From: an uncultured Oscillospiraceae bacterium
GTDB taxonomy: Bacteria; Bacillota; Clostridia; Oscillospirales; Oscillospiraceae
Direction: 5' to 3'
DNA: 64,000 nucleotides
Assembly (NCBI GenBank): GCA_947599925.1
Contig: CANQFT010000006.1
Location: 24,482-88,481, forward strand
Shown here: positions 1 to 64,000 of the stretch, piece after piece
Position numbering within the stretch: the stretch's first letter is position 1
Layout: each line of letters begins with the position of its first letter
Notes under the pieces: model-generated
The model's database searches: none
What the model saw: the letters and a program-made list of their open reading frames with translations, nothing else
What the model was told of the DNA's origin: nothing
Made by a program: the position numbers and the translations under genes

Positions 1-1514
1 TCAAAGCCGGTCATGCCGGCCTCGTCACCGTAGTAGATGGTGGGGGCGCCAGGGAAGGCGAAGAGGACGGCGTAGCCCAGCTTGAGCCGCTCCAGACCCT
101 GGCGGCGCTCTTGGTCGGTCATCACATAGGCGGCCCGCTGGTCCTTGGACCAGTCGTTTTTGTGGTCGTGGCCCACCCCAAGGAAGGTCAGGATACGCAG
201 GGTGTCGTGGGTGCCCAGGGAGTTCATGGAGTTTTGGAAGGCGAAGGGCGGATAGTGGTCCCGCAGGGTCTCCATCTCCCAGCGGAAGTCGGCGGCGTCG
301 CCGCCCAGCAGGTAGCCGATCAGGGCCGAGCGCAGAGGGTAGTTCATCAGCCCGTCGCAGTGGCCGCCCCAGACGTGCTTGCGGCGCACGTCATAGGCCG
401 TCTTGATAGAGCCGTCCTCCCACACCTCGCCGATGATCAGGGCGTTGGGGTTTTCCGCTCTGGCGGCCTGGTGGATGCGGTGGACCATCTCGTCGGGCAA
501 TTCGTCGGCCACATCCAGCCGCCAGCCGTCCGCACCGCGGCGCAGCCAGGTGCGGATGATGCCGTTTTCTCCGCAGATGTACTCCAAAAACTCCGGATTC
601 ATCTTGTTGAAGTCGGGCAGGGTGTGGAAGCCCCACCAGGACTTGTACCGGTCGGGCCACCGCTCCCACAAGAACCAGTCGTGGTAGGGGGAGTTGGGGT
701 CGCGGGCCGCGCCGCCCTCGCCGTAGACGCCGGTGGCGTTGAAGTACCGGCTGGCCCAGCCCACATGGTTGAACACGCCGTCCAGAATGATGCGGATGCC
801 CCGCCGGTGGGCGGCCTTGCACAGCCGCTCAAAGTCCTCCAGCGTGCCCAGCATGGGGTCGATCTTCTCATAGTCCGCGGTGCCGTAGCGGTGGTTTTCC
901 AGGGCCTCGAAGATGGGGCAGAAGTAGAGGGTCTCCACCCCCAGCCCGGACAGATAGTCCAGTTTGCTCTCCACGCCCTTGAGACTGCCGCCGAAAAAGT
1001 CCCGGTTGGTGACGCCGCGGCCGGGTTCAGGCTTGTAGATGGGGGCGTCGGCCCAGTTCTGGTGGATGATGCGGTCGCCGGGGCCGGTGTGCTCCGGCAG
1101 GGCCAGACGGCAAAAGCGGTCGGGGAAGATCTGGTAGCACATCCCCTGGCCAAACCAGGTGGGGACCTGGTCGGCGCCGTCGTAGACCGTGAGCTGGTAT
1201 TCCTCCGACTCCATGCGGAAAGGCGGCGTGGAGAAATCCAGCTGGAAGGAGTACCAGATCAGGCCCTGGTAGTCGGCGGGGATGGGGATCTCCGCCTGGA
1301 AGGTGTCCACGTCCAGATGGAAGTCCAGCCAGGGGATGGGGTAGGCCTCCTTGTGGTCGTCACACTGCTCGTAGCGCAGAGTGACCCAGGCCTGGAGATA
1401 GCCCATTTCCCTGGGCGGATGGATCGACAGCGTCACGCTTTCCCCTGCGGCCACGGCGCCTTGGGGAGATTTGCAGGCGGGGTCAAAGGGGTGGAAGATG
1501 GCGGGGTCAAACAC
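1..1514 (-). CDS. GH13 alpha-glycosidase (neopullulanase/maltogenic amylase-like), 3' end truncated by window edge
   Basis: Reverse-strand translation reads ...DGWRLDVADE..., ...IIGEVWEDGS..., ...IYYGDEAGMTGF, typical GH13 conserved regions; GTG start at about 1514. Confidence 0.85.
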   Translation of the reverse strand, partial: MFDPAIFHPFDPACKSPQGAVAAGESVTLSIHPPREMGYLQAWVTLRYEQCDDHKEAYPIPWLDFHLDVDTFQAEIPIPADYQGLIWYSFQLDFSTPPFRMESEEYQLTVYDGADQVPTWFGQGMCYQIFPDRFCRLALPEHTGPGDRIIHQNWADAPIYKPEPGRGVTNRDFFGGSLKGVESKLDYLSGLGVETLYFCPIFEALENHRYGTADYEKIDPMLGTLEDFERLCKAAHRRGIRIILDGVFNHVGWASRYFNATGVYGEGGAARDPNSPYHDWFLWERWPDRYKSWWGFHTLPDFNKMNPEFLEYICGENGIIRTWLRRGADGWRLDVADELPDEMVHRIHQAARAENPNALIIGEVWEDGSIKTAYDVRRKHVWGGHCDGLMNYPLRSALIGYLLGGDAADFRWEMETLRDHYPPFAFQNSMNSLGTHDTLRILTFLGVGHDHKNDWSKDQRAAYVMTDQERRQGLERLKLGYAVLFAFPGAPTIYYGDEAGMTGF

Positions 1515-1556
1515 AAACTATCACCTCGTTATCAGGAATCGTTGGGACAGGCGAGC

Positions 1557-3581
1557 TCACCGCAGGAGGGTGTTTTCCTCCACGGCGGCGCCAAAGCCGC
1601 TTTGAGAGTTGAAGTAGAACTCCAGAATGTCGGCGGCCAGACCAGCCAGGTCACTGCCGCTGCCGCCGTGCTCGGCCACCAGAGCCAGGGCCACCTGCGG
1701 GTCGTCATAGGGCGCGAAGCAGACGAACACGGCGTTGGAGGTGGAGTTGCTCACCTGGGCGGAGCCGGTTTTGGCCCCCACCTGGAAAGGCAGGCCCTGG
1801 AAGTAGGAGCGCAGGGAGCCGGTGGTGGTCAGGTCCAGCATACCTTTTTTGATGGCGTCCAGGTTCTTTTCGTCCAGGGTGATCGTCTCCACCACCTGGG
1901 GCTCATATTCCATCACCGTCTGGGTGTAGTCGGCGGTTTTGGCGTCTTTGAAGAGGTGGGCGCTGTACCGGGTGCCGCCGTTGACCAGCGTGGCGATGTA
2001 GTTGGCCAACTGCAGGGGCGTGAAGCGGTTGTTCTCCTGGCCGATGGCGGCGGAGAGGGTGGAGCCGTCGTACCAGGTCTGGCCCAGGACGTTTTCGGTG
2101 TACTCCGGTCCGGCCACCACGCCGGTCTCCTCCGGGATCTCTATCCCCGTCTTTTCTCCCAGACCAAAGCGGCGGGCGTATTCGTCGATGGTCTCGATGC
2201 CCACTCTGCGGCCTACGTCGTAGAAAAACACGTTGCAGGAGACCTCGATGGCGCGGGTGACATTCACGTTGCCGTGGGTGGTGCCAAACTGACGGTAGAT
2301 CCAGCACTGGGGCTGGGTGCCCTTGTAATAGGTGTACCGGCCGGTGTCCCGGATCAGGGTGGTGGGGGTGATGATCCCCTCTTCCAACCCGGCGGCGGCC
2401 ACCGCCATTTTGAAGGTGGAGCCCGGCGGATAGGCGATGGTGGCACGGTTGTTGAAGGGCTCCAGCGGGTCCTGGACGGCGGCGGCGTAAGCCTGGGTGT
2501 CTTTGTAGATGGTGGAGAGGTCATAGGTGGGGTAGGAGGCCATGGCCAGCACCGAGCCGGAGTGGACGTCCAGCACCACCGCCGCCGCGCCCTCCACGTC
2601 CTCGGTCAAGCCGGGCACCTTGGCGGCCAGGGTGTCCTCCACCTTCTGCTGCAAGGGCAGGTCGATGGTCAGGGCGATGTTGCAGCCCGGCTTGGGCGGC
2701 TCTCTCCAGGACTGGGAGACGATCTTGCCCTTGTCGTTGCGCTCCACCAGCTGGACGCCGGAGGTGCCGCGCAACAGGGGCTCGAAGGCTTTTTCCACGC
2801 CGTCCTTGCCCACGACCTCGTCCATGGCGTAGCCCTGTTCCTGGTAGACGCTCCACTCGTCCTTGTCCATCTTGGCCGTGCGGCCCAGAACGTGGGCGGC
2901 GTAGGAGGTGACGTATTTTCGTGTGGTGACGGGCTCGATGTTCACCCCCGCCAGGGCGTGTTCCCGGACGGCGGAGATGAAGTCGATGTCCACGCCGCTG
3001 GCGAAAACGTAACTCTGCCAGATGACCTCTTTTGTCCGCAGGGCCAGCTCGTAGAGCACGCCGCACAGGGCCCTGGCGTCGGCGTTGGAGAGGCCGGGGT
3101 CCACGCTGTACTCCTCCCGCAGTTGGTCCAGCAGGGCCGGGCCGCTGGCGGCGTCCCAATCCATTTTATCGCAGAGGGCGGCAAAACGGTTCTGAACGCC
3201 CTGGCCGGCGGAGGACAGGGTCAGGGCATAGGGCGGGGCCTGGGCGATGGGCAGCTCGTCCGGCCAGGTCACGCCGTGGTCCTGGGCCAGATGGATGAGC
3301 TGAAGCAGGATGGCGTTTTTCTGGTCTCCCATCAGGCTGGTGTCCAGCGTTACCTGATAGATCACCTGGTTTGTGACCATGGGCCGACCATAGCGGTCGG
3401 TGATGTCGCCGCGGGCGGCGGCCACGGTCTCGCTGCGGCCCACGGATTTCACCGTCCGGGCCAGAAATGCCGCGTGGTTTGTGACCTGCAGGTCGTAGAG
3501 CACAAACAGAAAGCACACCAGCACCGCCACGAAAGCCATCAGCAGACTGAGGGTACGGACCAGTTCCCGGCGTCTACTCAT
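1557..3581 (-). CDS. mrdA: Penicillin-binding protein 2 (transpeptidase)
   Basis: N-terminal TM, YPPGSTFKMA (SxxK), SCN and KTGSAQ motifs; adjacent to mreD/mreC; start MSRRRELVRT preferred over ORF-track start. Confidence 0.9.
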   Translation of the reverse strand: MSRRRELVRTLSLLMAFVAVLVCFLFVLYDLQVTNHAAFLARTVKSVGRSETVAAARGDITDRYGRPMVTNQVIYQVTLDTSLMGDQKNAILLQLIHLAQDHGVTWPDELPIAQAPPYALTLSSAGQGVQNRFAALCDKMDWDAASGPALLDQLREEYSVDPGLSNADARALCGVLYELALRTKEVIWQSYVFASGVDIDFISAVREHALAGVNIEPVTTRKYVTSYAAHVLGRTAKMDKDEWSVYQEQGYAMDEVVGKDGVEKAFEPLLRGTSGVQLVERNDKGKIVSQSWREPPKPGCNIALTIDLPLQQKVEDTLAAKVPGLTEDVEGAAAVVLDVHSGSVLAMASYPTYDLSTIYKDTQAYAAAVQDPLEPFNNRATIAYPPGSTFKMAVAAAGLEEGIITPTTLIRDTGRYTYYKGTQPQCWIYRQFGTTHGNVNVTRAIEVSCNVFFYDVGRRVGIETIDEYARRFGLGEKTGIEIPEETGVVAGPEYTENVLGQTWYDGSTLSAAIGQENNRFTPLQLANYIATLVNGGTRYSAHLFKDAKTADYTQTVMEYEPQVVETITLDEKNLDAIKKGMLDLTTTGSLRSYFQGLPFQVGAKTGSAQVSNSTSNAVFVCFAPYDDPQVALALVAEHGGSGSDLAGLAADILEFYFNSQSGFGAAVEENTLLR

Positions 3582-4098
3582 GGCGCGCCTCCAGTTTGTC
3601 CCCGCCCACCTTGCCGTAGACATACTTGAAAAGAGGGTAGAGCAGGGGAGTGAAGCACAGGCTCCAAAGGGCCTCCTTGCAGGCCACGAGCCCCAGGGCC
3701 TCCGCGCTGCCCAGCCGACTCACCAGGCCCCAGACCACCCGGCACAGCTCCAGCGCGCCCATGGCGGCGCCGGCGCAGAGCAGATAGCCCAGGTAGGTCT
3801 GCCGCACGCCGTACTGACTGGCCGCGCCCGCGGCAAGTCCCATCAGGCAGATGCCGAGGGTCATGCCGCCGGGGACGCCGGGGTAGATGGCGTCGGCCAG
3901 GATCCCCACGCACACGCCAAAGACAGCGCCCAGGCGGGCGCCCTCCCAGAAGGCGACAGCCACCGCCGCCAGGGGCAACAGCACGGGGATGACCCCAAAA
4001 AAGGGGACGCGCCACAGCACCATGGCCTCGAAAAACCAGACCAGGGCCAGGGCCAGGGCGTATAGGAGCCATTTGTGGATCTGATGGCGTGTGGTCAT
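3574..4098 (-). CDS. mreD: Rod shape-determining protein MreD-like membrane protein
   Basis: Hydrophobic multi-TM protein overlapping PBP2 start and directly downstream of mreC. Confidence 0.75.
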   Translation of the reverse strand: MTTRHQIHKWLLYALALALVWFFEAMVLWRVPFFGVIPVLLPLAAVAVAFWEGARLGAVFGVCVGILADAIYPGVPGGMTLGICLMGLAAGAASQYGVRQTYLGYLLCAGAAMGALELCRVVWGLVSRLGSAEALGLVACKEALWSLCFTPLLYPLFKYVYGKVGGDKLEARHE

Positions 4099-4102
4099 GG
4101 TC

Positions 4103-4943
4103 TCACTCCACTGTGTCAAAGGATTTGATGACAAAAACTTGCCGCAGGTGGTCCAAATCGGCCTTGGGGACCACCACGGCGTAGCGGGTCATGCCGGAGG
4201 GGTCGTCGTGGACGCTCTCCACATTGCCCACCACCAGCCCCGCCGGATACACTCCGCCGCGGCCGGAGGTCAGCACCTCGTCTCCCGCCACCAACAGGGC
4301 GTCCTGGGGCAAGAAGGAGAGCTTCAGCCTGCCCTGGGTCATCAGAGAGAAGTCCCCTTCCAGCACGGCGGCGTCGTTGGTGCGGGCCACCATGCCGCCC
4401 ATGTCGATGCCGGTGTCCACCGCCGTCAGCACCGTGGCCCAGTTGAGGCCCACCTCGCTGACCACGCCCACCAGGTCGCCGTAGGCGTCGATGACGCACT
4501 GGCCCACCTCCAGGCCGTAGTTGCTGCCCTTGCTGACGGTGACGGAGGACTCCCAGTTGGAGAGGGTGCGGGTGGTGACGGTGACGCTCTCCAAGGTGAG
4601 GTCGGAGCGCTTTTGGCGCAGTTTCAGCAGTTCCCGGTAGTTCTTGTTCTCCTCGATGGCGGCCTCGCCTTCCCGCGCCTTGGCCTCCATGGCGGAGAGC
4701 TCCTGGCGGAGCCGCTCCACCTCCTGCTCCAGATACTCGGTCTGGTAGCGGTCGTCAAAGGCGCGCTCGCTCCACGCGGAGATGGCGGCCCCGGCCTGGC
4801 GGAAGGGCGAGGTCACTGTGCCCACGATGTTGGCCAGCGGGTCCGAGCCGGAGACGATCAGGGACACCACCAGCGTGATCGCCGCCAACAGCACGGCGAT
4901 CAGGGCCACCAGCACACCGTTGGAGCCAAAAAATTTCTTCATG
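4103..4943 (-). CDS. mreC: Rod shape-determining protein MreC
   Basis: MKKFFGSNGVLVAL TM, coiled coil, ...VGVVSEVGLNWATVLTAVDTGIDMGGMVART... MreC core. Confidence 0.88.
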
Positions 4944-5532
4944 CCCGACCTCCTCGAAGGAGCTCCGGAAGCTCCAGTCCGAAATCCCGAAGGGCCAGCC
5001 CCAGGCGGCATATGGGCAGGCCCATGACGTTGAAATAGTCCCCTGCGATGGCGTCCACCAGCAAAGAGCCCCTGCCCTGGATGCCGTAGGCCCCCGCCTT
5101 GTCCATGGGCTCGCCGCTGGACACATAGGCGTCGATCTCGGCGTCGGAGAGCGCGCGGAAGGTCACGGAGGTCATGAGGCAGTCGGTGAGGACGCGCCGG
5201 CCGCGGCGGACGGCAAAGCCGGTGTAGACCTGGTGGACGGCGCCGGAGAGGAGGCGGAGCATCCGCCTGGCGTCCGCCTCGTCCTGGGGCTTGCCCAGAA
5301 TGGCGTCCCCCTTGGCCACCACCGTATCCGCGGCGATGATCAGCGCCTGGGGACCTTCCAGGGCGGCGCAGGCCGCGGCTTTCTCTCTGGAGATGGCCTC
5401 CACCAACAGCGAAGGGGCCATATCCCGGTCCATGCGCTCGTCGATGTCCACAGGGTGGACGCGGTAGGCGAGACCCATCTGGGTGAGCAATTCCCGGCGC
5501 CGCGGCGAGGCGCTGGCCAGAACGATGTCCAT
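4939..5532 (-). CDS. maf: Maf-like nucleotide pyrophosphatase
   Basis: MDIVLASASPRRRELL...ADTVV...GKPQDEADARRMLRLLSG... Confidence 0.93.
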   Translation of the reverse strand: MDIVLASASPRRRELLTQMGLAYRVHPVDIDERMDRDMAPSLLVEAISREKAAACAALEGPQALIIAADTVVAKGDAILGKPQDEADARRMLRLLSGAVHQVYTGFAVRRGRRVLTDCLMTSVTFRALSDAEIDAYVSSGEPMDKAGAYGIQGRGSLLVDAIAGDYFNVMGLPICRLGLALRDFGLELPELLRGGRA

Positions 5533-5540
5533 CGCTCCGC

Positions 5541-6002
5541 TCACCTTCCGGTGGAGCCAAAGCCGCCCGCGCCCCGCTGGGTCTGGGGCAGGGCGCCGGT
5601 CTGGACCAGGGTGGGTTGGGCGCAGGGGACGATGACCAGCTGGGCGATGCGCTGGCCGGGCTCGATCACATAGTCCTCCGCCCCCAGATCCACAAGCGCC
5701 ACCACCACCTCGCCGCGGTAGTCGCTGTCGATGACGCCCACGCAGTTGGCGGGGGTCAGGCCGTGTTTGGTGGCAAGGCCCGAGCGGGCGAAGATCAGCC
5801 CCACATAGCCCTCCGGGATGGCGACGGCGAGACCTGTGGGCACCTTGACGCAGTTCCAGCGGCCCTGGGCCGCGCCGTCGGCGTACCGCTCCAGGGTCAG
5901 CGGCTCGTCCAGACAGGCGCACAGGTCCAGCCCCGCCGAACCGGCGGTGGCGTACTGGGGCAGGACGGCTTTGGGGTTTAATTTTTGGATGGGCAATTCC
6001 AT
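5541..6002 (-). CDS. dut: dUTP diphosphatase
   Basis: ATAGSAGLDLCA..., GLIFARSGLA, NCVGVIDSDYRGE, GQRIAQLV motifs. Confidence 0.93.
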   Translation of the reverse strand: MELPIQKLNPKAVLPQYATAGSAGLDLCACLDEPLTLERYADGAAQGRWNCVKVPTGLAVAIPEGYVGLIFARSGLATKHGLTPANCVGVIDSDYRGEVVVALVDLGAEDYVIEPGQRIAQLVIVPCAQPTLVQTGALPQTQRGAGGFGSTGR

Positions 6003-6014
6003 AGACGATGACCT

Positions 6015-8051
6015 CTATTCTACATCGCGGTAGTAGAGCCCGCGGGTAAAGTCCCTGGGCGGCAGACCGCCCTCGGCGTACTCCCGCGCCACAGCCAGAC
6101 ACCGCTGGGGCGACTCGTCGGTAAAGGACAGCCGGGCGCAGGACAGCCCCGCGCGTTTCCACTCCGGCTTGTCGGCCAAGTAGAGCACCTGGGAGTTCAA
6201 AAGTTCATAGCGCCCGCTGTCGGTCCGCCGCAGCGGGAAGGTCACGCCCAGGCGGTCGGTGAGGGCCTCGGTCTCCGCGCCGCCAGGGGCCTGCTCCAAC
6301 AGCATCAGCGGCAGACGGCCGTAGACGATGGCCTCGGTGGGCAGGGGCTTGATCAGGTCCCGGAGCAGGGGCCACTTCAACTCAAAAGAGGCGGTGGCCC
6401 CGGCGAAGCCCAGTTCCGCCAGCCCCTCCAGGGTCCGGGAGTTGTATACCCCCAGGCCAAAATCGCCCCACAGGGCAAAGCCGAGGTCCCTGGCCACAGG
6501 GACCAGGTCCCAAGTGGGGACCCGCGCGTGGGTGACGCCCAGGGCGGCCAGGGTCTCCAGCTGTTTTGCCAGGGCGGGGCGCTCCTCGTCCCAACAGACG
6601 CGGGGCAGGGCCGCCCGCAACTGTCCGCCCGCGGCCTGGACCTGCCGGACCCGGTCGGGCGCCTGGGCCAGCACCGCCGCGGGCAGGTCCACAAAGCGGT
6701 GGGGCAGGGCCAGCAGCGCCGGGGTGAGCTGATCCCAGCGGCTCAGGGAGAAGATCAACTCCGGCGGGTCCTCCCGCCGCTTGGCGCCGGGTTGCGGCGG
6801 CAGGGGCAGCGCCCGCCGGTCCGGCGGCGCGGCGCGCTGGGCGGAAAGGGCCTCCAGCCCCTCTCGCCGCAGGGCGTTCAGGGCGGACTTGGGCAGGGAC
6901 AGGCCGGGGGCCAGGTCCAGGGTGGACCCATCGACGCCATAGGGCGTGCCGCCGGTCTTGGAGAGTTGCGCCTCCACGTCCTGGGGCTCCAGGGGCCGGG
7001 TCCGGGCCGTCTCCGGCAGGGGCCCGGTGACTTGGGCGGTATGGCCCTGGCTGTCGGAGACCGTCAGCGCGGCGGCCTCGCCGGGCCGGATGCGCGCCGC
7101 CATGGACACGCCCACCAGGGGCGCTTCCCGGCGGCAGCGGTCCCGCGCCTGGGCGTAGAGGTCCTCCGGGGCCTCCTCGGACTGCCGGACGCCGAACATC
7201 CCGGGGCCGGTCTGCCCCAGGTAGTATCCCTGGGTAAAGCCGGAGCGGGAAAAGGCCCGGCGGAGCCGTTCCAATTCCTGGGCGGTGGGCTCCCGCCGCT
7301 GGCGGATGGCGTCGGCGTAGATTTGGGTGACGATGGCCACATACTCCGCCCGCTTCATCCGGCCCTCGATCTTGACGCAGGCAACGCCCATCTCCTCCAG
7401 TTCCCGCAGGTGCCCCGCCAGGGACATATCTTTCAGAGACAGAGGATACCCGCCGTTGTAGGGGAGGCGGCAGGGCTGGGCGCACAGGCCGCGGTTGCCG
7501 CTTCTGGTGCCCACCATGGCGGAGAGAAAGCACTGGCCGGAGTAGCACATACAAAGGGCCCCGTGGACAAAGGTCTCGATCTGGATGGGGCTGTGGGCGC
7601 AGATGTGGGCGATGGCGCGGCGGGACAGTTCCCGGCTCAGGACCACGCGCTCCATCCCCAGCCCGGCGCAGAACTTCACGCCATCCAGGGAGTGGACGGT
7701 CATCTGGGTGGAGCCGTGGAGGGGCAGGTCCGGGAATTGGCGGCGCAGACAGCGGGCCAGCCCCAGGTCCTGGACCAGCACGGCGTCCACGCCGATGGCG
7801 TTGGCATAGCCCGCCAGGTCCAGGGCGGCGGGCAGTTCCCGGTCGGAGAGGAGGGTGTTCAGCGTCAGATAGACGCGCGCGCCGCGGATGTGGCAGTATT
7901 CCACCGCCGCGGCCAGGTCCTCACGGCTGAAATTTTTGGCCCGGCGGCGGGCGTTGAAATCGCCGCAGCCCAGGTAGACGGCGTTGGCGCCGCTCTGGAC
8001 GGCGGCGGCCACGGCCTCCGGCGAGCCGGCCGGGGAGAGCAGCTCCAGCAT
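6015..8051 (-). CDS. U32 family peptidase
   Basis: LELLSPAGSPEAVAAAVQSGANAVYLG..., CxxxCRxPY-type region, VKIEGRMKRAEYVA. Confidence 0.9.
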   Translation of the reverse strand: MLELLSPAGSPEAVAAAVQSGANAVYLGCGDFNARRRAKNFSREDLAAAVEYCHIRGARVYLTLNTLLSDRELPAALDLAGYANAIGVDAVLVQDLGLARCLRRQFPDLPLHGSTQMTVHSLDGVKFCAGLGMERVVLSRELSRRAIAHICAHSPIQIETFVHGALCMCYSGQCFLSAMVGTRSGNRGLCAQPCRLPYNGGYPLSLKDMSLAGHLRELEEMGVACVKIEGRMKRAEYVAIVTQIYADAIRQRREPTAQELERLRRAFSRSGFTQGYYLGQTGPGMFGVRQSEEAPEDLYAQARDRCRREAPLVGVSMAARIRPGEAAALTVSDSQGHTAQVTGPLPETARTRPLEPQDVEAQLSKTGGTPYGVDGSTLDLAPGLSLPKSALNALRREGLEALSAQRAAPPDRRALPLPPQPGAKRREDPPELIFSLSRWDQLTPALLALPHRFVDLPAAVLAQAPDRVRQVQAAGGQLRAALPRVCWDEERPALAKQLETLAALGVTHARVPTWDLVPVARDLGFALWGDFGLGVYNSRTLEGLAELGFAGATASFELKWPLLRDLIKPLPTEAIVYGRLPLMLLEQAPGGAETEALTDRLGVTFPLRRTDSGRYELLNSQVLYLADKPEWKRAGLSCARLSFTDESPQRCLAVAREYAEGGLPPRDFTRGLYYRDVE

Positions 8052-8056
8052 GGAGG

Positions 8057-8368
8057 TTACTTCTTGCCTTTCAGGGCGAAGATCTCCCGCTTGGCCTCAG
8101 AGAGCTCCAGCTTCAGCTTGGTGGACTCCTCCAGGTACTCCTTCAGCTGGCGGCGGAGGTTTTCCGAACTCTCCTGCTCCCGGAACAGCTCCTCGGTGAT
8201 GTTCATGGCCGAGAGGATACAGCCGTCCACGAGGGAGAGCTTGCCGCCGGAGAGCACCTCTGTCAGCTTGCCGTCCACATACTCGGCGACCCTCTGGGTG
8301 TCGGCGGCGTCGCCCTCCGCCAGCAGGGTGAACGCCCGTCCGCCGATGGACACGGTGACGCGGTTCAT
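8057..8368 (-). CDS. zapA: Cell division protein ZapA
   Basis: MNRVTVSIGGRAFTLLAEGDAADTQRVAEYVDGKL; immediately upstream of U32 peptidase. Confidence 0.85.
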   Translation of the reverse strand: MNRVTVSIGGRAFTLLAEGDAADTQRVAEYVDGKLTEVLSGGKLSLVDGCILSAMNITEELFREQESSENLRRQLKEYLEESTKLKLELSEAKREIFALKGKK

Positions 8369-8622
8369 AACCAGGCCCCCTTTTTCTATTGATGATACAA
8401 GGTATATTATACCAACTATTTCCCCGCTTGAAAAGAGGAAATTTCGACAAAGGCCGCCAGGGGCCAAAAATGCGCCCAGGCCCCTGACCCACCGGGGGCG
8501 GGCCGCGGGCCGTTCTTGACGGCCTGGGGCCCTTGTGGTAAAATACGTTAAATAGCTATTATACTGGTTTTGATGCCGTATCAGTAGAAAATTTGCCAAC
8601 GGCGGAAAGGGGGCGGCCTTTG

Positions 8623-9399
8623 ATGTCCCAAGAGGAATACCGGTCCCGGCAGGAGAGCGCGGACGGCGTCATCGAAGGGCGCAACGCCGTCTTGGAGGCC
8701 CTGCGGGCCGGGGCCAGCATCGACAAGCTGTATCTGGCCAAGGGCGATGTGGACGCGGCCCTGCGGCACCTGGCCTCCACGGCCCGGAGCAAGGGCGTGG
8801 TGGTGGTGGAGTGCGACCGGCGCAAGCTGGACGCCATGAGCCTCACCCACGCCCACCAAGGGGTCATCGCCGTCACCGCCGTGCGGGAATACGCCGACGT
8901 GGACGACATTCTGGACGTGGCCAGGGAGAAGGGGGAGGCCCCGCTGGTCATCGTCTGCGACGAGCTCAGCGACCCCCACAACCTGGGCGCGGTCATCCGC
9001 ACCGCCGAGTGCGCCGGGGCCCACGGGGTCATCATCCCCAAGCGCCGCAGCGCGGGCCTCACCGCTGTGGTGGCCAAGACCTCGGCGGGCGCGGTGAGCT
9101 ACGTGCCCGTAGCCCGCGTGCCCAACCTGACGGCCTGTCTGAAGGACTTGAAAGCCAGGGGCCTGTGGGTCTACGGCACCGCCATGGACGGGGAGAGCCC
9201 GCTCTACCAGGCCGATCTGACCGGCCCCGCCGCCATTGTCATCGGCAGTGAGGGGGACGGCATGAGCCGCCTTGTGTCCGAGACCTGCGATATGCGGCTG
9301 TCCATCCCCATGAGAGGCCGCCTTAACTCCTTGAACGCCAGCGCCGCCGCCGCCATCGTCATCTTTGAGGCGGTGCGCCAGCGGCTGGGGAGGGGGTGA
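8623..9399 (+). CDS. rlmB: 23S rRNA (guanosine-2'-O)-methyltransferase RlmB / TrmH family
   Basis: EGRNAVLEAL..., VCDELSDPHNLGAVIRTAECAGAHGVIIPKRRSAGL, IVIGSEGDGMSRL, NSLNASAAAAIVIFE. Confidence 0.92.
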   Translation: MSQEEYRSRQESADGVIEGRNAVLEALRAGASIDKLYLAKGDVDAALRHLASTARSKGVVVVECDRRKLDAMSLTHAHQGVIAVTAVREYADVDDILDVAREKGEAPLVIVCDELSDPHNLGAVIRTAECAGAHGVIIPKRRSAGLTAVVAKTSAGAVSYVPVARVPNLTACLKDLKARGLWVYGTAMDGESPLYQADLTGPAAIVIGSEGDGMSRLVSETCDMRLSIPMRGRLNSLNASAAAAIVIFEAVRQRLGRG

Positions 9400-9406
9400 G
9401 CGCGCC

Positions 9407-11704
9407 GTGAGCAAGACGCCCAAGGGCCCGGAGGGGCCCGATCTGGAGGAGATCCTGAACGAGTTCGCGCCCCTGGACGGGCCCGCGCCGGAGGAGGCCA
9501 AGGCGCCGGAAAAGACGGAGGGGCCTGTTGTATCGGAAGTCCCGGAGGGGCCTGTCGCGCCGGAGGCGTCGGAGCCGGAAGCGCCCGACGGACCGGAGGA
9601 GCGGGGAGAGACGGTGGAGGAGCCCACCCTGCGGCTCTTTGACCGGGCGGGCAAGCTGGTGAAGGAGCGGCCGCTGGACACCGCCCGCGACAGGGCGGAG
9701 ACCCCGCCGGAGGGCGGGGTCGCGGAGACGGAGGACGGGCCCCAGGACGACCAGGGCGGGGACCTGCCGCCGGAGACGCCGGACCGGGAGAAAAAAACGC
9801 CCTGGTGGAAGCGGAAAAGCCAGCCGGTCCACCTCAGCGAGAAGGTCATCCAACTGCCGGAGGAGGACGGCTCCCTCACCGGGCGCATCGGCCGCCTCAT
9901 TGAAAAGGGGGACCGCTACGCCCAGGGGATGTTCGCCGGGGACGCGCCGGAGGACCCGGAACAGGCCCAGCGGGAGCGGTTGCTGCCCGGCGTGGACTGG
10001 GAGCGGGAGCCCACCCATGTGCCGCCGCGGAGACGCCGCCGTATGCTCCGCCGGCCCCAGCCCGACCTGCCGCCGGGCAAGCTGGCCGCGCGGTACAAAA
10101 AGGGGCTGGGATTTCTCCACACCCGTTGTTTTCTGTCGGCCCTGTGGCTGCTGCCCCAGCTCTATCTGATGCTCTTTTCCAGCCTGGGCCTGCCCATGTT
10201 CCCTCTGCTGGCGGAGGACCGGACGCTGTGTCTGCAGGCGTCGGCCCTGGCCATGGGGGTCAGCGGTCTGCTGGCCCTGGACGTGCTGGCCCACGGGATC
10301 CTCTGCCTGGCCCGGCTGCGGCTGGAGAGTGAGACGCTGGTCCTCTTCGCCCTGGTCGCCGCCGCCGGGGACGCGCTGACCATGCCGGTCCTGGGAGACC
10401 GGGACGGGGCCATGCCCTACTGCGCCATCGTGTCTATGACGCTGTTTTTCGCTTTGTGGGGGCGGCTTTTGAAGCGGCGGGGCCTGTGGCACGCCTGCAA
10501 GACCGCCGCCTCCGCCGCCGAGCCGTATCTGGTGACGCTGGACGAGCGGATGTGGGACGGCAGGGACGCCTTTGTGAAGTGGTCGGGCCGGGCCGAGGGC
10601 TACGGCAGCCAGGTCCAGGAGACCGAGGGGGTACAGCGGACCTACCACATCGCCGCGCCGGTGATCTTGCTGGGCTCGGCGCTGCTGGCCCTGATCGCCT
10701 CGGTGGGCCGGGCCCATCCGGAGACCTTCTTCTGGTGTCTGTCGGCCTGTCTGACCGCCGGGTGCGGCTTCACCGCGTTTTTGAGCTTTTCCCTGCCCTA
10801 CGCCACCCTCTCCCAGCGGCTGAGCAAGATCGGCGCCGCGCTGGGCGGTTGGGACGGTCTGCGCTGGCGGGGCCGGGGCCAGGGCGTGGTGCTGACTGAC
10901 ACCGACCTCTTTCCGCCGGGCAGCGTGACCCTCAACGGCATCAAACTCACGGGGAACGTCTCCCTGGAAAACGCCGTGGCCTATACCGCCACGCTGATCC
11001 AAAAGACCGGCAGCGGCATGGAAAAGCCCTTTGCCGATCTGCTGAAGACCAAGGGCGGGCTCTACCGCCGGGTAGACCGCGTGGTGTTCCACGAAGGGGG
11101 CGTCACCGGGGAGATCGGCGGCCAGCACGTGGCGGTGGGCTCCGGGGCGTTCATGGAGCTGATGCGGGTGCCTGTGGCCCCGGGGCTCAGGGTGAAGGGC
11201 GCGGTGTTTTGCGCCGTGGACGGCTACCTCTGCGCCATCTTCGTGTTGCACTACGCCCTCCACACCTCCATCCGTCCCGCCCTGCACACCCTCATCTCCA
11301 ACGGCCTGGACCCCATCCTGGCCACAAGGGACCTTCTGATCGTCCCCCATATGCTCCACCAGCGCTTCAAACTCCCCGCCCACCGCATGGAGTTCCCCAG
11401 CCTGGACCGCCGCCGGGAGCTCTCCTCCAAGCGGCAGGAACACGAGGAGAACCTCTCCGCCGTCCTCTGCCGGGAAGGTCTGGGGCCCTATGCCGACGCG
11501 GTGGTGGGCTCGCGGCGGCTGCTGGGCGCGGTGCGCGCGGGGCTGTTTTTTGACCTGCTGGGCGCGGCGGTGGGGCTGGCCCTGTCCTTCTACCTCTGCT
11601 TGATCCAGGCCTTCGCCTCGCTGTCGGCGGGGGCGCTGTTGGTCTTTTTGCTGTTGTGGCTGGTGCCCTCGGCGCTGGTGGCCAACTGGGTCAACCGGTA
11701 TTGA
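9407..11704 (+). CDS. Membrane protein resembling a P-type ATPase core without catalytic motifs (candidate pseudoenzyme), with long acidic/Pro-rich N-terminal tail
   Basis: GTG start at 9407; layout TM...FSLPYATLSQRLSKIGAALGGWDGLRWRG...VVLTDTDLFPPGSV...AVGSGAFMEL...AVDGYLCAIFVLHYALHTSIRPALHTLISNGLDPILATRD... parallels the P-type ATPase M4-P-N-P region, but DKTGT, TGDN and GDGxND are absent. Confidence 0.6.
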   Translation: MSKTPKGPEGPDLEEILNEFAPLDGPAPEEAKAPEKTEGPVVSEVPEGPVAPEASEPEAPDGPEERGETVEEPTLRLFDRAGKLVKERPLDTARDRAETPPEGGVAETEDGPQDDQGGDLPPETPDREKKTPWWKRKSQPVHLSEKVIQLPEEDGSLTGRIGRLIEKGDRYAQGMFAGDAPEDPEQAQRERLLPGVDWEREPTHVPPRRRRRMLRRPQPDLPPGKLAARYKKGLGFLHTRCFLSALWLLPQLYLMLFSSLGLPMFPLLAEDRTLCLQASALAMGVSGLLALDVLAHGILCLARLRLESETLVLFALVAAAGDALTMPVLGDRDGAMPYCAIVSMTLFFALWGRLLKRRGLWHACKTAASAAEPYLVTLDERMWDGRDAFVKWSGRAEGYGSQVQETEGVQRTYHIAAPVILLGSALLALIASVGRAHPETFFWCLSACLTAGCGFTAFLSFSLPYATLSQRLSKIGAALGGWDGLRWRGRGQGVVLTDTDLFPPGSVTLNGIKLTGNVSLENAVAYTATLIQKTGSGMEKPFADLLKTKGGLYRRVDRVVFHEGGVTGEIGGQHVAVGSGAFMELMRVPVAPGLRVKGAVFCAVDGYLCAIFVLHYALHTSIRPALHTLISNGLDPILATRDLLIVPHMLHQRFKLPAHRMEFPSLDRRRELSSKRQEHEENLSAVLCREGLGPYADAVVGSRRLLGAVRAGLFFDLLGAAVGLALSFYLCLIQAFASLSAGALLVFLLLWLVPSALVANWVNRY

Positions 11705-11726
11705 CCCGCCAGGCGGCGCTTTTGTC

Positions 11727-11755
11727 TTGACGAGGCGGCTTTTTTGCCGTACAAT
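11727..11755 (+). promoter_or_regulatory. sigma-A-type promoter upstream of proS
   Basis: TTGACG-N17-TACAAT. Confidence 0.6.
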
Positions 11756-11789
11756 AACCCCACGGCTGTAAAATTTGAGGTGAATTTCA

Positions 11790-13229
11790 ATGGCAGACAA
11801 CAAGAAAATGGTGGAGCAGATCACCGACATGGAGCAGGACTTCGCCCAGTGGTACACCGACGTGTGTACCAAGGCGGACCTCATCGGCTATACCAGCGTC
11901 AAGGGGATGTTCATCCTCCGGCCCTATGGCTACGCCATCTGGGAGAATATCCAGCGGGAGATGGACGCCCGCTTCAAGGCCACCGGCCACACCAACGTGG
12001 CCATGCCCCTGCTGATCCCTGAGAGCCTGCTGCAGAAGGAGAAGGACCACGTGGAGGGCTTTGCCCCGGAGTGCGCCTGGGTCACCATGGGGGGCAGCGA
12101 GAAGCTGGACGAGCGGCTGTGTGTCCGCCCCACCAGCGAGACCCTGTTCTGCGAGCACTGGAGCCAGATCGTCCACTCCTGGCGGGACCTGCCCCTGCTC
12201 TATAATCAGTGGTGCTCGGTCCTGCGCTGGGAAAAGACCACCCGGCCCTTCCTGCGCCACAGGGAGTTTCTCTGGCAGGAGGGCCACACCCTCCACGCCA
12301 CCGCCCAAGAGGCCATCGAGGAGACCGAGCGGATGCTGAACGTCTACGCCGACGTCTGCGAGAACATCCTGGCCATGCCGGTGGTGAAAGGGATCAAGAC
12401 CGACAAGGAGAAGTTCGCCGGCGCGGAGCGGACCTACACCATCGAGTGCATGATGCACGACCGCAAGGCCCTCCAAAACGGCACCAGCCACTACTTTGGC
12501 GACGGCTTCGCCAAGGCGTTCGGCATCACCTTTACCGACAAGGACAACGTCCAAAAGACCCCCTTTGAGACCTCCTGGGGCTTCACCACCCGCACCATCG
12601 GCGGCGTGATCATGACCCACGGGGACAACAGCGGCCTGGTCCTGCCGCCCAAGGTGGCCCCCATCCAGGTCGTGGTCATCCCCGTGGCCGGTCACAAGCC
12701 CGGCGTCATGGAGGCCAACCAGGCTGTGGTGGACGCTCTGACCGCCGCCGGTTTTCGGGTGAAGATGGACGCCAGCGACAAGGCCCCGGGCTGGAAGTTC
12801 GCCGAGTATGAGATGAAAGGCGTTCCCCTGCGGCTGGAGCTGGGCCCCAAGGACATGGAGAAAAACCAGTGCGTTCTGGTCCGCCGGGACAACGGCGAGG
12901 AGAGCTTTGTCTCCCTGGACGGCATCGAAAAGACCGTGGCGGACACGCTCCAGGCCGTACACGACGGCCTCTTCGCCAAGGCCAAGCGCAACCTGGACGA
13001 GCACTGCTACCCCGCTTTCTCTCTGGAGGAGGCCAAGGCGCTCCAGCTGGAGCGGGGCGGCTTTATCAAGACCATGTGGTGCGGCGATGCGGACTGCGAG
13101 GAGCGCATGAAAGCGGAGGCCGGTATGTCCTCCCGCTGTATCCCCTTTGACCAGGAGCATCTTGCCGACGTCTGTCCCATCTGCGGCAAGCCGGCCAAGC
13201 ACATGGTATACTGGGGCGTGGCCTACTAA
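11790..13229 (+). CDS. proS: Prolyl-tRNA synthetase (archaeal/eukaryotic-like type)
   Basis: Class II aaRS motifs: [61 protein letters not shown]. Confidence 0.95.
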
Positions 13230-13255
13230 AATTTTTATATAGGGGGCAAAAAAAC

Positions 13256-13480
13256 ATGGACATCAAGGCCAAGATCGACGAGCTGGTGAACAAGGTCACC
13301 AAGGACCCGGAGGTGAAGGACCTCTTTGCCAAGGACCCGGTGAAGGCGGTGGAGAAGGTCGTCGGCGTGGATCTGCCCGATGAGCAGGTCAAGGGCATCA
13401 TCGACGGGGTCAAGGCCAAGCTGGTGGGCGACCAGGCCGCCGACGTGCTGGGCAAGGTCAAGGGACTGTTTGGCAAGTAA
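13256..13480 (+). CDS. Small hypothetical protein (74 aa, Lys/Val/Asp-rich)
   Basis: ORF with its own RBS followed by an intrinsic terminator. Confidence 0.65.
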   Translation: MDIKAKIDELVNKVTKDPEVKDLFAKDPVKAVEKVVGVDLPDEQVKGIIDGVKAKLVGDQAADVLGKVKGLFGK

Positions 13481-13493
13481 GACCCTGAAAAAA

Positions 13494-13528
13494 AGACCGC
13501 TTTCCGAATCGCCGGAAAGCGGTCTTTT
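13494..13528 (+). terminator. Intrinsic terminator
   Basis: AAGACCGCTTTCCG-aatcg-CGGAAAGCGGTCTTTT hairpin. Confidence 0.8.
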
Positions 13529-13609
13529 CAGTTTACCCAAAAGCCTCGCGGAGTTTCGCGCCGCAGGGTGCGAAAGACTGTCAAAGAAGCGGCCTCGCCG
13601 CTTCTTTGA
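13528..13609 (+). repeat. Dispersed intergenic repeat family A, copy A1
   Basis: cagtttacccaaaagCCTCGCGGAGTTTCGCGCCGcagGGTGCGAAAgactGTCAAAGAAGCGGcctcgCCGCTTCTTTGAt. Confidence 0.85.
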
Positions 13610-13627
13610 TCGGAAAGCGGTCTTTGT

Positions 13628-15073
13628 TTATCCCTTGTGGCCCTGTTTTTTGAGCAGGTCCTGCTTGATCTGCCAGAGCTTTGGAGAGAGGTCCACGTAG
13701 TAGTTGTGGGGGTTTTCGAAGCGCTTGACCTCGTCCCAGAGGGTGGCCACCTGCTGGGCGCAGTAGGCCCTGGCCTCCTCCAGCGTGGGGGTCTGATAGA
13801 CCAGCCGGCCGCCTTGAAAGACGGGGCGGAGCAGGGGCACGGCCTTGTAGCGGGTGAGGGTCTGGCTCTTCCAGGTGGCCTGGGGGTCAAAGAGCTCCAG
13901 CGGGCCCTCCACCACCTCGTCGTAGACGGCGATGTAGTCGGCGAAGGCCATGCCGCTGTCCGGCTCGAAGAGGCGGTAGACCTTTTTGAAGTGGGGCGTG
14001 GTGATCTTGGCGGGGTTTTCGCTGACCTTGATCTTGGGGATGACGGCGCCGCTGTCGTCCTCGATGGCCACCAGCTTGTAGACCCCGCCGAAGACGGGCT
14101 GGGATTTGGAGGTGATCAGCCGCTCGCCCACGCCGAAGGCGTCGATCTGGGCGCCCTGCTGGATGAGGTCCCGGATGATGTACTCGTCCAGGGAGTTGGA
14201 GGCCACGATCTTGCACTCCGTCCAGCCCGCCGCGTCCAGCATTTTCCGGGCCTTTTGGGAGAGATAGGTCAAATCGCCTGAGTCGATGCGGATGGCGCAG
14301 CTGCGGATGCCCTGGGGCTTCAGAACGGCATCAAAGGCGCGGATGGCGTTGGGGATGCCGGATTTCAGCACGTTGTAGGTGTCCACCAGCAGGGTGGTGG
14401 AGGTGGGGTAGAGCCGGCAGTAGGTCTCAAAGGCGGCGTATTCATCCGGGAACATCTGCACCCAGGAGTGGGCCATGGTGCCGGTGGCGGGGGCGCCGTA
14501 GATCTGGTCGGCCATGGCGCAGGCGGTGCCGGAGGCCCCGGCCAGATAGGCGGCCCTGGCGCCCAGGATGGCGGCGTCCGGCCCCTGGGCGCGGCGGGAG
14601 CCGAACTCGCTCACCGGCCGTCCCTGGGCGGAGCGGACGATGCGGTTGGTCTTGGTGGCGATGAGACTCTGGTGATTCAGGGTCAGCAGGATAAAGGTCT
14701 CCACAAACTGGGCCTCGATGGCCTTGGCCCGGACGGTGAGGATGGGTTCGCCGGGGAAGATGGGCGTCCCCTCCGGCACGGCCCACAGGTCGCCGGTAAA
14801 CCGAAAGGAGCGCAGGTAGTCCAAAAACGATTCCTGGAAACAGCCCTTGCTCCGCAGGTAGGCGATGTCGTCGTCGCCAAAGCGGAGGTTCTGGATGTAG
14901 TCGATGACCTGCTCCAGCCCCGCGGCGATGGCGAAGCCGCCGCCGTCGGGCACGTCCCGGAAGAACACGTCGAAGTAGCAGACCTTGTCCTTCATAGGGG
15001 TCTGGAAATAGCCGTTGCCCATGGTCAGCTCGTAGAAGTCAAAGAGCATGGTGTGGTTGTCCTGTGTCTTCAT
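13628..15073 (-). CDS. pncB: Nicotinate phosphoribosyltransferase
   Basis: MLFDFYELTMGNGYFQ, EFGSRRAQGPDAAILGARAAYLAGASGTACAMA, RIDSGDL. Confidence 0.93.
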   Translation of the reverse strand: MKTQDNHTMLFDFYELTMGNGYFQTPMKDKVCYFDVFFRDVPDGGGFAIAAGLEQVIDYIQNLRFGDDDIAYLRSKGCFQESFLDYLRSFRFTGDLWAVPEGTPIFPGEPILTVRAKAIEAQFVETFILLTLNHQSLIATKTNRIVRSAQGRPVSEFGSRRAQGPDAAILGARAAYLAGASGTACAMADQIYGAPATGTMAHSWVQMFPDEYAAFETYCRLYPTSTTLLVDTYNVLKSGIPNAIRAFDAVLKPQGIRSCAIRIDSGDLTYLSQKARKMLDAAGWTECKIVASNSLDEYIIRDLIQQGAQIDAFGVGERLITSKSQPVFGGVYKLVAIEDDSGAVIPKIKVSENPAKITTPHFKKVYRLFEPDSGMAFADYIAVYDEVVEGPLELFDPQATWKSQTLTRYKAVPLLRPVFQGGRLVYQTPTLEEARAYCAQQVATLWDEVKRFENPHNYYVDLSPKLWQIKQDLLKKQGHKG

Positions 15074-15190
15074 GGCGGCGCCTCCTTTTTTGGTCTCAGG
15101 CTGGCTCTATTATACGCCAAATTCAGGAAAATGCAACCTTGCCTTTTCCCCGGCGGGGGAGTACAATGGCGGGGAAAGGATGTGAGCGGG

Positions 15191-15913
15191 ATGGACGGCG
15201 TAAAGACCCTGCGGGAATGGATCGACCAGGCGGAGAACATCGTCTTTTTTGGCGGGGCGGGCTGCTCCACCGAGTCGGGCGTCCCCGACTTTCGCAGCGT
15301 GGACGGCCTCTACCACCAGCAGTACGACTACCCGCCGGAGACCATTTTGTCCCACAGCTTTTTCGTGGCCAAGACGGAGGAGTTTTACCGCTTCTACAAG
15401 GCCAAAATGCTGGCCCTGGACGCGAGACCCAACCCGGCCCACCTGGCCCTGGCGGAGTTGGAGCGGCGGGGCAAGCTGAAGGCGGTGGTCACCCAGAACA
15501 TCGACGGGCTCCACCAGGCCGCCGGGTCCAAGGCCGTCTTTGAGCTCCACGGCTCGGTCCACCGCAACCACTGCACCAAATGCGGCAAGTTCTTTGACGC
15601 CGCCTATATCAAGGCCGCCCCCGGCGTGCCCAGGTGCGACGCCTGCGGCGGGCTCATCAAGCCCGACGTGGTCCTCTACGAAGAGGGGCTGGACGACGCG
15701 GTGGTGAACGGCGCGGTCCGGGCCATCGCGGCGGCGGATCTGCTCATCATCGGCGGCACCTCCCTGGTGGTCTATCCGGCGGCGGGGTTGGTGCGGTACT
15801 ACCGGGGCAGCCGCCTGGTCCTCATCAACAAGGACGCCACCCCCTATGACGACAACGCCGACCTGGTGCTCCACGCCCCCATCGGCCGGGTCTTTGCGGA
15901 GGCCGTGGGCTGA
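15191..15913 (+). CDS. cobB: NAD-dependent protein deacylase (sirtuin)
   Basis: GAGCSTESGVPDFRS, TQNIDGLHQAAGS, ELHGS, CxxC...CxxC zinc motif. Confidence 0.93.
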   Translation: MDGVKTLREWIDQAENIVFFGGAGCSTESGVPDFRSVDGLYHQQYDYPPETILSHSFFVAKTEEFYRFYKAKMLALDARPNPAHLALAELERRGKLKAVVTQNIDGLHQAAGSKAVFELHGSVHRNHCTKCGKFFDAAYIKAAPGVPRCDACGGLIKPDVVLYEEGLDDAVVNGAVRAIAAADLLIIGGTSLVVYPAAGLVRYYRGSRLVLINKDATPYDDNADLVLHAPIGRVFAEAVG

Positions 15914-15970
15914 GGGGGTTTTCCAGGGGACGGGGACTTTGCCCGCCGACCCTTTCCGGATAAGAAAAGA

Positions 15971-16000
15971 CGCCCGCGGGCCAGGACAGCCCGCGGGCGC
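15971..16000. terminator. Convergent-gap hairpin terminator
   Basis: CGCCCGCGGGC-caggaca-GCCCGCGGGCG. Confidence 0.7.
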
Positions 16001-16023
16001 TTTGCTGCGTGTACACGCGTGGG

Positions 16024-17808
16024 TCATTGGTACAAAATGGCGAGGGAGTAGAGCAGGGAGTAGAACACCTGGGCGGCCTCCCCTCTGGTGGCGAGGGCGT
16101 TGGGGTCGATGTTCTCCGGCTCGTCCCACAGGAGGTTGACGGTGCTGGCGTTGTCTCCCAGGGCACAGGAGAGGAGCCACACCGAGGGCCGGGCCCACGG
16201 CGCGTAACCGCCCAGGTCCCGCAGGTCCCAGTCCTCCTGGCTGGACTGCCGGGCCACCAGGTCCAGATCGTCGTTGAGCCGACGGCCCAGGCGCCCCATC
16301 ACGGTGAAAAGCTCCTGCCGGGTCAGGGGCGCGTCCGGGACAAAGAGCCCCTGGCCCACACCCTCCATGAGCCCCTGGACGGAGACGGCGGCTACGGCGT
16401 CGGCGTACCAGGCCTGGGCGTCCACATCCGCGTAGCCCGCCGCGTTCTCCGGCACCCAGTACCGCAGGGCGTTGGCCAGCATCTGGGCCAGTTCCGCCCG
16501 TGTGAGGGTGTCCTGGGGATGAAACAGGCCGTCGTCCCGGCCCCGGATCAGGCCGTAGGCCCGCAGGGTGTTGGCAGCCCTGTCCTGGGCGGCGTCGCCC
16601 ATGGCGTCCGGAAAGCGGGTGTCGTCCACAAAGAGCTGGGCCACGTCCTGGAAGGTCTGGCGCCAATTCTCCGGGTCCTGGGCGAAGGTGAAGGCCAGAT
16701 CAACCGCCAGATTTTCGGCGGCCACGGGATCTTCCACCCAGAGGTCCGGGATGACGCCCAGGGCGTCGCTCGTGTTGCCGACGGGGGAGTAGGCCCTGGC
16801 GATGGTGATCTTCAGACAGTCCCCGTCAAAGTACTGAGGGTAGTTGCTCTGGTCCAGGATGCTCTGGGCCACGCCTTTGCCGTAGGTCCGGTCCCCCACG
16901 ACCACGCCGGCGTCGTAGTCCCGCAACGCGGCGGAAAAGACCTCGGAGGCGGAGGCGGAGTATCCGTCTACCAGGATGACCACCGGCTTGTCGGTGGCGG
17001 GGACGGAGCGGGAGGGGTAGGTCTCGTAAACGTAGCCGTCAGGACTTTCCGGGTCCTGGGTCCTGCCCCGGAGGGAGAGCATATTTCCCGGCCCGCAAAA
17101 GAGCCCGGCCGTGCGGGTGGCGGCCTCGGTGAGACCGCCGAGGTTGCCCCGCAGGTCGATGAGCCAGCACTGGGTCTCCGGGGCGTACCGGCCTATGATG
17201 TCGTGAAAGTGGCCCAGGGTCTCCTGGCCCCAGGTGGTACACTGGATGTAGCACACGCCGCCCTCCAGCAGTCTGCCGGTGGTGGAGGGGATGGCGACCG
17301 TCTCCCGGACCAGCGTCACCGTGTTTCGACTGCCGTCGCGGAGGTATGTAATGACCACCTCGGAGCCCTCCTGCCCGCGGATCATGGCGATGATCTGGTC
17401 GGGCTCCATGCCCTCGACGTCCACATGGTCCACCCCCACGATGACGTCGCCGGCCTCCAGACCGCCCCTGGCCGCGGGGCCGTTTGCCAGGACCTCCTCC
17501 ACCACAAAGGGGTCCTCCGCTGTCTGGGCACTGGTGACCATCCCGACGCCAACCAGCGTCTCGTCCTCCATGGTGCCCAGAAAGTCCTGGTACTCCTGGG
17601 CGGAGAGGAACTCGGTGTAGGGGTCGCCCAGGGCGTCCAACATCTGGTCCACCGTGGGCAGGTCCAGGATGCTCTGGTCCACGGGGTCAACGTAGTACAG
17701 CTCCAGAAGTTCCCCCGCCTGCTCCGCTGTCAGCGCCGAGGCGGGGGACGCCAGCAGAGCGAACAGCAGCGCGGCGGAGAGAGCGGCGCGGATATGGTTC
17801 TTTTTCAT
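16024..17808 (-). CDS. S41 (C-terminal processing) peptidase with PDZ and C-terminal SLH repeats
   Basis: Signal peptide; PDZ (GGLEAGDVIVGVDHVDVEG); LIDLRGNLGGL; VDGYSASASEVFSAAL; SLH-like (GLIRGRDDGLFHPQDTLTRAELAQMLANAL; GLMEGVGQGLFVPDAPLTRQEL). Confidence 0.88.
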   Translation of the reverse strand: MKKNHIRAALSAALLFALLASPASALTAEQAGELLELYYVDPVDQSILDLPTVDQMLDALGDPYTEFLSAQEYQDFLGTMEDETLVGVGMVTSAQTAEDPFVVEEVLANGPAARGGLEAGDVIVGVDHVDVEGMEPDQIIAMIRGQEGSEVVITYLRDGSRNTVTLVRETVAIPSTTGRLLEGGVCYIQCTTWGQETLGHFHDIIGRYAPETQCWLIDLRGNLGGLTEAATRTAGLFCGPGNMLSLRGRTQDPESPDGYVYETYPSRSVPATDKPVVILVDGYSASASEVFSAALRDYDAGVVVGDRTYGKGVAQSILDQSNYPQYFDGDCLKITIARAYSPVGNTSDALGVIPDLWVEDPVAAENLAVDLAFTFAQDPENWRQTFQDVAQLFVDDTRFPDAMGDAAQDRAANTLRAYGLIRGRDDGLFHPQDTLTRAELAQMLANALRYWVPENAAGYADVDAQAWYADAVAAVSVQGLMEGVGQGLFVPDAPLTRQELFTVMGRLGRRLNDDLDLVARQSSQEDWDLRDLGGYAPWARPSVWLLSCALGDNASTVNLLWDEPENIDPNALATRGEAAQVFYSLLYSLAILYQ

Positions 17809-17832
17809 AGTCAGACCTCCAAACTCTCAGGG

Positions 17833-19491
17833 TCAAAGGCCCTGTTTGATGGCGCCCAGCAGGGCGGGCACCACTTGCTTTTTCCGGCTGACCACGCCCT
17901 CCAGCACGGCCTGGCCGTGGCGCACGGGGACGTGGAAGGCCCGCTGGGCAAGCTCCTGGGCGCCGTCGCCCACCATCACCAGGCGAGTGGTGGAGGTGGG
18001 GATATAGGTGAACATACAGAAGATATAGTCCAGCCGCTGTTTGGCCAGGGCCGTGGGCAGATAGGGCGTCAGCGCCGCCATAGCCGCCTCCAGGTTCTTC
18101 TCGGTCATAAAGTACCCGTGGCCCACGCCAAAGCGCGCCGCGGCGCTGGAGAAGATCTTGTAGTCGGTGCGCAGGATCTCCTCCGGCGACTTGCCGGAGA
18201 CGTCGCCGCCCCGGTCGAACATGGCCTGGGCGTACTGCTCCATCTCCACTTGGGCCAGACGGGCCAGACGGTCCGCGTGGCGGCGGTCCACATCGGTGCA
18301 GGTGGGGGAGCGGAACATCAGCGTGTCCGACAAAATGGCCGAGAGCATCAGCCCCGCCGTGGCCCGGTCAGGCTCCACGCCCATCTCGTCGTAGAGCTGG
18401 GAGATGATGGTGCAGGTGGAGCCCACGGGGACGTTGCGGAAGTACACCGGCCCCGCCGTCTCCAGCGCGCCGATGCGGTGGTGGTCCACGACCTCCAGCA
18501 CCTCCGCCTCCTCCAGCCCGTCCACGGCCTGGGACTTCTCGTTGTGGTCCACCAGGATCAGCTGCTTCTTGTGCAGATTCAGCAGATTCCGCCGGGAGAT
18601 CAGGCCCAGACAGCGGTTCTCCTCATCCACCATGGGGAAGTAGCGGTAGCGCAGTTCCGCGGTCTGCCGCCGCACGGTCTCCACCAGCGTGGTGGGGGTG
18701 AAGGTCACAAGGTCCTGGGTCTTCATGGCGTGGCGGATGGGCGCCGCCTGGACGATCATCTGCCCGGCCACATAGGGGGAGCAGGGCGTGACCAGCATGA
18801 CGCAGTCCTTCTCCTGGGCGAGCGCCCGGATGGTGGGGGAGACCCTGGCCCCGCCGCACACCACCACGCACCCGGCCCCGGCGTCTATGGCCGCCAGCTG
18901 GGAGTCGGCCCGGTTGGCCAGGATCACCACGTCGCCCGGTCCGATGGCGGCCTCCATGACCTCTGGCGTGCCCGCGCCCATCACGATGCGGCCCTGGACG
19001 GTCCTGCCCGCCGGAGACCCGGCCACCACCTGTGCCTCCAGCGTCTCGGCGATGTTTTCGTAGCTGGTCTCCGCACGGGCCAGCACCCGCTCGTCCACGC
19101 CGTCCATACTGCTGCCGGCCAGGTCCTTGACGGTCACAAGGCCCATCAGGTGGTCGCCCTCGTCCACCACGCACAGGGTGTCCGTGTTCCGGTCCCGCAG
19201 GGTGTGCCAGGCCCGGCGCAGGCTCATGCCGGGCTCCACGCCCTTTTCGCGGCGGTAGTCCGCGTCCTGCAGCTGGGGGCTGACGTCGGTGCAGAGCATG
19301 GGGCTGTCCACGCCGAAATACTCCAGCACGAACTCCGTCTCCCGGTTCACGAGCCCGGCCCGGCAGGGGAGATAGACCCGCTCCGGGTCCAGGATGGACT
19401 TGAGCCGGGCGTAGGCGATGGCGGCGCAGATGGAGTCGGTGTCCGGGTTTTTGTGTCCCAGCACCAGGATGGGGTGGGCGGCGCTTGGCAT
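17833..19491 (-). CDS. ppaC: Manganese-dependent inorganic pyrophosphatase with CBS/DRTGG insert
   Basis: LGHKNPDTDSICAAIAYA, VDHHRIGALETAGPVYFRNVPVGSTC DHH motifs with CBS-type inserted domains. Confidence 0.9.
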   Translation of the reverse strand: MPSAAHPILVLGHKNPDTDSICAAIAYARLKSILDPERVYLPCRAGLVNRETEFVLEYFGVDSPMLCTDVSPQLQDADYRREKGVEPGMSLRRAWHTLRDRNTDTLCVVDEGDHLMGLVTVKDLAGSSMDGVDERVLARAETSYENIAETLEAQVVAGSPAGRTVQGRIVMGAGTPEVMEAAIGPGDVVILANRADSQLAAIDAGAGCVVVCGGARVSPTIRALAQEKDCVMLVTPCSPYVAGQMIVQAAPIRHAMKTQDLVTFTPTTLVETVRRQTAELRYRYFPMVDEENRCLGLISRRNLLNLHKKQLILVDHNEKSQAVDGLEEAEVLEVVDHHRIGALETAGPVYFRNVPVGSTCTIISQLYDEMGVEPDRATAGLMLSAILSDTLMFRSPTCTDVDRRHADRLARLAQVEMEQYAQAMFDRGGDVSGKSPEEILRTDYKIFSSAAARFGVGHGYFMTEKNLEAAMAALTPYLPTALAKQRLDYIFCMFTYIPTSTTRLVMVGDGAQELAQRAFHVPVRHGQAVLEGVVSRKKQVVPALLGAIKQGL

Positions 19492-19660
19492 AAGACGGCG
19501 CTCCTTTCTGGAGTGCGTAAGGTTTAGACGGTCTCCGCGGCGGCGAGGTTCCGCCGCACAGGGCCATTCTACCACAGATTGTGCCCAAATGACAGATGAA
19601 ATTTCAAACCCGCCGGCATATTTTTACCGCCGCGGCGTAGGCTGTGTGGGGTGATGCTGT

Positions 19661-20137
19661 GTGAAGAGGACCAACTGGAGGGTATTTCTGGCGTTTTTGG
19701 CGCTGACAGAAGGGGTGGGTGCCCTGGCGGGCTGGTTGACCAGAGAGGGGGTCCAGGTCTACCAGGCCGCCGCCGTCAAACCGCCGCTGTCGCCGCCGGG
19801 CTGGGTGTTCGCCCTGGTCTGGACGGCGCTCTACGCGCTGATGGCCTTCTCCGCCGCCCGGATCTGGGCCGCGCCGCCGTCCAGGGCCCGGACCCTGGCC
19901 CTGGGGCTGTTTTTCGTCCAGCTGGCGGTCAATTTCTGCTGGCCGCTGTTGTTTTTCGGGCTCATGTGGTTCGCGCCGGCCCTGCTGTGGCTGGTGGCGC
20001 TGTGGGGGCTGGCGCTGTGGATGCTGGCCGCCTTCGAGGCCCTGGACGCTACCGCGGCCTGGGCCCAGGGGCCCTATCTCCTGTGGCTCACCTTCGCGCT
20101 CTACCTGAACTTCGCCGCCTGGTTTTTGAACCGCTGA
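19661..20137 (+). CDS. TspO/MBR family protein
   Basis: KPPLSPPGWVFALVWTALYALMAFSAARIW..., NFCWPLLFFG. Confidence 0.88.
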   Translation: MKRTNWRVFLAFLALTEGVGALAGWLTREGVQVYQAAAVKPPLSPPGWVFALVWTALYALMAFSAARIWAAPPSRARTLALGLFFVQLAVNFCWPLLFFGLMWFAPALLWLVALWGLALWMLAAFEALDATAAWAQGPYLLWLTFALYLNFAAWFLNR

Positions 20138-20138
20138 G

Positions 20139-20187
20139 AAAAACATCGTCAAAGGAGCGGCGAGGCCACTTCTTTGACGATGTTTTT
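20139..20187. terminator. Long symmetric hairpin (bidirectional terminator) related to the second hairpin of repeat A
   Basis: aaaaaCATCGTCAAAGgAGCGGcgaggCCaCTTCTTTGACGATGttttt. Confidence 0.75.
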
Positions 20188-20246
20188 GCGGCCCGCCGCA
20201 GCGCACGGCCCGGCCACAAAGTGGCCGGGTCGCACGTTTCCGGGAA
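20181..20246 (+). repeat. Dispersed intergenic repeat family B, copy B1
   Basis: tgtttttGCGGCCCGCCGCAGCGCACGgCCCGGCCacaaagtGGCCGGGtCGCACGTTTcCGGG; matches B2 at 40635-40700. Confidence 0.8.
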
Positions 20247-20255
20247 CTTTTTTCG

Positions 20256-21323
20256 TCAGCCGCTCTCTTTTTCCACCAGCTGCCAGGGGACGGAGACGGA
20301 GCGGCAGGGCTCGCCCCGCAGCAGGCGGAGCATCTGCTCGGCGGCCAGCACGCCCAGGTTCTGGTTGCCGTGGGACAGAGAGGTGATCCGCACCGGCGCC
20401 AGCTCGCTGTAATGGCTGTTGTCAAAGCTGACCACCGCCATGTCCTCCGGGACCCGGACGCCGCGCTTTTTCAGCTGGGTGACCACGCGGATGGCCACCT
20501 CGTCGTTGTAGCACACCATGGCCGTGCAGCCCTCCGCACCGCTCAGGAGTTGGTCCAGATAGGGCTCGTGGAGAAAGAGCTCCCGGTCCTCGGTGTTGTA
20601 CCAAAAGACGCGCCGGTCCTCCAGAGGCAGGTCCAGGTCCCGCAGGGCCTCCACATAGCCGGAGTAGCGCTGGTGGCCCTGCATATCGTCGCTTTTGAAG
20701 ACCCCGGCGATGTTTTGGTGGCCCCGCCGGTGGAGATGCTCCACCAGCATCCTGCCGCCGCTTCGATTGTCCGCCAGGACGGAGGGGACGTCGGCCAGCT
20801 CCGGGTAGGCGCCGTTGATAAAGACCAGCCGCACCCCGCGGTCGATCAGCTTTTGGTAGAGGTCCAGATTGGGGTTGGGGAGGGCCGTCTTGCTGCCCTC
20901 TACCAAGATCCCATCCAGAGGCTTGACCGTCAAGAGGCTCTGGAGGATCTTCCGCTCGGTGGAGACCAGGTTCTGGGTGGCGTAGAGCAGGGGCGCGCTG
21001 CCGTTGGCGGCCAGGACCGACTCCACGCCCCGCAGGATGTGGGGGAAAATGTAGTCGCTGATGTAGGTGGTGAGCACCGCGATGACGAACGTGCGGGCCT
21101 CCTTCGACTTGGGGCGGACCCGCAGATGGGATCCGCTGCCCTGCCGCCGGGTGATCAGCCCCTCCTCCTCCAGCACCGTGAGGGCCCGGCGGACGGTCTG
21201 GCGGCTGATGCCGAAGTGGCGGCAGAGGGCCTGCTCGGTGGGGAGCAGGCCCCTGTCGCGGTAGAGGCCGCTTTCGATCTCTTGCCGCAGGGAATCGGCG
21301 ATCGCCTGGTATTTGGGCGTCAT
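20256..21323 (-). CDS. araR: Arabinose operon repressor AraR (GntR HTH plus LacI-type sensor domain)
   Basis: MTPKYQAIADSLRQEIESGLY...LPTEQALCRHFGISRQTVRRAL + periplasmic-binding-like domain; divergent from the arabinose operon. Confidence 0.9.
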   Translation of the reverse strand: MTPKYQAIADSLRQEIESGLYRDRGLLPTEQALCRHFGISRQTVRRALTVLEEEGLITRRQGSGSHLRVRPKSKEARTFVIAVLTTYISDYIFPHILRGVESVLAANGSAPLLYATQNLVSTERKILQSLLTVKPLDGILVEGSKTALPNPNLDLYQKLIDRGVRLVFINGAYPELADVPSVLADNRSGGRMLVEHLHRRGHQNIAGVFKSDDMQGHQRYSGYVEALRDLDLPLEDRRVFWYNTEDRELFLHEPYLDQLLSGAEGCTAMVCYNDEVAIRVVTQLKKRGVRVPEDMAVVSFDNSHYSELAPVRITSLSHGNQNLGVLAAEQMLRLLRGEPCRSVSVPWQLVEKESG

Positions 21324-21416
21324 AGGGCGGTTGACCTCCTTGGGTGAGAGATGGGGGACCGGGTCCTCCGGCGCCGCGGCGGAACTTGTCACATCGCCGG
21401 AGGCGCGGGGCCGCAA

Positions 21417-21426
21417 ATTTGTACGC
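21417..21426 (+). promoter_or_regulatory. Putative AraR half-site
   Basis: ATTTGTACGC, first 9 bases match left half of B. subtilis AraR operator ATTTGTACGTACAAAT. Confidence 0.4.
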
Positions 21427-21694
21427 ATCCTGCCGCGGGAAATGGCGCGGCGGGACGGGCGGCCAGAGGACCTCACCCTTATTTTATACAAGAAAACGGA
21501 GAAGGGAAAGGGGAAATTTGGCGGTTGGACTGTTAAAATATCGAATCCCATCCCCCTTTCGCGGCTCTCATTGTGCAAAATGACGGGGACTTTTGCCGGG
21601 GCGGACGGCGGGCGAGGGAAAAGAATCGATGAGAAAATATTTTGAAAACAGGCGGGTTTAGCTGTAATTTTTAAGGTTTTCAAAGGGAACAAGA

Positions 21695-21704
21695 ATTTGT
21701 ATCC
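21695..21704 (+). promoter_or_regulatory. Putative AraR half-site
   Basis: ATTTGTATCC. Confidence 0.4.
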
Positions 21705-21728
21705 GAAAAATAGGGGACACGGGCGAAA

Positions 21729-21774
21729 ATTTGTATTGTTCATTTCCGGGAAAATCAAGAAATTTCATACAAAT
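21729..21774. promoter_or_regulatory. Putative AraR site pair just upstream of the operon promoter
   Basis: ATTTGTATTG at 21729-21738 and inverted CATACAAAT at 21766-21774. Confidence 0.45.
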
Positions 21775-21776
21775 CG

Positions 21777-21805
21777 TTGACCGGAGAAAGCGCAAATGGT
21801 ATGAT
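21777..21805 (+). promoter_or_regulatory. sigma-A-type promoter of the arabinose operon
   Basis: TTGACC-N17-TATGAT about 50 bp upstream of the binding-protein ATG. Confidence 0.7.
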
Positions 21806-21857
21806 GACCATGGCATAAACCCCGGCGAACGACCAACAAAATGGAAAGCGAGGAATT

Positions 21858-22904
21858 ATGATGAAGATGAAAAAGCTCTTGGCCCTGATGCTCTGCCTGG
21901 CCCTGGTGGGCTCCCTGGCCGCCTGCGGCGGCGGCGGCGAGGAAACTCCTGCCACCGACGCCCCCGACACCCCCGCCACCGACGCCCCCACCACCCCCGC
22001 TGACGACGCCCCCGCCGCTGACGGCCTGATCACCGTGGGCGTCATCAACAACGACCCCAACGAGTCCGGCTACCGCACCGCCAACGACGCGGCCATGCGG
22101 GCCACCTTCACTGAGGCCAACGGCTATAAGGCCACCTTCTACAACAACAACGACGCCGCCCAGCAGATCGCCACCGCCCAGCAGATGATCCAGGACGAGG
22201 TGGACTTCCTGCTCCTCTCCCCCGCCTCCACCACCGGCTGGGACACCGTCCTCCAGGACGCCCAGGCCGCCGGCACCCAGGTCATCCTCTTTGACCGTAT
22301 GCTGGAAGCCGACGAGAGTATGTACGTCGCCGCCGTGGTCTCCGATATGCCCGCCGAGGGCAAGACCGCCGTGGATTGGCTGGAGGCCCAGGGCCTGGAT
22401 GAGTACAACATCATCCACATCCAGGGCCACATGGGCTCCGACGCCCAGCTGGGCCGCACCGGCGCTCTGGACGAGAAGGTAGCGGCCGAGGCCAACTGGA
22501 ACTACGTCACCCAGCAGACCGCCGACTGGGACGAGGCCACCGCCAAGACCATCGTGCAGTCCGTCATCGACTCCGGCAAGGACTTCAACGTGATCTACGC
22601 CGAGAATAACGGCATGGCCCGCGGCGCCGCTGCCGCTCTGGACGCCAACGGCATCACCCACGGCGTGGACGGCGACGTCATCATCATGGGCTTCGACAGC
22701 GACAAGTGGGCCTTCGAGGAGGTCCTGGCCGGCCGCTGGAACTACATGGGCCTGTGCAACCCCCTCCAGGCCGACACGGTGGACGCCATCATCAAGGACC
22801 TGGTGGCCGGGAACGAGCCCGCTGAGAAGATCATCTACACCCCCGAGCAGGGCTTCGACGCCGCCCCGCTCCCCCAGGCCGACGTGGACAAGTACGGGAC
22901 CTGA
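21858..22904 (+). CDS. Sugar (arabinose-type) ABC transporter substrate-binding lipoprotein
   Basis: Lipobox LAAC; Thr/Pro/Asp/Ala linker; periplasmic sugar-binding fold (VGVINNDPNESGYR..., QQMIQDEVDFLLLSPAS...). Confidence 0.88.
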   Translation: MMKMKKLLALMLCLALVGSLAACGGGGEETPATDAPDTPATDAPTTPADDAPAADGLITVGVINNDPNESGYRTANDAAMRATFTEANGYKATFYNNNDAAQQIATAQQMIQDEVDFLLLSPASTTGWDTVLQDAQAAGTQVILFDRMLEADESMYVAAVVSDMPAEGKTAVDWLEAQGLDEYNIIHIQGHMGSDAQLGRTGALDEKVAAEANWNYVTQQTADWDEATAKTIVQSVIDSGKDFNVIYAENNGMARGAAAALDANGITHGVDGDVIIMGFDSDKWAFEEVLAGRWNYMGLCNPLQADTVDAIIKDLVAGNEPAEKIIYTPEQGFDAAPLPQADVDKYGT

Positions 22905-22940
22905 TCGGCCTCTTCCACAGCAACATATTCTGTGACCCGG

Positions 22941-22972
22941 CACGCGGCGCGGCACCCCAGCCGCGCCGCGTG
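22941..22972 (+). terminator. Intra-operon GC-rich hairpin between binding-protein and ATPase genes
   Basis: CACGCGGCGCGGC-acccca-GCCGCGCCGCGTG, perfect 13-bp stem. Confidence 0.75.
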
Positions 22973-23006
22973 TTCTATTATCTGAAAGAATGGAGGCGTG
23001 TCCCGA

Positions 23007-24521
23007 ATGCAGGAAGGCGTAGTGTTGGAAATGCGCGGCATCTGCAAATACTTCCCCGGCGTGCGGGCCCTTCAGAACGTGGACTTCGTCCTGCGGGAAG
23101 GGGAGATCCACGCCCTGATGGGTGAGAACGGCGCGGGGAAGTCTACGCTGATCAAATGTCTGACCGGCGTGTACGCCAAGGACGAGGGCGACATCTACAT
23201 GGCCGGGCAGGAAAAGGCGGTGACCATCCGCTCTCCCCAGGACGCCCAGAACGCGGGCATCAGCACCGTGTACCAGGAGATCACCCTCTGCCCCAATCTG
23301 ACGGTGGCGGAGAACCTCTACATCGGCCGCTCCAAGGGCTTTGGGACCAGCTGGAAGCGGATGAACGCCGGGGCCAAAAAGATCCTGACCTCCCTGGGCA
23401 TCCCCGCCAGCCCCAAGCAGCAGTTGGGCACCTGCTCCATCGCCGTGCAACAGATGGTGGCCATCGCCCGCGCGGTGGATATGGAGTGCAAGGTCCTCAT
23501 CCTGGACGAGCCCACCTCCTCCCTGGACGAACAGGAGGTGGAAAAGCTCTTTGGCCTGATGCGCGATCTGAAGGCCAAGGGAGTGGGCATCATCTTCGTC
23601 ACCCACTTTCTGGACCAGGTCTACGAGGTGTGCGACCGCATCACCGTCCTCCGGGACGGCCAGCTGGTGGGGGAGTACGTCATCGAGGACCTGCCCAGGG
23701 TCCAGCTGGTCAGCAAGATGCTGGGCAAAGAGCTGGACGAGATGGCGGACATCAAGAGCGAGGTGGGCGCCGCCGCCGACGCGTCCGGGGAAGTCGTGCT
23801 GGAGGCCCAGGGCCTTTGCAGCAACGCGGGCATCAAGCCCTTTGACTTCTCGGTCCGCAAGGGAGAGGTCAACGGCTTCACCGGGCTGCTGGGCTCCGGC
23901 CGCAGCGAGTGCGTCCGGGCCATCTTTGGCGCAGACCACGTCACCGGCGGCACGGTGAAGGTGGAGGGCAAGCCCGCCCACATCCGCAAGCCCCTGGACG
24001 CCATGAAAAAGGGCATCGGCTATCTGCCGGAGGACCGGAAGGGCGACGGCATCGTGGGCGAGCTCAGCGTCCGGGAAAACATCATCCTGGCCCTCCAGGT
24101 GATGAAGGGCTTCTTCCGCCCGTTCACCAGGGCCCAGGCGGAGGCCTTTGCCGACGAGTACATCAAGCTACTGGAGATCAAGACCGCCTCGGCGGACACC
24201 CCCATCAAGTCCCTCTCCGGCGGCAACCAGCAGAAGGTCATCCTGGCCCGGTGGCTCCTCACAGACCCCAAGTACCTGATCCTGGACGAGCCCACCCGGG
24301 GCATCGACATCGGCACCAAGATCGAAATCCAAAAGCTGGTTTTGAAGCTGGCCGCCGAGGGCAAGAGCGTCACCTTCATCTCCTCGGAGATCGACGAGAT
24401 GCTGCGTACCTGCTCCCGGCTCATCGTCATGCGGGACCGCAAGACGGTGGGCGAGCTCACCGGCGAGGACTTGACCCAGGCCAAGATCATGGCCACTATC
24501 GCGGGAGGTGAAGCGCAATGA
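23007..24521 (+). CDS. Sugar ABC transporter ATP-binding protein (duplicated ATPase, AraG/MglA type)
   Basis: GENGAGKSTLIKCLTGVY..., second nucleotide-binding half SLSGGNQQKVILARWLLTDPKYLILDEPTRGIDIGTK. Confidence 0.93.
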   Translation: MQEGVVLEMRGICKYFPGVRALQNVDFVLREGEIHALMGENGAGKSTLIKCLTGVYAKDEGDIYMAGQEKAVTIRSPQDAQNAGISTVYQEITLCPNLTVAENLYIGRSKGFGTSWKRMNAGAKKILTSLGIPASPKQQLGTCSIAVQQMVAIARAVDMECKVLILDEPTSSLDEQEVEKLFGLMRDLKAKGVGIIFVTHFLDQVYEVCDRITVLRDGQLVGEYVIEDLPRVQLVSKMLGKELDEMADIKSEVGAAADASGEVVLEAQGLCSNAGIKPFDFSVRKGEVNGFTGLLGSGRSECVRAIFGADHVTGGTVKVEGKPAHIRKPLDAMKKGIGYLPEDRKGDGIVGELSVRENIILALQVMKGFFRPFTRAQAEAFADEYIKLLEIKTASADTPIKSLSGGNQQKVILARWLLTDPKYLILDEPTRGIDIGTKIEIQKLVLKLAAEGKSVTFISSEIDEMLRTCSRLIVMRDRKTVGELTGEDLTQAKIMATIAGGEAQ

Positions 24522-25630
24522 CAGCCCCTGTCAAGGACCCTGTGAAAAAAGTTGAGAGCGCCAGGGAGAGCTTCTTCAAGCGGCTCACCCGGCAGCAGCT
24601 CTTTATTCCCCTGGCGGCGCTGGTGCTGCTGGTGCTGTTCAACCTGATCGCCGACCCCTCCTTCTTCGCGGTCAGCATCAAGGAAAACAGCCTGGGCAAC
24701 CCCGTCCTCAGCGGCAACATCATCTCTGTGCTGGACAACGCCTCGGAGCTGGTCATCCTCTCCATCGGCATGACCCTGGTCACAGCCTCCTCCGGCGGGC
24801 AGGACATCTCGGTGGGCGCGGCCATGGCCATCGCCGGCAGCGTCATCCTGCGGCTGGTCTGCGGCGGTCAGGTCAACGCCGACACCATGCACATGAACCT
24901 CTTCCTGGCGCTGTTCATCGCCATCGTTGTGAGTATGCTCTTTGGCGCCTTTAACGGCACCTTGGTGGCCTACTTCAAGATCCAGCCCATGGTGGCCACC
25001 CTGATCCTGTATACCGCCGGGCGCTCCATCGCCGCGTGGATCAACAACAACGAACTGCCCATCATGAACGACATCTCCTTCAAGTACGCCGGGACCTTCC
25101 TCCCCGGAATCCCCGTCCCAACCCCCATCTTCGTCACCCTCTTCGTCATCCTCCTGTTCTGGCTGGCGCTGAAGTTCACCAACCTGGGCCTCTACACCCA
25201 GTCTGTGGGCATCAACGCCAGCTCTGCCCGGCTCAACGGTCTGAATCCCCAGTTCATCAAGCTGCTCACCTACATGATCCTGGGCGCTTGCGTGGCGGTG
25301 GCCGGCTTTCTGCGGGTGAGCCGCAGCGGCTCCATCAACTACTCCCGCATCGCCGAGAACATCGAGATGGACGCGATCCTGGCCGTGGCCCTGGGCGGCA
25401 ACGCCCTGGGCGGAGGCAAGTTCAACATCTACGGCTCCGTGTTGGGGGCCTACGTGATCCAGTTCCTCACCACCACGCTCTACAAATACGACGTGGCCTC
25501 CACCGCGCTGCCCGCTTACAAGGCCGTGGTGGTCATCCTGCTGGTGGTGCTCAGCGCTCCGGTGGTGCGGGAAAAGCTGACCCGCGTCAAGGGCCGAACG
25601 CCCGCCAAGGCCGCAAAGGAGGTGTCCTGA
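24518..25630 (+). CDS. Sugar ABC transporter permease
   Basis: SGGQDISVGAAMAIAG..., ILAVALGGNALGGGKFNIYGSVLGA. Confidence 0.9.
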   Translation: MTAPVKDPVKKVESARESFFKRLTRQQLFIPLAALVLLVLFNLIADPSFFAVSIKENSLGNPVLSGNIISVLDNASELVILSIGMTLVTASSGGQDISVGAAMAIAGSVILRLVCGGQVNADTMHMNLFLALFIAIVVSMLFGAFNGTLVAYFKIQPMVATLILYTAGRSIAAWINNNELPIMNDISFKYAGTFLPGIPVPTPIFVTLFVILLFWLALKFTNLGLYTQSVGINASSARLNGLNPQFIKLLTYMILGACVAVAGFLRVSRSGSINYSRIAENIEMDAILAVALGGNALGGGKFNIYGSVLGAYVIQFLTTTLYKYDVASTALPAYKAVVVILLVVLSAPVVREKLTRVKGRTPAKAAKEVS

Positions 25631-25631
25631 A

Positions 25632-26681
25632 ATGCCGAAAGGGATCGCAGTTGACAAGCAGGGACGGCTCCGGGAACAGCGGGTCGCCATGAGCGACGCC
25701 AACCTGCTCCTGACCATCACCATCGTGGTGTTCTTCCTGCTCTACCTCTCCGCCATCCTCTTCCTGGGCGGCGGCTTTACCAAGGGACAGACCTTCCTGA
25801 ACATTCTGAACAACAACGCCCCCCTCATCGTCCTGGCCTGCGGCATGAGCGTGGTGATGATCACCGGCGGCATCGACATCAGTGTGGGCGGCGTCACCTG
25901 CCTGGTGTGCATGGTCAGCGCGGTGAATCTGGAGCGGCAGGGCGGCAACATCTTCACCGTCATCCTCATCGGCCTGGGCATCGGCCTGGCCTTTGGCGTG
26001 GTGCAGGGGTTCCTGGTGGCCCATCTGGGCATCCAGCCCTTTATCGTCTCTCTGGCGGGGATGTTCTTCGCCAAGGGCATGACCACCATCGTCAGCAAAG
26101 AGCCCATCCGCGTGACCAACGAGGCGTTCCTGGCGGTGAAGGAGACCCGCATCACCGTCCCCGGTATGGGGTCGGTCAACAAGCTGGGGCAGTACGTCCC
26201 CGCCTATGTGGAGGTGGGGGTCGTTGTGGCGCTGGCGGTGGTGGTGCTGCTGTTCTGCCTGCTCCGCTGGGGCAAGCTCGGCCGCGGCTTCTACGCCGTG
26301 GGCGGCAACAACCAGAGCGCCAGTATGCTGGGGGTCAACGTGCGCCGCACCAAGTTCCTGGCCCATGTGCTGTGCAGCCTGCTGGCGGGACTGGGCGGCA
26401 TCCTCTACTTCCTCCACGTGGGCAGCGGCGACGTGGCCAACGGCGCGGGGGACGAGATGAACGCCATCGCCTCCTCCATCATCGGCGGCACCCTGCTCAC
26501 CGGCGGCGTGGGCAATGTGGTGGGCACCTTCTTCGGCGTGATGAGCCTGAACACCATCAAGCGCATCGTCTCCTCCCTGGGCTTTGACGAGGCGTGGTGG
26601 TCCAACATCACCGTGGCCGCCATGCTGTGTTTGTTCCTGGTGATCCAGAGCATCGTCCTGCTGCGGAAGAACAAGAAGTGA
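25632..26681 (+). CDS. Sugar ABC transporter permease
   Basis: [16 protein letters not shown]..., [21 protein letters not shown]. Confidence 0.9.
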
Positions 26682-26694
26682 GGAGGGGTGGGGT

Positions 26695-28221
26695 ATGAGG
26701 ACCTGTTTGGGGGTCGAGCTGGGCTCGACCCGGATCAAGGCCGTCACCGTGGACGACGGCTTTTGTCCCGTCTCCTCCGGGGACTATACCTGGGCTTCCC
26801 GGTATGAAAACGGCGTGTGGACCTACCCCTTGGAGGAGGTGTGGACCGGCCTGAGGGCCGCCATCTCCCAGGTGGAGGGCCGCCAGGACATCGCGGCGGC
26901 GGGCATCTCCGCCATGATGCACGGCTACCTGGCCTTTGACAGCGACTGGAACCTGCTGGTCCCTTTCCGCACCTGGCAAAACACCATCACCGGCCCCGCC
27001 GCGGCGGAGCTGACGGAGCTCTTTGGCTTCAACATCCCCCAGCGGTGGTCCATCGCCCATCTCTACCAGGCGGTGCTCAACGGCGAGCCCCATGTGACCC
27101 GTGTGGCCCACCTGACCACGCTGGCGGGCTACATCCACCACCAGCTCACCGGCGTCCACGCCGTGGGGGTGGGGGAGGCCTCCGGGATGTTCCCCATCGA
27201 CAGCCGCACCCTGGACTATGACGCGGGGATGCTGGAGAAATTCAACGCTCTGGTGGCCGGCCGGGGCCTTCCCTGGCGGCTGGAGGACCTGCTGCCCAAG
27301 GTGCTGGCCGCCGGTGAGGACGCGGGGGCGCTCACCCCGGAGGGGGCGGCGCTGCTGGAGGGACTGCTCCCGGCGGGCATCCCCTTCGCGCCTCCGGAGG
27401 GGGACGCGGGCACCGGCATGGTGGCCACCAACGCCGTGGCGCCCCGGACGGGCAACGTGTCCGCCGGGACCTCCATTTTCTCCATGGTGGTGCTGGAGCG
27501 GCCCCTGGAGCGGGTCTATGAGGAGATCGACCTGGTCACCACCCCTGCCGGGGCGCCGGTGGCCATGGTCCACTGCAACAACTGCACCGGCGACACCAAC
27601 GCCTGGGTCAGCCTTCTGGGGGAGACCGCCCGGCTCTTCGGCGCGGACCCTGAGCCGGGAGAGCTGTATACCAAGCTCTACCAGAAAAGTCTGGAGGGCG
27701 AGGCGGACTGCGGCGGCGTGCTGGTGTGCAACTACCTGGCAGGGGAGGGGGTCACCCACATGGACGCCGGCCGCCCTCTGGCGGCCCGGACCCCGGAGGC
27801 CCGCTTCACCCTTGCCAACTTCTTCCGCGCCCAGCTCTACGCCACCATGGCCACGCTGAAGCTGGGCATGGACATCCTGGCCGGAGAGGGGGTGGCCATC
27901 GACTCCCTCACCGGCCACGGCGGGCTGTTCAAAACGCCTCTGGTGGGCCAGCGCTATATGGCCGCCGCCTGCGGCGCGCCGGTGACCTGCATGGAGACTG
28001 CCGGAGAGGGCGGGCCCTATGGCATGGCTCTGCTGGCGGCCTATCTGCTCCGCGGAGAAGCGGGGGAGAGCCTGGAGGACTTCCTCGCCCGCAGGGTCTT
28101 TGCCGGCGTCTCCGGCTCCACCGTTCAGCCCCAGCCCGACGACCTGGCGGGCTTTAACGCCTACATCGGGCGCTACAAGGCGCTGTTGGAGGTGGAGCGG
28201 GCGGCGGTGGCCGCTCTGTAA
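26695..28221 (+). CDS. araB: FGGY-family carbohydrate kinase, likely ribulokinase
   Basis: [16 protein letters not shown] start, [39 protein letters not shown]; placed between transporter and araA. Confidence 0.75.
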
Positions 28222-28266
28222 GGACCGCCGCGGACATAACTTGACTGGTACAAAGGAGGAACATCA

Positions 28267-29733
28267 ATGCGTCCCTATTCCTTTTGGTTCATTGTGGGCA
28301 GCCAGTCCCTGTACGGCCCGGAGGTGCTGGAGACCGTGGCCCAGCGGGCACAGGAGATGGCCGACCAGCTCAGCCGCGACCTCCCCTACCCTCTGCTCTA
28401 CAAGGTGACTGCCAAGAGCAACCAGGAGATCGCCGATGTGGTCAAACAGGCCAACTACGACGACGACTGCGCCGGGGTGATCACCTGGTGCCACACCTTC
28501 AGCCCCTCCAAGATGTGGATCAACGGCCTGGCCGCCCTGCAAAAGCCCTATTGCCATCTGGCCACCCAGTATAACCAGGAGATCCCCGACCAGGAGATCG
28601 ACATGGACTTCATGAATCTGAACCAGGCCGCCCACGGCGACAGGGAACACGGCTTCATCGCCGCGCGGCTCCGGATGCCCAGAAAGATCATCGCCGGTTA
28701 CTGGCGGGACCAGACCGTCCGGGACCGGCTGGGCAGTTGGATGAAGGCCGCGGTGGGCGCGGCGGTGTCCCGGAGCATGAAGGTCATGCGCTTTGGCGAC
28801 AACATGCGGGAAGTGGCCGTCACCGAGGGTGACAAGGTGGAGACCCAGACCAAGCTGGGCTGGCAGGTGAACACCTGGGCCGTGGGCGATCTGGTCAAGA
28901 CCATGGCCGCCGTCACCGACGCGGAGATCGACGCCCTGATGGAGACCTATAAGGCCAGCTACGACATCGCCACCGACGACATCCAGGCCATCCGCTATCA
29001 GGCCAGAGAGGAACTTGCCATCAAGAAGATGATGGACGCCGAGGGCTGCCTGGCCTTCTCCAACACCTTCCAGGACCTGTACGGCATGGAGCAGCTCCCC
29101 GGCCTTGCCACCCAGCACCTGATGGCCCAGGGCTACGGCTACGGCGGCGAGGGCGACTGGAAGGTGGCCGCCATGACCGCCATTCTGAAAGCCATGGGCG
29201 AGGGCGGAAACGGCTGCTCGCTGTTCATGGAGGACTACACCTACAACCTGACCCCGGGCGCGGAGTATTCCCTGGGCGCCCATATGCTGGAGGTCTGCCC
29301 CTGCTGTGCCGCCGGCCGGCCCCGGATCGAGACCCACCACCTGGGCATCGGCATGAACGAGAAAGACCCCGCGCGTCTGGTCTTTGAGGGCAAGGCGGGG
29401 GACGCGGTGGTGGCCTCCCTCATCGACATGGGCGGCCGGATGCGCCTCATCTGCCAGGACATCCACTGCGTCAAGCCCATCCTGCCCATGCCCAACCTCC
29501 CTGTGGCACGGGTCATGTGGCAGGCGGAGCCCTCCCTCACCACCGGCGTGGAGTGCTGGATCGCCGCCGGCGGCGCCCACCACACCGTGCTGAGCTATGA
29601 CGTCACCGCCCAGCAGCTGCGGGACTGGGCCCGGATCATGGACATTGAGTTTGTTCACATCAACAAGGACACCACGCCGGAGAGCCTGGAGCGGGAACTG
29701 TTCCTGTCCGATCTGGCCTGGAAACTGAAATGA
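28267..29733 (+). CDS. araA: L-arabinose isomerase
   Basis: [19 protein letters not shown]..., [42 protein letters not shown]. Confidence 0.97.
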
Positions 29734-29743
29734 GGGTCGGACC

Positions 29744-30454
29744 ATGTTGGAAGAACTGAAAAAACAGGTGTTGGAAGCCAATCTGCTGCTGCCCAAGTAC
29801 GGCCTTGTCACCTTTACCTGGGGCAACGTCTCCGGGGTGGACCGGGAGCGGGGCCTTATGGTCATCAAGCCCTCCGGCGTGGAGTATGACGGCATGACCG
29901 CCGAGGATATGGTGGTGGTGAGCCTGGCCACCGGAGAGCGGATCGAGGGGCGGTACCGCCCATCCAGCGACACGCCCACCCATGTGGAGCTCTACAACGC
30001 CTTTCCCCACATCGGCGGCGTGGTCCACACCCACTCCTCTTACGCCACCAGCTGGGCCCAGGCGGGCCGCTCCATCCCCTGCTACGGCACTACCCATGCC
30101 GACTACATCTACGGCGAGGTCCCCTGTCTGCGCTGTCTGACCAAGGCGGAGATCGACCAGGGCTATGAGCGGAACACCGGCGTGCTCATCGTCTCGGAGT
30201 TTGCCCGGCGGGGCCTGGACCCCGCCGCCGTCCCCGCCGTGCTGTGCAAGAACCACGGGCCCTTCGCCTGGGGCGTGGACCCCAAGGACGCCGTCCACAA
30301 CGCCGTGGTGCTGGAGGAGGTGGCCAAGATGGCCTACCGGGCTGAGACCATCCAGCCCAACATCCAGCCCGCGCCCCAGGAGTTGCAGGACAAGCACTAC
30401 CTGCGTAAGCACGGCCCCAACGCCTATTACGGGCAAACCGAGAAAGGAAGGTGA
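29744..30454 (+). CDS. araD: L-ribulose-5-phosphate 4-epimerase
   Basis: [65 protein letters not shown]. Confidence 0.96.
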
Positions 30455-30458
30455 TCCC

Positions 30459-31304
30459 ATGACCCCGAAGGAAAAACAGCAGTTGGAGCTGGCGGCCTGC
30501 AAGGTACGCATGGGCATTATCGAGGGCACCCACGGGGCCAAGGCCGGGCATCCCGGCGGAAGCCTCTCCGCCGCCGATGTGTTCACCTATCTCTACTTCA
30601 AGGAGCTGAACATCGACCCCAAGGACCCGAAGTGGGAGGGACGGGACCGGTTCGTGCTCTCCAAGGGGCACACCGCCCCCGGCCTCTACGGGGCTCTGGC
30701 CAACCGGGGATTTTTCCCGGTGGAGGACCTGCCCACCCTGCGGCACATCGACAGCTACCTCCAGGGCCACCCCAATATGCACACCGTCCCCGGCGTGGAT
30801 ATGTCCACCGGCTCTCTGGGCCAGGGCATCTCGGTGGCCGCGGGCATGGCCCTGGCCGCCAAGCACCAGGGCAGGACCTGCCGGGTCTACACCCTCTTGG
30901 GCGACGGAGAGATCGCCGAGGGCGAGGTGTGGGAGGCGCTGATGTTCGCCCACCACTATCAGCTGGACAACCTGTGCGTCATTCTGGACAACAACGGTCT
31001 GCAGATCGACGGCAGCAACAAGGAGGTCATGGACTCCAGCCCCATCCCGGAGAAGTTCCGGGCCTTTGGTCTGGAGGTGGTGGAGATCGACGGCCACGAC
31101 TTCGACGCCATGGAGACCGCCTTTGCCCACGCCAGAGAGGTCAAGGGCACCCCCACCGCCATCATCCTGCACACCATCAAGGGCAAGGGCGTGAGCTACA
31201 TGGAGGGGCAGGTGGGCTGGCACGGCAAGGCCCCCAACGACGAGGAATACCAGATCGCCATGGCCGAGCTGCGGGCCCGGCTGGCGGAATTGGAGGCGAT
31301 GTGA
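30459..31304 (+). CDS. Transketolase, N-terminal subunit
   Basis: GHPGGSLSAADVFTYLYF..., DRFVLSKGHTAPGLYGALA, LGDGEIAEGEVWEALMFAHHYQLDNL. Confidence 0.94.
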   Translation: MTPKEKQQLELAACKVRMGIIEGTHGAKAGHPGGSLSAADVFTYLYFKELNIDPKDPKWEGRDRFVLSKGHTAPGLYGALANRGFFPVEDLPTLRHIDSYLQGHPNMHTVPGVDMSTGSLGQGISVAAGMALAAKHQGRTCRVYTLLGDGEIAEGEVWEALMFAHHYQLDNLCVILDNNGLQIDGSNKEVMDSSPIPEKFRAFGLEVVEIDGHDFDAMETAFAHAREVKGTPTAIILHTIKGKGVSYMEGQVGWHGKAPNDEEYQIAMAELRARLAELEAM

Positions 31305-31305
31305 G

Positions 31306-32250
31306 ATGGCGGAAGTGAAAAAAGTCGCCACCCGCGCCAGCTACGGCGCGGCGCTGGTGGAGCTGGGCCAGCTCCACGATGACCTGATCGTCTTTGACGC
31401 CGACCTCTCCAACGCCACCAAGACCGACACCTTCCGCAAGGCGTTCCCCCAGCGGCACTTCAACTGTGGCATCGCCGAGGCCAACATGATGGCCGCCGCC
31501 GCCGGCGCCTCCACCATGGGGCTGGTGCCCTTTGTGTCCTCCTTTGCTATGTTCGCCGCCGGCCGCGCCTTTGAGCAGGTCCGGAACTCCATCGGCTACC
31601 CCCATCTGAACGTGAAGATCGGCGCCACCCACGGCGGCCTCTCGGTGGGGGAGGACGGGGCCTCCCACCAGTGCTGCGAGGACTTTGCCCTGATGCGCTC
31701 CATCCCCGGCATGGTCATCCTCTCGCCCGCCGACGACGTGGAGGCCAGGGCCGCGGTGAAGGCGGCCTACGCCTACAAGGGGCCGGTCTATCTGCGCTTT
31801 GGCCGGTTTGCCGTCCCCGTGTTCCACGACGAGACCAACTTCACCTTTGCCATCGGCAAGGGCGAGGTGCTCCAGGACGGCTCCGACGTGGCCATCATCG
31901 CCAACGGCCTGCTGGTCAACGAGGCCATCGAGGCCGGCAGGGCATTGAAGGAGGCGGGGGTCTCCGCCAGGGTCATCAACCTCTGCACCATCAAGCCGCT
32001 GGACGAGGAACTGGTGCTGAAAGCCGCCAGGGAGTGCGGCAGGGTCATCACCTGCGAGGAGCACTCCGTGGTGGGCGGCTTGGGCGAGGCCGTTTGCTCC
32101 CTGCTGAGCGAGCGGTGCCCCACCCCCGTGCGCAGGATCGGCGTCAACGACGAGTTTGGGCACTCCGGCCCCGCCGCCGCCATCCTCAAGCAATTTGGCC
32201 TGTCGGCGGAGCACATCGCCGAGGTCGCCAGGGACTTCTGCGGCAAGTAA
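31306..32250 (+). CDS. Transketolase, C-terminal subunit
   Basis: GIAEANMMAAAAGASTMGLVPFVSSFAMFAAGRAFEQVRNSIGYPHLNVKI. Confidence 0.94.
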   Translation: MAEVKKVATRASYGAALVELGQLHDDLIVFDADLSNATKTDTFRKAFPQRHFNCGIAEANMMAAAAGASTMGLVPFVSSFAMFAAGRAFEQVRNSIGYPHLNVKIGATHGGLSVGEDGASHQCCEDFALMRSIPGMVILSPADDVEARAAVKAAYAYKGPVYLRFGRFAVPVFHDETNFTFAIGKGEVLQDGSDVAIIANGLLVNEAIEAGRALKEAGVSARVINLCTIKPLDEELVLKAARECGRVITCEEHSVVGGLGEAVCSLLSERCPTPVRRIGVNDEFGHSGPAAAILKQFGLSAEHIAEVARDFCGK

Positions 32251-32280
32251 CGGCCCGCGCTGGACCGCGGCACAAAAATC

Positions 32281-32311
32281 GTCAAAGAGGCGGCCCCGCC
32301 GCTTCTTTGAC
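32281..32311. repeat. Half-copy of repeat family A (second hairpin only)
   Basis: GTCAAAGAgGCGGccccgCCGCTTCTTTGAC. Confidence 0.75.
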
Positions 32312-32320
32312 CGTCACGAA

Positions 32321-32357
32321 GGGGTCTGAAACCACAGGGTTTCAGACCCCTTTTTTG
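32321..32357 (+). terminator. Terminator of the arabinose/transketolase operon
   Basis: GGGGTCTGAAACC-acag-GGTTTCAGACCCCttttttggg. Confidence 0.85.
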
Positions 32358-32388
32358 GGTTTTGTTGACAACGAAACGCGGGAGATCT

Positions 32389-33225
32389 TTACCCCTCCAC
32401 CGGCACCACCAGTCGGGAAACGTAGTCCTCCGGGTCGATCTCCCGCCCGGTGTAGGGGGCGACCAGGCCCAGGACGCGGACATAGCCCGTGGGCTTCAAG
32501 CCCCGCTCCCGGATCTCCCGGCCGAGTTCGTTGAAGGCGTGGGCCCTGCGGGAGTAGCTGCCGTAGCCCAGACAGGAGAAGCCCCGGCAGGCGGGGAGGG
32601 TCACCGCCTCCGCTGGGGCGTCCTCCGGCTCCAGCGGGACGCAGCAGATAAAGTCCCCCTCCGTATCCTCAAAGGCGCTGTCCAGGTAATCGGTGCGCTT
32701 GTTGATGACAAACAGCGGCTCGGACGTCAGCAGCCGATAGCCCTTCTCCACCGTCTCGTGGTAGAGGTCGTACATGGCCCAATAGCGGTCCTCCGCCGTC
32801 GTCCCCTGGAACTCCCGGCAGTAGCAGACATACTCCGGCAGGTCCACGAACTCAAAGCTCAAATGGTCCTTTTTCTCCACACGGAGCTTTACTTCCTCAT
32901 AGGCCCGTTTGAACTTCAAAAACCGCTCCTCGATCCGCTCCAGAAGCTCCCGCGACGTCCCGTGGGTCTGGTAGTAGAGGGCGGCGTCGTCATAGGTCAT
33001 GCCCATCTGCAGAAAGGACAGGATCTGCATCACCCGGCTGACGTTGTAATTGTCGTACCAGCGGTAGCCGGTCTCCTCGTCCACCTTGGCCGGGGTGAGC
33101 AGTCCGCGCTCCTCCAGCCGCATGAGAGTGGACCGGGACACCCCGCAGCTCTTGCCGACCTGATGGATCGAAAACAATTTCTCCAATTTTGCCATCTCCC
33201 TCTTGACTTGTTCACGGGTGAACAT
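32389..33225 (-). CDS. MerR-family regulator with C-terminal effector-binding-like domain (start uncertain; 33195 or 33273 possible)
   Basis: KLFSIHQVGKSCGVSRSTLMRLEERGLLTPAKVDEETGYRWYD; promoter TTGTCC-N17-TATAAT on minus at about 33352-33324. Confidence 0.82.
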   Translation of the reverse strand: MFTREQVKREMAKLEKLFSIHQVGKSCGVSRSTLMRLEERGLLTPAKVDEETGYRWYDNYNVSRVMQILSFLQMGMTYDDAALYYQTHGTSRELLERIEERFLKFKRAYEEVKLRVEKKDHLSFEFVDLPEYVCYCREFQGTTAEDRYWAMYDLYHETVEKGYRLLTSEPLFVINKRTDYLDSAFEDTEGDFICCVPLEPEDAPAEAVTLPACRGFSCLGYGSYSRRAHAFNELGREIRERGLKPTGYVRVLGLVAPYTGREIDPEDYVSRLVVPVEG

Positions 33226-33401
33226 GACAGGATGATACAGGGAAAAACGCGATTTGAAAAAATCCAACGACAAGCTGTGACAGAGTGTGGCGATCGGGGA
33301 TCTGTGACGTATGTGTGAATCATATTATAGCGGAGGATCTCATAAAGGACAAGTACATTTTTGACGAAAGCAGCGGCCCCGCCATTCTGATCGGGCGAAA
33401 T

Positions 33402-33441
33402 AAAGCGAGCGGGAGAGGGCTCTGCCTCTCCCGCTCGTTTT
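33402..33441 (-). terminator. Hairpin at the end of the zinc-ribbon cluster
   Basis: GCGAGCGGGAGAGGgctctgCCTCTCCCGCTCGttttg. Confidence 0.65.
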
Positions 33442-33454
33442 GTCAGGCGGTGGG

Positions 33455-34990
33455 TCACCACCACCGCCGCTCAAACTGCAACACATCTGTGCTGGTGCCG
33501 TCTTCATAGATCCAAAAAGCGTAAATGCTGTTATCCTCATAGAATAGATAGATCCGCTTTGCCTGGCCCCCAGTTGTAGACGTCAAGTCCGCGTACAGGT
33601 AGCCCTCATCATCGGCGCTCAGGATGCCGGAGCTTCTGGTCCCGCCGTGCGTATCGGTCGCGTAAAAATCGTTGGTCACATAGACTTGCCCTGTGCTCAA
33701 GTTGTTTTCAATGGTCAGAGCTTGGCCGTACCCTGTTGCCTCCCAGTTTCCATACAACACACTGAGTTCCTCGTTAAACCCGGAGACATACTCTACATCA
33801 TCGTACGAGTCATAGTCATAGTAGTAGTCATCGCTCGCGTCGTAGTCATCGTACGAGTCATCGTCAAGGAACAAGCCGTCGGTGTCGTCCTCTTCTTCGT
33901 CATCGTACGAGTCGTAGTCGAAGACCGGGGCGGGGATGGGCGTGGGCGTCGGCGTGGGCGCGGGGGTCGGGGTGGTGAAGCTGGCCGTCGTCCGGCTGGC
34001 CGCCGGCGTGTCGGCCAAGGGCCCGGCGCTGGACGTCCTGGGCAGGTTGCTGACCACGATCGCCACGATACCGGCGGCCAGAAACGCGCCGATGAGCGCG
34101 CCGCCGACCGCACTGCCGACGGCGTTTTCCTTGGGCGGGGTGGGCTCGGCACCCGTCCGGCGGATCAACTCCAACTGGAGCGGCCGCAGGTCGTTGTACC
34201 TCTGCGCGTCCAGTTTCAGCCCGGTGATCCCCGTCTGGTCGCGGATGGTCAGCTCGTAATGGCAGAGGTTGAACCGCACCCACCACACCGTCAGGGCGAA
34301 GATCCCGATCAGTATGGCCACGCCCGCGATCAGTTCGTTCTCCTCCACGGGGAGGACGAAGCCGAACAGGGGCAGCAGGGGCAGGGCCACAAAGGTCAGC
34401 AGCATCATCACGACCCCGGCCCACGCCATCACGGACGATTCCGGGGCCAGGGTGAGGCCGGAGATCTGCTCCAAGGGGATCTCCCGCTCCGTCTCCGCCT
34501 TGCGGCCCAGGACATTGACCTGGGTGGTGCAGAGAAGGCGCTTGTCGTCCACCTCCGCGCGGACGGACACACGCTTGTTCCAGCGCATCTCGGCCTGCCG
34601 ATAGCGCCAGGAAAACTCCTGGGGCGGCTCGCCCGCGCCGGGCCTCTGGGCCTGGTCCGGGCCGCCGCCCTCCGGCGTCGGCTCTGGCGCGGGCGTCGGC
34701 GTCGGTTCCGGCGTTGGTGGCGTCGGTTCTGGCGTCGGCGTCGGTTCCGGTTCTGGCGTCGGCGTCGATTCTGGCGTCGGCGTTGGCATCGGTTCTGGCG
34801 CGGGAGTGGGCGTCGGCTCCGGTTCTGGCGCGGGCGTCAGGGGCGTGCCGCAGAACGGGCAGAAGGCGTCGTCCGGGTCCACCTCCTTGCCGCACTTGGG
34901 ACAGGCGTCGGTCACCGCCTTGGTCCCGCACTTGGGGCAGAACCCCGCCCCCGCGGGCAGTTCCCTGCCGCAGTTCATGCAAAAAGCCAT
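33455..34990 (-). CDS. Zinc-ribbon membrane protein with P/T/E linker, acidic Asp/Tyr tract and C-terminal GxW-type domain
   Basis: MAFCMNCGRELPAGAGFCPKCG...CPKCG...CPFCG; PEPTPTPEP linker; TM helices; DYDSYDDEEEDDTDG...DDDSYDDYDASDDYYYDYDSYDD; LYGNWEATGYG. Confidence 0.8.
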   Translation of the reverse strand: MAFCMNCGRELPAGAGFCPKCGTKAVTDACPKCGKEVDPDDAFCPFCGTPLTPAPEPEPTPTPAPEPMPTPTPESTPTPEPEPTPTPEPTPPTPEPTPTPAPEPTPEGGGPDQAQRPGAGEPPQEFSWRYRQAEMRWNKRVSVRAEVDDKRLLCTTQVNVLGRKAETEREIPLEQISGLTLAPESSVMAWAGVVMMLLTFVALPLLPLFGFVLPVEENELIAGVAILIGIFALTVWWVRFNLCHYELTIRDQTGITGLKLDAQRYNDLRPLQLELIRRTGAEPTPPKENAVGSAVGGALIGAFLAAGIVAIVVSNLPRTSSAGPLADTPAASRTTASFTTPTPAPTPTPTPIPAPVFDYDSYDDEEEDDTDGLFLDDDSYDDYDASDDYYYDYDSYDDVEYVSGFNEELSVLYGNWEATGYGQALTIENNLSTGQVYVTNDFYATDTHGGTRSSGILSADDEGYLYADLTSTTGGQAKRIYLFYEDNSIYAFWIYEDGTSTDVLQFERRWW

Positions 34991-35013
34991 GGTTTTCTCC
35001 TCTTTGGCGGGCC

Positions 35014-35397
35014 TTACCGCTTGCGCCAGCTGATCAGCATATCTTCATCCTCTGCCTGCGTGGTCATCTCGGTCTCTGAGATCAGGGACACCGACATCTT
35101 AAAAACATATCCCCCGCCATAGTCCAGGGACAGGGTCTTGCCATCGTAGCTCCAGTCCCCGCTGATCACATCTCCCATGCTGGCCAGGTTAAAGGTGCCC
35201 TTGTTGGACAGATCCAGCCGCATATCGCCCTTGTCGAACCCATCGGATTCTTCGCCGATGATGCCATAGTAGGCGTCCCAGGTGCCCACCAGCTTTTCCT
35301 CCTGGCCGCTCTGGCCGCAGGCCGCCAGGCAGACCAGCAGGGTCAGCACCAGCGCGGCGGCGCCCAGCCGTTTTCCAACCTTCCAGATCCGTTTCAT
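35014..35397 (-). CDS. Small lipoprotein with LVGTW (lipocalin-like) domain
   Basis: MKRIWKVGKRLGAAALVLTLLVCLAACG lipobox; LVGTWDAYYG. Confidence 0.78.
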   Translation of the reverse strand: MKRIWKVGKRLGAAALVLTLLVCLAACGQSGQEEKLVGTWDAYYGIIGEESDGFDKGDMRLDLSNKGTFNLASMGDVISGDWSYDGKTLSLDYGGGYVFKMSVSLISETEMTTQAEDEDMLISWRKR

Positions 35398-35417
35398 GCT
35401 CTTTTCCTCCGTTTTCT

Positions 35418-35759
35418 CTATATTTTCCCCAGCAGTTTTGCCAGGCCGATCACGACCCCACAGCACAGCCCGTAGCCGCACAAAAGGCCGGTGACCAGTC
35501 TTCTTGGATTGGTGGACTCCCGCCACCCCAGGGCCTGTACGCCCCAGTCCGCCAGCATCACCGCGCAGAACAGGGGCGCCACCCACAGCGGCGGGCGCAC
35601 CCACCGAACGCTGAGCAGTGCCGCCAGCTCCCCCAGGTATACCCCGGTACACCGGGCGCAGACAGGGAACTGCTTGCCCCGGAAGAAAAAGCTCCGCTCG
35701 GGCCGCTGGTGGCAGCCGGAGGCCCGGCCCAGGATCACACAGAAGCGGTAGCCGGTCAT
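35418..35759 (-). CDS. DUF2085-like membrane protein
   Basis: CHQRPERSFFFRGKQFPVCARCTGVYLGELAA. Confidence 0.75.
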   Translation of the reverse strand: MTGYRFCVILGRASGCHQRPERSFFFRGKQFPVCARCTGVYLGELAALLSVRWVRPPLWVAPLFCAVMLADWGVQALGWRESTNPRRLVTGLLCGYGLCCGVVIGLAKLLGKI

Positions 35760-36490
35760 TGAGAGGCCATCTCGTCCAGAAAGTCAAAGATGAAATGCCC
35801 GCCCAGCCAGAGCAGCAGGACCATCCCGATCTCCGACAGGATCAGGATCTTGGGGATGGATGTGTTTGGGGGCAGGATCTCCGCCATGGGGTAGCCCAGC
35901 GCCTCCTCCACCTCTGTTGACACCATCCCATAGACCACCAGCGGGCTGAAGGCCCAGAGGACCGCGAAGATCCAGCTCCAGCCGTATACGAACATCCCAA
36001 AGGAGATGATCAGGCCGATGACGGCTGCACCGGTTCCATAGCTGCTGGCCAGGGCGACGGCCTTTTCCAGCCCGTCCTTTTGGGAGAGGTGCTGTTTGCC
36101 GCAGGAGCGGCAGACCCACACCACCTCGTTTTTGAGGTCGATCTTGCTTCTGCCTCCGCCCAGGCCGCACAACAGGCCCACCGGCCCCATCAGGCACATC
36201 CCGCAGCAGCCGTCGCTGATGCTGTACCCGCCGCCCCTGGCCTTGCCCGTGGTACGGCTGACCGGCTGGCAGTCCGTCCCGCCGCAGAAGGGGCACACCG
36301 GGTCCTGGTGTGTGCTCCCCGGCGCCGGCGCGGGGCCGTCCGGCGCGGGGCCGGGCACAGGGTCAGGCGCGGGCTCAGGCGCGGGCGGCCGCGGCTCCTC
36401 CGACGGGGCCGAGGCCGTCAGCGGTCCGCCGCATTTGCGGCAAAAATTTGCCTCCGGCGCGTTGCTCGCGCCGCAGTTTGGACAGTTCAT
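35756..36490 (-). CDS. Zinc-ribbon membrane protein
   Basis: MNCPNCGASNAPEANFCRKCGGPL; Pro/Ala linker; CPFCGGTDC; CRSCGKQ; two C-terminal TM segments. Confidence 0.78.
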   Translation of the reverse strand: MNCPNCGASNAPEANFCRKCGGPLTASAPSEEPRPPAPEPAPDPVPGPAPDGPAPAPGSTHQDPVCPFCGGTDCQPVSRTTGKARGGGYSISDGCCGMCLMGPVGLLCGLGGGRSKIDLKNEVVWVCRSCGKQHLSQKDGLEKAVALASSYGTGAAVIGLIISFGMFVYGWSWIFAVLWAFSPLVVYGMVSTEVEEALGYPMAEILPPNTSIPKILILSEIGMVLLLWLGGHFIFDFLDEMASQ

Positions 36491-36620
36491 CTCGCTCCCT
36501 CTCTTTCTGGGTTCATCTGTGGCGACGCCGCAGACGCGCCCCTTTTTCTCTCAAAAGGGGCGTTCAGGGCCCGGCAAAAAGCAGGTCAAGGTCGGCCGAC
36601 GGCTCCGCCGCCGGCGCGGG

Positions 36621-37049
36621 CTATTCCAGCACTTCGATGTTGTGGTCAAAGAGGAGCTCGTTGGCCTCCAAAATGCCCTGGCCCTGGCTGAAGGCGTAGA
36701 TCAACAGCGCGTCCCTGGGGTCCCGCGGGTACAGCTCCCGGTAGCCCGCCTGCTTCAGCAGGGTCTGGACCTCTTCCGCGTCCAGCCCCAGGCCAAAGGC
36801 CAGAGCGATCACCTTGTCCCGGGAGGGGAACTTCCGGCCCAGGAAGATCTGGTAGACGTAGGCCCGGTTCAGGTTGGAACGGCGCACCACATCCGCCTTG
36901 GTCAGCTGTTTGCGGTCGAGCCAGTCCTTCAGATACTCCGGCAGGCTGTCCACCTGCATCTCCGAGCTGTTTTTCTCCAGGTAGACCAGAATATCATCGG
37001 AGGTCTTGATCTCGTGGACCAGCTCGTCGGTGGTTTTCATCCCCATCAC
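36621..37049 (-). CDS. XRE-like helix-turn-helix protein (kinase-associated)
   Basis: LPEYLKDWLDRKQLTKADVVRRSNLNRAYVYQIFLGRKFPSRDKVIALAFGLGLDAEEVQTLLKQAG. Confidence 0.8.
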   Translation of the reverse strand: MMGMKTTDELVHEIKTSDDILVYLEKNSSEMQVDSLPEYLKDWLDRKQLTKADVVRRSNLNRAYVYQIFLGRKFPSRDKVIALAFGLGLDAEEVQTLLKQAGYRELYPRDPRDALLIYAFSQGQGILEANELLFDHNIEVLE

Positions 37050-37085
37050 CTCGCCCCCATTTTAACGGCATTTGAACAGGAATTG

Positions 37086-37102
37086 GTTAGCCAGCGGCTA
37101 AC
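37086..37102. promoter_or_regulatory. Perfect inverted repeat upstream of the XRE gene (candidate operator)
   Basis: GTTAGCC-agc-GGCTAAC. Confidence 0.4.
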
Positions 37103-37173
37103 TCTTTCGTTTTTTCGTCCGTGGCCCATTCCCAAGGGGCCGTCCGGCCCGTTCCAAAGCCGCCGGCGGTCTC

Positions 37174-38346
37174 TTAGAAGATGGGGGTGTCGAACACGTC
37201 CAGGTCGTAGAGGGCCCGCACCGCCGGGCCGTACCGCTCCGGCGACGCCTGGCACGCCTGAGGGTCGATCAGAGGAGTGACCGAGCCGTCCCGCGCCGCC
37301 GCGCACAGCCCCAAAAACCGCTCGTAGCGGTACTCTCCGGTGTAGACGCTGTAACGCACCTCAAAGACGCCGAAGAGGGCGCCGTCCGCCTCGTCCAGAT
37401 ACCCGGTGTAGATCACGCCCTTGTCCGGGTAGGCCGCCTGGACCCGCGCCGTCTGGCGGGAGACGTCTCCGGTGTACCGCCGCCCCACCATCCGGTCGGT
37501 CTTGAGCTTGTCCACGTCCAGCCCCTGGAACACGCGGGTCCGCTCCAGCCACGCCGTCTCGAAGATGGCCCCGTGGAGCACCTCCCGGAACTCCGCGTCG
37601 GTGGCGATGCCGTAGCCGATGATGGCGAGGTAGTAGAGCTGCTGGGCGAGGATGAGGAACAAAACGGGCCGCAGCAGCCACCGCCGCGCCCGCCCCAGCC
37701 AGACGGCCCGGCGGATCTGGCCCGCCGAGCGGTAGCGGTCCTTGGGGTCCAGGGCGGTACACTTCCGCAGGAGTTTTTTCCACCGCCGCTTCCGGGCCAG
37801 TGGGCCCAGCAGTTGGCGGAAGGTGACTCCCAGAGCGTAGATGTCCGCTCTGGCGTCGGTCTGGGCAAAGCCGTACTGCTCCGGCGGGGCGTAGCCCCTG
37901 GTGCCCAGCAGACGGGTGTCCTGGTCGGCCTGGGGCCGCTCCTCCCGCGCGGCGTCGAAGTCGATGAGCCGCAGATGGCCGTCGGCGGCCAGCATCAGGT
38001 TGGAGGGCTTGATGTCCCGGTGGAGGATGCCCTGGCCGTGGAGGAAGGTCAGCACGTCGCACAGCTCCAGCAGAAGCCGGGTCAGCTGCCGCTGGCTGAG
38101 ACTGATCTTGTCCAGCGTGGCCCCCTCTATGTACTCCTCCAGAATGACCGTTCTGTCTGGTTCCAGTGTCACCTCTCCGATCTGGGGCAGATAGGGATGG
38201 GAGAGAGTTTGAAGCTGGGCGTATACCGGGTATTGGCCCCGAAGCTCCTTGCGGACAGACTTCGCGCCTGTCCGCGGATCCAGCATCAGTGCGACCCGGC
38301 TGCGCTCCGACTGGCGCAGGATCTGAATTTCCTCCAGCAAGTTCAC
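37174..38346 (-). CDS. Membrane-anchored Ser/Thr protein kinase, atypical Gly-rich loop
   Basis: GTG start VNLLEEIQILRQ; LHRDIKPSNLML, RLIDFDAAREE, LLGTRGYAPPEQYG, DARADIYALGVTFRQLLG; TM WLLRPVLFLILAQQLYYLAIIGYG. Confidence 0.85.
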   Translation of the reverse strand: MNLLEEIQILRQSERSRVALMLDPRTGAKSVRKELRGQYPVYAQLQTLSHPYLPQIGEVTLEPDRTVILEEYIEGATLDKISLSQRQLTRLLLELCDVLTFLHGQGILHRDIKPSNLMLAADGHLRLIDFDAAREERPQADQDTRLLGTRGYAPPEQYGFAQTDARADIYALGVTFRQLLGPLARKRRWKKLLRKCTALDPKDRYRSAGQIRRAVWLGRARRWLLRPVLFLILAQQLYYLAIIGYGIATDAEFREVLHGAIFETAWLERTRVFQGLDVDKLKTDRMVGRRYTGDVSRQTARVQAAYPDKGVIYTGYLDEADGALFGVFEVRYSVYTGEYRYERFLGLCAAARDGSVTPLIDPQACQASPERYGPAVRALYDLDVFDTPIF

Positions 38347-38387
38347 CACCCCCGTTCGCACCACAGTGTACCACATCCGGCCAAAAA

Positions 38388-38430
38388 GCGCAAAAAAAGA
38401 AGCGGCTGACCGCTTCTTTTTGCGTTTTGA
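38388..38430. terminator. AT-flanked hairpin between tRNA and kinase gene
   Basis: CGCAAAAAaaAGAAGCGGctgaCCGCTTCTTTTTGCG. Confidence 0.55.
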
Positions 38431-38525
38431 TGAAAGGTGCTGGGGTCCTGACCGCTCCTGGACCAGCGCCTGGGCGTCTACATAGCGCTTCGCGGGGCCT
38501 CGTATTGTCGGCGCCGCCGGAAAAC

Positions 38526-38557
38526 AAACAGCCCGCCAAGGAATCTTGGCGGGCCGC
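38526..38557 (-). terminator. tRNA-Thr terminator
   Basis: Minus strand: GCCCGCCAAG-attc-CTTGGCGGGC-TGTTTGTTTT. Confidence 0.8.
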
Positions 38558-38558
38558 A

Positions 38559-38634
38559 TGGAGCTAGTGGGGTGACTCGAACACCTGACCTGCTGATTAC
38601 GAATCAGCTGCTCTACCGGCTGAGCTACACTAGC
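38559..38634 (-). tRNA. tRNA-Thr (anticodon CGT), CCA encoded
   Basis: Minus: GCTAGTGTAGCTCAGCCGGTAGAGCAGCTGATTCGTAATCAGCAGGTCAGGTGTTCGAGTCACCCCACTAGCTCCA; cloverleaf stems pair; upstream TTGACG-N17-TATAGT. Confidence 0.95.
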
Positions 38635-38845
38635 GTCTCATAAGGCCCGGCTTTCCGCCGGGTCCTGTTTGTCAGTTCGCCGCGTTTTGCGCCCTTTTGC
38701 AAACGCTGTCCTGAACTGTCGCCCACGTACTATACCACATTTTTTGGCCAGCGTCAAGAGCGGTTGTTGCATACTTTTTTCCATCTATGCTATACTACAC
38801 ACAAAAGACTGCGCGGGAAAGACCGCGGGGGAGGGGGCCGATGGC

Positions 38846-39412
38846 GTGGAAAAAAAGCCCGTATACAAGGGTCTGGGCGGCAGACGCTTTGCCCAAAAGC
38901 CGGAGGACTGGACCCATCTGAATGGCGACATACTGGTGCCCAAGGACCATCCCCGCATTCGCTTCCGCGGGCAGATGGACCTGCTGGAAGCCAGGGTGGT
39001 GCGGGTCCAGGCGGAGCTGGCGGAGCGCCACGCGCCGGAGGCGCTGGTGGGCGATCTGGAGAGCGTGGTGGAGCTGTGCCGCCAGATCATCCGCGGCGAG
39101 GTGCTGGACGCGGCCCTGCCCACAGGGGACATCATCGGCCTGTCGCCCCAGGAGCTGCGGCGGCAGTCCCACGACCCCCAAGGGGTGTTCGGCGTGGAGT
39201 ATATGAAGCCGCCCAGCCATACCCTGGGCTTTGTCTACGCCGCCCTCAACGAGCTGCGGGCCCAGGCGAGGGTGGCGGAGACGGCGGCGGTGGCCGCCTT
39301 TTCGGGCCGGCCCACGGAGGTCCAGCGGGACATTCTGCGGACCATGAACCGCCTGTCCAGCGCCTTCCACATCCTCATGTGCCGGGTCCTCAGCGGCTAC
39401 TATGACCGCTGA
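38846..39412 (+). CDS. EutT-like cobalamin adenosyltransferase
   Basis: WTHLNGDILVPKDHPRIRFRGQMDLLEARVVRVQAEL...; GTG start with GGAGGGGG RBS; adjacent to eutN-like gene. Confidence 0.6.
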   Translation: MEKKPVYKGLGGRRFAQKPEDWTHLNGDILVPKDHPRIRFRGQMDLLEARVVRVQAELAERHAPEALVGDLESVVELCRQIIRGEVLDAALPTGDIIGLSPQELRRQSHDPQGVFGVEYMKPPSHTLGFVYAALNELRAQARVAETAAVAAFSGRPTEVQRDILRTMNRLSSAFHILMCRVLSGYYDR

Positions 39413-39827
39413 GGGCGGTCTGGCTCTGCTGGACGAGCCGGGAGAGCCCCTGGGCGCCTATCTGCGGAGGGCGCTGGAGGCGGAGGGACTGCTGGGCGAC
39501 GGCAGGGACGGCCTGGTGTTGCCGGTGCTGACCGGGCAGCTGATCTGCCAGGTCTACGCCGGGGTCTGCACCGGCGACCCGGCCCGGCGGGTCCTGGAGG
39601 CGCTGTTGGCGGGCAGGCCGGTGTGGACCGTCCAGGAGGGCCTGTCCCAGCTGGGGACCGGGGCCTTGGGCCGACTGGTCCGGGAACGGCTGTATACGTT
39701 GCGGCGAGCGGGACTGCGGATCTGTCCGCTGGGCCGCTTGGCGCCGCTGGCGGCGGAGGAAAGGGAGAGAGGGTATGGAGCTGGGCCGGGTCCGCGGTTC
39801 GGTTTGGTGCACCAAAAAATCCGGTGA
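39402..39827 (+). CDS. Hypothetical protein in Eut-like cassette
   Basis: ORF overlapping both neighbours, no family confidently recognised. Confidence 0.6.
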   Translation: MTAEGGLALLDEPGEPLGAYLRRALEAEGLLGDGRDGLVLPVLTGQLICQVYAGVCTGDPARRVLEALLAGRPVWTVQEGLSQLGTGALGRLVRERLYTLRRAGLRICPLGRLAPLAAEERERGYGAGPGPRFGLVHQKIR

Positions 39828-40041
39828 GATGGCCGGTTGCAAACTCCTGCTGGTGGAGGGCTGGGACCCGTTGGCCCAGAGCTCCGGCGGCAAACTGCGG
39901 GTGTGCGCCGACGTCATCGGCGCGGGCGTGGGCGAGGGCGTGCTGGTGGTCACGGGCACCGCGGCCCGCCGGGCCATCGGCGCGGAGAGGGCGCCGGTGG
40001 ACGCGGCGGTGGTGGCCATCGTGGACGGGCTGGAGGTTTGA
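39775..40041 (+). CDS. eutN: EutN/CcmL-family microcompartment vertex protein
   Basis: MELGRVRGSVWCTKKSGEMAGCKLLLVE...VCADVIGAGVGEGVLVVTGTAARRA...PVDAAVVAIVDGLEV. Confidence 0.85.
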   Translation: MELGRVRGSVWCTKKSGEMAGCKLLLVEGWDPLAQSSGGKLRVCADVIGAGVGEGVLVVTGTAARRAIGAERAPVDAAVVAIVDGLEV

Positions 40042-40047
40042 CGCGCT

Positions 40048-40269
40048 TTACAGCTGTTCCAGCGCCTGGATGGTGTCGGTCAGGGTCCGCTGGGGCAAAA
40101 AGCCGCCGATCAGGGCGACGAGCTGCTCCAGAGTGACCGACTTGGCCGATGGGGAGAACTGCTTGCGAAAGACGAGGGGAAATTTTTTCCGCAGAAGTTC
40201 CCGGGCGCCGGGGTAAGCCAAAATTTCCCCGATGGTGATCTGCTGATTTCGTAGATCCAAAGATACCAC
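40048..40269 (-). CDS. Small hypothetical protein (73 aa)
   Basis: ORF with plausible start; TIGEILAYPGARELLRKKFP resembles small DUF1858-like domains (tentative). Confidence 0.55.
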   Translation of the reverse strand: MVSLDLRNQQITIGEILAYPGARELLRKKFPLVFRKQFSPSAKSVTLEQLVALIGGFLPQRTLTDTIQALEQL

Positions 40270-40390
40270 ATCCTTTCAGACCATTGTATGCGCCAAGAGC
40301 CCGGCGGATTCAGAGAGTTGACGGGTATAGCCCGCCTCTGGACAGCGCATACTACCCTCGCGTAAAAGCGCGAAAGGAGATGTGGTTTCC

Positions 40391-40582
40391 ATGAACTGCA
40401 ACGTCAATGAATCCATCCAGTGCTCCGTCACCAGCTGCGCCCACCACTGCGGCGACAGGAACTACTGCTCGCTGAAAACCATCAAGGTGGGTTGCTGTGA
40501 TCCCGCCGTGGCCCAGTGCGACCAGACCCAGTGCGCCTCTTTCGACCTGGGCGCCAACGGGACCAGCTGCCGCAAGGACTGA
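40391..40582 (+). CDS. DUF1540-like Cys-rich small protein
   Basis: MNCNVNESIQCSVTSCAHHCGDRNYCSLKTIKVGCCDP...C..TQCASF. Confidence 0.8.
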   Translation: MNCNVNESIQCSVTSCAHHCGDRNYCSLKTIKVGCCDPAVAQCDQTQCASFDLGANGTSCRKD

Positions 40583-40589
40583 GCAAGCA

Positions 40590-40640
40590 GTCAAAAAAGA
40601 GCGTGGAGCCCCTGGGCTCCACGCTCTTTTTGACTGTTTT
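40590..40640 (+). terminator. Intrinsic terminator
   Basis: GTCAAAAAAGAGCGTGGAGCCCctGGGCTCCACGCTCTTTTTGACtgttttttt. Confidence 0.85.
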
Positions 40641-40700
40641 TTTGCGGCCCGCCGCAGCGCACGACCCGGCCGCAGGGCGTCCGGGCGCACGTTTGCGGGC
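40635..40700 (+). repeat. Dispersed intergenic repeat family B, copy B2
   Basis: tgtttttttGCGGCCCGCCGCAGCGCACGaCCCGGccgcagggcgtCCGGGcGCACGTTTgCGGG. Confidence 0.8.
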
Positions 40701-40750
40701 CGAGATGTATTTTTTGCCAGGCGCGTGTCCTGGCAAAAAATTTTTATGTG

Positions 40751-40795
40751 TCTTTCGCGCCATTCGGCGCGAAACTCTGCGAGGCTTTTTGGGCA
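40751..40795 (-). repeat. Dispersed intergenic repeat family A, copy A5 (first hairpin only, inverted)
   Basis: Minus: GCCCAAAAAGCCTCGCAGAGTTTCGCGCCGAATGGCGCGAAAGA. Confidence 0.8.
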
Positions 40796-40800
40796 GGAGA

Positions 40801-40832
40801 TCAGGGACCTGCCCGCGGGCAGGTCCCTGATC
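40801..40832 (-). terminator. Hairpin terminator of 40839-41105 gene
   Basis: TCAGGGACCTGCCCGCGGGCAGGTCCCTGA, perfect palindromic stem. Confidence 0.65.
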
Positions 40833-40838
40833 GTGTTT

Positions 40839-41105
40839 TCAGCCCTTCTGCTGGGCCAGATACGCGGCAGTCAGGGCGTTCAGCGCGCCCAAAATATCAA
40901 ACAGCAGCTTGTTTTGGCACGTCAAAAGGGCCTCCGCTTCCCTCCAGTGACAGCAGCAACCGCCGCCGCTCTCCGCCGTCTGGCAGTCGCCGGCGTCAAC
41001 GCGGGCGGTGGGCATATCCTCCAGCGCCTGGCGGCGCTGGAGCCAGGCGACCTGGCAGCTGGGAGCTTGGTCTTGGGCGCGGGTACAGGTTTTCTCAGCC
41101 ATCAT
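40839..41105 (-). CDS. Small Cys-rich hypothetical protein
   Basis: MMAEKTCTRAQDQAPSCQ...GDCQTAESGGGCCCHWREAEALLTCQNKLL; divergent from ABC transporter operon. Confidence 0.6.
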   Translation of the reverse strand: MMAEKTCTRAQDQAPSCQVAWLQRRQALEDMPTARVDAGDCQTAESGGGCCCHWREAEALLTCQNKLLFDILGALNALTAAYLAQQKG

Positions 41106-41138
41106 GCAACCCTCCTCGCCCCATCTTATGCGTCGGGC

Positions 41139-41167
41139 TTGACAAATGTCCGGCAAGGGGCTATTCT
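41139..41167 (+). promoter_or_regulatory. sigma-A-type promoter of ABC transporter operon
   Basis: TTGACA-N17-TATTCT. Confidence 0.7.
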
Positions 41168-41208
41168 TAACAGGAATGATTTTCAATATTTGCAAGGAGG
41201 GTCCCCCA

Positions 41209-42282
41209 ATGAAAACCACCGGTAAAAAACTGCTCTGCCTGGTCCTGGCGCTGAGCCTGGCCCTGGCTGTCTGTCTGTGCGGCTGCGGTCCCCAGGAGCC
41301 CGCGCCCAGCCCGTCCCCCTCTCCCTCGGAGGCGCCCGCGCCCTCGGAAGAGCCCGTGGCCCAGCGCACGGAGGTGAATTTGGCCGTCCTGTCCGGGCCC
41401 ACCGGCGTGGGCGCGGCCAAACTCATGGCCGACAACCTGGCGGACGCCACGGCCAACGCCTACACCACCACCCTCTGCACCGACAACCAGCAGGTGATGG
41501 CGGGGCTGATCAACGGCGAGTTTGACATCGCGGCCGTGGCCACCAATGTGGCCGCCAACCTCTACCACAAGACCCAGGGCGGCGTGCAGATCGCCGCCAT
41601 CAACACCCTGGGCGTGCTCTACATCCTGGGCCCCGCCGACCGGCCCGTCGCCTCGCTGGCGGACCTGGCGGGCAAGACGCTCTACGCCACCGGCCAGGGC
41701 GCCAACCCTGAGTATGTGCTCAACTACCTGCTGGCCCAGAACGGCGTCAGCGATGTGAACGTGGTCTGGCAGGCCGCCGAGGAGGTCACCGCCACCATGC
41801 TCCAGGGCGAGGGGGAGTACTGTATGCTGCCCGTCCCCGCCGCCACCGCGCTGGCGGCCAAGAGCGAGGGCAAGATCACCGCGCAGATCAGTCTCTCCGA
41901 GGCGTGGGACGCGCTGGAAAACGGCTCCCAGCTGACCATGGGCTGTGTGGTGGTCCGCACGGAGTTTGCCCAGGAGGAGCCCAAGGCGGTGGAGGATTTC
42001 CTGAAGGAGTATTCGGAGTCCATCGCTTTCATGGCCGACCCTGCGAACATGGCCCTCTCCAGCGACCAGAACCCGGCCCAACTGGTGGCTGACTTTGGCA
42101 TCGCCCCCTCCGCCGCCATCGCCGGCGCGGCCATTCCCCAGTGCAATCTGGTCTATCTGGACGGCTCGGATATGCGCTCCGCCATCCAGGGCTACTACGA
42201 AGTGCTCTACGCCGCCGACCCCACCTCCATCGGCGGCTCCATCCCTGACGACGCCTTCTACTTCATGCCCGGCCAGGCATGA
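41209..42282 (+). CDS. ABC transporter substrate-binding lipoprotein (NMT1/SsuA-like)
   Basis: Lipobox LCGCG; GPTGVGAAKLMADN..., SLADLAGKTLYATGQGANPEYVLNYLLAQNGV. Confidence 0.82.
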   Translation: MKTTGKKLLCLVLALSLALAVCLCGCGPQEPAPSPSPSPSEAPAPSEEPVAQRTEVNLAVLSGPTGVGAAKLMADNLADATANAYTTTLCTDNQQVMAGLINGEFDIAAVATNVAANLYHKTQGGVQIAAINTLGVLYILGPADRPVASLADLAGKTLYATGQGANPEYVLNYLLAQNGVSDVNVVWQAAEEVTATMLQGEGEYCMLPVPAATALAAKSEGKITAQISLSEAWDALENGSQLTMGCVVVRTEFAQEEPKAVEDFLKEYSESIAFMADPANMALSSDQNPAQLVADFGIAPSAAIAGAAIPQCNLVYLDGSDMRSAIQGYYEVLYAADPTSIGGSIPDDAFYFMPGQA

Positions 42283-43046
42283 GGGGACCGAGGGCCAAAA
42301 ACGCCATAAAACTCCTCCTGCCCCTGGCCCTGTGGCTGGGGGTATGGGAGTTTCTGGCTCTGGGCGTGGGCCATTCCCTGCTGCTGCCGGGACCCGGAGA
42401 GGTGGCAGTGCGGCTGTTCGCCCTGGCCTGGACGGGGGAATTCTGGGCCACGGCTCTGGTGAGCCTGGGCCGGGTCTTTTTGGGCGGAGCCCTGGGCGCG
42501 GTCCTGGGTGCGACCGTGGCGGCGCTGTCCGCGTGGAAGGCCCCGGTGGGCTGGGCGCTGACGCCGGTGATGAAGATCGTCCGGGCCACGCCGGTGGCGT
42601 CCTTTATCCTGCTGATCTGGCTGTGGTGCAGTTCCGACTGGGTGCCGGTGGTCATCGCCGCGCTGATGTCGGCCCCGGTGGTGTGGAGCGCCACGGCCCA
42701 GGGCCTTGAGAGCGCCGATCCCAAGCTGTTGGAACTGGCCCGCGCCTACCGCTTTGACCGGTACAAGACCGCGCGGCTCATTTACATCCCCAGCGCGAAG
42801 CCCGCCGTGGCCGCCGGCTGCCGCACGGCCATGGGCCTCGCCTGGAAGGCCGGCGTGGCCGCCGAGGCTCTGAGCCGTCCCAGGCTGGCCCTGGGCACCC
42901 AGGTCTACAACGCCAAGGTCTATCTGGAGACCACCGACCTCTTCGCCTGGACCGTGGCGGTGGTGGCGCTGTCATTCATGCTGGAGCGGGGCCTCTGGGC
43001 CCTGTGGCGGCTGTGGGAGAGGAGGGGCGCGGGTGGAACTGCGTGA
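42279..43046 (+). CDS. ABC transporter permease (SsuC/TauC-like)
   Basis: LLLPGPGEVAVRLFAL..., PVASFILLIWLWCSSDWVPVVIAALMSAPVVWSATAQGLES. Confidence 0.85.
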   Translation: MRGPRAKNAIKLLLPLALWLGVWEFLALGVGHSLLLPGPGEVAVRLFALAWTGEFWATALVSLGRVFLGGALGAVLGATVAALSAWKAPVGWALTPVMKIVRATPVASFILLIWLWCSSDWVPVVIAALMSAPVVWSATAQGLESADPKLLELARAYRFDRYKTARLIYIPSAKPAVAAGCRTAMGLAWKAGVAAEALSRPRLALGTQVYNAKVYLETTDLFAWTVAVVALSFMLERGLWALWRLWERRGAGGTA

Positions 43047-43554
43047 TCTCACCGTCCACTTTGGGGACAAGCGGGTCTTTGACCACAGAGACTTCACCTT
43101 TCCCGACCACGGCCTGACCCTGCTCACCGGGCCGTCGGGCGTGGGCAAGACCACGCTGCTGCGGGCCCTCTTTGACCGCTACCGGGCCGACAGCGCCTTT
43201 CTCTTTCAAGAGGACCGGCTGCTGCCCTGGCGGACGGTGGAACAGCACCTGCTGGACGTGATGCCCGCCCCCGACCGCTCCGTCGCGGCGGAACTGCTGG
43301 AGCTGGTGGAGCTGACCGGCGAGGAGAAAAATTACCCCGGCGCCCTCTCCGGCGGCATGGCCCGGCGGCTGGCCCTGGGGCGCTGTCTGGCTCTGCCCAG
43401 CGTCCGGCTGCTGTTGGACGAGCCCTTCGCCGGCGTGGACCTCGCCCGCCAGGGGCGGATCCTGGCCCGCCTCAAGGCGCTGGGCAAGCCCATCGTGATG
43501 ACCGGCCACGGGCCGGAGTTGGAGGGGTACGCCGACCATGTGACGGCCCTGTGA
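43033..43554 (+). CDS. Compact ABC transporter ATP-binding protein (173 aa)
   Basis: TGPSGVGKTTLLRALF, LFQEDRLLPW, LSGGMARRLALGRCLALPSVRLLLDEPFAGVD. Confidence 0.87.
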   Translation: MELRDLTVHFGDKRVFDHRDFTFPDHGLTLLTGPSGVGKTTLLRALFDRYRADSAFLFQEDRLLPWRTVEQHLLDVMPAPDRSVAAELLELVELTGEEKNYPGALSGGMARRLALGRCLALPSVRLLLDEPFAGVDLARQGRILARLKALGKPIVMTGHGPELEGYADHVTAL

Positions 43555-43568
43555 AAAAGCAAAAAACA

Positions 43569-43597
43569 CAGGCCCGCTCCTCCGGGAGCGGGCCTGT
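43569..43597 (+). terminator. Intrinsic terminator
   Basis: CAGGCCCGCTCCtccGGGAGCGGGCCTGt. Confidence 0.75.
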
Positions 43598-43680
43598 CAG
43601 TTTGTCAAAAAAGCCTCGCGGAGTTTCGCGCCGTAGGCCGCGAAAAAATGTCAAAGAAGCGGCCTCGCCGCTTCTTTGAC
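43597..43680 (+). repeat. Dispersed intergenic repeat family A, copy A2
   Basis: cagtttgtcaaaaaAGCCTCGCGGAGTTTCGCGCCGTAGGCCGCGAAAAAATGTCAAAGAAGCGGCCTCGCCGCTTCTTTGAC. Confidence 0.87.
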
Positions 43681-43690
43681 ATGACGTATG

Positions 43691-44053
43691 TCAGGCCTCC
43701 GGCTTGTCCTCGGTCTCGTCCTCGTCCAGAGGGATCTGGGCGGCCATGGCCTCGATGTCGGCGTCGGTGATGCCGTCGGCGCTTTTGATGTCGGCAATGC
43801 GCTCGTTGTTGTAGACCACGCGCTCCTTGCACTCGGCGATCTTGGCGCACAGGGCGGCGAACTCCGGCTCAGGGTCCGCGCCGTGGAGAGCGACGTAGAG
43901 CTTGCCCAACTCGATGTGGGCCTTGCGGATGCTGTCTTGCTCGGCGGCGTTGTTCACCTTCAGCTTGGCGATCTCCGCCAGATCCTTCGCCTTGGCCACG
44001 CCGCTCTGGGCCACCTCGCTGACTTTGGACATAATGGCGTCAAAATCCATCAC
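43691..44053 (-). CDS. Hypothetical coiled-coil-like protein (120 aa)
   Basis: ORF with RBS; FDAIMSKVSEVAQSGVAKAKDLAEIAKLKVNNAAEQDSIRKAHIELGKLY. Confidence 0.72.
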   Translation of the reverse strand: MMDFDAIMSKVSEVAQSGVAKAKDLAEIAKLKVNNAAEQDSIRKAHIELGKLYVALHGADPEPEFAALCAKIAECKERVVYNNERIADIKSADGITDADIEAMAAQIPLDEDETEDKPEA

Positions 44054-44115
44054 GCAAACCTCCTGAATGTAAGTTTGTTGCCGCTATGTATCCAAGCGGC
44101 GTGTCCACTATTATA

Positions 44116-45603
44116 CTACAAATCTCCGCTGGATACAAGGGAATTTGGAAGAATTTTGCCGCCAGGCTCTTTTTCCCCAGGTGTCCCCGGTTTTGGGAAG
44201 GTGACCACGAAGCAGGTGCCCTGGGCGCCCTCTCGCCGACGGCACTCCACCGTGCCGCCGTGACCCCGCACCGCGTCCCGGACGATGGACAGGCCGAGGC
44301 CCGTTCCGCCGGCGGCACGGCTCCGGGCCTTGTCTACCCGGTAGAAGCGGTCAAATATCTTTCCCAGGTCCTCCTCCGGGACGCCTACGCCGGAGTCCTC
44401 CACCTTGAGCACGCAGCCCTCCTCCGTGGCGTCCAGGCTGACCGCCACCGTGCCGCCGGGGAGGTTGTATTTCACCGCGTTTTCCATGAGGTTGAACACG
44501 ATCTGGTAGAGGTCGTCCTCGCCGCAAGGGGCCATACAGCGGTCGGCCAGGGACAGGGAGAGGTCCACCTCGCTCTGGCGGGCCAGGGGCTGGAGCATAT
44601 GGGAGGCCCGGCGGACCACCGCCGCCAGGTCCGTGGGACCCATGTCCAGGTCCTCCTCGCCGCGGGAGTCCATCCGGGTCAGGGTCAGCAGTTTTTCGGT
44701 GATGCGGGTCAGGCGCCCGGCCTCCTGCCGGATGTCGCCGATGAACTCCCGCGCGGTGGCGGGGTCCATGTTGTCCGACTGCAAGAGGGAGTCGGACAAC
44801 AGTTGGATGGAGGCCAGCGGGGTCTTCAGCTCGTGGGACGCGTCGGACACAAAGCGGCGCCGGACCTCCTCGGTGGTCTGCAGGCGGCGGGTCAGCTCGT
44901 TGAACTCGTCGGCCAGCTGGCGCAGTTCGTCGTGGCCGGAGACCTTGACCCGGTGGGAATACTCCCCCTCACGGACCAGATGGATGGCCTGCAAAAGCCG
45001 GCCGATGCGCCGGGTGACGGCGTTGGAGAGGAACAGGCTCACCGCCACGGCCAGCACCGACACCACGATGGAGATGGTGCCCAGGTTCCGCTGGATGTCC
45101 AGCAGCAGCCCGCCCTGCTCGGCGTCGTATTCAAACAGGCATACCCCGCCGATGACCCGCCCGGCGGTGGTCACCGGCGCGGCGGCCCGGCTCTGGAAGG
45201 CCCCGTCGTAAAACGCGGCGTGGAACACGTCCTGGGACTGCTCCAGGGCCTGCCGCAGTTCCGGCCAGTCGCACCGCGAGCCCATGGACTGGGCGGACTG
45301 GTCGGTGTCGTAGACCACCACGCCGCGGGCGTCGGTGATCATCACCTGGGTAAAACTGTGCAGGCTGAGCTGTTCCATCACCTGGCCCGCGCCCGCCGGA
45401 GTCACCTCCTCCAGACCGCTGAGGCCGGAGGAGAGGAGGGACAGCTGGGACTGGAGGGCGCCCTGCTTGCTGTTGAAGATCAGCTCCTGGCTGAACAGGA
45501 CGGGGTAGGTGTTGAGAAGCAGAAGCACCGCCGCGATGAGCAACACATAGGTCGCCGCGAACTTGAACCGCAGTCCCGGTCCGCGCTTTGCCGTTTTCTC
45601 CAC
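44116..45603 (-). CDS. Sensor histidine kinase (two TM, HAMP, HisKA, HATPase)
   Basis: FVSDASHELKTPLASIQLLSDSLL, NLMENAVKYN, VEDSGVGVPEEDLGKIFDRFYRVD, GTGLGLSIVRDAVRGHGG. Confidence 0.93.
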   Translation of the reverse strand: MEKTAKRGPGLRFKFAATYVLLIAAVLLLLNTYPVLFSQELIFNSKQGALQSQLSLLSSGLSGLEEVTPAGAGQVMEQLSLHSFTQVMITDARGVVVYDTDQSAQSMGSRCDWPELRQALEQSQDVFHAAFYDGAFQSRAAAPVTTAGRVIGGVCLFEYDAEQGGLLLDIQRNLGTISIVVSVLAVAVSLFLSNAVTRRIGRLLQAIHLVREGEYSHRVKVSGHDELRQLADEFNELTRRLQTTEEVRRRFVSDASHELKTPLASIQLLSDSLLQSDNMDPATAREFIGDIRQEAGRLTRITEKLLTLTRMDSRGEEDLDMGPTDLAAVVRRASHMLQPLARQSEVDLSLSLADRCMAPCGEDDLYQIVFNLMENAVKYNLPGGTVAVSLDATEEGCVLKVEDSGVGVPEEDLGKIFDRFYRVDKARSRAAGGTGLGLSIVRDAVRGHGGTVECRRREGAQGTCFVVTFPKPGTPGEKEPGGKILPNSLVSSGDL

Positions 45604-45652
45604 CCTGTCTCACCTCTCTCCCCGGCGGGCAGGCGACCCGCCGCGCCGGGCC

Positions 45653-46654
45653 TTACGCCCAGACCTCGTCGGTCTCGGTGGTCCGCTCTCTGGTCATCAG
45701 CTCTGCGGCCGCCTTTTTGGGGTCCTTGCCCCGGTAGAGCACCCGCCAGACCGCCTCGGAGATGGGCATTTCCACGCCGTGCTTGTCCGCCATGGCCTTG
45801 GCGGCGGCGGCGGCATAGTAGCCCTCCACCACCATGCCCACCTCCCGCACGGCGTCCCGGGGCAGCTTGCCCTGGCCGATGAGGATACCACAGCGGCGGT
45901 TCCGGGAGTGCATGGAGGTGCAGGTGACCACCAGATCGCCCGCGCCGGTGAGCCCGGCAAAGGTCTCCCTGCGCCCGCCCATGGCCTGGCCCAGCCGGGC
46001 CATCTCCGCCAGGCCGCGGGTCATCAGCGCCGCCTTGGTGTTGTCCCCAAAGCCCAGCCCGTCGCAGATGCCGGCGCACAGGGCGATGACGTTTTTCAGC
46101 GCCGCGCCCAGCTGAACGCCGATGACGTCGTCGGTGATATACACCCGGAAATGCTCGTTCATAAAGAGGTCCTGGACCAGTTCCGCCACATGGCGGTCCT
46201 TGGCCGCGGCCACTACGGAGGTGGGCATTTTCCGGGCCACCTCCTCGGCGTGGGACGGCCCGGACAGGGCCGCCAGCGGGAAGCGGCCGCCGGTGGCCTG
46301 CTGGATGATCTCGGTCAGGGTCAGGCAGGTGTTTTCCTCGATGCCCTTGGACACCGACACGATCACCGTGCCCTCGTCCAGCTCCTTGGCCAGCTGGGTC
46401 GCCGTGGTCCGCACGGCGAAGGAGGGCGTGGCCAGCACCACCACGCCGCACCCCTTCACGCACCCCATGTCGGAGGTGAGGACCAGCTCCTCCGGCAGAG
46501 CCACGCCGGGGAGCACCGGGTTCTCCCGCTTTTCCCGGAGCCGGGCGCTCTCGTCCTCCTGGTAGGACCAGAGGGTGACCTCGTGGCCGTTTTCCAGCAG
46601 GAGCAGGGAAAGGGCGGTGCCCCAGCCGCCGGAGCCTAAAACTGCGATCTTCAT
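45653..46654 (-). CDS. gpsA: Glycerol-3-phosphate dehydrogenase [NAD(P)+]
   Basis: KIAVLGSGGWGTALSLLL, SKGIE, LSGPSHAEEVARKMPT, GLTGAGDLVVTCTS. Confidence 0.95.
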   Translation of the reverse strand: MKIAVLGSGGWGTALSLLLLENGHEVTLWSYQEDESARLREKRENPVLPGVALPEELVLTSDMGCVKGCGVVVLATPSFAVRTTATQLAKELDEGTVIVSVSKGIEENTCLTLTEIIQQATGGRFPLAALSGPSHAEEVARKMPTSVVAAAKDRHVAELVQDLFMNEHFRVYITDDVIGVQLGAALKNVIALCAGICDGLGFGDNTKAALMTRGLAEMARLGQAMGGRRETFAGLTGAGDLVVTCTSMHSRNRRCGILIGQGKLPRDAVREVGMVVEGYYAAAAAKAMADKHGVEMPISEAVWRVLYRGKDPKKAAAELMTRERTTETDEVWA

Positions 46655-46669
46655 GACGAACCCCTCCTT

Positions 46670-47365
46670 TTATACATCGGCGCCGCGCAGGTAATACCCG
46701 ACGCCCCACTTGGTCAAGATCAACTCCGGGCTGGCGGGATCCCGCTCCAGCTTTTCCCGCAGCCGCCGGATGTGTACGTCCACCGTCCGGTCCTCTCCGG
46801 CGTACTCGTAGCCCCAGACCAGGTTCAAAAGGCTCTCCCTGGAGTACACCTTGCCCGGATTTCGCATCAGCAGCTCCATCAGGTCGAACTCCTTGGCGGT
46901 GAGCTCCACGCGCTCCTCGCCCTTCCAGGCCGCCCGCCCCTCGCAGTCCAGCCGCACATGGTCCCGGACCAGCTGGCGGCCCGCCGGGCCCTGGAGCTTG
47001 CTCTGGATGGCACTGCGGCGGAGCAGGGCCCGGACCCTGGCCTTGAGCTCCAGGATGTTGAAGGGCTTTGTGATATAGTCGTCGGCGCCGCACTCAAAGC
47101 CGGTGATCTTGTCGGCATCCTCGCCCTTGGCGGTGAGCATGATGATGGGGACGGTGGAAAACTCCCGGATGGCGAGGCAGGCCGCCAGACCGTCCACCTT
47201 GGGCATCATCAGATCCAGGATGATCAGGTCGAAGTCCTGGCTCTTGGCCAGGGACACCGCCGTCTCTCCGTCGTAGCCCACGCTGACCTCGTAGCCCTCG
47301 TTTTCCAGGTTGAAGCGGATGCCCTTGACCAGCACCTGCTCGTCGTCTACCACTAAAATTTTCAA
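46670..47365 (-). CDS. OmpR/PhoB-family response regulator
   Basis: MKILVVDDEQVLVKGIRFNLENEGYEV...LIILDLMMPKVDGL...; winged HTH VHIRRLREKLERDP. Confidence 0.93.
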   Translation of the reverse strand: MKILVVDDEQVLVKGIRFNLENEGYEVSVGYDGETAVSLAKSQDFDLIILDLMMPKVDGLAACLAIREFSTVPIIMLTAKGEDADKITGFECGADDYITKPFNILELKARVRALLRRSAIQSKLQGPAGRQLVRDHVRLDCEGRAAWKGEERVELTAKEFDLMELLMRNPGKVYSRESLLNLVWGYEYAGEDRTVDVHIRRLREKLERDPASPELILTKWGVGYYLRGADV

Positions 47366-47395
47366 AGGCGCCTCCTCATTTTCTCAGGAAATCGG

Positions 47396-47424
47396 TTGCG
47401 GACAGTGGAAAAATCTGTTATAAT
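47396..47424 (+). promoter_or_regulatory. sigma-A-type promoter of dacF
   Basis: TTGCGG-N17-TATAAT. Confidence 0.65.
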
Positions 47425-47501
47425 CTCAGGCTGGACCCGCTCCGCCGGATGGGGCAAAACGGAATACACGACCATTATAACACACAGATGGAGAATTTGC
47501 C

Positions 47502-48947
47502 ATGAAAAAATACATTTCTTTCCTGCTGGCGTTGTTTTTGGCGCTGACGGTCCTGGCCCCGGCCTCTCTGTCCGCCCCCGCGGAGGAGGGCACCGCCGCC
47601 CAGAGTACCGCGGCGGAGGAGGGCACCGCCGCCCAGAGTACCGCGGCGGAGGAGGGCACCGCCGTCCAGGAAAAGCCGGAGGTATTCAGCGACATTCTGC
47701 GGGACATGGAGCCCGCCAAATGCAAGGCCGCTGTTTTGATGGACGCCGACACCGGCGAGGTCCTCTACCAGTTGGACGCCCACGAGCAGAATTACCCCGC
47801 CTCCATCACCAAGATCATGACCGCGCTGTTGGTGCTGGAGGCGGTGGACCGGGGAGAGCTGACCCTGGAGGAACTGGTCACCGCCTCGGATACCTTTGGC
47901 TATGACCTGGAGGTGGGCGGGACCACCCAGAACATCCAGCCCGGCGAGCAGATGAGCGTGCTGGAGCTGCTGTACTGCGCGCTGGTCCCCTCCGCCAACG
48001 AGGCCTGCAACATCCTGGCCCAGCGGCTGGCGGGCGACATCCCGGCCTTCGTGGAGCGGATGAACCAGCGCGCCCAGGAGCTGGGCATGGAGGACACCCA
48101 CTTTGCCAACGCCCACGGCCTCCACAACGCCGACCACTACACCAGCGCCTACGACATCGCCCTGATGACCCAGGCGGCTCTGCGGAACGACACCTTCCGC
48201 ACCATCGTCTCGGTCCGCAGTCACACCGTCCCCGCCACCAACCTCCACGGCGAGCGGAAGCTCAGCTCCACCAACGCCCTGATCAATCCCCTGTACAGCG
48301 GCCAGTACACCTATCCCCAGGCCATCGGCGTCAAGACCGGCTCCACCAGCGCGGCGGGGAAGTGCCTGGTGTCCGCGGCGGTGAACAAGGGCCGGACGCT
48401 GATCTGCGTGGTGCTGGGCGCGGAAGAGGTCAAGAACGAGGACGGCGAGGTGGACCGCCAGCAGTTTTCCGAGAGCAGGCGGCTTTTGAAGTGGGGGTTT
48501 GAAAACTTCGAGCGCAAGGTGCTGGTGGACGCCAGACGGCCGGTGAAGGAGATGCCCGTGGAGCTGTCCGCCGAGGTGACCTCCGTGGCCGTCAAGCCCC
48601 AGCAGGACCTGGAGCTGACGCTGCCCAAGGACCTGGACCCCGCGGACTTCCAGCAGGATGTGACCCTCTACTACAACGCGGTGGAGGCCCCTGTGGAGGC
48701 CGGGCAGATCTTGGGCGAGCTCACCGTCCGCAACGGCCAGACCACCTACGGCACGGTGAAGCTGGTGGCGGCGGCCTCCGCCGAGCGCAGCGAGTTTTTG
48801 TACCGCATGAAGCAGCTGCGGGACTTCTTTGGCCAGACCTGGGTGAAGATCGGCCTGGTCATCCTGGGCGTGGTCATCGTGGCCGCCATCCTCCGCTTTG
48901 GCGTATTCAAGCCCCGCAGGGGCTACCACGGCCGGAAAAGACGGTAA
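47502..48947 (+). CDS. dacF: D-alanyl-D-alanine carboxypeptidase (PBP5/DacF family)
   Basis: PASITKIMTALLVLEA, SANEACNILAQ, GVKTGSTSAAGKCLVSAA; C-terminal TM. Confidence 0.9.
   Translation: MKKYISFLLALFLALTVLAPASLSAPAEEGTAAQSTAAEEGTAAQSTAAEEGTAVQEKPEVFSDILRDMEPAKCKAAVLMDADTGEVLYQLDAHEQNYPASITKIMTALLVLEAVDRGELTLEELVTASDTFGYDLEVGGTTQNIQPGEQMSVLELLYCALVPSANEACNILAQRLAGDIPAFVERMNQRAQELGMEDTHFANAHGLHNADHYTSAYDIALMTQAALRNDTFRTIVSVRSHTVPATNLHGERKLSSTNALINPLYSGQYTYPQAIGVKTGSTSAAGKCLVSAAVNKGRTLICVVLGAEEVKNEDGEVDRQQFSESRRLLKWGFENFERKVLVDARRPVKEMPVELSAEVTSVAVKPQQDLELTLPKDLDPADFQQDVTLYYNAVEAPVEAGQILGELTVRNGQTTYGTVKLVAAASAERSEFLYRMKQLRDFFGQTWVKIGLVILGVVIVAAILRFGVFKPRRGYHGRKRR
47579..47669 (+). repeat. 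33-bp in-frame tandem repeat (about 2.7 copies) in dacF N-terminal region
   Basis: GCGGAGGAGGGCACCGCCGCCCAGAGTACCGCG units starting 33 bp apart, encoding AEEGTAAQSTA. Confidence 0.9.
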
Positions 48948-48954
48948 ATATTCC

Positions 48955-48983
48955 TTGACTTGGTCCCTTTGTTATGCTATAAT
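48955..48983 (+). promoter_or_regulatory. Strong sigma-A-type promoter of the str operon
   Basis: TTGACT-N17-TATAAT. Confidence 0.75.
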
Positions 48984-49034
48984 GCCAAGTTGCGCCGGTA
49001 TGTCCGGCCTGAAAACCGCGGAGGAGGGGTCAGG

Positions 49035-49274
49035 TTGCTGGAGGAGTTGAACAACGCCCCGTGCGTCGTGGGCGCCAAGCAGGTCCGCCGGGCCCTGGCC
49101 GCCGGAAAAGCGAAGAAGCTCTTTGTGGCCCTGGATGCCGACCCCGCCTTGGTCCGGCCCCTGACCGACCTGGCCGGAGAGCGGGGCGTTCCCGTGGAGG
49201 AGGTCCCCGACATGAAGGCCCTGGGCCAAGCCTGCGCCATCGCGGTCAAGGCCGCCTGCGCCGCGCTGTTGTGA
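49035..49274 (+). CDS. L7Ae family ribosomal/RNA-binding protein (YbxF/RplGB-like)
   Basis: TTG start LLEELNNAPCVVGAKQVRRALAAGKAKKLFVALDADP...; located directly upstream of rpsL. Confidence 0.8.
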   Translation: MLEELNNAPCVVGAKQVRRALAAGKAKKLFVALDADPALVRPLTDLAGERGVPVEEVPDMKALGQACAIAVKAACAALL

Positions 49275-49360
49275 GCGCGGGTATCATTTGGTTTTAACTG
49301 GATAATATCCCGTTATCCTGTTAAAATATATCATTAACAACAAAAGAAAGGAGGAACACT

Positions 49361-49783
49361 ATGCCTACGTTCAATCAGCTGGTCCGCAAGGGACGCAAGA
49401 GCGCCACCTACAAGTCCACCGCTCCCGCCATGCAGTTCGGCCTCAACACCATCAAGAACCAGGAGACCGACCTGCCCTCTCCCCAGAAGAGAGGTGTGTG
49501 CACCGCCGTGCGTACCTCTACCCCCAAGAAGCCCAACTCGGCCCTTCGTAAGATCGCCCGTGTGAAGCTCACCAACGGCTATGAGGTCACCGCCTATATC
49601 CCCGGCGTGGGTCACAACCTGCAGGAGCACAGCGTGGTCATGATCCGTGGCGGCCGTGTCAAGGACCTGCCCGGCGTGCGTTACCACATCATCCGCGGCA
49701 CGCTGGACACCCAGGGCGTCTCCGGCCGTATGCAGGCCCGCTCCAAGTACGGCGCCAAGCGGCCCAAGGCCGGCAAGAAGTAA
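49361..49783 (+). CDS. rpsL: 30S ribosomal protein S12
   Basis: [13 protein letters not shown]...[34 protein letters not shown]. Confidence 0.98.
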
Positions 49784-49919
49784 ATCCGACCCATCCCCCG
49801 CACGCCTCGCCGTGCGTTCCCTATATTAAAGAGGGCGCGTTTCCGGCGGGCATACACGAACGTTGAAAAACGCTTCGAGTACCTATGAAATTCATTTTTA
49901 TATGAAGGAGGGAAGCGAA

Positions 49920-50390
49920 GTGCCCAGAAGAGGAAACGTACCCAAGCGGGAGATCCTCCCCGATCCGGTATACCATTCCGTCTTAGTCACTAAGCTTGTC
50001 AACAGCATCATGCTCGACGGCAAAAAGGGCGTGGCCCAGAAGGTCGTCTACGGCGCCTTTGACATCATCAAGGAGAAGACCGACAAGGAGCCCCTTGACG
50101 TGTTCACCGCCGCGCTGGAGAACATCATGCCCAGTCTGGAGACCAAATCCCGCCGTGTGGGCGGCTCCACCTATCAGGTGCCCATGGAGGTCCGGCCCGA
50201 GCGGCGCCAGACCCTGGGCCTGAGGTGGCTCACCGCCTACTCCCGCGGTCGTGGCGAAAAGACCATGCGCGAGCGTCTGGCCGGCGAGATCATGGACGCC
50301 GCCAACAACACCGGCGCCGCCGTGAAAAAGCGCGAGGACGTCCACAAGATGGCCGAGGCCAACCAGGCGTTCGCCCACTACCGCTGGTAA
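49920..50390 (+). CDS. rpsG: 30S ribosomal protein S7
   Basis: [49 protein letters not shown] start. Confidence 0.98.
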
Positions 50391-50411
50391 GACCCAAGGA
50401 GTATTAGAGAT

Positions 50412-52520
50412 ATGGCGAGAAAAGTTAGCTTAGAAAACACCAGAAACATCGGCATCATGGCCCACATCGACGCCGGCAAGACCACCACCACCGAGCGTAT
50501 CCTCTACTACACCGGCGTCAACTACAAGATCGGCGAGACCCATGACGGCACTGCCACCATGGACTGGATGGCCCAGGAGCAGGAGCGGGGCATCACCATC
50601 ACCTCCGCCGCCACCACCTGCTACTGGAAGGGCACCAAGGACCAGTTTCCCCAGACCCGCATCAACATCATCGACACGCCGGGCCACGTGGACTTCACCG
50701 TGGAGGTGGAGCGCTCGTTGCGCGTGCTGGACGGCTCTGTGACCGTCATGTGCGCCAAGGGCGGCGTGGAGCCCCAGTCGGAGACCGTCTGGCGCCAGGC
50801 CGACCACTACAAGGTCCCCCGCATGATCTACGTCAACAAGATGGACATCATGGGCGCGGACTTCTACCACGTCCTGGACATGATCCACGACCGGCTCAAG
50901 TGCAACGCCGTGCCCATCCAGCTCCCCATCGGCCGGGAGGATACCTTCAAGGGCATCATCGACCTGGTGGAGATGGACGCCGACATCTACTACGACGAGA
51001 TGGGCAAGGATATGCGCGTGGAGGAGATCCCCGCGGATATGCTGGACCTGGCCAACGAGTACCGGGAGAAACTGCTGGACGCGGTGTCCATGTTCGACGA
51101 CGAGATCATGGAGATGTTCCTGGAGGGTCAGGACATTCCCCAGGATAAGATCCGCAAGGCCATCCGGGCGGCCACCATCGCCAACGAGTTCGTCCCCGTC
51201 ACCTGCGGCACCTCTTACAAGAATAAGGGTGTGCAGAAACTGCTGGACGCCATCGTGGACTATATGCCCGCCCCCACCGACATCCCGCCCATCCAGGGCG
51301 TGAACCCCGACACCGACGAGATCGACGAGCGCCCCAGCGACGACTCCGCCCCCTTCTCCGCTCTGGTGTTCAAGATCGCCACCGACCCCTTCGTGGGCCG
51401 TCTGGCCTACACCCGCATCTACTCCGGCGTGCTCAACACCGGTACCGGCGTGCTCAACTCCACCAAGGGGCAGAAAGAGCGCATCGGCCGCATTCTGCAG
51501 ATGCACGCCAACCACCGCGAGGACCTGGAGACGGTCTACTCCGGCGACATCGCCGCCGTCATCGGCCTGAAGAACTCCACCACCGGCGACACCCTCTGCG
51601 ACGAGAAGCACCCCATCATCCTGGAGTCCATGGAGTTCCCCGACCCCGTCATCCGCGTGGCCATCGAGCCCAAGACCAAGGCCGGCCAGGAGAAGATGGG
51701 CATCGCCCTGTCCAAGCTGGCCGAGGAGGACCCCACCTTCAAGACCTGGACCGACGAGGAGACCGGCCAGACCATCATCGCCGGCATGGGCGAGCTCCAT
51801 CTGGAGATCATCGTGGACCGCCTTTTGCGCGAGTACAAGGTGGAGGCCAACGTGGGCGCGCCCCAGGTGGCCTACAAGGAGACCATCCGCAAGAGCGTGG
51901 AGCAGGACACCAAATACGCCCGTCAGTCCGGCGGTAAGGGCCAGTACGGCCATGTGAAGATCCGCGTGGAGCCCAACGAGTCCGGCGCGGGCTACGTCTT
52001 TGAAAACGCCATCGTGGGCGGCGCCATCCCCAAGGAGTATATCCCCGCCGTGGACGCGGGCATCCAGGGCGCCATGCAGGCCGGTGTGCTGGCCGGCTAC
52101 CCGGTGGAGGACGTGAAGGTCACGCTGTACGACGGCTCCTTCCACGAGGTGGACTCCTCGGAAATGGCCTTTAAGATCGCCGGTTCCATGGCTTTCAAAG
52201 AGGCCTGCCGCAAGGCCGATCCCGTGCTGCTGGAGCCGGTGATGAAGGTGGACGTGATCGTCCCGGACGACTATCTGGGCAACGTCATCGGCGACCTCAC
52301 CTCTCGCCGGGGCATGGTCCAGGGCCAGGAGAGCCGCACCGGCGCCACCCAGGTCACCGCCCACGTGCCTCTGGCCGAGATGTTCGGCTACGCCACCGAC
52401 CTGCGCTCCCGCACCCAGGGCCGGGGCCAGTATTCCATGGAGCCCCACAGCTACGTGGAGATCCCCAAGTCCATCGCCGAGAAGATCATCGCCCAGCGGG
52501 GCAAACAGAGCGAGGACTAA
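50412..52520 (+). CDS. fusA: Elongation factor G
   Basis: [24 protein letters not shown]...full-length EF-G. Confidence 0.98.
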
Positions 52521-52527
52521 AAAGGGC

Positions 52528-52556
52528 TTGCTTTTTTCAGCAAGATGCGATACAAT
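52528..52556 (+). promoter_or_regulatory. Putative tuf promoter
   Basis: TTGCTT-N17-TACAAT. Confidence 0.5.
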
Positions 52557-52623
52557 CAGTACCAACGTGTACTGACAACTTTCCCCAGCAACCATATTAG
52601 CCACTCTAAGGAGGATAACAAAA

Positions 52624-53826
<1,203 letters not shown>

Positions 53827-53860
53827 TCTCCCTCTGGACCGTTGCGCTGATCAAACCCAG

Positions 53861-53896
53861 AGGACGCCAGCCGCGACCCGGCTGGCGTCCTTTTTC
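53861..53896 (+). terminator. Intrinsic terminator after tuf
   Basis: AGGACGCCAGCCgcgacccGGCTGGCGTCCTttttc. Confidence 0.85.
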
Positions 53897-53916
53897 AAAG
53901 GAAGAAGGGAACGAAT

Positions 53917-54744
53917 ATGCCAGGAGTGGACGAGGCGGTCAGCGGCGTGCTGACTGGACTGCCTGAAAAGCTGAATCTGTGGAACATCGCCTTTGTTTTG
54001 CTGGTCATCATCGCCGCGGTGGTGGTGAGCCGGGTGATCATGTCCCTGGTGGGCCGGGCGCTGAAAAAGAGCAAGCTGGACCCCGTCTTGGTCAAGCTCA
54101 TCCGCACGGCGGTAAAACTGCTGGTGGGTGTGGTGTGCGTCCTCATCATCTGCGAGACCCTGGGCGTGGAGGTCACCTCTCTGCTGGCCCTCTTCTCTGT
54201 GGTAGGTCTGGCGCTGTCCCTGGCCATGCAGGGCCTGCTGGCCAATCTGGCCGGGGGCATGGTGCTCCTGTGGGCCAAGCCCTTCCGGGTCGGCGACTTT
54301 GTGGAGGTGGACGGCGTCACGGGCACGGTGAAGGAGACCAGCCTGATGTATACCAAGCTGGACACCACCGACAACCGGCTGGTGGTCATCCCCAACAAGA
54401 TCATCTCCGAGGCCAAGGTGCAGAACTTCGCCGCCGAGGAGACCCGGCGCGTGGAGGTGACCTTCTCCGCCTCCTACGACAGCCCCATCGACCAGGTGAA
54501 GGAGGCGGTGCTGGAGGCCCTGGCCGACAACCAGCTGACCCTGGACCAGCCCGCGCCCGTGGTGGGCGTGGCGGAATTTGGCGCCAGCGCTATCCGCTAT
54601 AACGTCTGGGTCTGGTGCAAGGGCAGCGACTACTGGCCCGCGCTTTACAGCGTCAACGAGAGCATCAAAGCGGGCCTGGACCGGCGCGGGCTGAACATGA
54701 CCTACGACCACATCAACGTGCATATGATCGAACAGGACAAGTGA
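53917..54744 (+). CDS. Small-conductance mechanosensitive channel (MscS family)
   Basis: GLALSLAMQGLLANLAGGMVLLWAKPFRVGDFVEVDGVTGTVKE...NRLVVIPNKII. Confidence 0.92.
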   Translation: MPGVDEAVSGVLTGLPEKLNLWNIAFVLLVIIAAVVVSRVIMSLVGRALKKSKLDPVLVKLIRTAVKLLVGVVCVLIICETLGVEVTSLLALFSVVGLALSLAMQGLLANLAGGMVLLWAKPFRVGDFVEVDGVTGTVKETSLMYTKLDTTDNRLVVIPNKIISEAKVQNFAAEETRRVEVTFSASYDSPIDQVKEAVLEALADNQLTLDQPAPVVGVAEFGASAIRYNVWVWCKGSDYWPALYSVNESIKAGLDRRGLNMTYDHINVHMIEQDK

Positions 54745-54766
54745 CAAGAAAGGGAGGAATGAAACC

Positions 54767-55321
54767 ATGTCTGCGTGTAAAGTAGCGGGCAAGGCGCTGA
54801 GGCTGGTGTGCCTGGGCGCGGTCATCGGCGCTCTGGGCAGTCTCCGCATCCTCAGCCCCGTGGCGGGCGGCGTGGCCGCCATCCTGGGCGCCGCGCTGGT
54901 GCTCTACGGGCTCTATGCCGCCGCCCCCGCCCACAGCTATTACCGCCTGGCCATGATCATGGAGGCGGCCTGCATCGTCATTTCCGTGCTGCAGATGATC
55001 TTCGAAAGCGGAGTGCTGGGCGGGGTCCTTTCCATCCTGAACATCCTGGCGGCCCTGCTGTCCACCGCCTTTGTGTGCGGCGCCACCCGTGGACTGCTCA
55101 AGGACAAGGACGACGGCCACTTGGCTGACCAGGCGCGGCTCGTGATTCTGCTCTACGCCCTGTGCGCGGCGGTGTCCATCATCTGCGTCCTGGTGGGCTG
55201 GATCCCCGTTTTGGACGTCCTGGCCGGCATCGCCGGGATCCTCACCGGCGTGGTGATGCTGGTGGCCGACGTCATCAAGATCATCTTCTACTACCAGTCC
55301 TCCAAAGCCCTGCGGGCCTGA
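54767..55321 (+). CDS. Hypothetical multi-TM membrane protein
   Basis: ORF with RBS and several hydrophobic segments. Confidence 0.7.
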   Translation: MSACKVAGKALRLVCLGAVIGALGSLRILSPVAGGVAAILGAALVLYGLYAAAPAHSYYRLAMIMEAACIVISVLQMIFESGVLGGVLSILNILAALLSTAFVCGATRGLLKDKDDGHLADQARLVILLYALCAAVSIICVLVGWIPVLDVLAGIAGILTGVVMLVADVIKIIFYYQSSKALRA

Positions 55322-55325
55322 ACAC

Positions 55326-55362
55326 AAAAAACCCCGGACCAGCGCGGTCCGGGGCTTTTTTT
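55326..55362. terminator. Intrinsic terminator
   Basis: aaaaaCCCCGGACCagcgcGGTCCGGGGctttttt. Confidence 0.85.
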
Positions 55363-55412
55363 ACACGGGCGAAGCGGGACATCCCAGCGGTCATTTTTCC
55401 GACAGAGCCCTG

Positions 55413-56705
55413 TCAGGGCTGGACCAGCTGGCCAAGAAGAAAGCCGTGCCCCGCCGCGGTGACGCGGACGGGGCGGACCTGGTTGTGGAGGTCATGGCCA
55501 GGGGTCCGGACCAGCACATAGTTGGGGGCGTGGCCCTGCCAGAGCCCCGCCTTTTCCTCTTCAAAGAGGACCTCCAACTCCTGGCCCACCAGACCCTGGA
55601 GATACTGGTCCTGAAGCTGCCCGGCCAGGGCGCCGGCCAGGGCCGCCCGGCGCTTTTTCTCGCTGCGGGGCACCTGGTCCGGCAGAGACGCCGCCGGAGT
55701 GCCGGGCCGCCGGGAGTAGGGGAACACGTGGAGGGCGGAAAAGGCGCACCGCCGGACAAAGGCCAGACTCTCCTGAAGGTCCTCCTCGCTCTCGCCGGGG
55801 AAGCCCACGATGAGGTCGGCGGTGAGCCCTGGGTTTACATAATATTTCCGCAGCAGTTCCACGCTCTCCAAAAATCGCGCCGCGCTATACTTGCGGCCCA
55901 TGGCCCGCAGGGTTTTGTCGCAGCCGGACTGGAGGGAGAGGTGAAAGTGCGGGCAGACATTATGTAAACTTGACATCCGGCGGCAGAACCCCTCCGTCAC
56001 CGTCCTGGGCTCCAGAGAGCCCAGGCGGAGCCGCATGGTGGGGATGGCGGCGGAGAGGGCTTCCAGCAGGTCGGCCAGCGTCGGTCGGCCCGGCAGGTCC
56101 CGGCCCCAGGACGAGATCTCGATGCCGGTGAGCACCATCTCCCGGTAGCCCTGGGCGGCCATCTCCCTGGCCTGGGCCACGGCCCGCTCCAGGGGCAGGG
56201 AGCGCACCGGGCCACGGGCGTAGGGGATGATGCAGTAGGCGCAGAAGTTGACGCAGCCGTCCTCCACCTTGAGCATACAGCGGGTCCGCTGGGCCAGTCC
56301 GCCGGCGGGGAGTTCCTCAAAGTCGCGGCGGCGCAGGGCGTCGTCCACAAAGGTGGCCGGCGCCTTTTGACCCGCGGCCTCCTCCACGCGGGCCCAAAAG
56401 AGGCCCCGGTCCCCGGTGCCGCAGACCAGGTCCGCCCCCAGAGCCTCCGCTTGCCCGGCGTGGGTCTGGGGAAAGCAGCCGCACACGCACAGCAGGGCGG
56501 AGGGGTGTTCCCGGCGACAGCGGCGGATGACCTGACGGTTTTTCTGGTCGGCCAGGTTGGTGACGGTGCAGGTGTTGACGATGTAGATCTGGGCCTCCTC
56601 CCCAAAGGGCACCAGGGTATGGCCTCTGGCCAGACCCGCTTGCTCCAGGGCCTGGGACTCGTATTGATTGACCTTGCACCCCAGGGTGTAGATGGCGAAC
56701 CGCAC
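55413..56705 (-). CDS. mtaB: tRNA (t6A37) methylthiotransferase MtaB
   Basis: TLGCKVNQYESQAL, VNTCTVTNLADQKNRQ, VEDGCVNFCAYCIIPYARG (radical SAM CxxxCxxC), TRAM C-terminus. Confidence 0.93.
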   Translation of the reverse strand: MRFAIYTLGCKVNQYESQALEQAGLARGHTLVPFGEEAQIYIVNTCTVTNLADQKNRQVIRRCRREHPSALLCVCGCFPQTHAGQAEALGADLVCGTGDRGLFWARVEEAAGQKAPATFVDDALRRRDFEELPAGGLAQRTRCMLKVEDGCVNFCAYCIIPYARGPVRSLPLERAVAQAREMAAQGYREMVLTGIEISSWGRDLPGRPTLADLLEALSAAIPTMRLRLGSLEPRTVTEGFCRRMSSLHNVCPHFHLSLQSGCDKTLRAMGRKYSAARFLESVELLRKYYVNPGLTADLIVGFPGESEEDLQESLAFVRRCAFSALHVFPYSRRPGTPAASLPDQVPRSEKKRRAALAGALAGQLQDQYLQGLVGQELEVLFEEEKAGLWQGHAPNYVLVRTPGHDLHNQVRPVRVTAAGHGFLLGQLVQP

Positions 56706-56800
56706 GGCAAAGCCCCCTCTTGCACTTTTTGCGGAAGTTTGGTAGAATGTCTCCTGGTTATTTTACACGCCTACGTCTGAGTTTGCAAGGAGAGACCGCT

Positions 56801-57379
56801 TTGAGCTATCATTTTTTTGCCTATCTCTCCCGGATGAACTGCATCGACCGCTGGGGTCTGATGCGAAATACCCGCACGGAGAACATCCAGGAGCACTCCC
56901 ACATGGTGGCGGTGCTGGCCCACGGCCTGGCTGTGGTGGCCAGGGAGAAGTTTGGCTCCTCCGTGGACCCCAACGAGGCGGCTGTGGCCGGGCTTTACCA
57001 CGACGCGCCGGAGATCCTGACCGGGGACCTGCCCACGCCGGTGAAGTACGACAACCCCGCCATCAAGGAGGCGTACAAGGCGGTGGAGGCGGTGGCGGCG
57101 GATAAACTGCTGAGTATGCTGCCCCAGGAGTTGGCCCCCGCCTTTGCCCCCTATGTGCGGGAGGAGCTGGAGCCGGAACTTTTGGGCATCGTCAAGGCCG
57201 CCGACAAGCTGGCCGCCCACATCAAGTGCCTGGAGGAACTGCGGGCGGGCAACAACGAGTTCAAGCAGGCCGCCCGGCAGACGCGGGACGCCCTGGACCG
57301 CATGGACCTGCCCGCGCTGGATTACTTTATCAAGCATTTCCTGCCCGGATTTGAACTGACCCTGGACGAACTGCAGTAA
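56801..57379 (+). CDS. yfbR: 5'-deoxynucleotidase YfbR-like HD protein
   Basis: TTG start; RWGLMRNTRTENIQEHSHMVAVLAHGL, YHDAPEILTGDLPTPVKY. Confidence 0.88.
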   Translation: MSYHFFAYLSRMNCIDRWGLMRNTRTENIQEHSHMVAVLAHGLAVVAREKFGSSVDPNEAAVAGLYHDAPEILTGDLPTPVKYDNPAIKEAYKAVEAVAADKLLSMLPQELAPAFAPYVREELEPELLGIVKAADKLAAHIKCLEELRAGNNEFKQAARQTRDALDRMDLPALDYFIKHFLPGFELTLDELQ

Positions 57380-57433
57380 AAAGCGCCGGCGGGCCCCAGA
57401 GCGCGCGTCGGCAGCCACAAGGAGGAATACACC

Positions 57434-57703
57434 ATGAGAGCCATCGTCACCGTCATCGGCAAAGACACCGTGGGCATCATCGCCAGCGTGTGCGCCCTGC
57501 TCAGCCAGCACCGGGTCAACGTGCTGGACATCAGCCAGACCATCCTGCAGGAGTATTTCACCATGATCATGCTGGTGGACGTCCGGGAGTCCGACCTGCC
57601 CTTCGCGGACCTGGCGGCCCTCCTGAAAGGAGAGGGCGAGGCCGCGGGGCTGGACATCCGGATGCAGAGAGAGGACATCTTCAACGCCATGCACCGCATC
57701 TGA
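57434..57703 (+). CDS. ACT domain protein (UPF0237)
   Basis: [49 protein letters not shown]. Confidence 0.92.
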
Positions 57704-57761
57704 ATCAGCCCCGCGCCCGGCCCGGACGCGGGATCAGAGCCTGCAAACAGGGGGAAACGCC

Positions 57762-59126
57762 ATGCCTATGTTCAACAACAACGAGATATTAGACACCATC
57801 CACATGATCGACCAGCAGCACCTGGACGTGCGGACCATCACCATGGGCATCTCCCTGCTGGACTGCTGCGACCCGGACCCCAAGGCCGCCTGCAGGAAGA
57901 TCTACGACAAGATCGCCCGCTCGGCCCAGGACCTGGTCAAGACCGGCCAGGACATTGAGGCGGAGTTTGGCATCCCCATCGTCAACAAGCGCGTCTCGGT
58001 CACGCCCATGGCGCTGGTGGCCGGGGCCAGCGACACGGAGGACTACCTGCCCTTCGCCCAGGCCATGGACGACGCGGCCCGGGCGGTGGGGGTCAACTTC
58101 ATCGGCGGCTTTTCCGCTCTGGTGCAAAAGGGGATGACCCCGGCGGACCGGCGGCTCATCGCCGCCATCCCGGAGGCTCTGGCGGCCACGGAGCTGGTCT
58201 GCTCCAGCGTCAACGTGGGCTCTACCCGCGCGGGGATCAACATGGACGCGGTGGCCCTCATGGGGCAGACGGTGAAGAAGGCGGCGGAGTTGACCGCCGA
58301 CCGCGGCGGCTTTGGCTGTGCCAAGCTGGTGATCTTCTGCAACGCCGTGGAGGACAACCCCTTCATGGCCGGGGCCTTCCACGGCGTGGGCGAGGGAGAC
58401 CGGGTCATCAACGTGGGCGTCTCCGGCCCCGGCGTAGTGTACCACGCGCTCCAGGCCGTGAAAGGCGAGGGGTTCGATGTGGTGGCCGAGACGGTGAAAA
58501 AGACCGCTTTCCGGGTCACCCGCATGGGCCAGCTGGTGGCGCAGGAGGCCAGCCGGCGGCTGGGGGTGCCCTTTGGCATTGTGGACCTGTCTCTGGCCCC
58601 CACCCCCGCCGTGGGGGACAGCGTGGCCCGCATCCTGGAGGAGATGGGGCTGGAGACCTGCGGCACCCACGGCACCACCGCGGCCCTGGCCCTCCTGAAC
58701 GACGCGGTGAAAAAGGGCGGCGTGATGGCCAGCTCCAGCGTGGGCGGCCTCAGCGGGGCCTTTATCCCCGTCAGCGAGGACGAGGGGATGATCGCCGCGG
58801 CCCGGAGCGGGACGCTGTGCCTGGACAAATTGGAGGCCATGACCTGCGTGTGTTCTGTGGGCCTCGACATGATCGCCGTCCCCGGCCATACGCCCGCCGA
58901 GACCATCGCCGCCATCATCGCTGACGAGGCCGCCATCGGCATGGTCAACCACAAGACCACCGCCGTGCGGATCATCCCCGCGCCGGGCAAGGACGTGGGG
59001 GACACGGTGGAGTTTGGCGGACTGCTGGGCGCCGCCCCGGTCATGCCGGTCCACGGGGAGTCCAGCGCGGACTTCATCGCCCGTGGCGGCCGGATCCCCG
59101 CGCCGTTGCAGAGTTTGAAAAACTGA
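57762..59126 (+). CDS. UPF0210 / PFL family protein
   Basis: [27 protein letters not shown]...[14 protein letters not shown]...[20 protein letters not shown]. Confidence 0.93.
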
Positions 59127-59135
59127 AAAGCGAGG

Positions 59136-59208
59136 AAAAGCCCCGCGGAGTTTCGCGCCGCAGGGCGCGAAAAACTGTCAAAGAAGCGGTCTCGCCGCCT
59201 CTTTGACA
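59136..59208 (+). repeat. Dispersed intergenic repeat family A, copy A3
   Basis: aaaagCCCCGCGGAGTTTCGCGCCGcagGGCGCGAAAAACTGTCAAAGAAGCGGTCTCGCCGCCTCTTTGACa. Confidence 0.87.
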
Positions 59209-59211
59209 GCA

Positions 59212-59250
59212 TGAAAAAAGCCGGACGCTATCAGCGTCCGGCTTTTTTGC
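59212..59250. terminator. Intrinsic terminator (bidirectional)
   Basis: gaaaaaaGCCGGACGCtatcaGCGTCCGGCttttttg. Confidence 0.85.
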
Positions 59251-59269
59251 CGAGGTTTGGATGTACCGA

Positions 59270-59440
59270 TCAGCCCTGGGAGATGGCGCCCACGGGGCAG
59301 TTCTCCGCGCAGTTGCCGCAGTCGATGCAAGCGCCGGCGTCGATGACGTACTGGCTATCGCCCTGGGAGATGGCGCCCACGGGGCAGCCGCCCTCACAGG
59401 TGCCGCAGCTGATGCAATCCGAACCGATCTGATAAGCCAT
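59270..59440 (-). CDS. 2[4Fe-4S] ferredoxin (56 aa)
   Basis: Minus strand MAYQIGSDCISCGTCEGGCPVGAISQGDSQYVIDAGACIDCGNCAENCPVGAISQG; not listed as its own ORF in the track. Confidence 0.95.
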   Translation of the reverse strand: MAYQIGSDCISCGTCEGGCPVGAISQGDSQYVIDAGACIDCGNCAENCPVGAISQG

Positions 59441-59637
59441 TGGAATACACCTCCGTTCCTGACTGATGGATCATACACACACTGGACGTCGCCGTCCAAG
59501 ACCATTCTACCACAGATTTTCAAAATTGCAATCATTATTTTTTTCGACTTTTCCCCGCGGGGAATTTCCGCCCCCTCTGCATAACCGGCCAGGGCCCTGG
59601 CAAAACTGGAAACAGCAGACAAAGGAGGGAGAACAGT

Positions 59638-61647
<2,010 letters not shown>

Positions 61648-61677
61648 CGGGGTATCACTTGAGAAGGAGAATGGAAC

Positions 61678-62175
61678 ATGAAACGACTTTTCCCCCTGCT
61701 TTTGACCCTGGCCCTGTGCCTGACCGCCTGCGGCGGCGAGAAAAAGAGCGACAAGACCCCGGAGGAGCTGAACACGGCCTACGCCGAGGCCATCACCGCC
61801 GCCCAGAGCCCGGAGGAGCGGGAATCCTTCCCGCAGATCGGGCCGGAGGATGATATGTATGAACTGCTGTTGGGACTGATGGGCATTGCCCCGGAGGACA
61901 TCACCGCCTCGGCGCTGATGGTGTCCACGCGGGGCATCCAGGCGTACTCCATCGCCGCCGTCATGCCCGCCGAGGGCAAGGGCGACACGGTCCGCAAGGG
62001 TCTGGAGGGCTATATCGAAAACCAGAAGAACACCTTCCAGTTCTATCTGGAGGACCAGTACCAGGTCGCCGCCAACGCCAAGCTGGACGAACTCAGCGAC
62101 GGCACATTGCTGTTGGTGATGTGCCCGGAGCAGGACCAGGTCTTTGAGGCCATCAAGGCCGACCTGGAGGGGTGA
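61678..62175 (+). CDS. DUF4358-like lipoprotein
   Basis: MKRLFPLLLTLALCLTACGG lipobox; MVSTRGIQAYSIAAVMPAEGKGDTVRKGLEGYIENQKNTFQFYLEDQY. Confidence 0.78.
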   Translation: MKRLFPLLLTLALCLTACGGEKKSDKTPEELNTAYAEAITAAQSPEERESFPQIGPEDDMYELLLGLMGIAPEDITASALMVSTRGIQAYSIAAVMPAEGKGDTVRKGLEGYIENQKNTFQFYLEDQYQVAANAKLDELSDGTLLLVMCPEQDQVFEAIKADLEG

Positions 62176-62202
62176 GACCCCGGCCGCGAAACAGGCAAAA
62201 CA

Positions 62203-62231
62203 AAGCCCCCGACCGATGGCCGGGGGCTTCA
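62203..62231 (+). terminator. Intrinsic terminator
   Basis: AAGCCCCCGaccgatggcCGGGGGCTTc. Confidence 0.7.
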
Positions 62232-62280
62232 GTTTGTCCAAAAGCCCCGCGAAGTTTCGCGCCGTAGGGCGCGAAAGACG
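62229..62280 (+). repeat. Dispersed intergenic repeat family A, copy A4 (first hairpin only)
   Basis: cagtttgtccaaaaGCCCCGCGAAGTTTCGCGCCGTAGGGCGCGAAAGACG. Confidence 0.85.
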
Positions 62281-62303
62281 CATAGGAAATTTTTCCGGCC
62301 CGC

Positions 62304-64000
62304 TCACACCGCCGCGCTGCTCTCTTTTTCCCCATCCGGCGCCTTCTGCGGCTCCTGGACCCGCAGACCCACGCGGAGGACCAGGGCGGTCTTGTCGTCG
62401 TCATCGTCCGAGGCGTGGGCGGTGAGGGCCTCAGCCAAGGCCGCGGGCGATCCGCCGTCAAAGTCCACCAGGGCGCTTCGAAGCCACTGGTCGTCGCCGC
62501 CCAGCACGCCGTCGGTGAGCAGTACCAGGCAGTCGCCCGGATCGGTCTGGAAGGGGCAGCAGTCGGCCTGGGCCTCGCCTGTTCCAAGACCCGCGGGCAG
62601 ACTGTGGCAGTTCAGACGCCGGACGTTGCCCGTGCGCCGGAGGTAGCTGGGCCCCGCCCCCAGCTTGTAGACACAGCCCTGGCCGGAGTAGAGGTCCAGC
62701 TCCAGCAGATCCACCGTGGAGAACCCGCCGGTCTCCTCCTGCCGCAGACCCAGGGCCTGGTCCAGCGTCCGCAGGGCGGTCCTGGGCTCCACACCGGCCC
62801 GCAGGAACTTCTCCAGCAGGGCCAGACAGAGTTCGCTGTCCTTTCTGGCCTGGCGGCCGCTGCCCATGCCGTCGCACAGCAGGAAGTAGAGCTTGCCCCT
62901 GTCGTCTTTGAACCAGCTGCAGGCGTCGCCGCTGACGCTCTGGCCGGACCTGGTCCGGCTGGACACCCCCGCCGTGACGGTGAGGGGCTCCAACTGGCGG
63001 TAGAGCACCTGCCCGCCGCTGACGCTGGGGGCGGCCAGAGGGGTATCCAGCAGGCTGGAGAGGGTCTGGCGGGCAGTCTCGTCGGCCAGGGCGCCGGCGT
63101 CGGGGCCGTCCAGCTGTACGCACAGCCGACCCCTGGCGTCCGCCGTCACCAATCCCTGGCAGTTCAGCTCCCGTCCGGCCAAAAAGCGGGAGAGTTTGTG
63201 GGTGCGGCCCTCGTCGGCGGGCATCGGCGCGGCCATGGCCGCCGCCGTGTCCTGGAGCAGACGGGCCATGTCCCCGTACTGACTGCAGAGGGCCCGCCGA
63301 CTGCGGTCAGCCTGGCTGTGATACCGCCGCCGGAGCAAGAGGGCGGACAGCTCCTGGTTTACCGCCGCCAAAAACGCGCCGAAGCGGGGACAGCGGTCCC
63401 GGAACCGCTGGGGAAAGTGTTCCGCCTTGGCCTGGCCGTCGGCCAGAATGGAGGGCAGGGCGTGGTTGAGCAGGTCGTAGGTATCCTGGTAGCCGCTTTG
63501 CCAGCACCGCTCCCGCAGACTGCACCGGGCGCACACCCGGTTGGCGGAGCGGTCGTAGATGACGCAGGGGTCCTCGCCGTTGTCCGTGGGACCGCCAAAG
63601 GCCGAGCGCAGGGCGGAGAACACCTCGCCGAAGGCCCCGGCCACATCCCGGAGCTGCCGCAGGGCGCTTTTGTAGGCCCACTGGTCCCTGGTGGGGCGGC
63701 TCTGGGGAGAGAAGAGGACCTCGGCCTGGTCCAGATACCGCTGGGGCAGAAGGAGAAAGACCAGAGCGGCCAGATAGACCTCGTAGAGCACCGCCGGTCC
63801 CGCCACCGTCGGGCCGCTCCACGCCAGCATGACCCCCACACAGCCGCAGAACCCCAGCGCCCGCCAAAGGCGTCTCCTGCCCCGCAACAGTCCGGCGCAC
63901 AGCCCCGCCAGGGCGTAGCTCACCGCGTAAAACCGCACGCCGCCGCCGGTGAGGTCCATGGCCACGCCGCCCGCCAGCCCCGCCACCGCTCCGGCCCCCG
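62304..64000 (-). CDS. spoIIE: SpoIIE-like PP2C phosphatase (5' end beyond window)
   Basis: C-terminal PPM domain: SGDACSWFKDDRGKLYFLLCDGMGSGRQARKDSEL..., DCLVLLTDGVLGG; membrane N-terminal part; Cys-containing linker CARCSLRERCW. Confidence 0.85.
   Translation of the reverse strand, partial: GAGAVAGLAGGVAMDLTGGGVRFYAVSYALAGLCAGLLRGRRRLWRALGFCGCVGVMLAWSGPTVAGPAVLYEVYLAALVFLLLPQRYLDQAEVLFSPQSRPTRDQWAYKSALRQLRDVAGAFGEVFSALRSAFGGPTDNGEDPCVIYDRSANRVCARCSLRERCWQSGYQDTYDLLNHALPSILADGQAKAEHFPQRFRDRCPRFGAFLAAVNQELSALLLRRRYHSQADRSRRALCSQYGDMARLLQDTAAAMAAPMPADEGRTHKLSRFLAGRELNCQGLVTADARGRLCVQLDGPDAGALADETARQTLSSLLDTPLAAPSVSGGQVLYRQLEPLTVTAGVSSRTRSGQSVSGDACSWFKDDRGKLYFLLCDGMGSGRQARKDSELCLALLEKFLRAGVEPRTALRTLDQALGLRQEETGGFSTVDLLELDLYSGQGCVYKLGAGPSYLRRTGNVRRLNCHSLPAGLGTGEAQADCCPFQTDPGDCLVLLTDGVLGGDDQWLRSALVDFDGGSPAALAEALTAHASDDDDDKTALVLRVGLRVQEPQKAPDGEKESSAAV

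Follow-up and report, generated by a model that had tools for sequence, protein, structure and literature searches.

A CopA-related membrane protein lacking the P-type ATPase catalytic motifs is encoded and maintained next to rlmB

P-type ATPases are among the best-studied pumps, and their catalytic aspartate is usually treated as a defining feature. In pseudoenzymes such as pseudokinases, catalytic residues are lost while the fold and the gene are conserved. A P-type ATPase body has been recruited beyond simple ion pumping in the apicomplexan guanylyl cyclase alpha, whose P4-ATPase domain retains the catalytic Asp of DKTGT and is apparently active (PMC7858053). A 2023 review expects further prokaryotic P-type families (PMC10654040). 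Our literature search found no description of a prokaryotic pseudo-P-type ATPase; many subscription papers lay outside its scope, and a prior description is possible.

The window, a 64,000-nucleotide stretch of DNA from an uncultured Oscillospiraceae bacterium, contains an open reading frame whose product shares with the P1B-1 copper ATPases (CopA; LpCopA, 3rfu) eight transmembrane segments, the M/A/P/N order and the P/N-domain body. Unlike these pumps, it has no DKTGT, TGES, GDGxND, CPC cysteines or HP histidine; it also has no heavy-metal-binding domain, bears in its place an acidic tail that includes a linear motif, and is restricted to one order. It differs from guanylyl cyclase alpha in having lost the catalytic Asp in DKTGT. 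The likeness to pseudoenzymes in general lies in the loss of catalytic residues from a conserved gene, with the fold in our case predicted from sequence. The features of the locus are as follows.

8593-9399, plus strand: rlmB, 23S rRNA Gm2251 methyltransferase, the constant upstream neighbour (TIGR00186, E 9e-72)
9407-11704, plus strand: pseudo-P1B-type ATPase, 765 aa, GTG start (open reading frame and full-length homology to CopA-type ATPases)
9407-10078, plus strand: acidic, Pro-rich N-terminal tail, residues 1-224, presumably disordered (composition)
9440-9466, plus strand: conserved linear motif DLEEILNEF, residues 12-20 (family form (F/Y)SLEDILAE(F/Y))
10130-10462, plus strand: four predicted transmembrane segments equivalent to MA, MB, M1 and M2 of P1B ATPases (family-averaged hydropathy and profile alignment)
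10463-10654, plus strand: A-domain remnant with the TGES part deleted (profile alignment and hydropathy)
10655-10804, plus strand: predicted transmembrane segments M3 and M4; the helix-breaking Pro of M4 (P464) is kept, the CPC cysteines are not
10895-10921, plus strand: TDTDLFPPG, residues 497-505, replacing DKTGTLTxG (own-family and order-wide alignments)
10949-11206, plus strand: N-domain-like region, with G565 and G578 nearly invariant and the His of SEHP lost (alignments)
11324-11338, plus strand: TRDLL, residues 640-644, replacing TGDN; TRDFN or TCDPN in the family (alignments)
11450-11458, plus strand: deletion point of the CopA GDGxND segment (GDGIND opposite gaps in the profile alignment)
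11543-11677, plus strand: predicted C-terminal transmembrane pair M5 and M6, residues 713-735 and 740-757 (profile alignment and hydropathy)

The frame is intact from the GTG at 9407 to the stop at 11704, as the first-pass annotation had reported. This start is supported by the relative L032, which begins homologously to the window protein (VDKTPKGPG...). The rlmB stop lies at 9399, leaving 7 bases to the open reading frame, and a putative prolyl-tRNA synthetase-like gene, named from its sequence, lies 85 bases after it. Family-averaged hydropathy predicted eight transmembrane segments at the positions expected for P1B ATPases, the first four corresponding to residues 242-260, 275-294, 312-327 and 338-352.

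Searched alone, the window protein matched no Pfam or NCBIfam model and gave only a weak hit to LpCopA (3rfu, E 0.0019), which placed T497 under the phosphorylated Asp D426. Alignments of family and order orthologues (A1, 52 sequences; A2, 69 sequences) were far more informative. Using hhalign, A2 matched a set of 25 ordinary P1B ATPases with a probability of 99.96% (E 5e-39, 534 columns); scores decreased from copper types (310) to zinc/cadmium types (176) and P2/P3 types (61), and a column-shuffled control scored 18 with a probability of 0.2%. The A2 profile retrieved LpCopA from the PDB with an E-value of 7e-39, and 35 of the 69 members individually matched the NCBIfam CopA model (best E 7e-21). 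In a phylogenetic tree the pseudo-ATPase family was monophyletic (0.93) and was placed next to P1B (1.0), with a stem length of 1.26, although its exact position may reflect long-branch attraction. AlphaFold models, built with two sequences only (window and L032), had pLDDT values of 34-35 for both the 541-aa core and the 233-aa P/N part, a low confidence due to the lack of alignment depth, and were not used. The P1B-like descent proposed earlier was borne out by the profile searches: judged from these comparisons, the product is certainly a full-length relative of P1B (CopA-type) ATPases, and a P-type fold can be predicted for it.

The alignments revealed how much of the catalytic machinery is missing. 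DKTGT, TGES and GDGxND were absent from their expected positions in the window protein and in all 69 aligned homologues, in agreement with the earlier claim that all three catalytic motifs had been lost. The peptides quoted in that annotation, among them TDTDLFPPG replacing DKTGTLTxG, were found where they had been placed. Among 66 sequences of the own family, Thr predominates at the phospho-Asp column (497), and the following positions are highly conserved (D498 in 62, D500 in 65, F502 in 64 and P503 in all 66). Across the order, P503 is present in 61/69, D498 in 50/69 and D500 in 48/69 sequences. In other families of the order this column frequently holds an Asp, but what comes after it is unrelated to DKTGT (for example VDAKDLFPKG); the replacement can be written (D)xDLFPxG. 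An Asp is retained in this column in 14/69 members, making the loss of chemistry less certain for those members. DKT strings occurring in seven members were rejected as retained motifs since they lie elsewhere in the protein.

The GDGxND segment had been noted as absent, a claim that can be refined: the segment is deleted rather than mutated, GDGIND of CopA lying opposite gaps. CREGLG, considered as a mutated GDGxND, was dropped because CREGLGPYADAV aligns with the downstream KSDLRDVSTAI. The TGES part of CopA likewise faces gaps; the M2-M3 loop, or A domain, spans about 65 aa compared with about 140 aa in CopA, so that about half of this domain is deleted. TGDN reads TRD in the window, as described earlier, and its general replacement is TxDxN, with D642 kept in 61/66 own-family and 62/69 order sequences. 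None of the 69 aligned cores contains a [C/T/S/A]PC metal site, whereas the M4 proline P464 is retained in 63/66 own-family and 58/69 order sequences. SEHP was found in 0/69 N domains and G578 in 69/69. The first-pass annotation, which gave no function, thus understated the loss, which is order-wide and extends to TGES, the CPC cysteines and the HP histidine. As read from these alignments, the known residues for phosphorylation, dephosphorylation, Mg/ATP handling and metal ligation are all lost, and the protein would be biochemically dead, forming neither E1P nor E2P and pumping nothing.

The gene was detected in 97 of the 98 good genomes of the family and, as a single copy, in 183 of the 185 good genomes of the order (presumably Oscillospirales), a count in which some of the weakest matches are ordinary ATPases. 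Apparent absences in f91 and G727 and a weak match in G549 were rejected, since divergent members were found directly after rlmB. This was the case in G543, G563, G727 and G549; three of these copies scored 187-300 bits, and the G549 copy is split into two frames. The contigs of G561 and G579 end right after rlmB. Five near-complete genomes (G132, G613, G482, G591 and G648) have no rlmB match and no clear pseudo-ATPase member, a pattern that would fit an assembly gap or joint loss. Among 399 genomes of the phylum, members of the order scored 360-641 bits over the full length and nearly all others 127 bits or less over residues 188-470; the two outside-order matches examined in full were ordinary DKTGT ATPases. 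This suggests that, outside the order, the phylum matches correspond to ordinary P1B ATPases only.

The core of L032 is identical to that from a genome of the window's genus. Within this genus, dN/dS (NG86) was 0.28-0.49 for the core and 0.28-0.37 for rlmB in the same genomes, both sets of values being probably too high, since dS is compressed in genes rich in G+C. Purifying selection maintains the gene. The earlier proposal of a maintained pseudoenzyme rather than decay therefore stands: no examined homologue has DKTGT at the motif position or GDGxND, which excludes local decay.

We consider it probable that a copy of a copper-type P1B ATPase gave up its catalytic cycle close to the root of the order and took on a new role as a membrane protein without catalysis. 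Such a protein would act by binding, as a scaffold or receptor, with the membrane part and what is left of the P/N domain serving as an anchor or ligand-sensing receptor. Four ordinary P-type ATPases are encoded in the same genome, so that the pumping role is covered without it.

Several other explanations were weighed against this proposal. The loss of catalytic motifs could in principle mark an ordinary heavy-metal ATPase gene decaying into a pseudogene; this reading, to which we attach a negligible probability, is refuted by frames that remain intact in almost every genome, by a replacement motif found across the order, by dN/dS values under 1 and by single-copy retention. A role specific to sporulation, a process widespread in the phylum outside the order, would agree with the presence of SpoIVA in 173 of the 185 good genomes, the order consisting mostly of spore-formers. 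It is very unlikely, because the gene persists in genomes that gave no match to SpoIVA (for example G560, G571, G583, G596, G603, G607, G624 and G628); moreover, phylum genomes outside the order do not have it despite sporulating widely.

Two further possibilities would give the protein an activity, and we regard both as improbable. HAD phosphatases use a DxD motif, and the pseudo-ATPase is distantly related to them and carries in its own family a DxD at the motif I loop (D498 62/66, D500 65/66). TDTDLFP could then supply a nucleophile and a general acid as in HAD motif I, making the protein a membrane phosphatase or phosphotransferase with new chemistry. However, the DxD is not fixed order-wide, conservation dropping to the 50/69 and 48/69 given above, the motif III acids are deleted in the profile alignment, the motif II Thr is not fixed, and D498 aligns with the Lys of DKTGT, so that matching it to the Asp requires shifting the alignment by one residue. 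The P1B transmembrane path might instead operate without ATP, as a passive transporter, a channel or a metal/ligand sensor; this would make use of the eight retained transmembrane segments, the M4 proline and the Asp residues conserved in membrane segments of the own family (D292 and D322). The CPC cysteines are nonetheless gone in all aligned members, and order-wide D292 and D322 are found in only 28/69 and 21/69 sequences. Retention of a pump body stripped of its chemistry in nearly every member of this major order of gut bacteria would represent a new example of a re-used transporter and provide the order with a marker gene. It also calls for caution in annotation, as the half of the members matching CopA models could be labelled metal pumps.

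If the maintained pseudo-ATPase acts by binding, its tail would most likely use the (F/Y)SLEDILAEF motif to dock a partner in the cytosol. An acidic, Pro-rich tail of about 200 aa had been described from the window and was recovered as residues 1-224. Family tails average 23% D+E and 11% P, with a median length of about 240 aa and a maximum of about 900 aa. The pattern (F/Y)(S/T)L(E/D)(D/S)ILAE(F/Y) occurred in 79 of 102 tails against 0.145 expected from shuffles, a measure of excess and not an independent test because the pattern was derived from the same data. Across 1.45 Mb of DNA searched, the strict form was limited to family members. The idea that other proteins share the motif as a docking signal was rejected, the only own-genome match outside the family being an unrelated TetR-like regulator. 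The f95 members L134 and L135 (about 553 aa) have no tail at all, which means that the function cannot reside in the tail alone; the conserved motif is nevertheless a direct handle for finding a partner. In L115 (f3, 1415 aa) the tail contains imperfect tandem repeats of about 55-60 aa (QETQILQPI...EKKSFWSKWFS).

Linkage to rlmB, suggested as a check by the first-pass annotation, proved constant: rlmB immediately precedes the gene, in the same orientation, in 81 of 81 loci (mostly within tens of bases), as it does in the four divergent cases. This arrangement suggests that the two genes are co-transcribed, and it gives a hint of a membrane-located role in translation or in the maturation of ribosomes; it may also be merely an inherited operon order. 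A bolder proposal, which we consider unlikely, is that this founding prokaryotic pseudo-ATPase family, fixed at the order's root and locked to rlmB, forms a membrane hub whose tail motif binds a cytosolic partner and which would thereby couple translation or the maturation of ribosomes to the membrane, a function that might be essential. Immediately downstream, 38 of the 81 loci carry an EF-G-like GTPase gene in the same orientation (for example L132:7831-9948), and the remaining neighbours are variable. In f91 (L214, L215 and L216), the rlmB frame measures 408-515 aa and has a long charged N-terminal extension.
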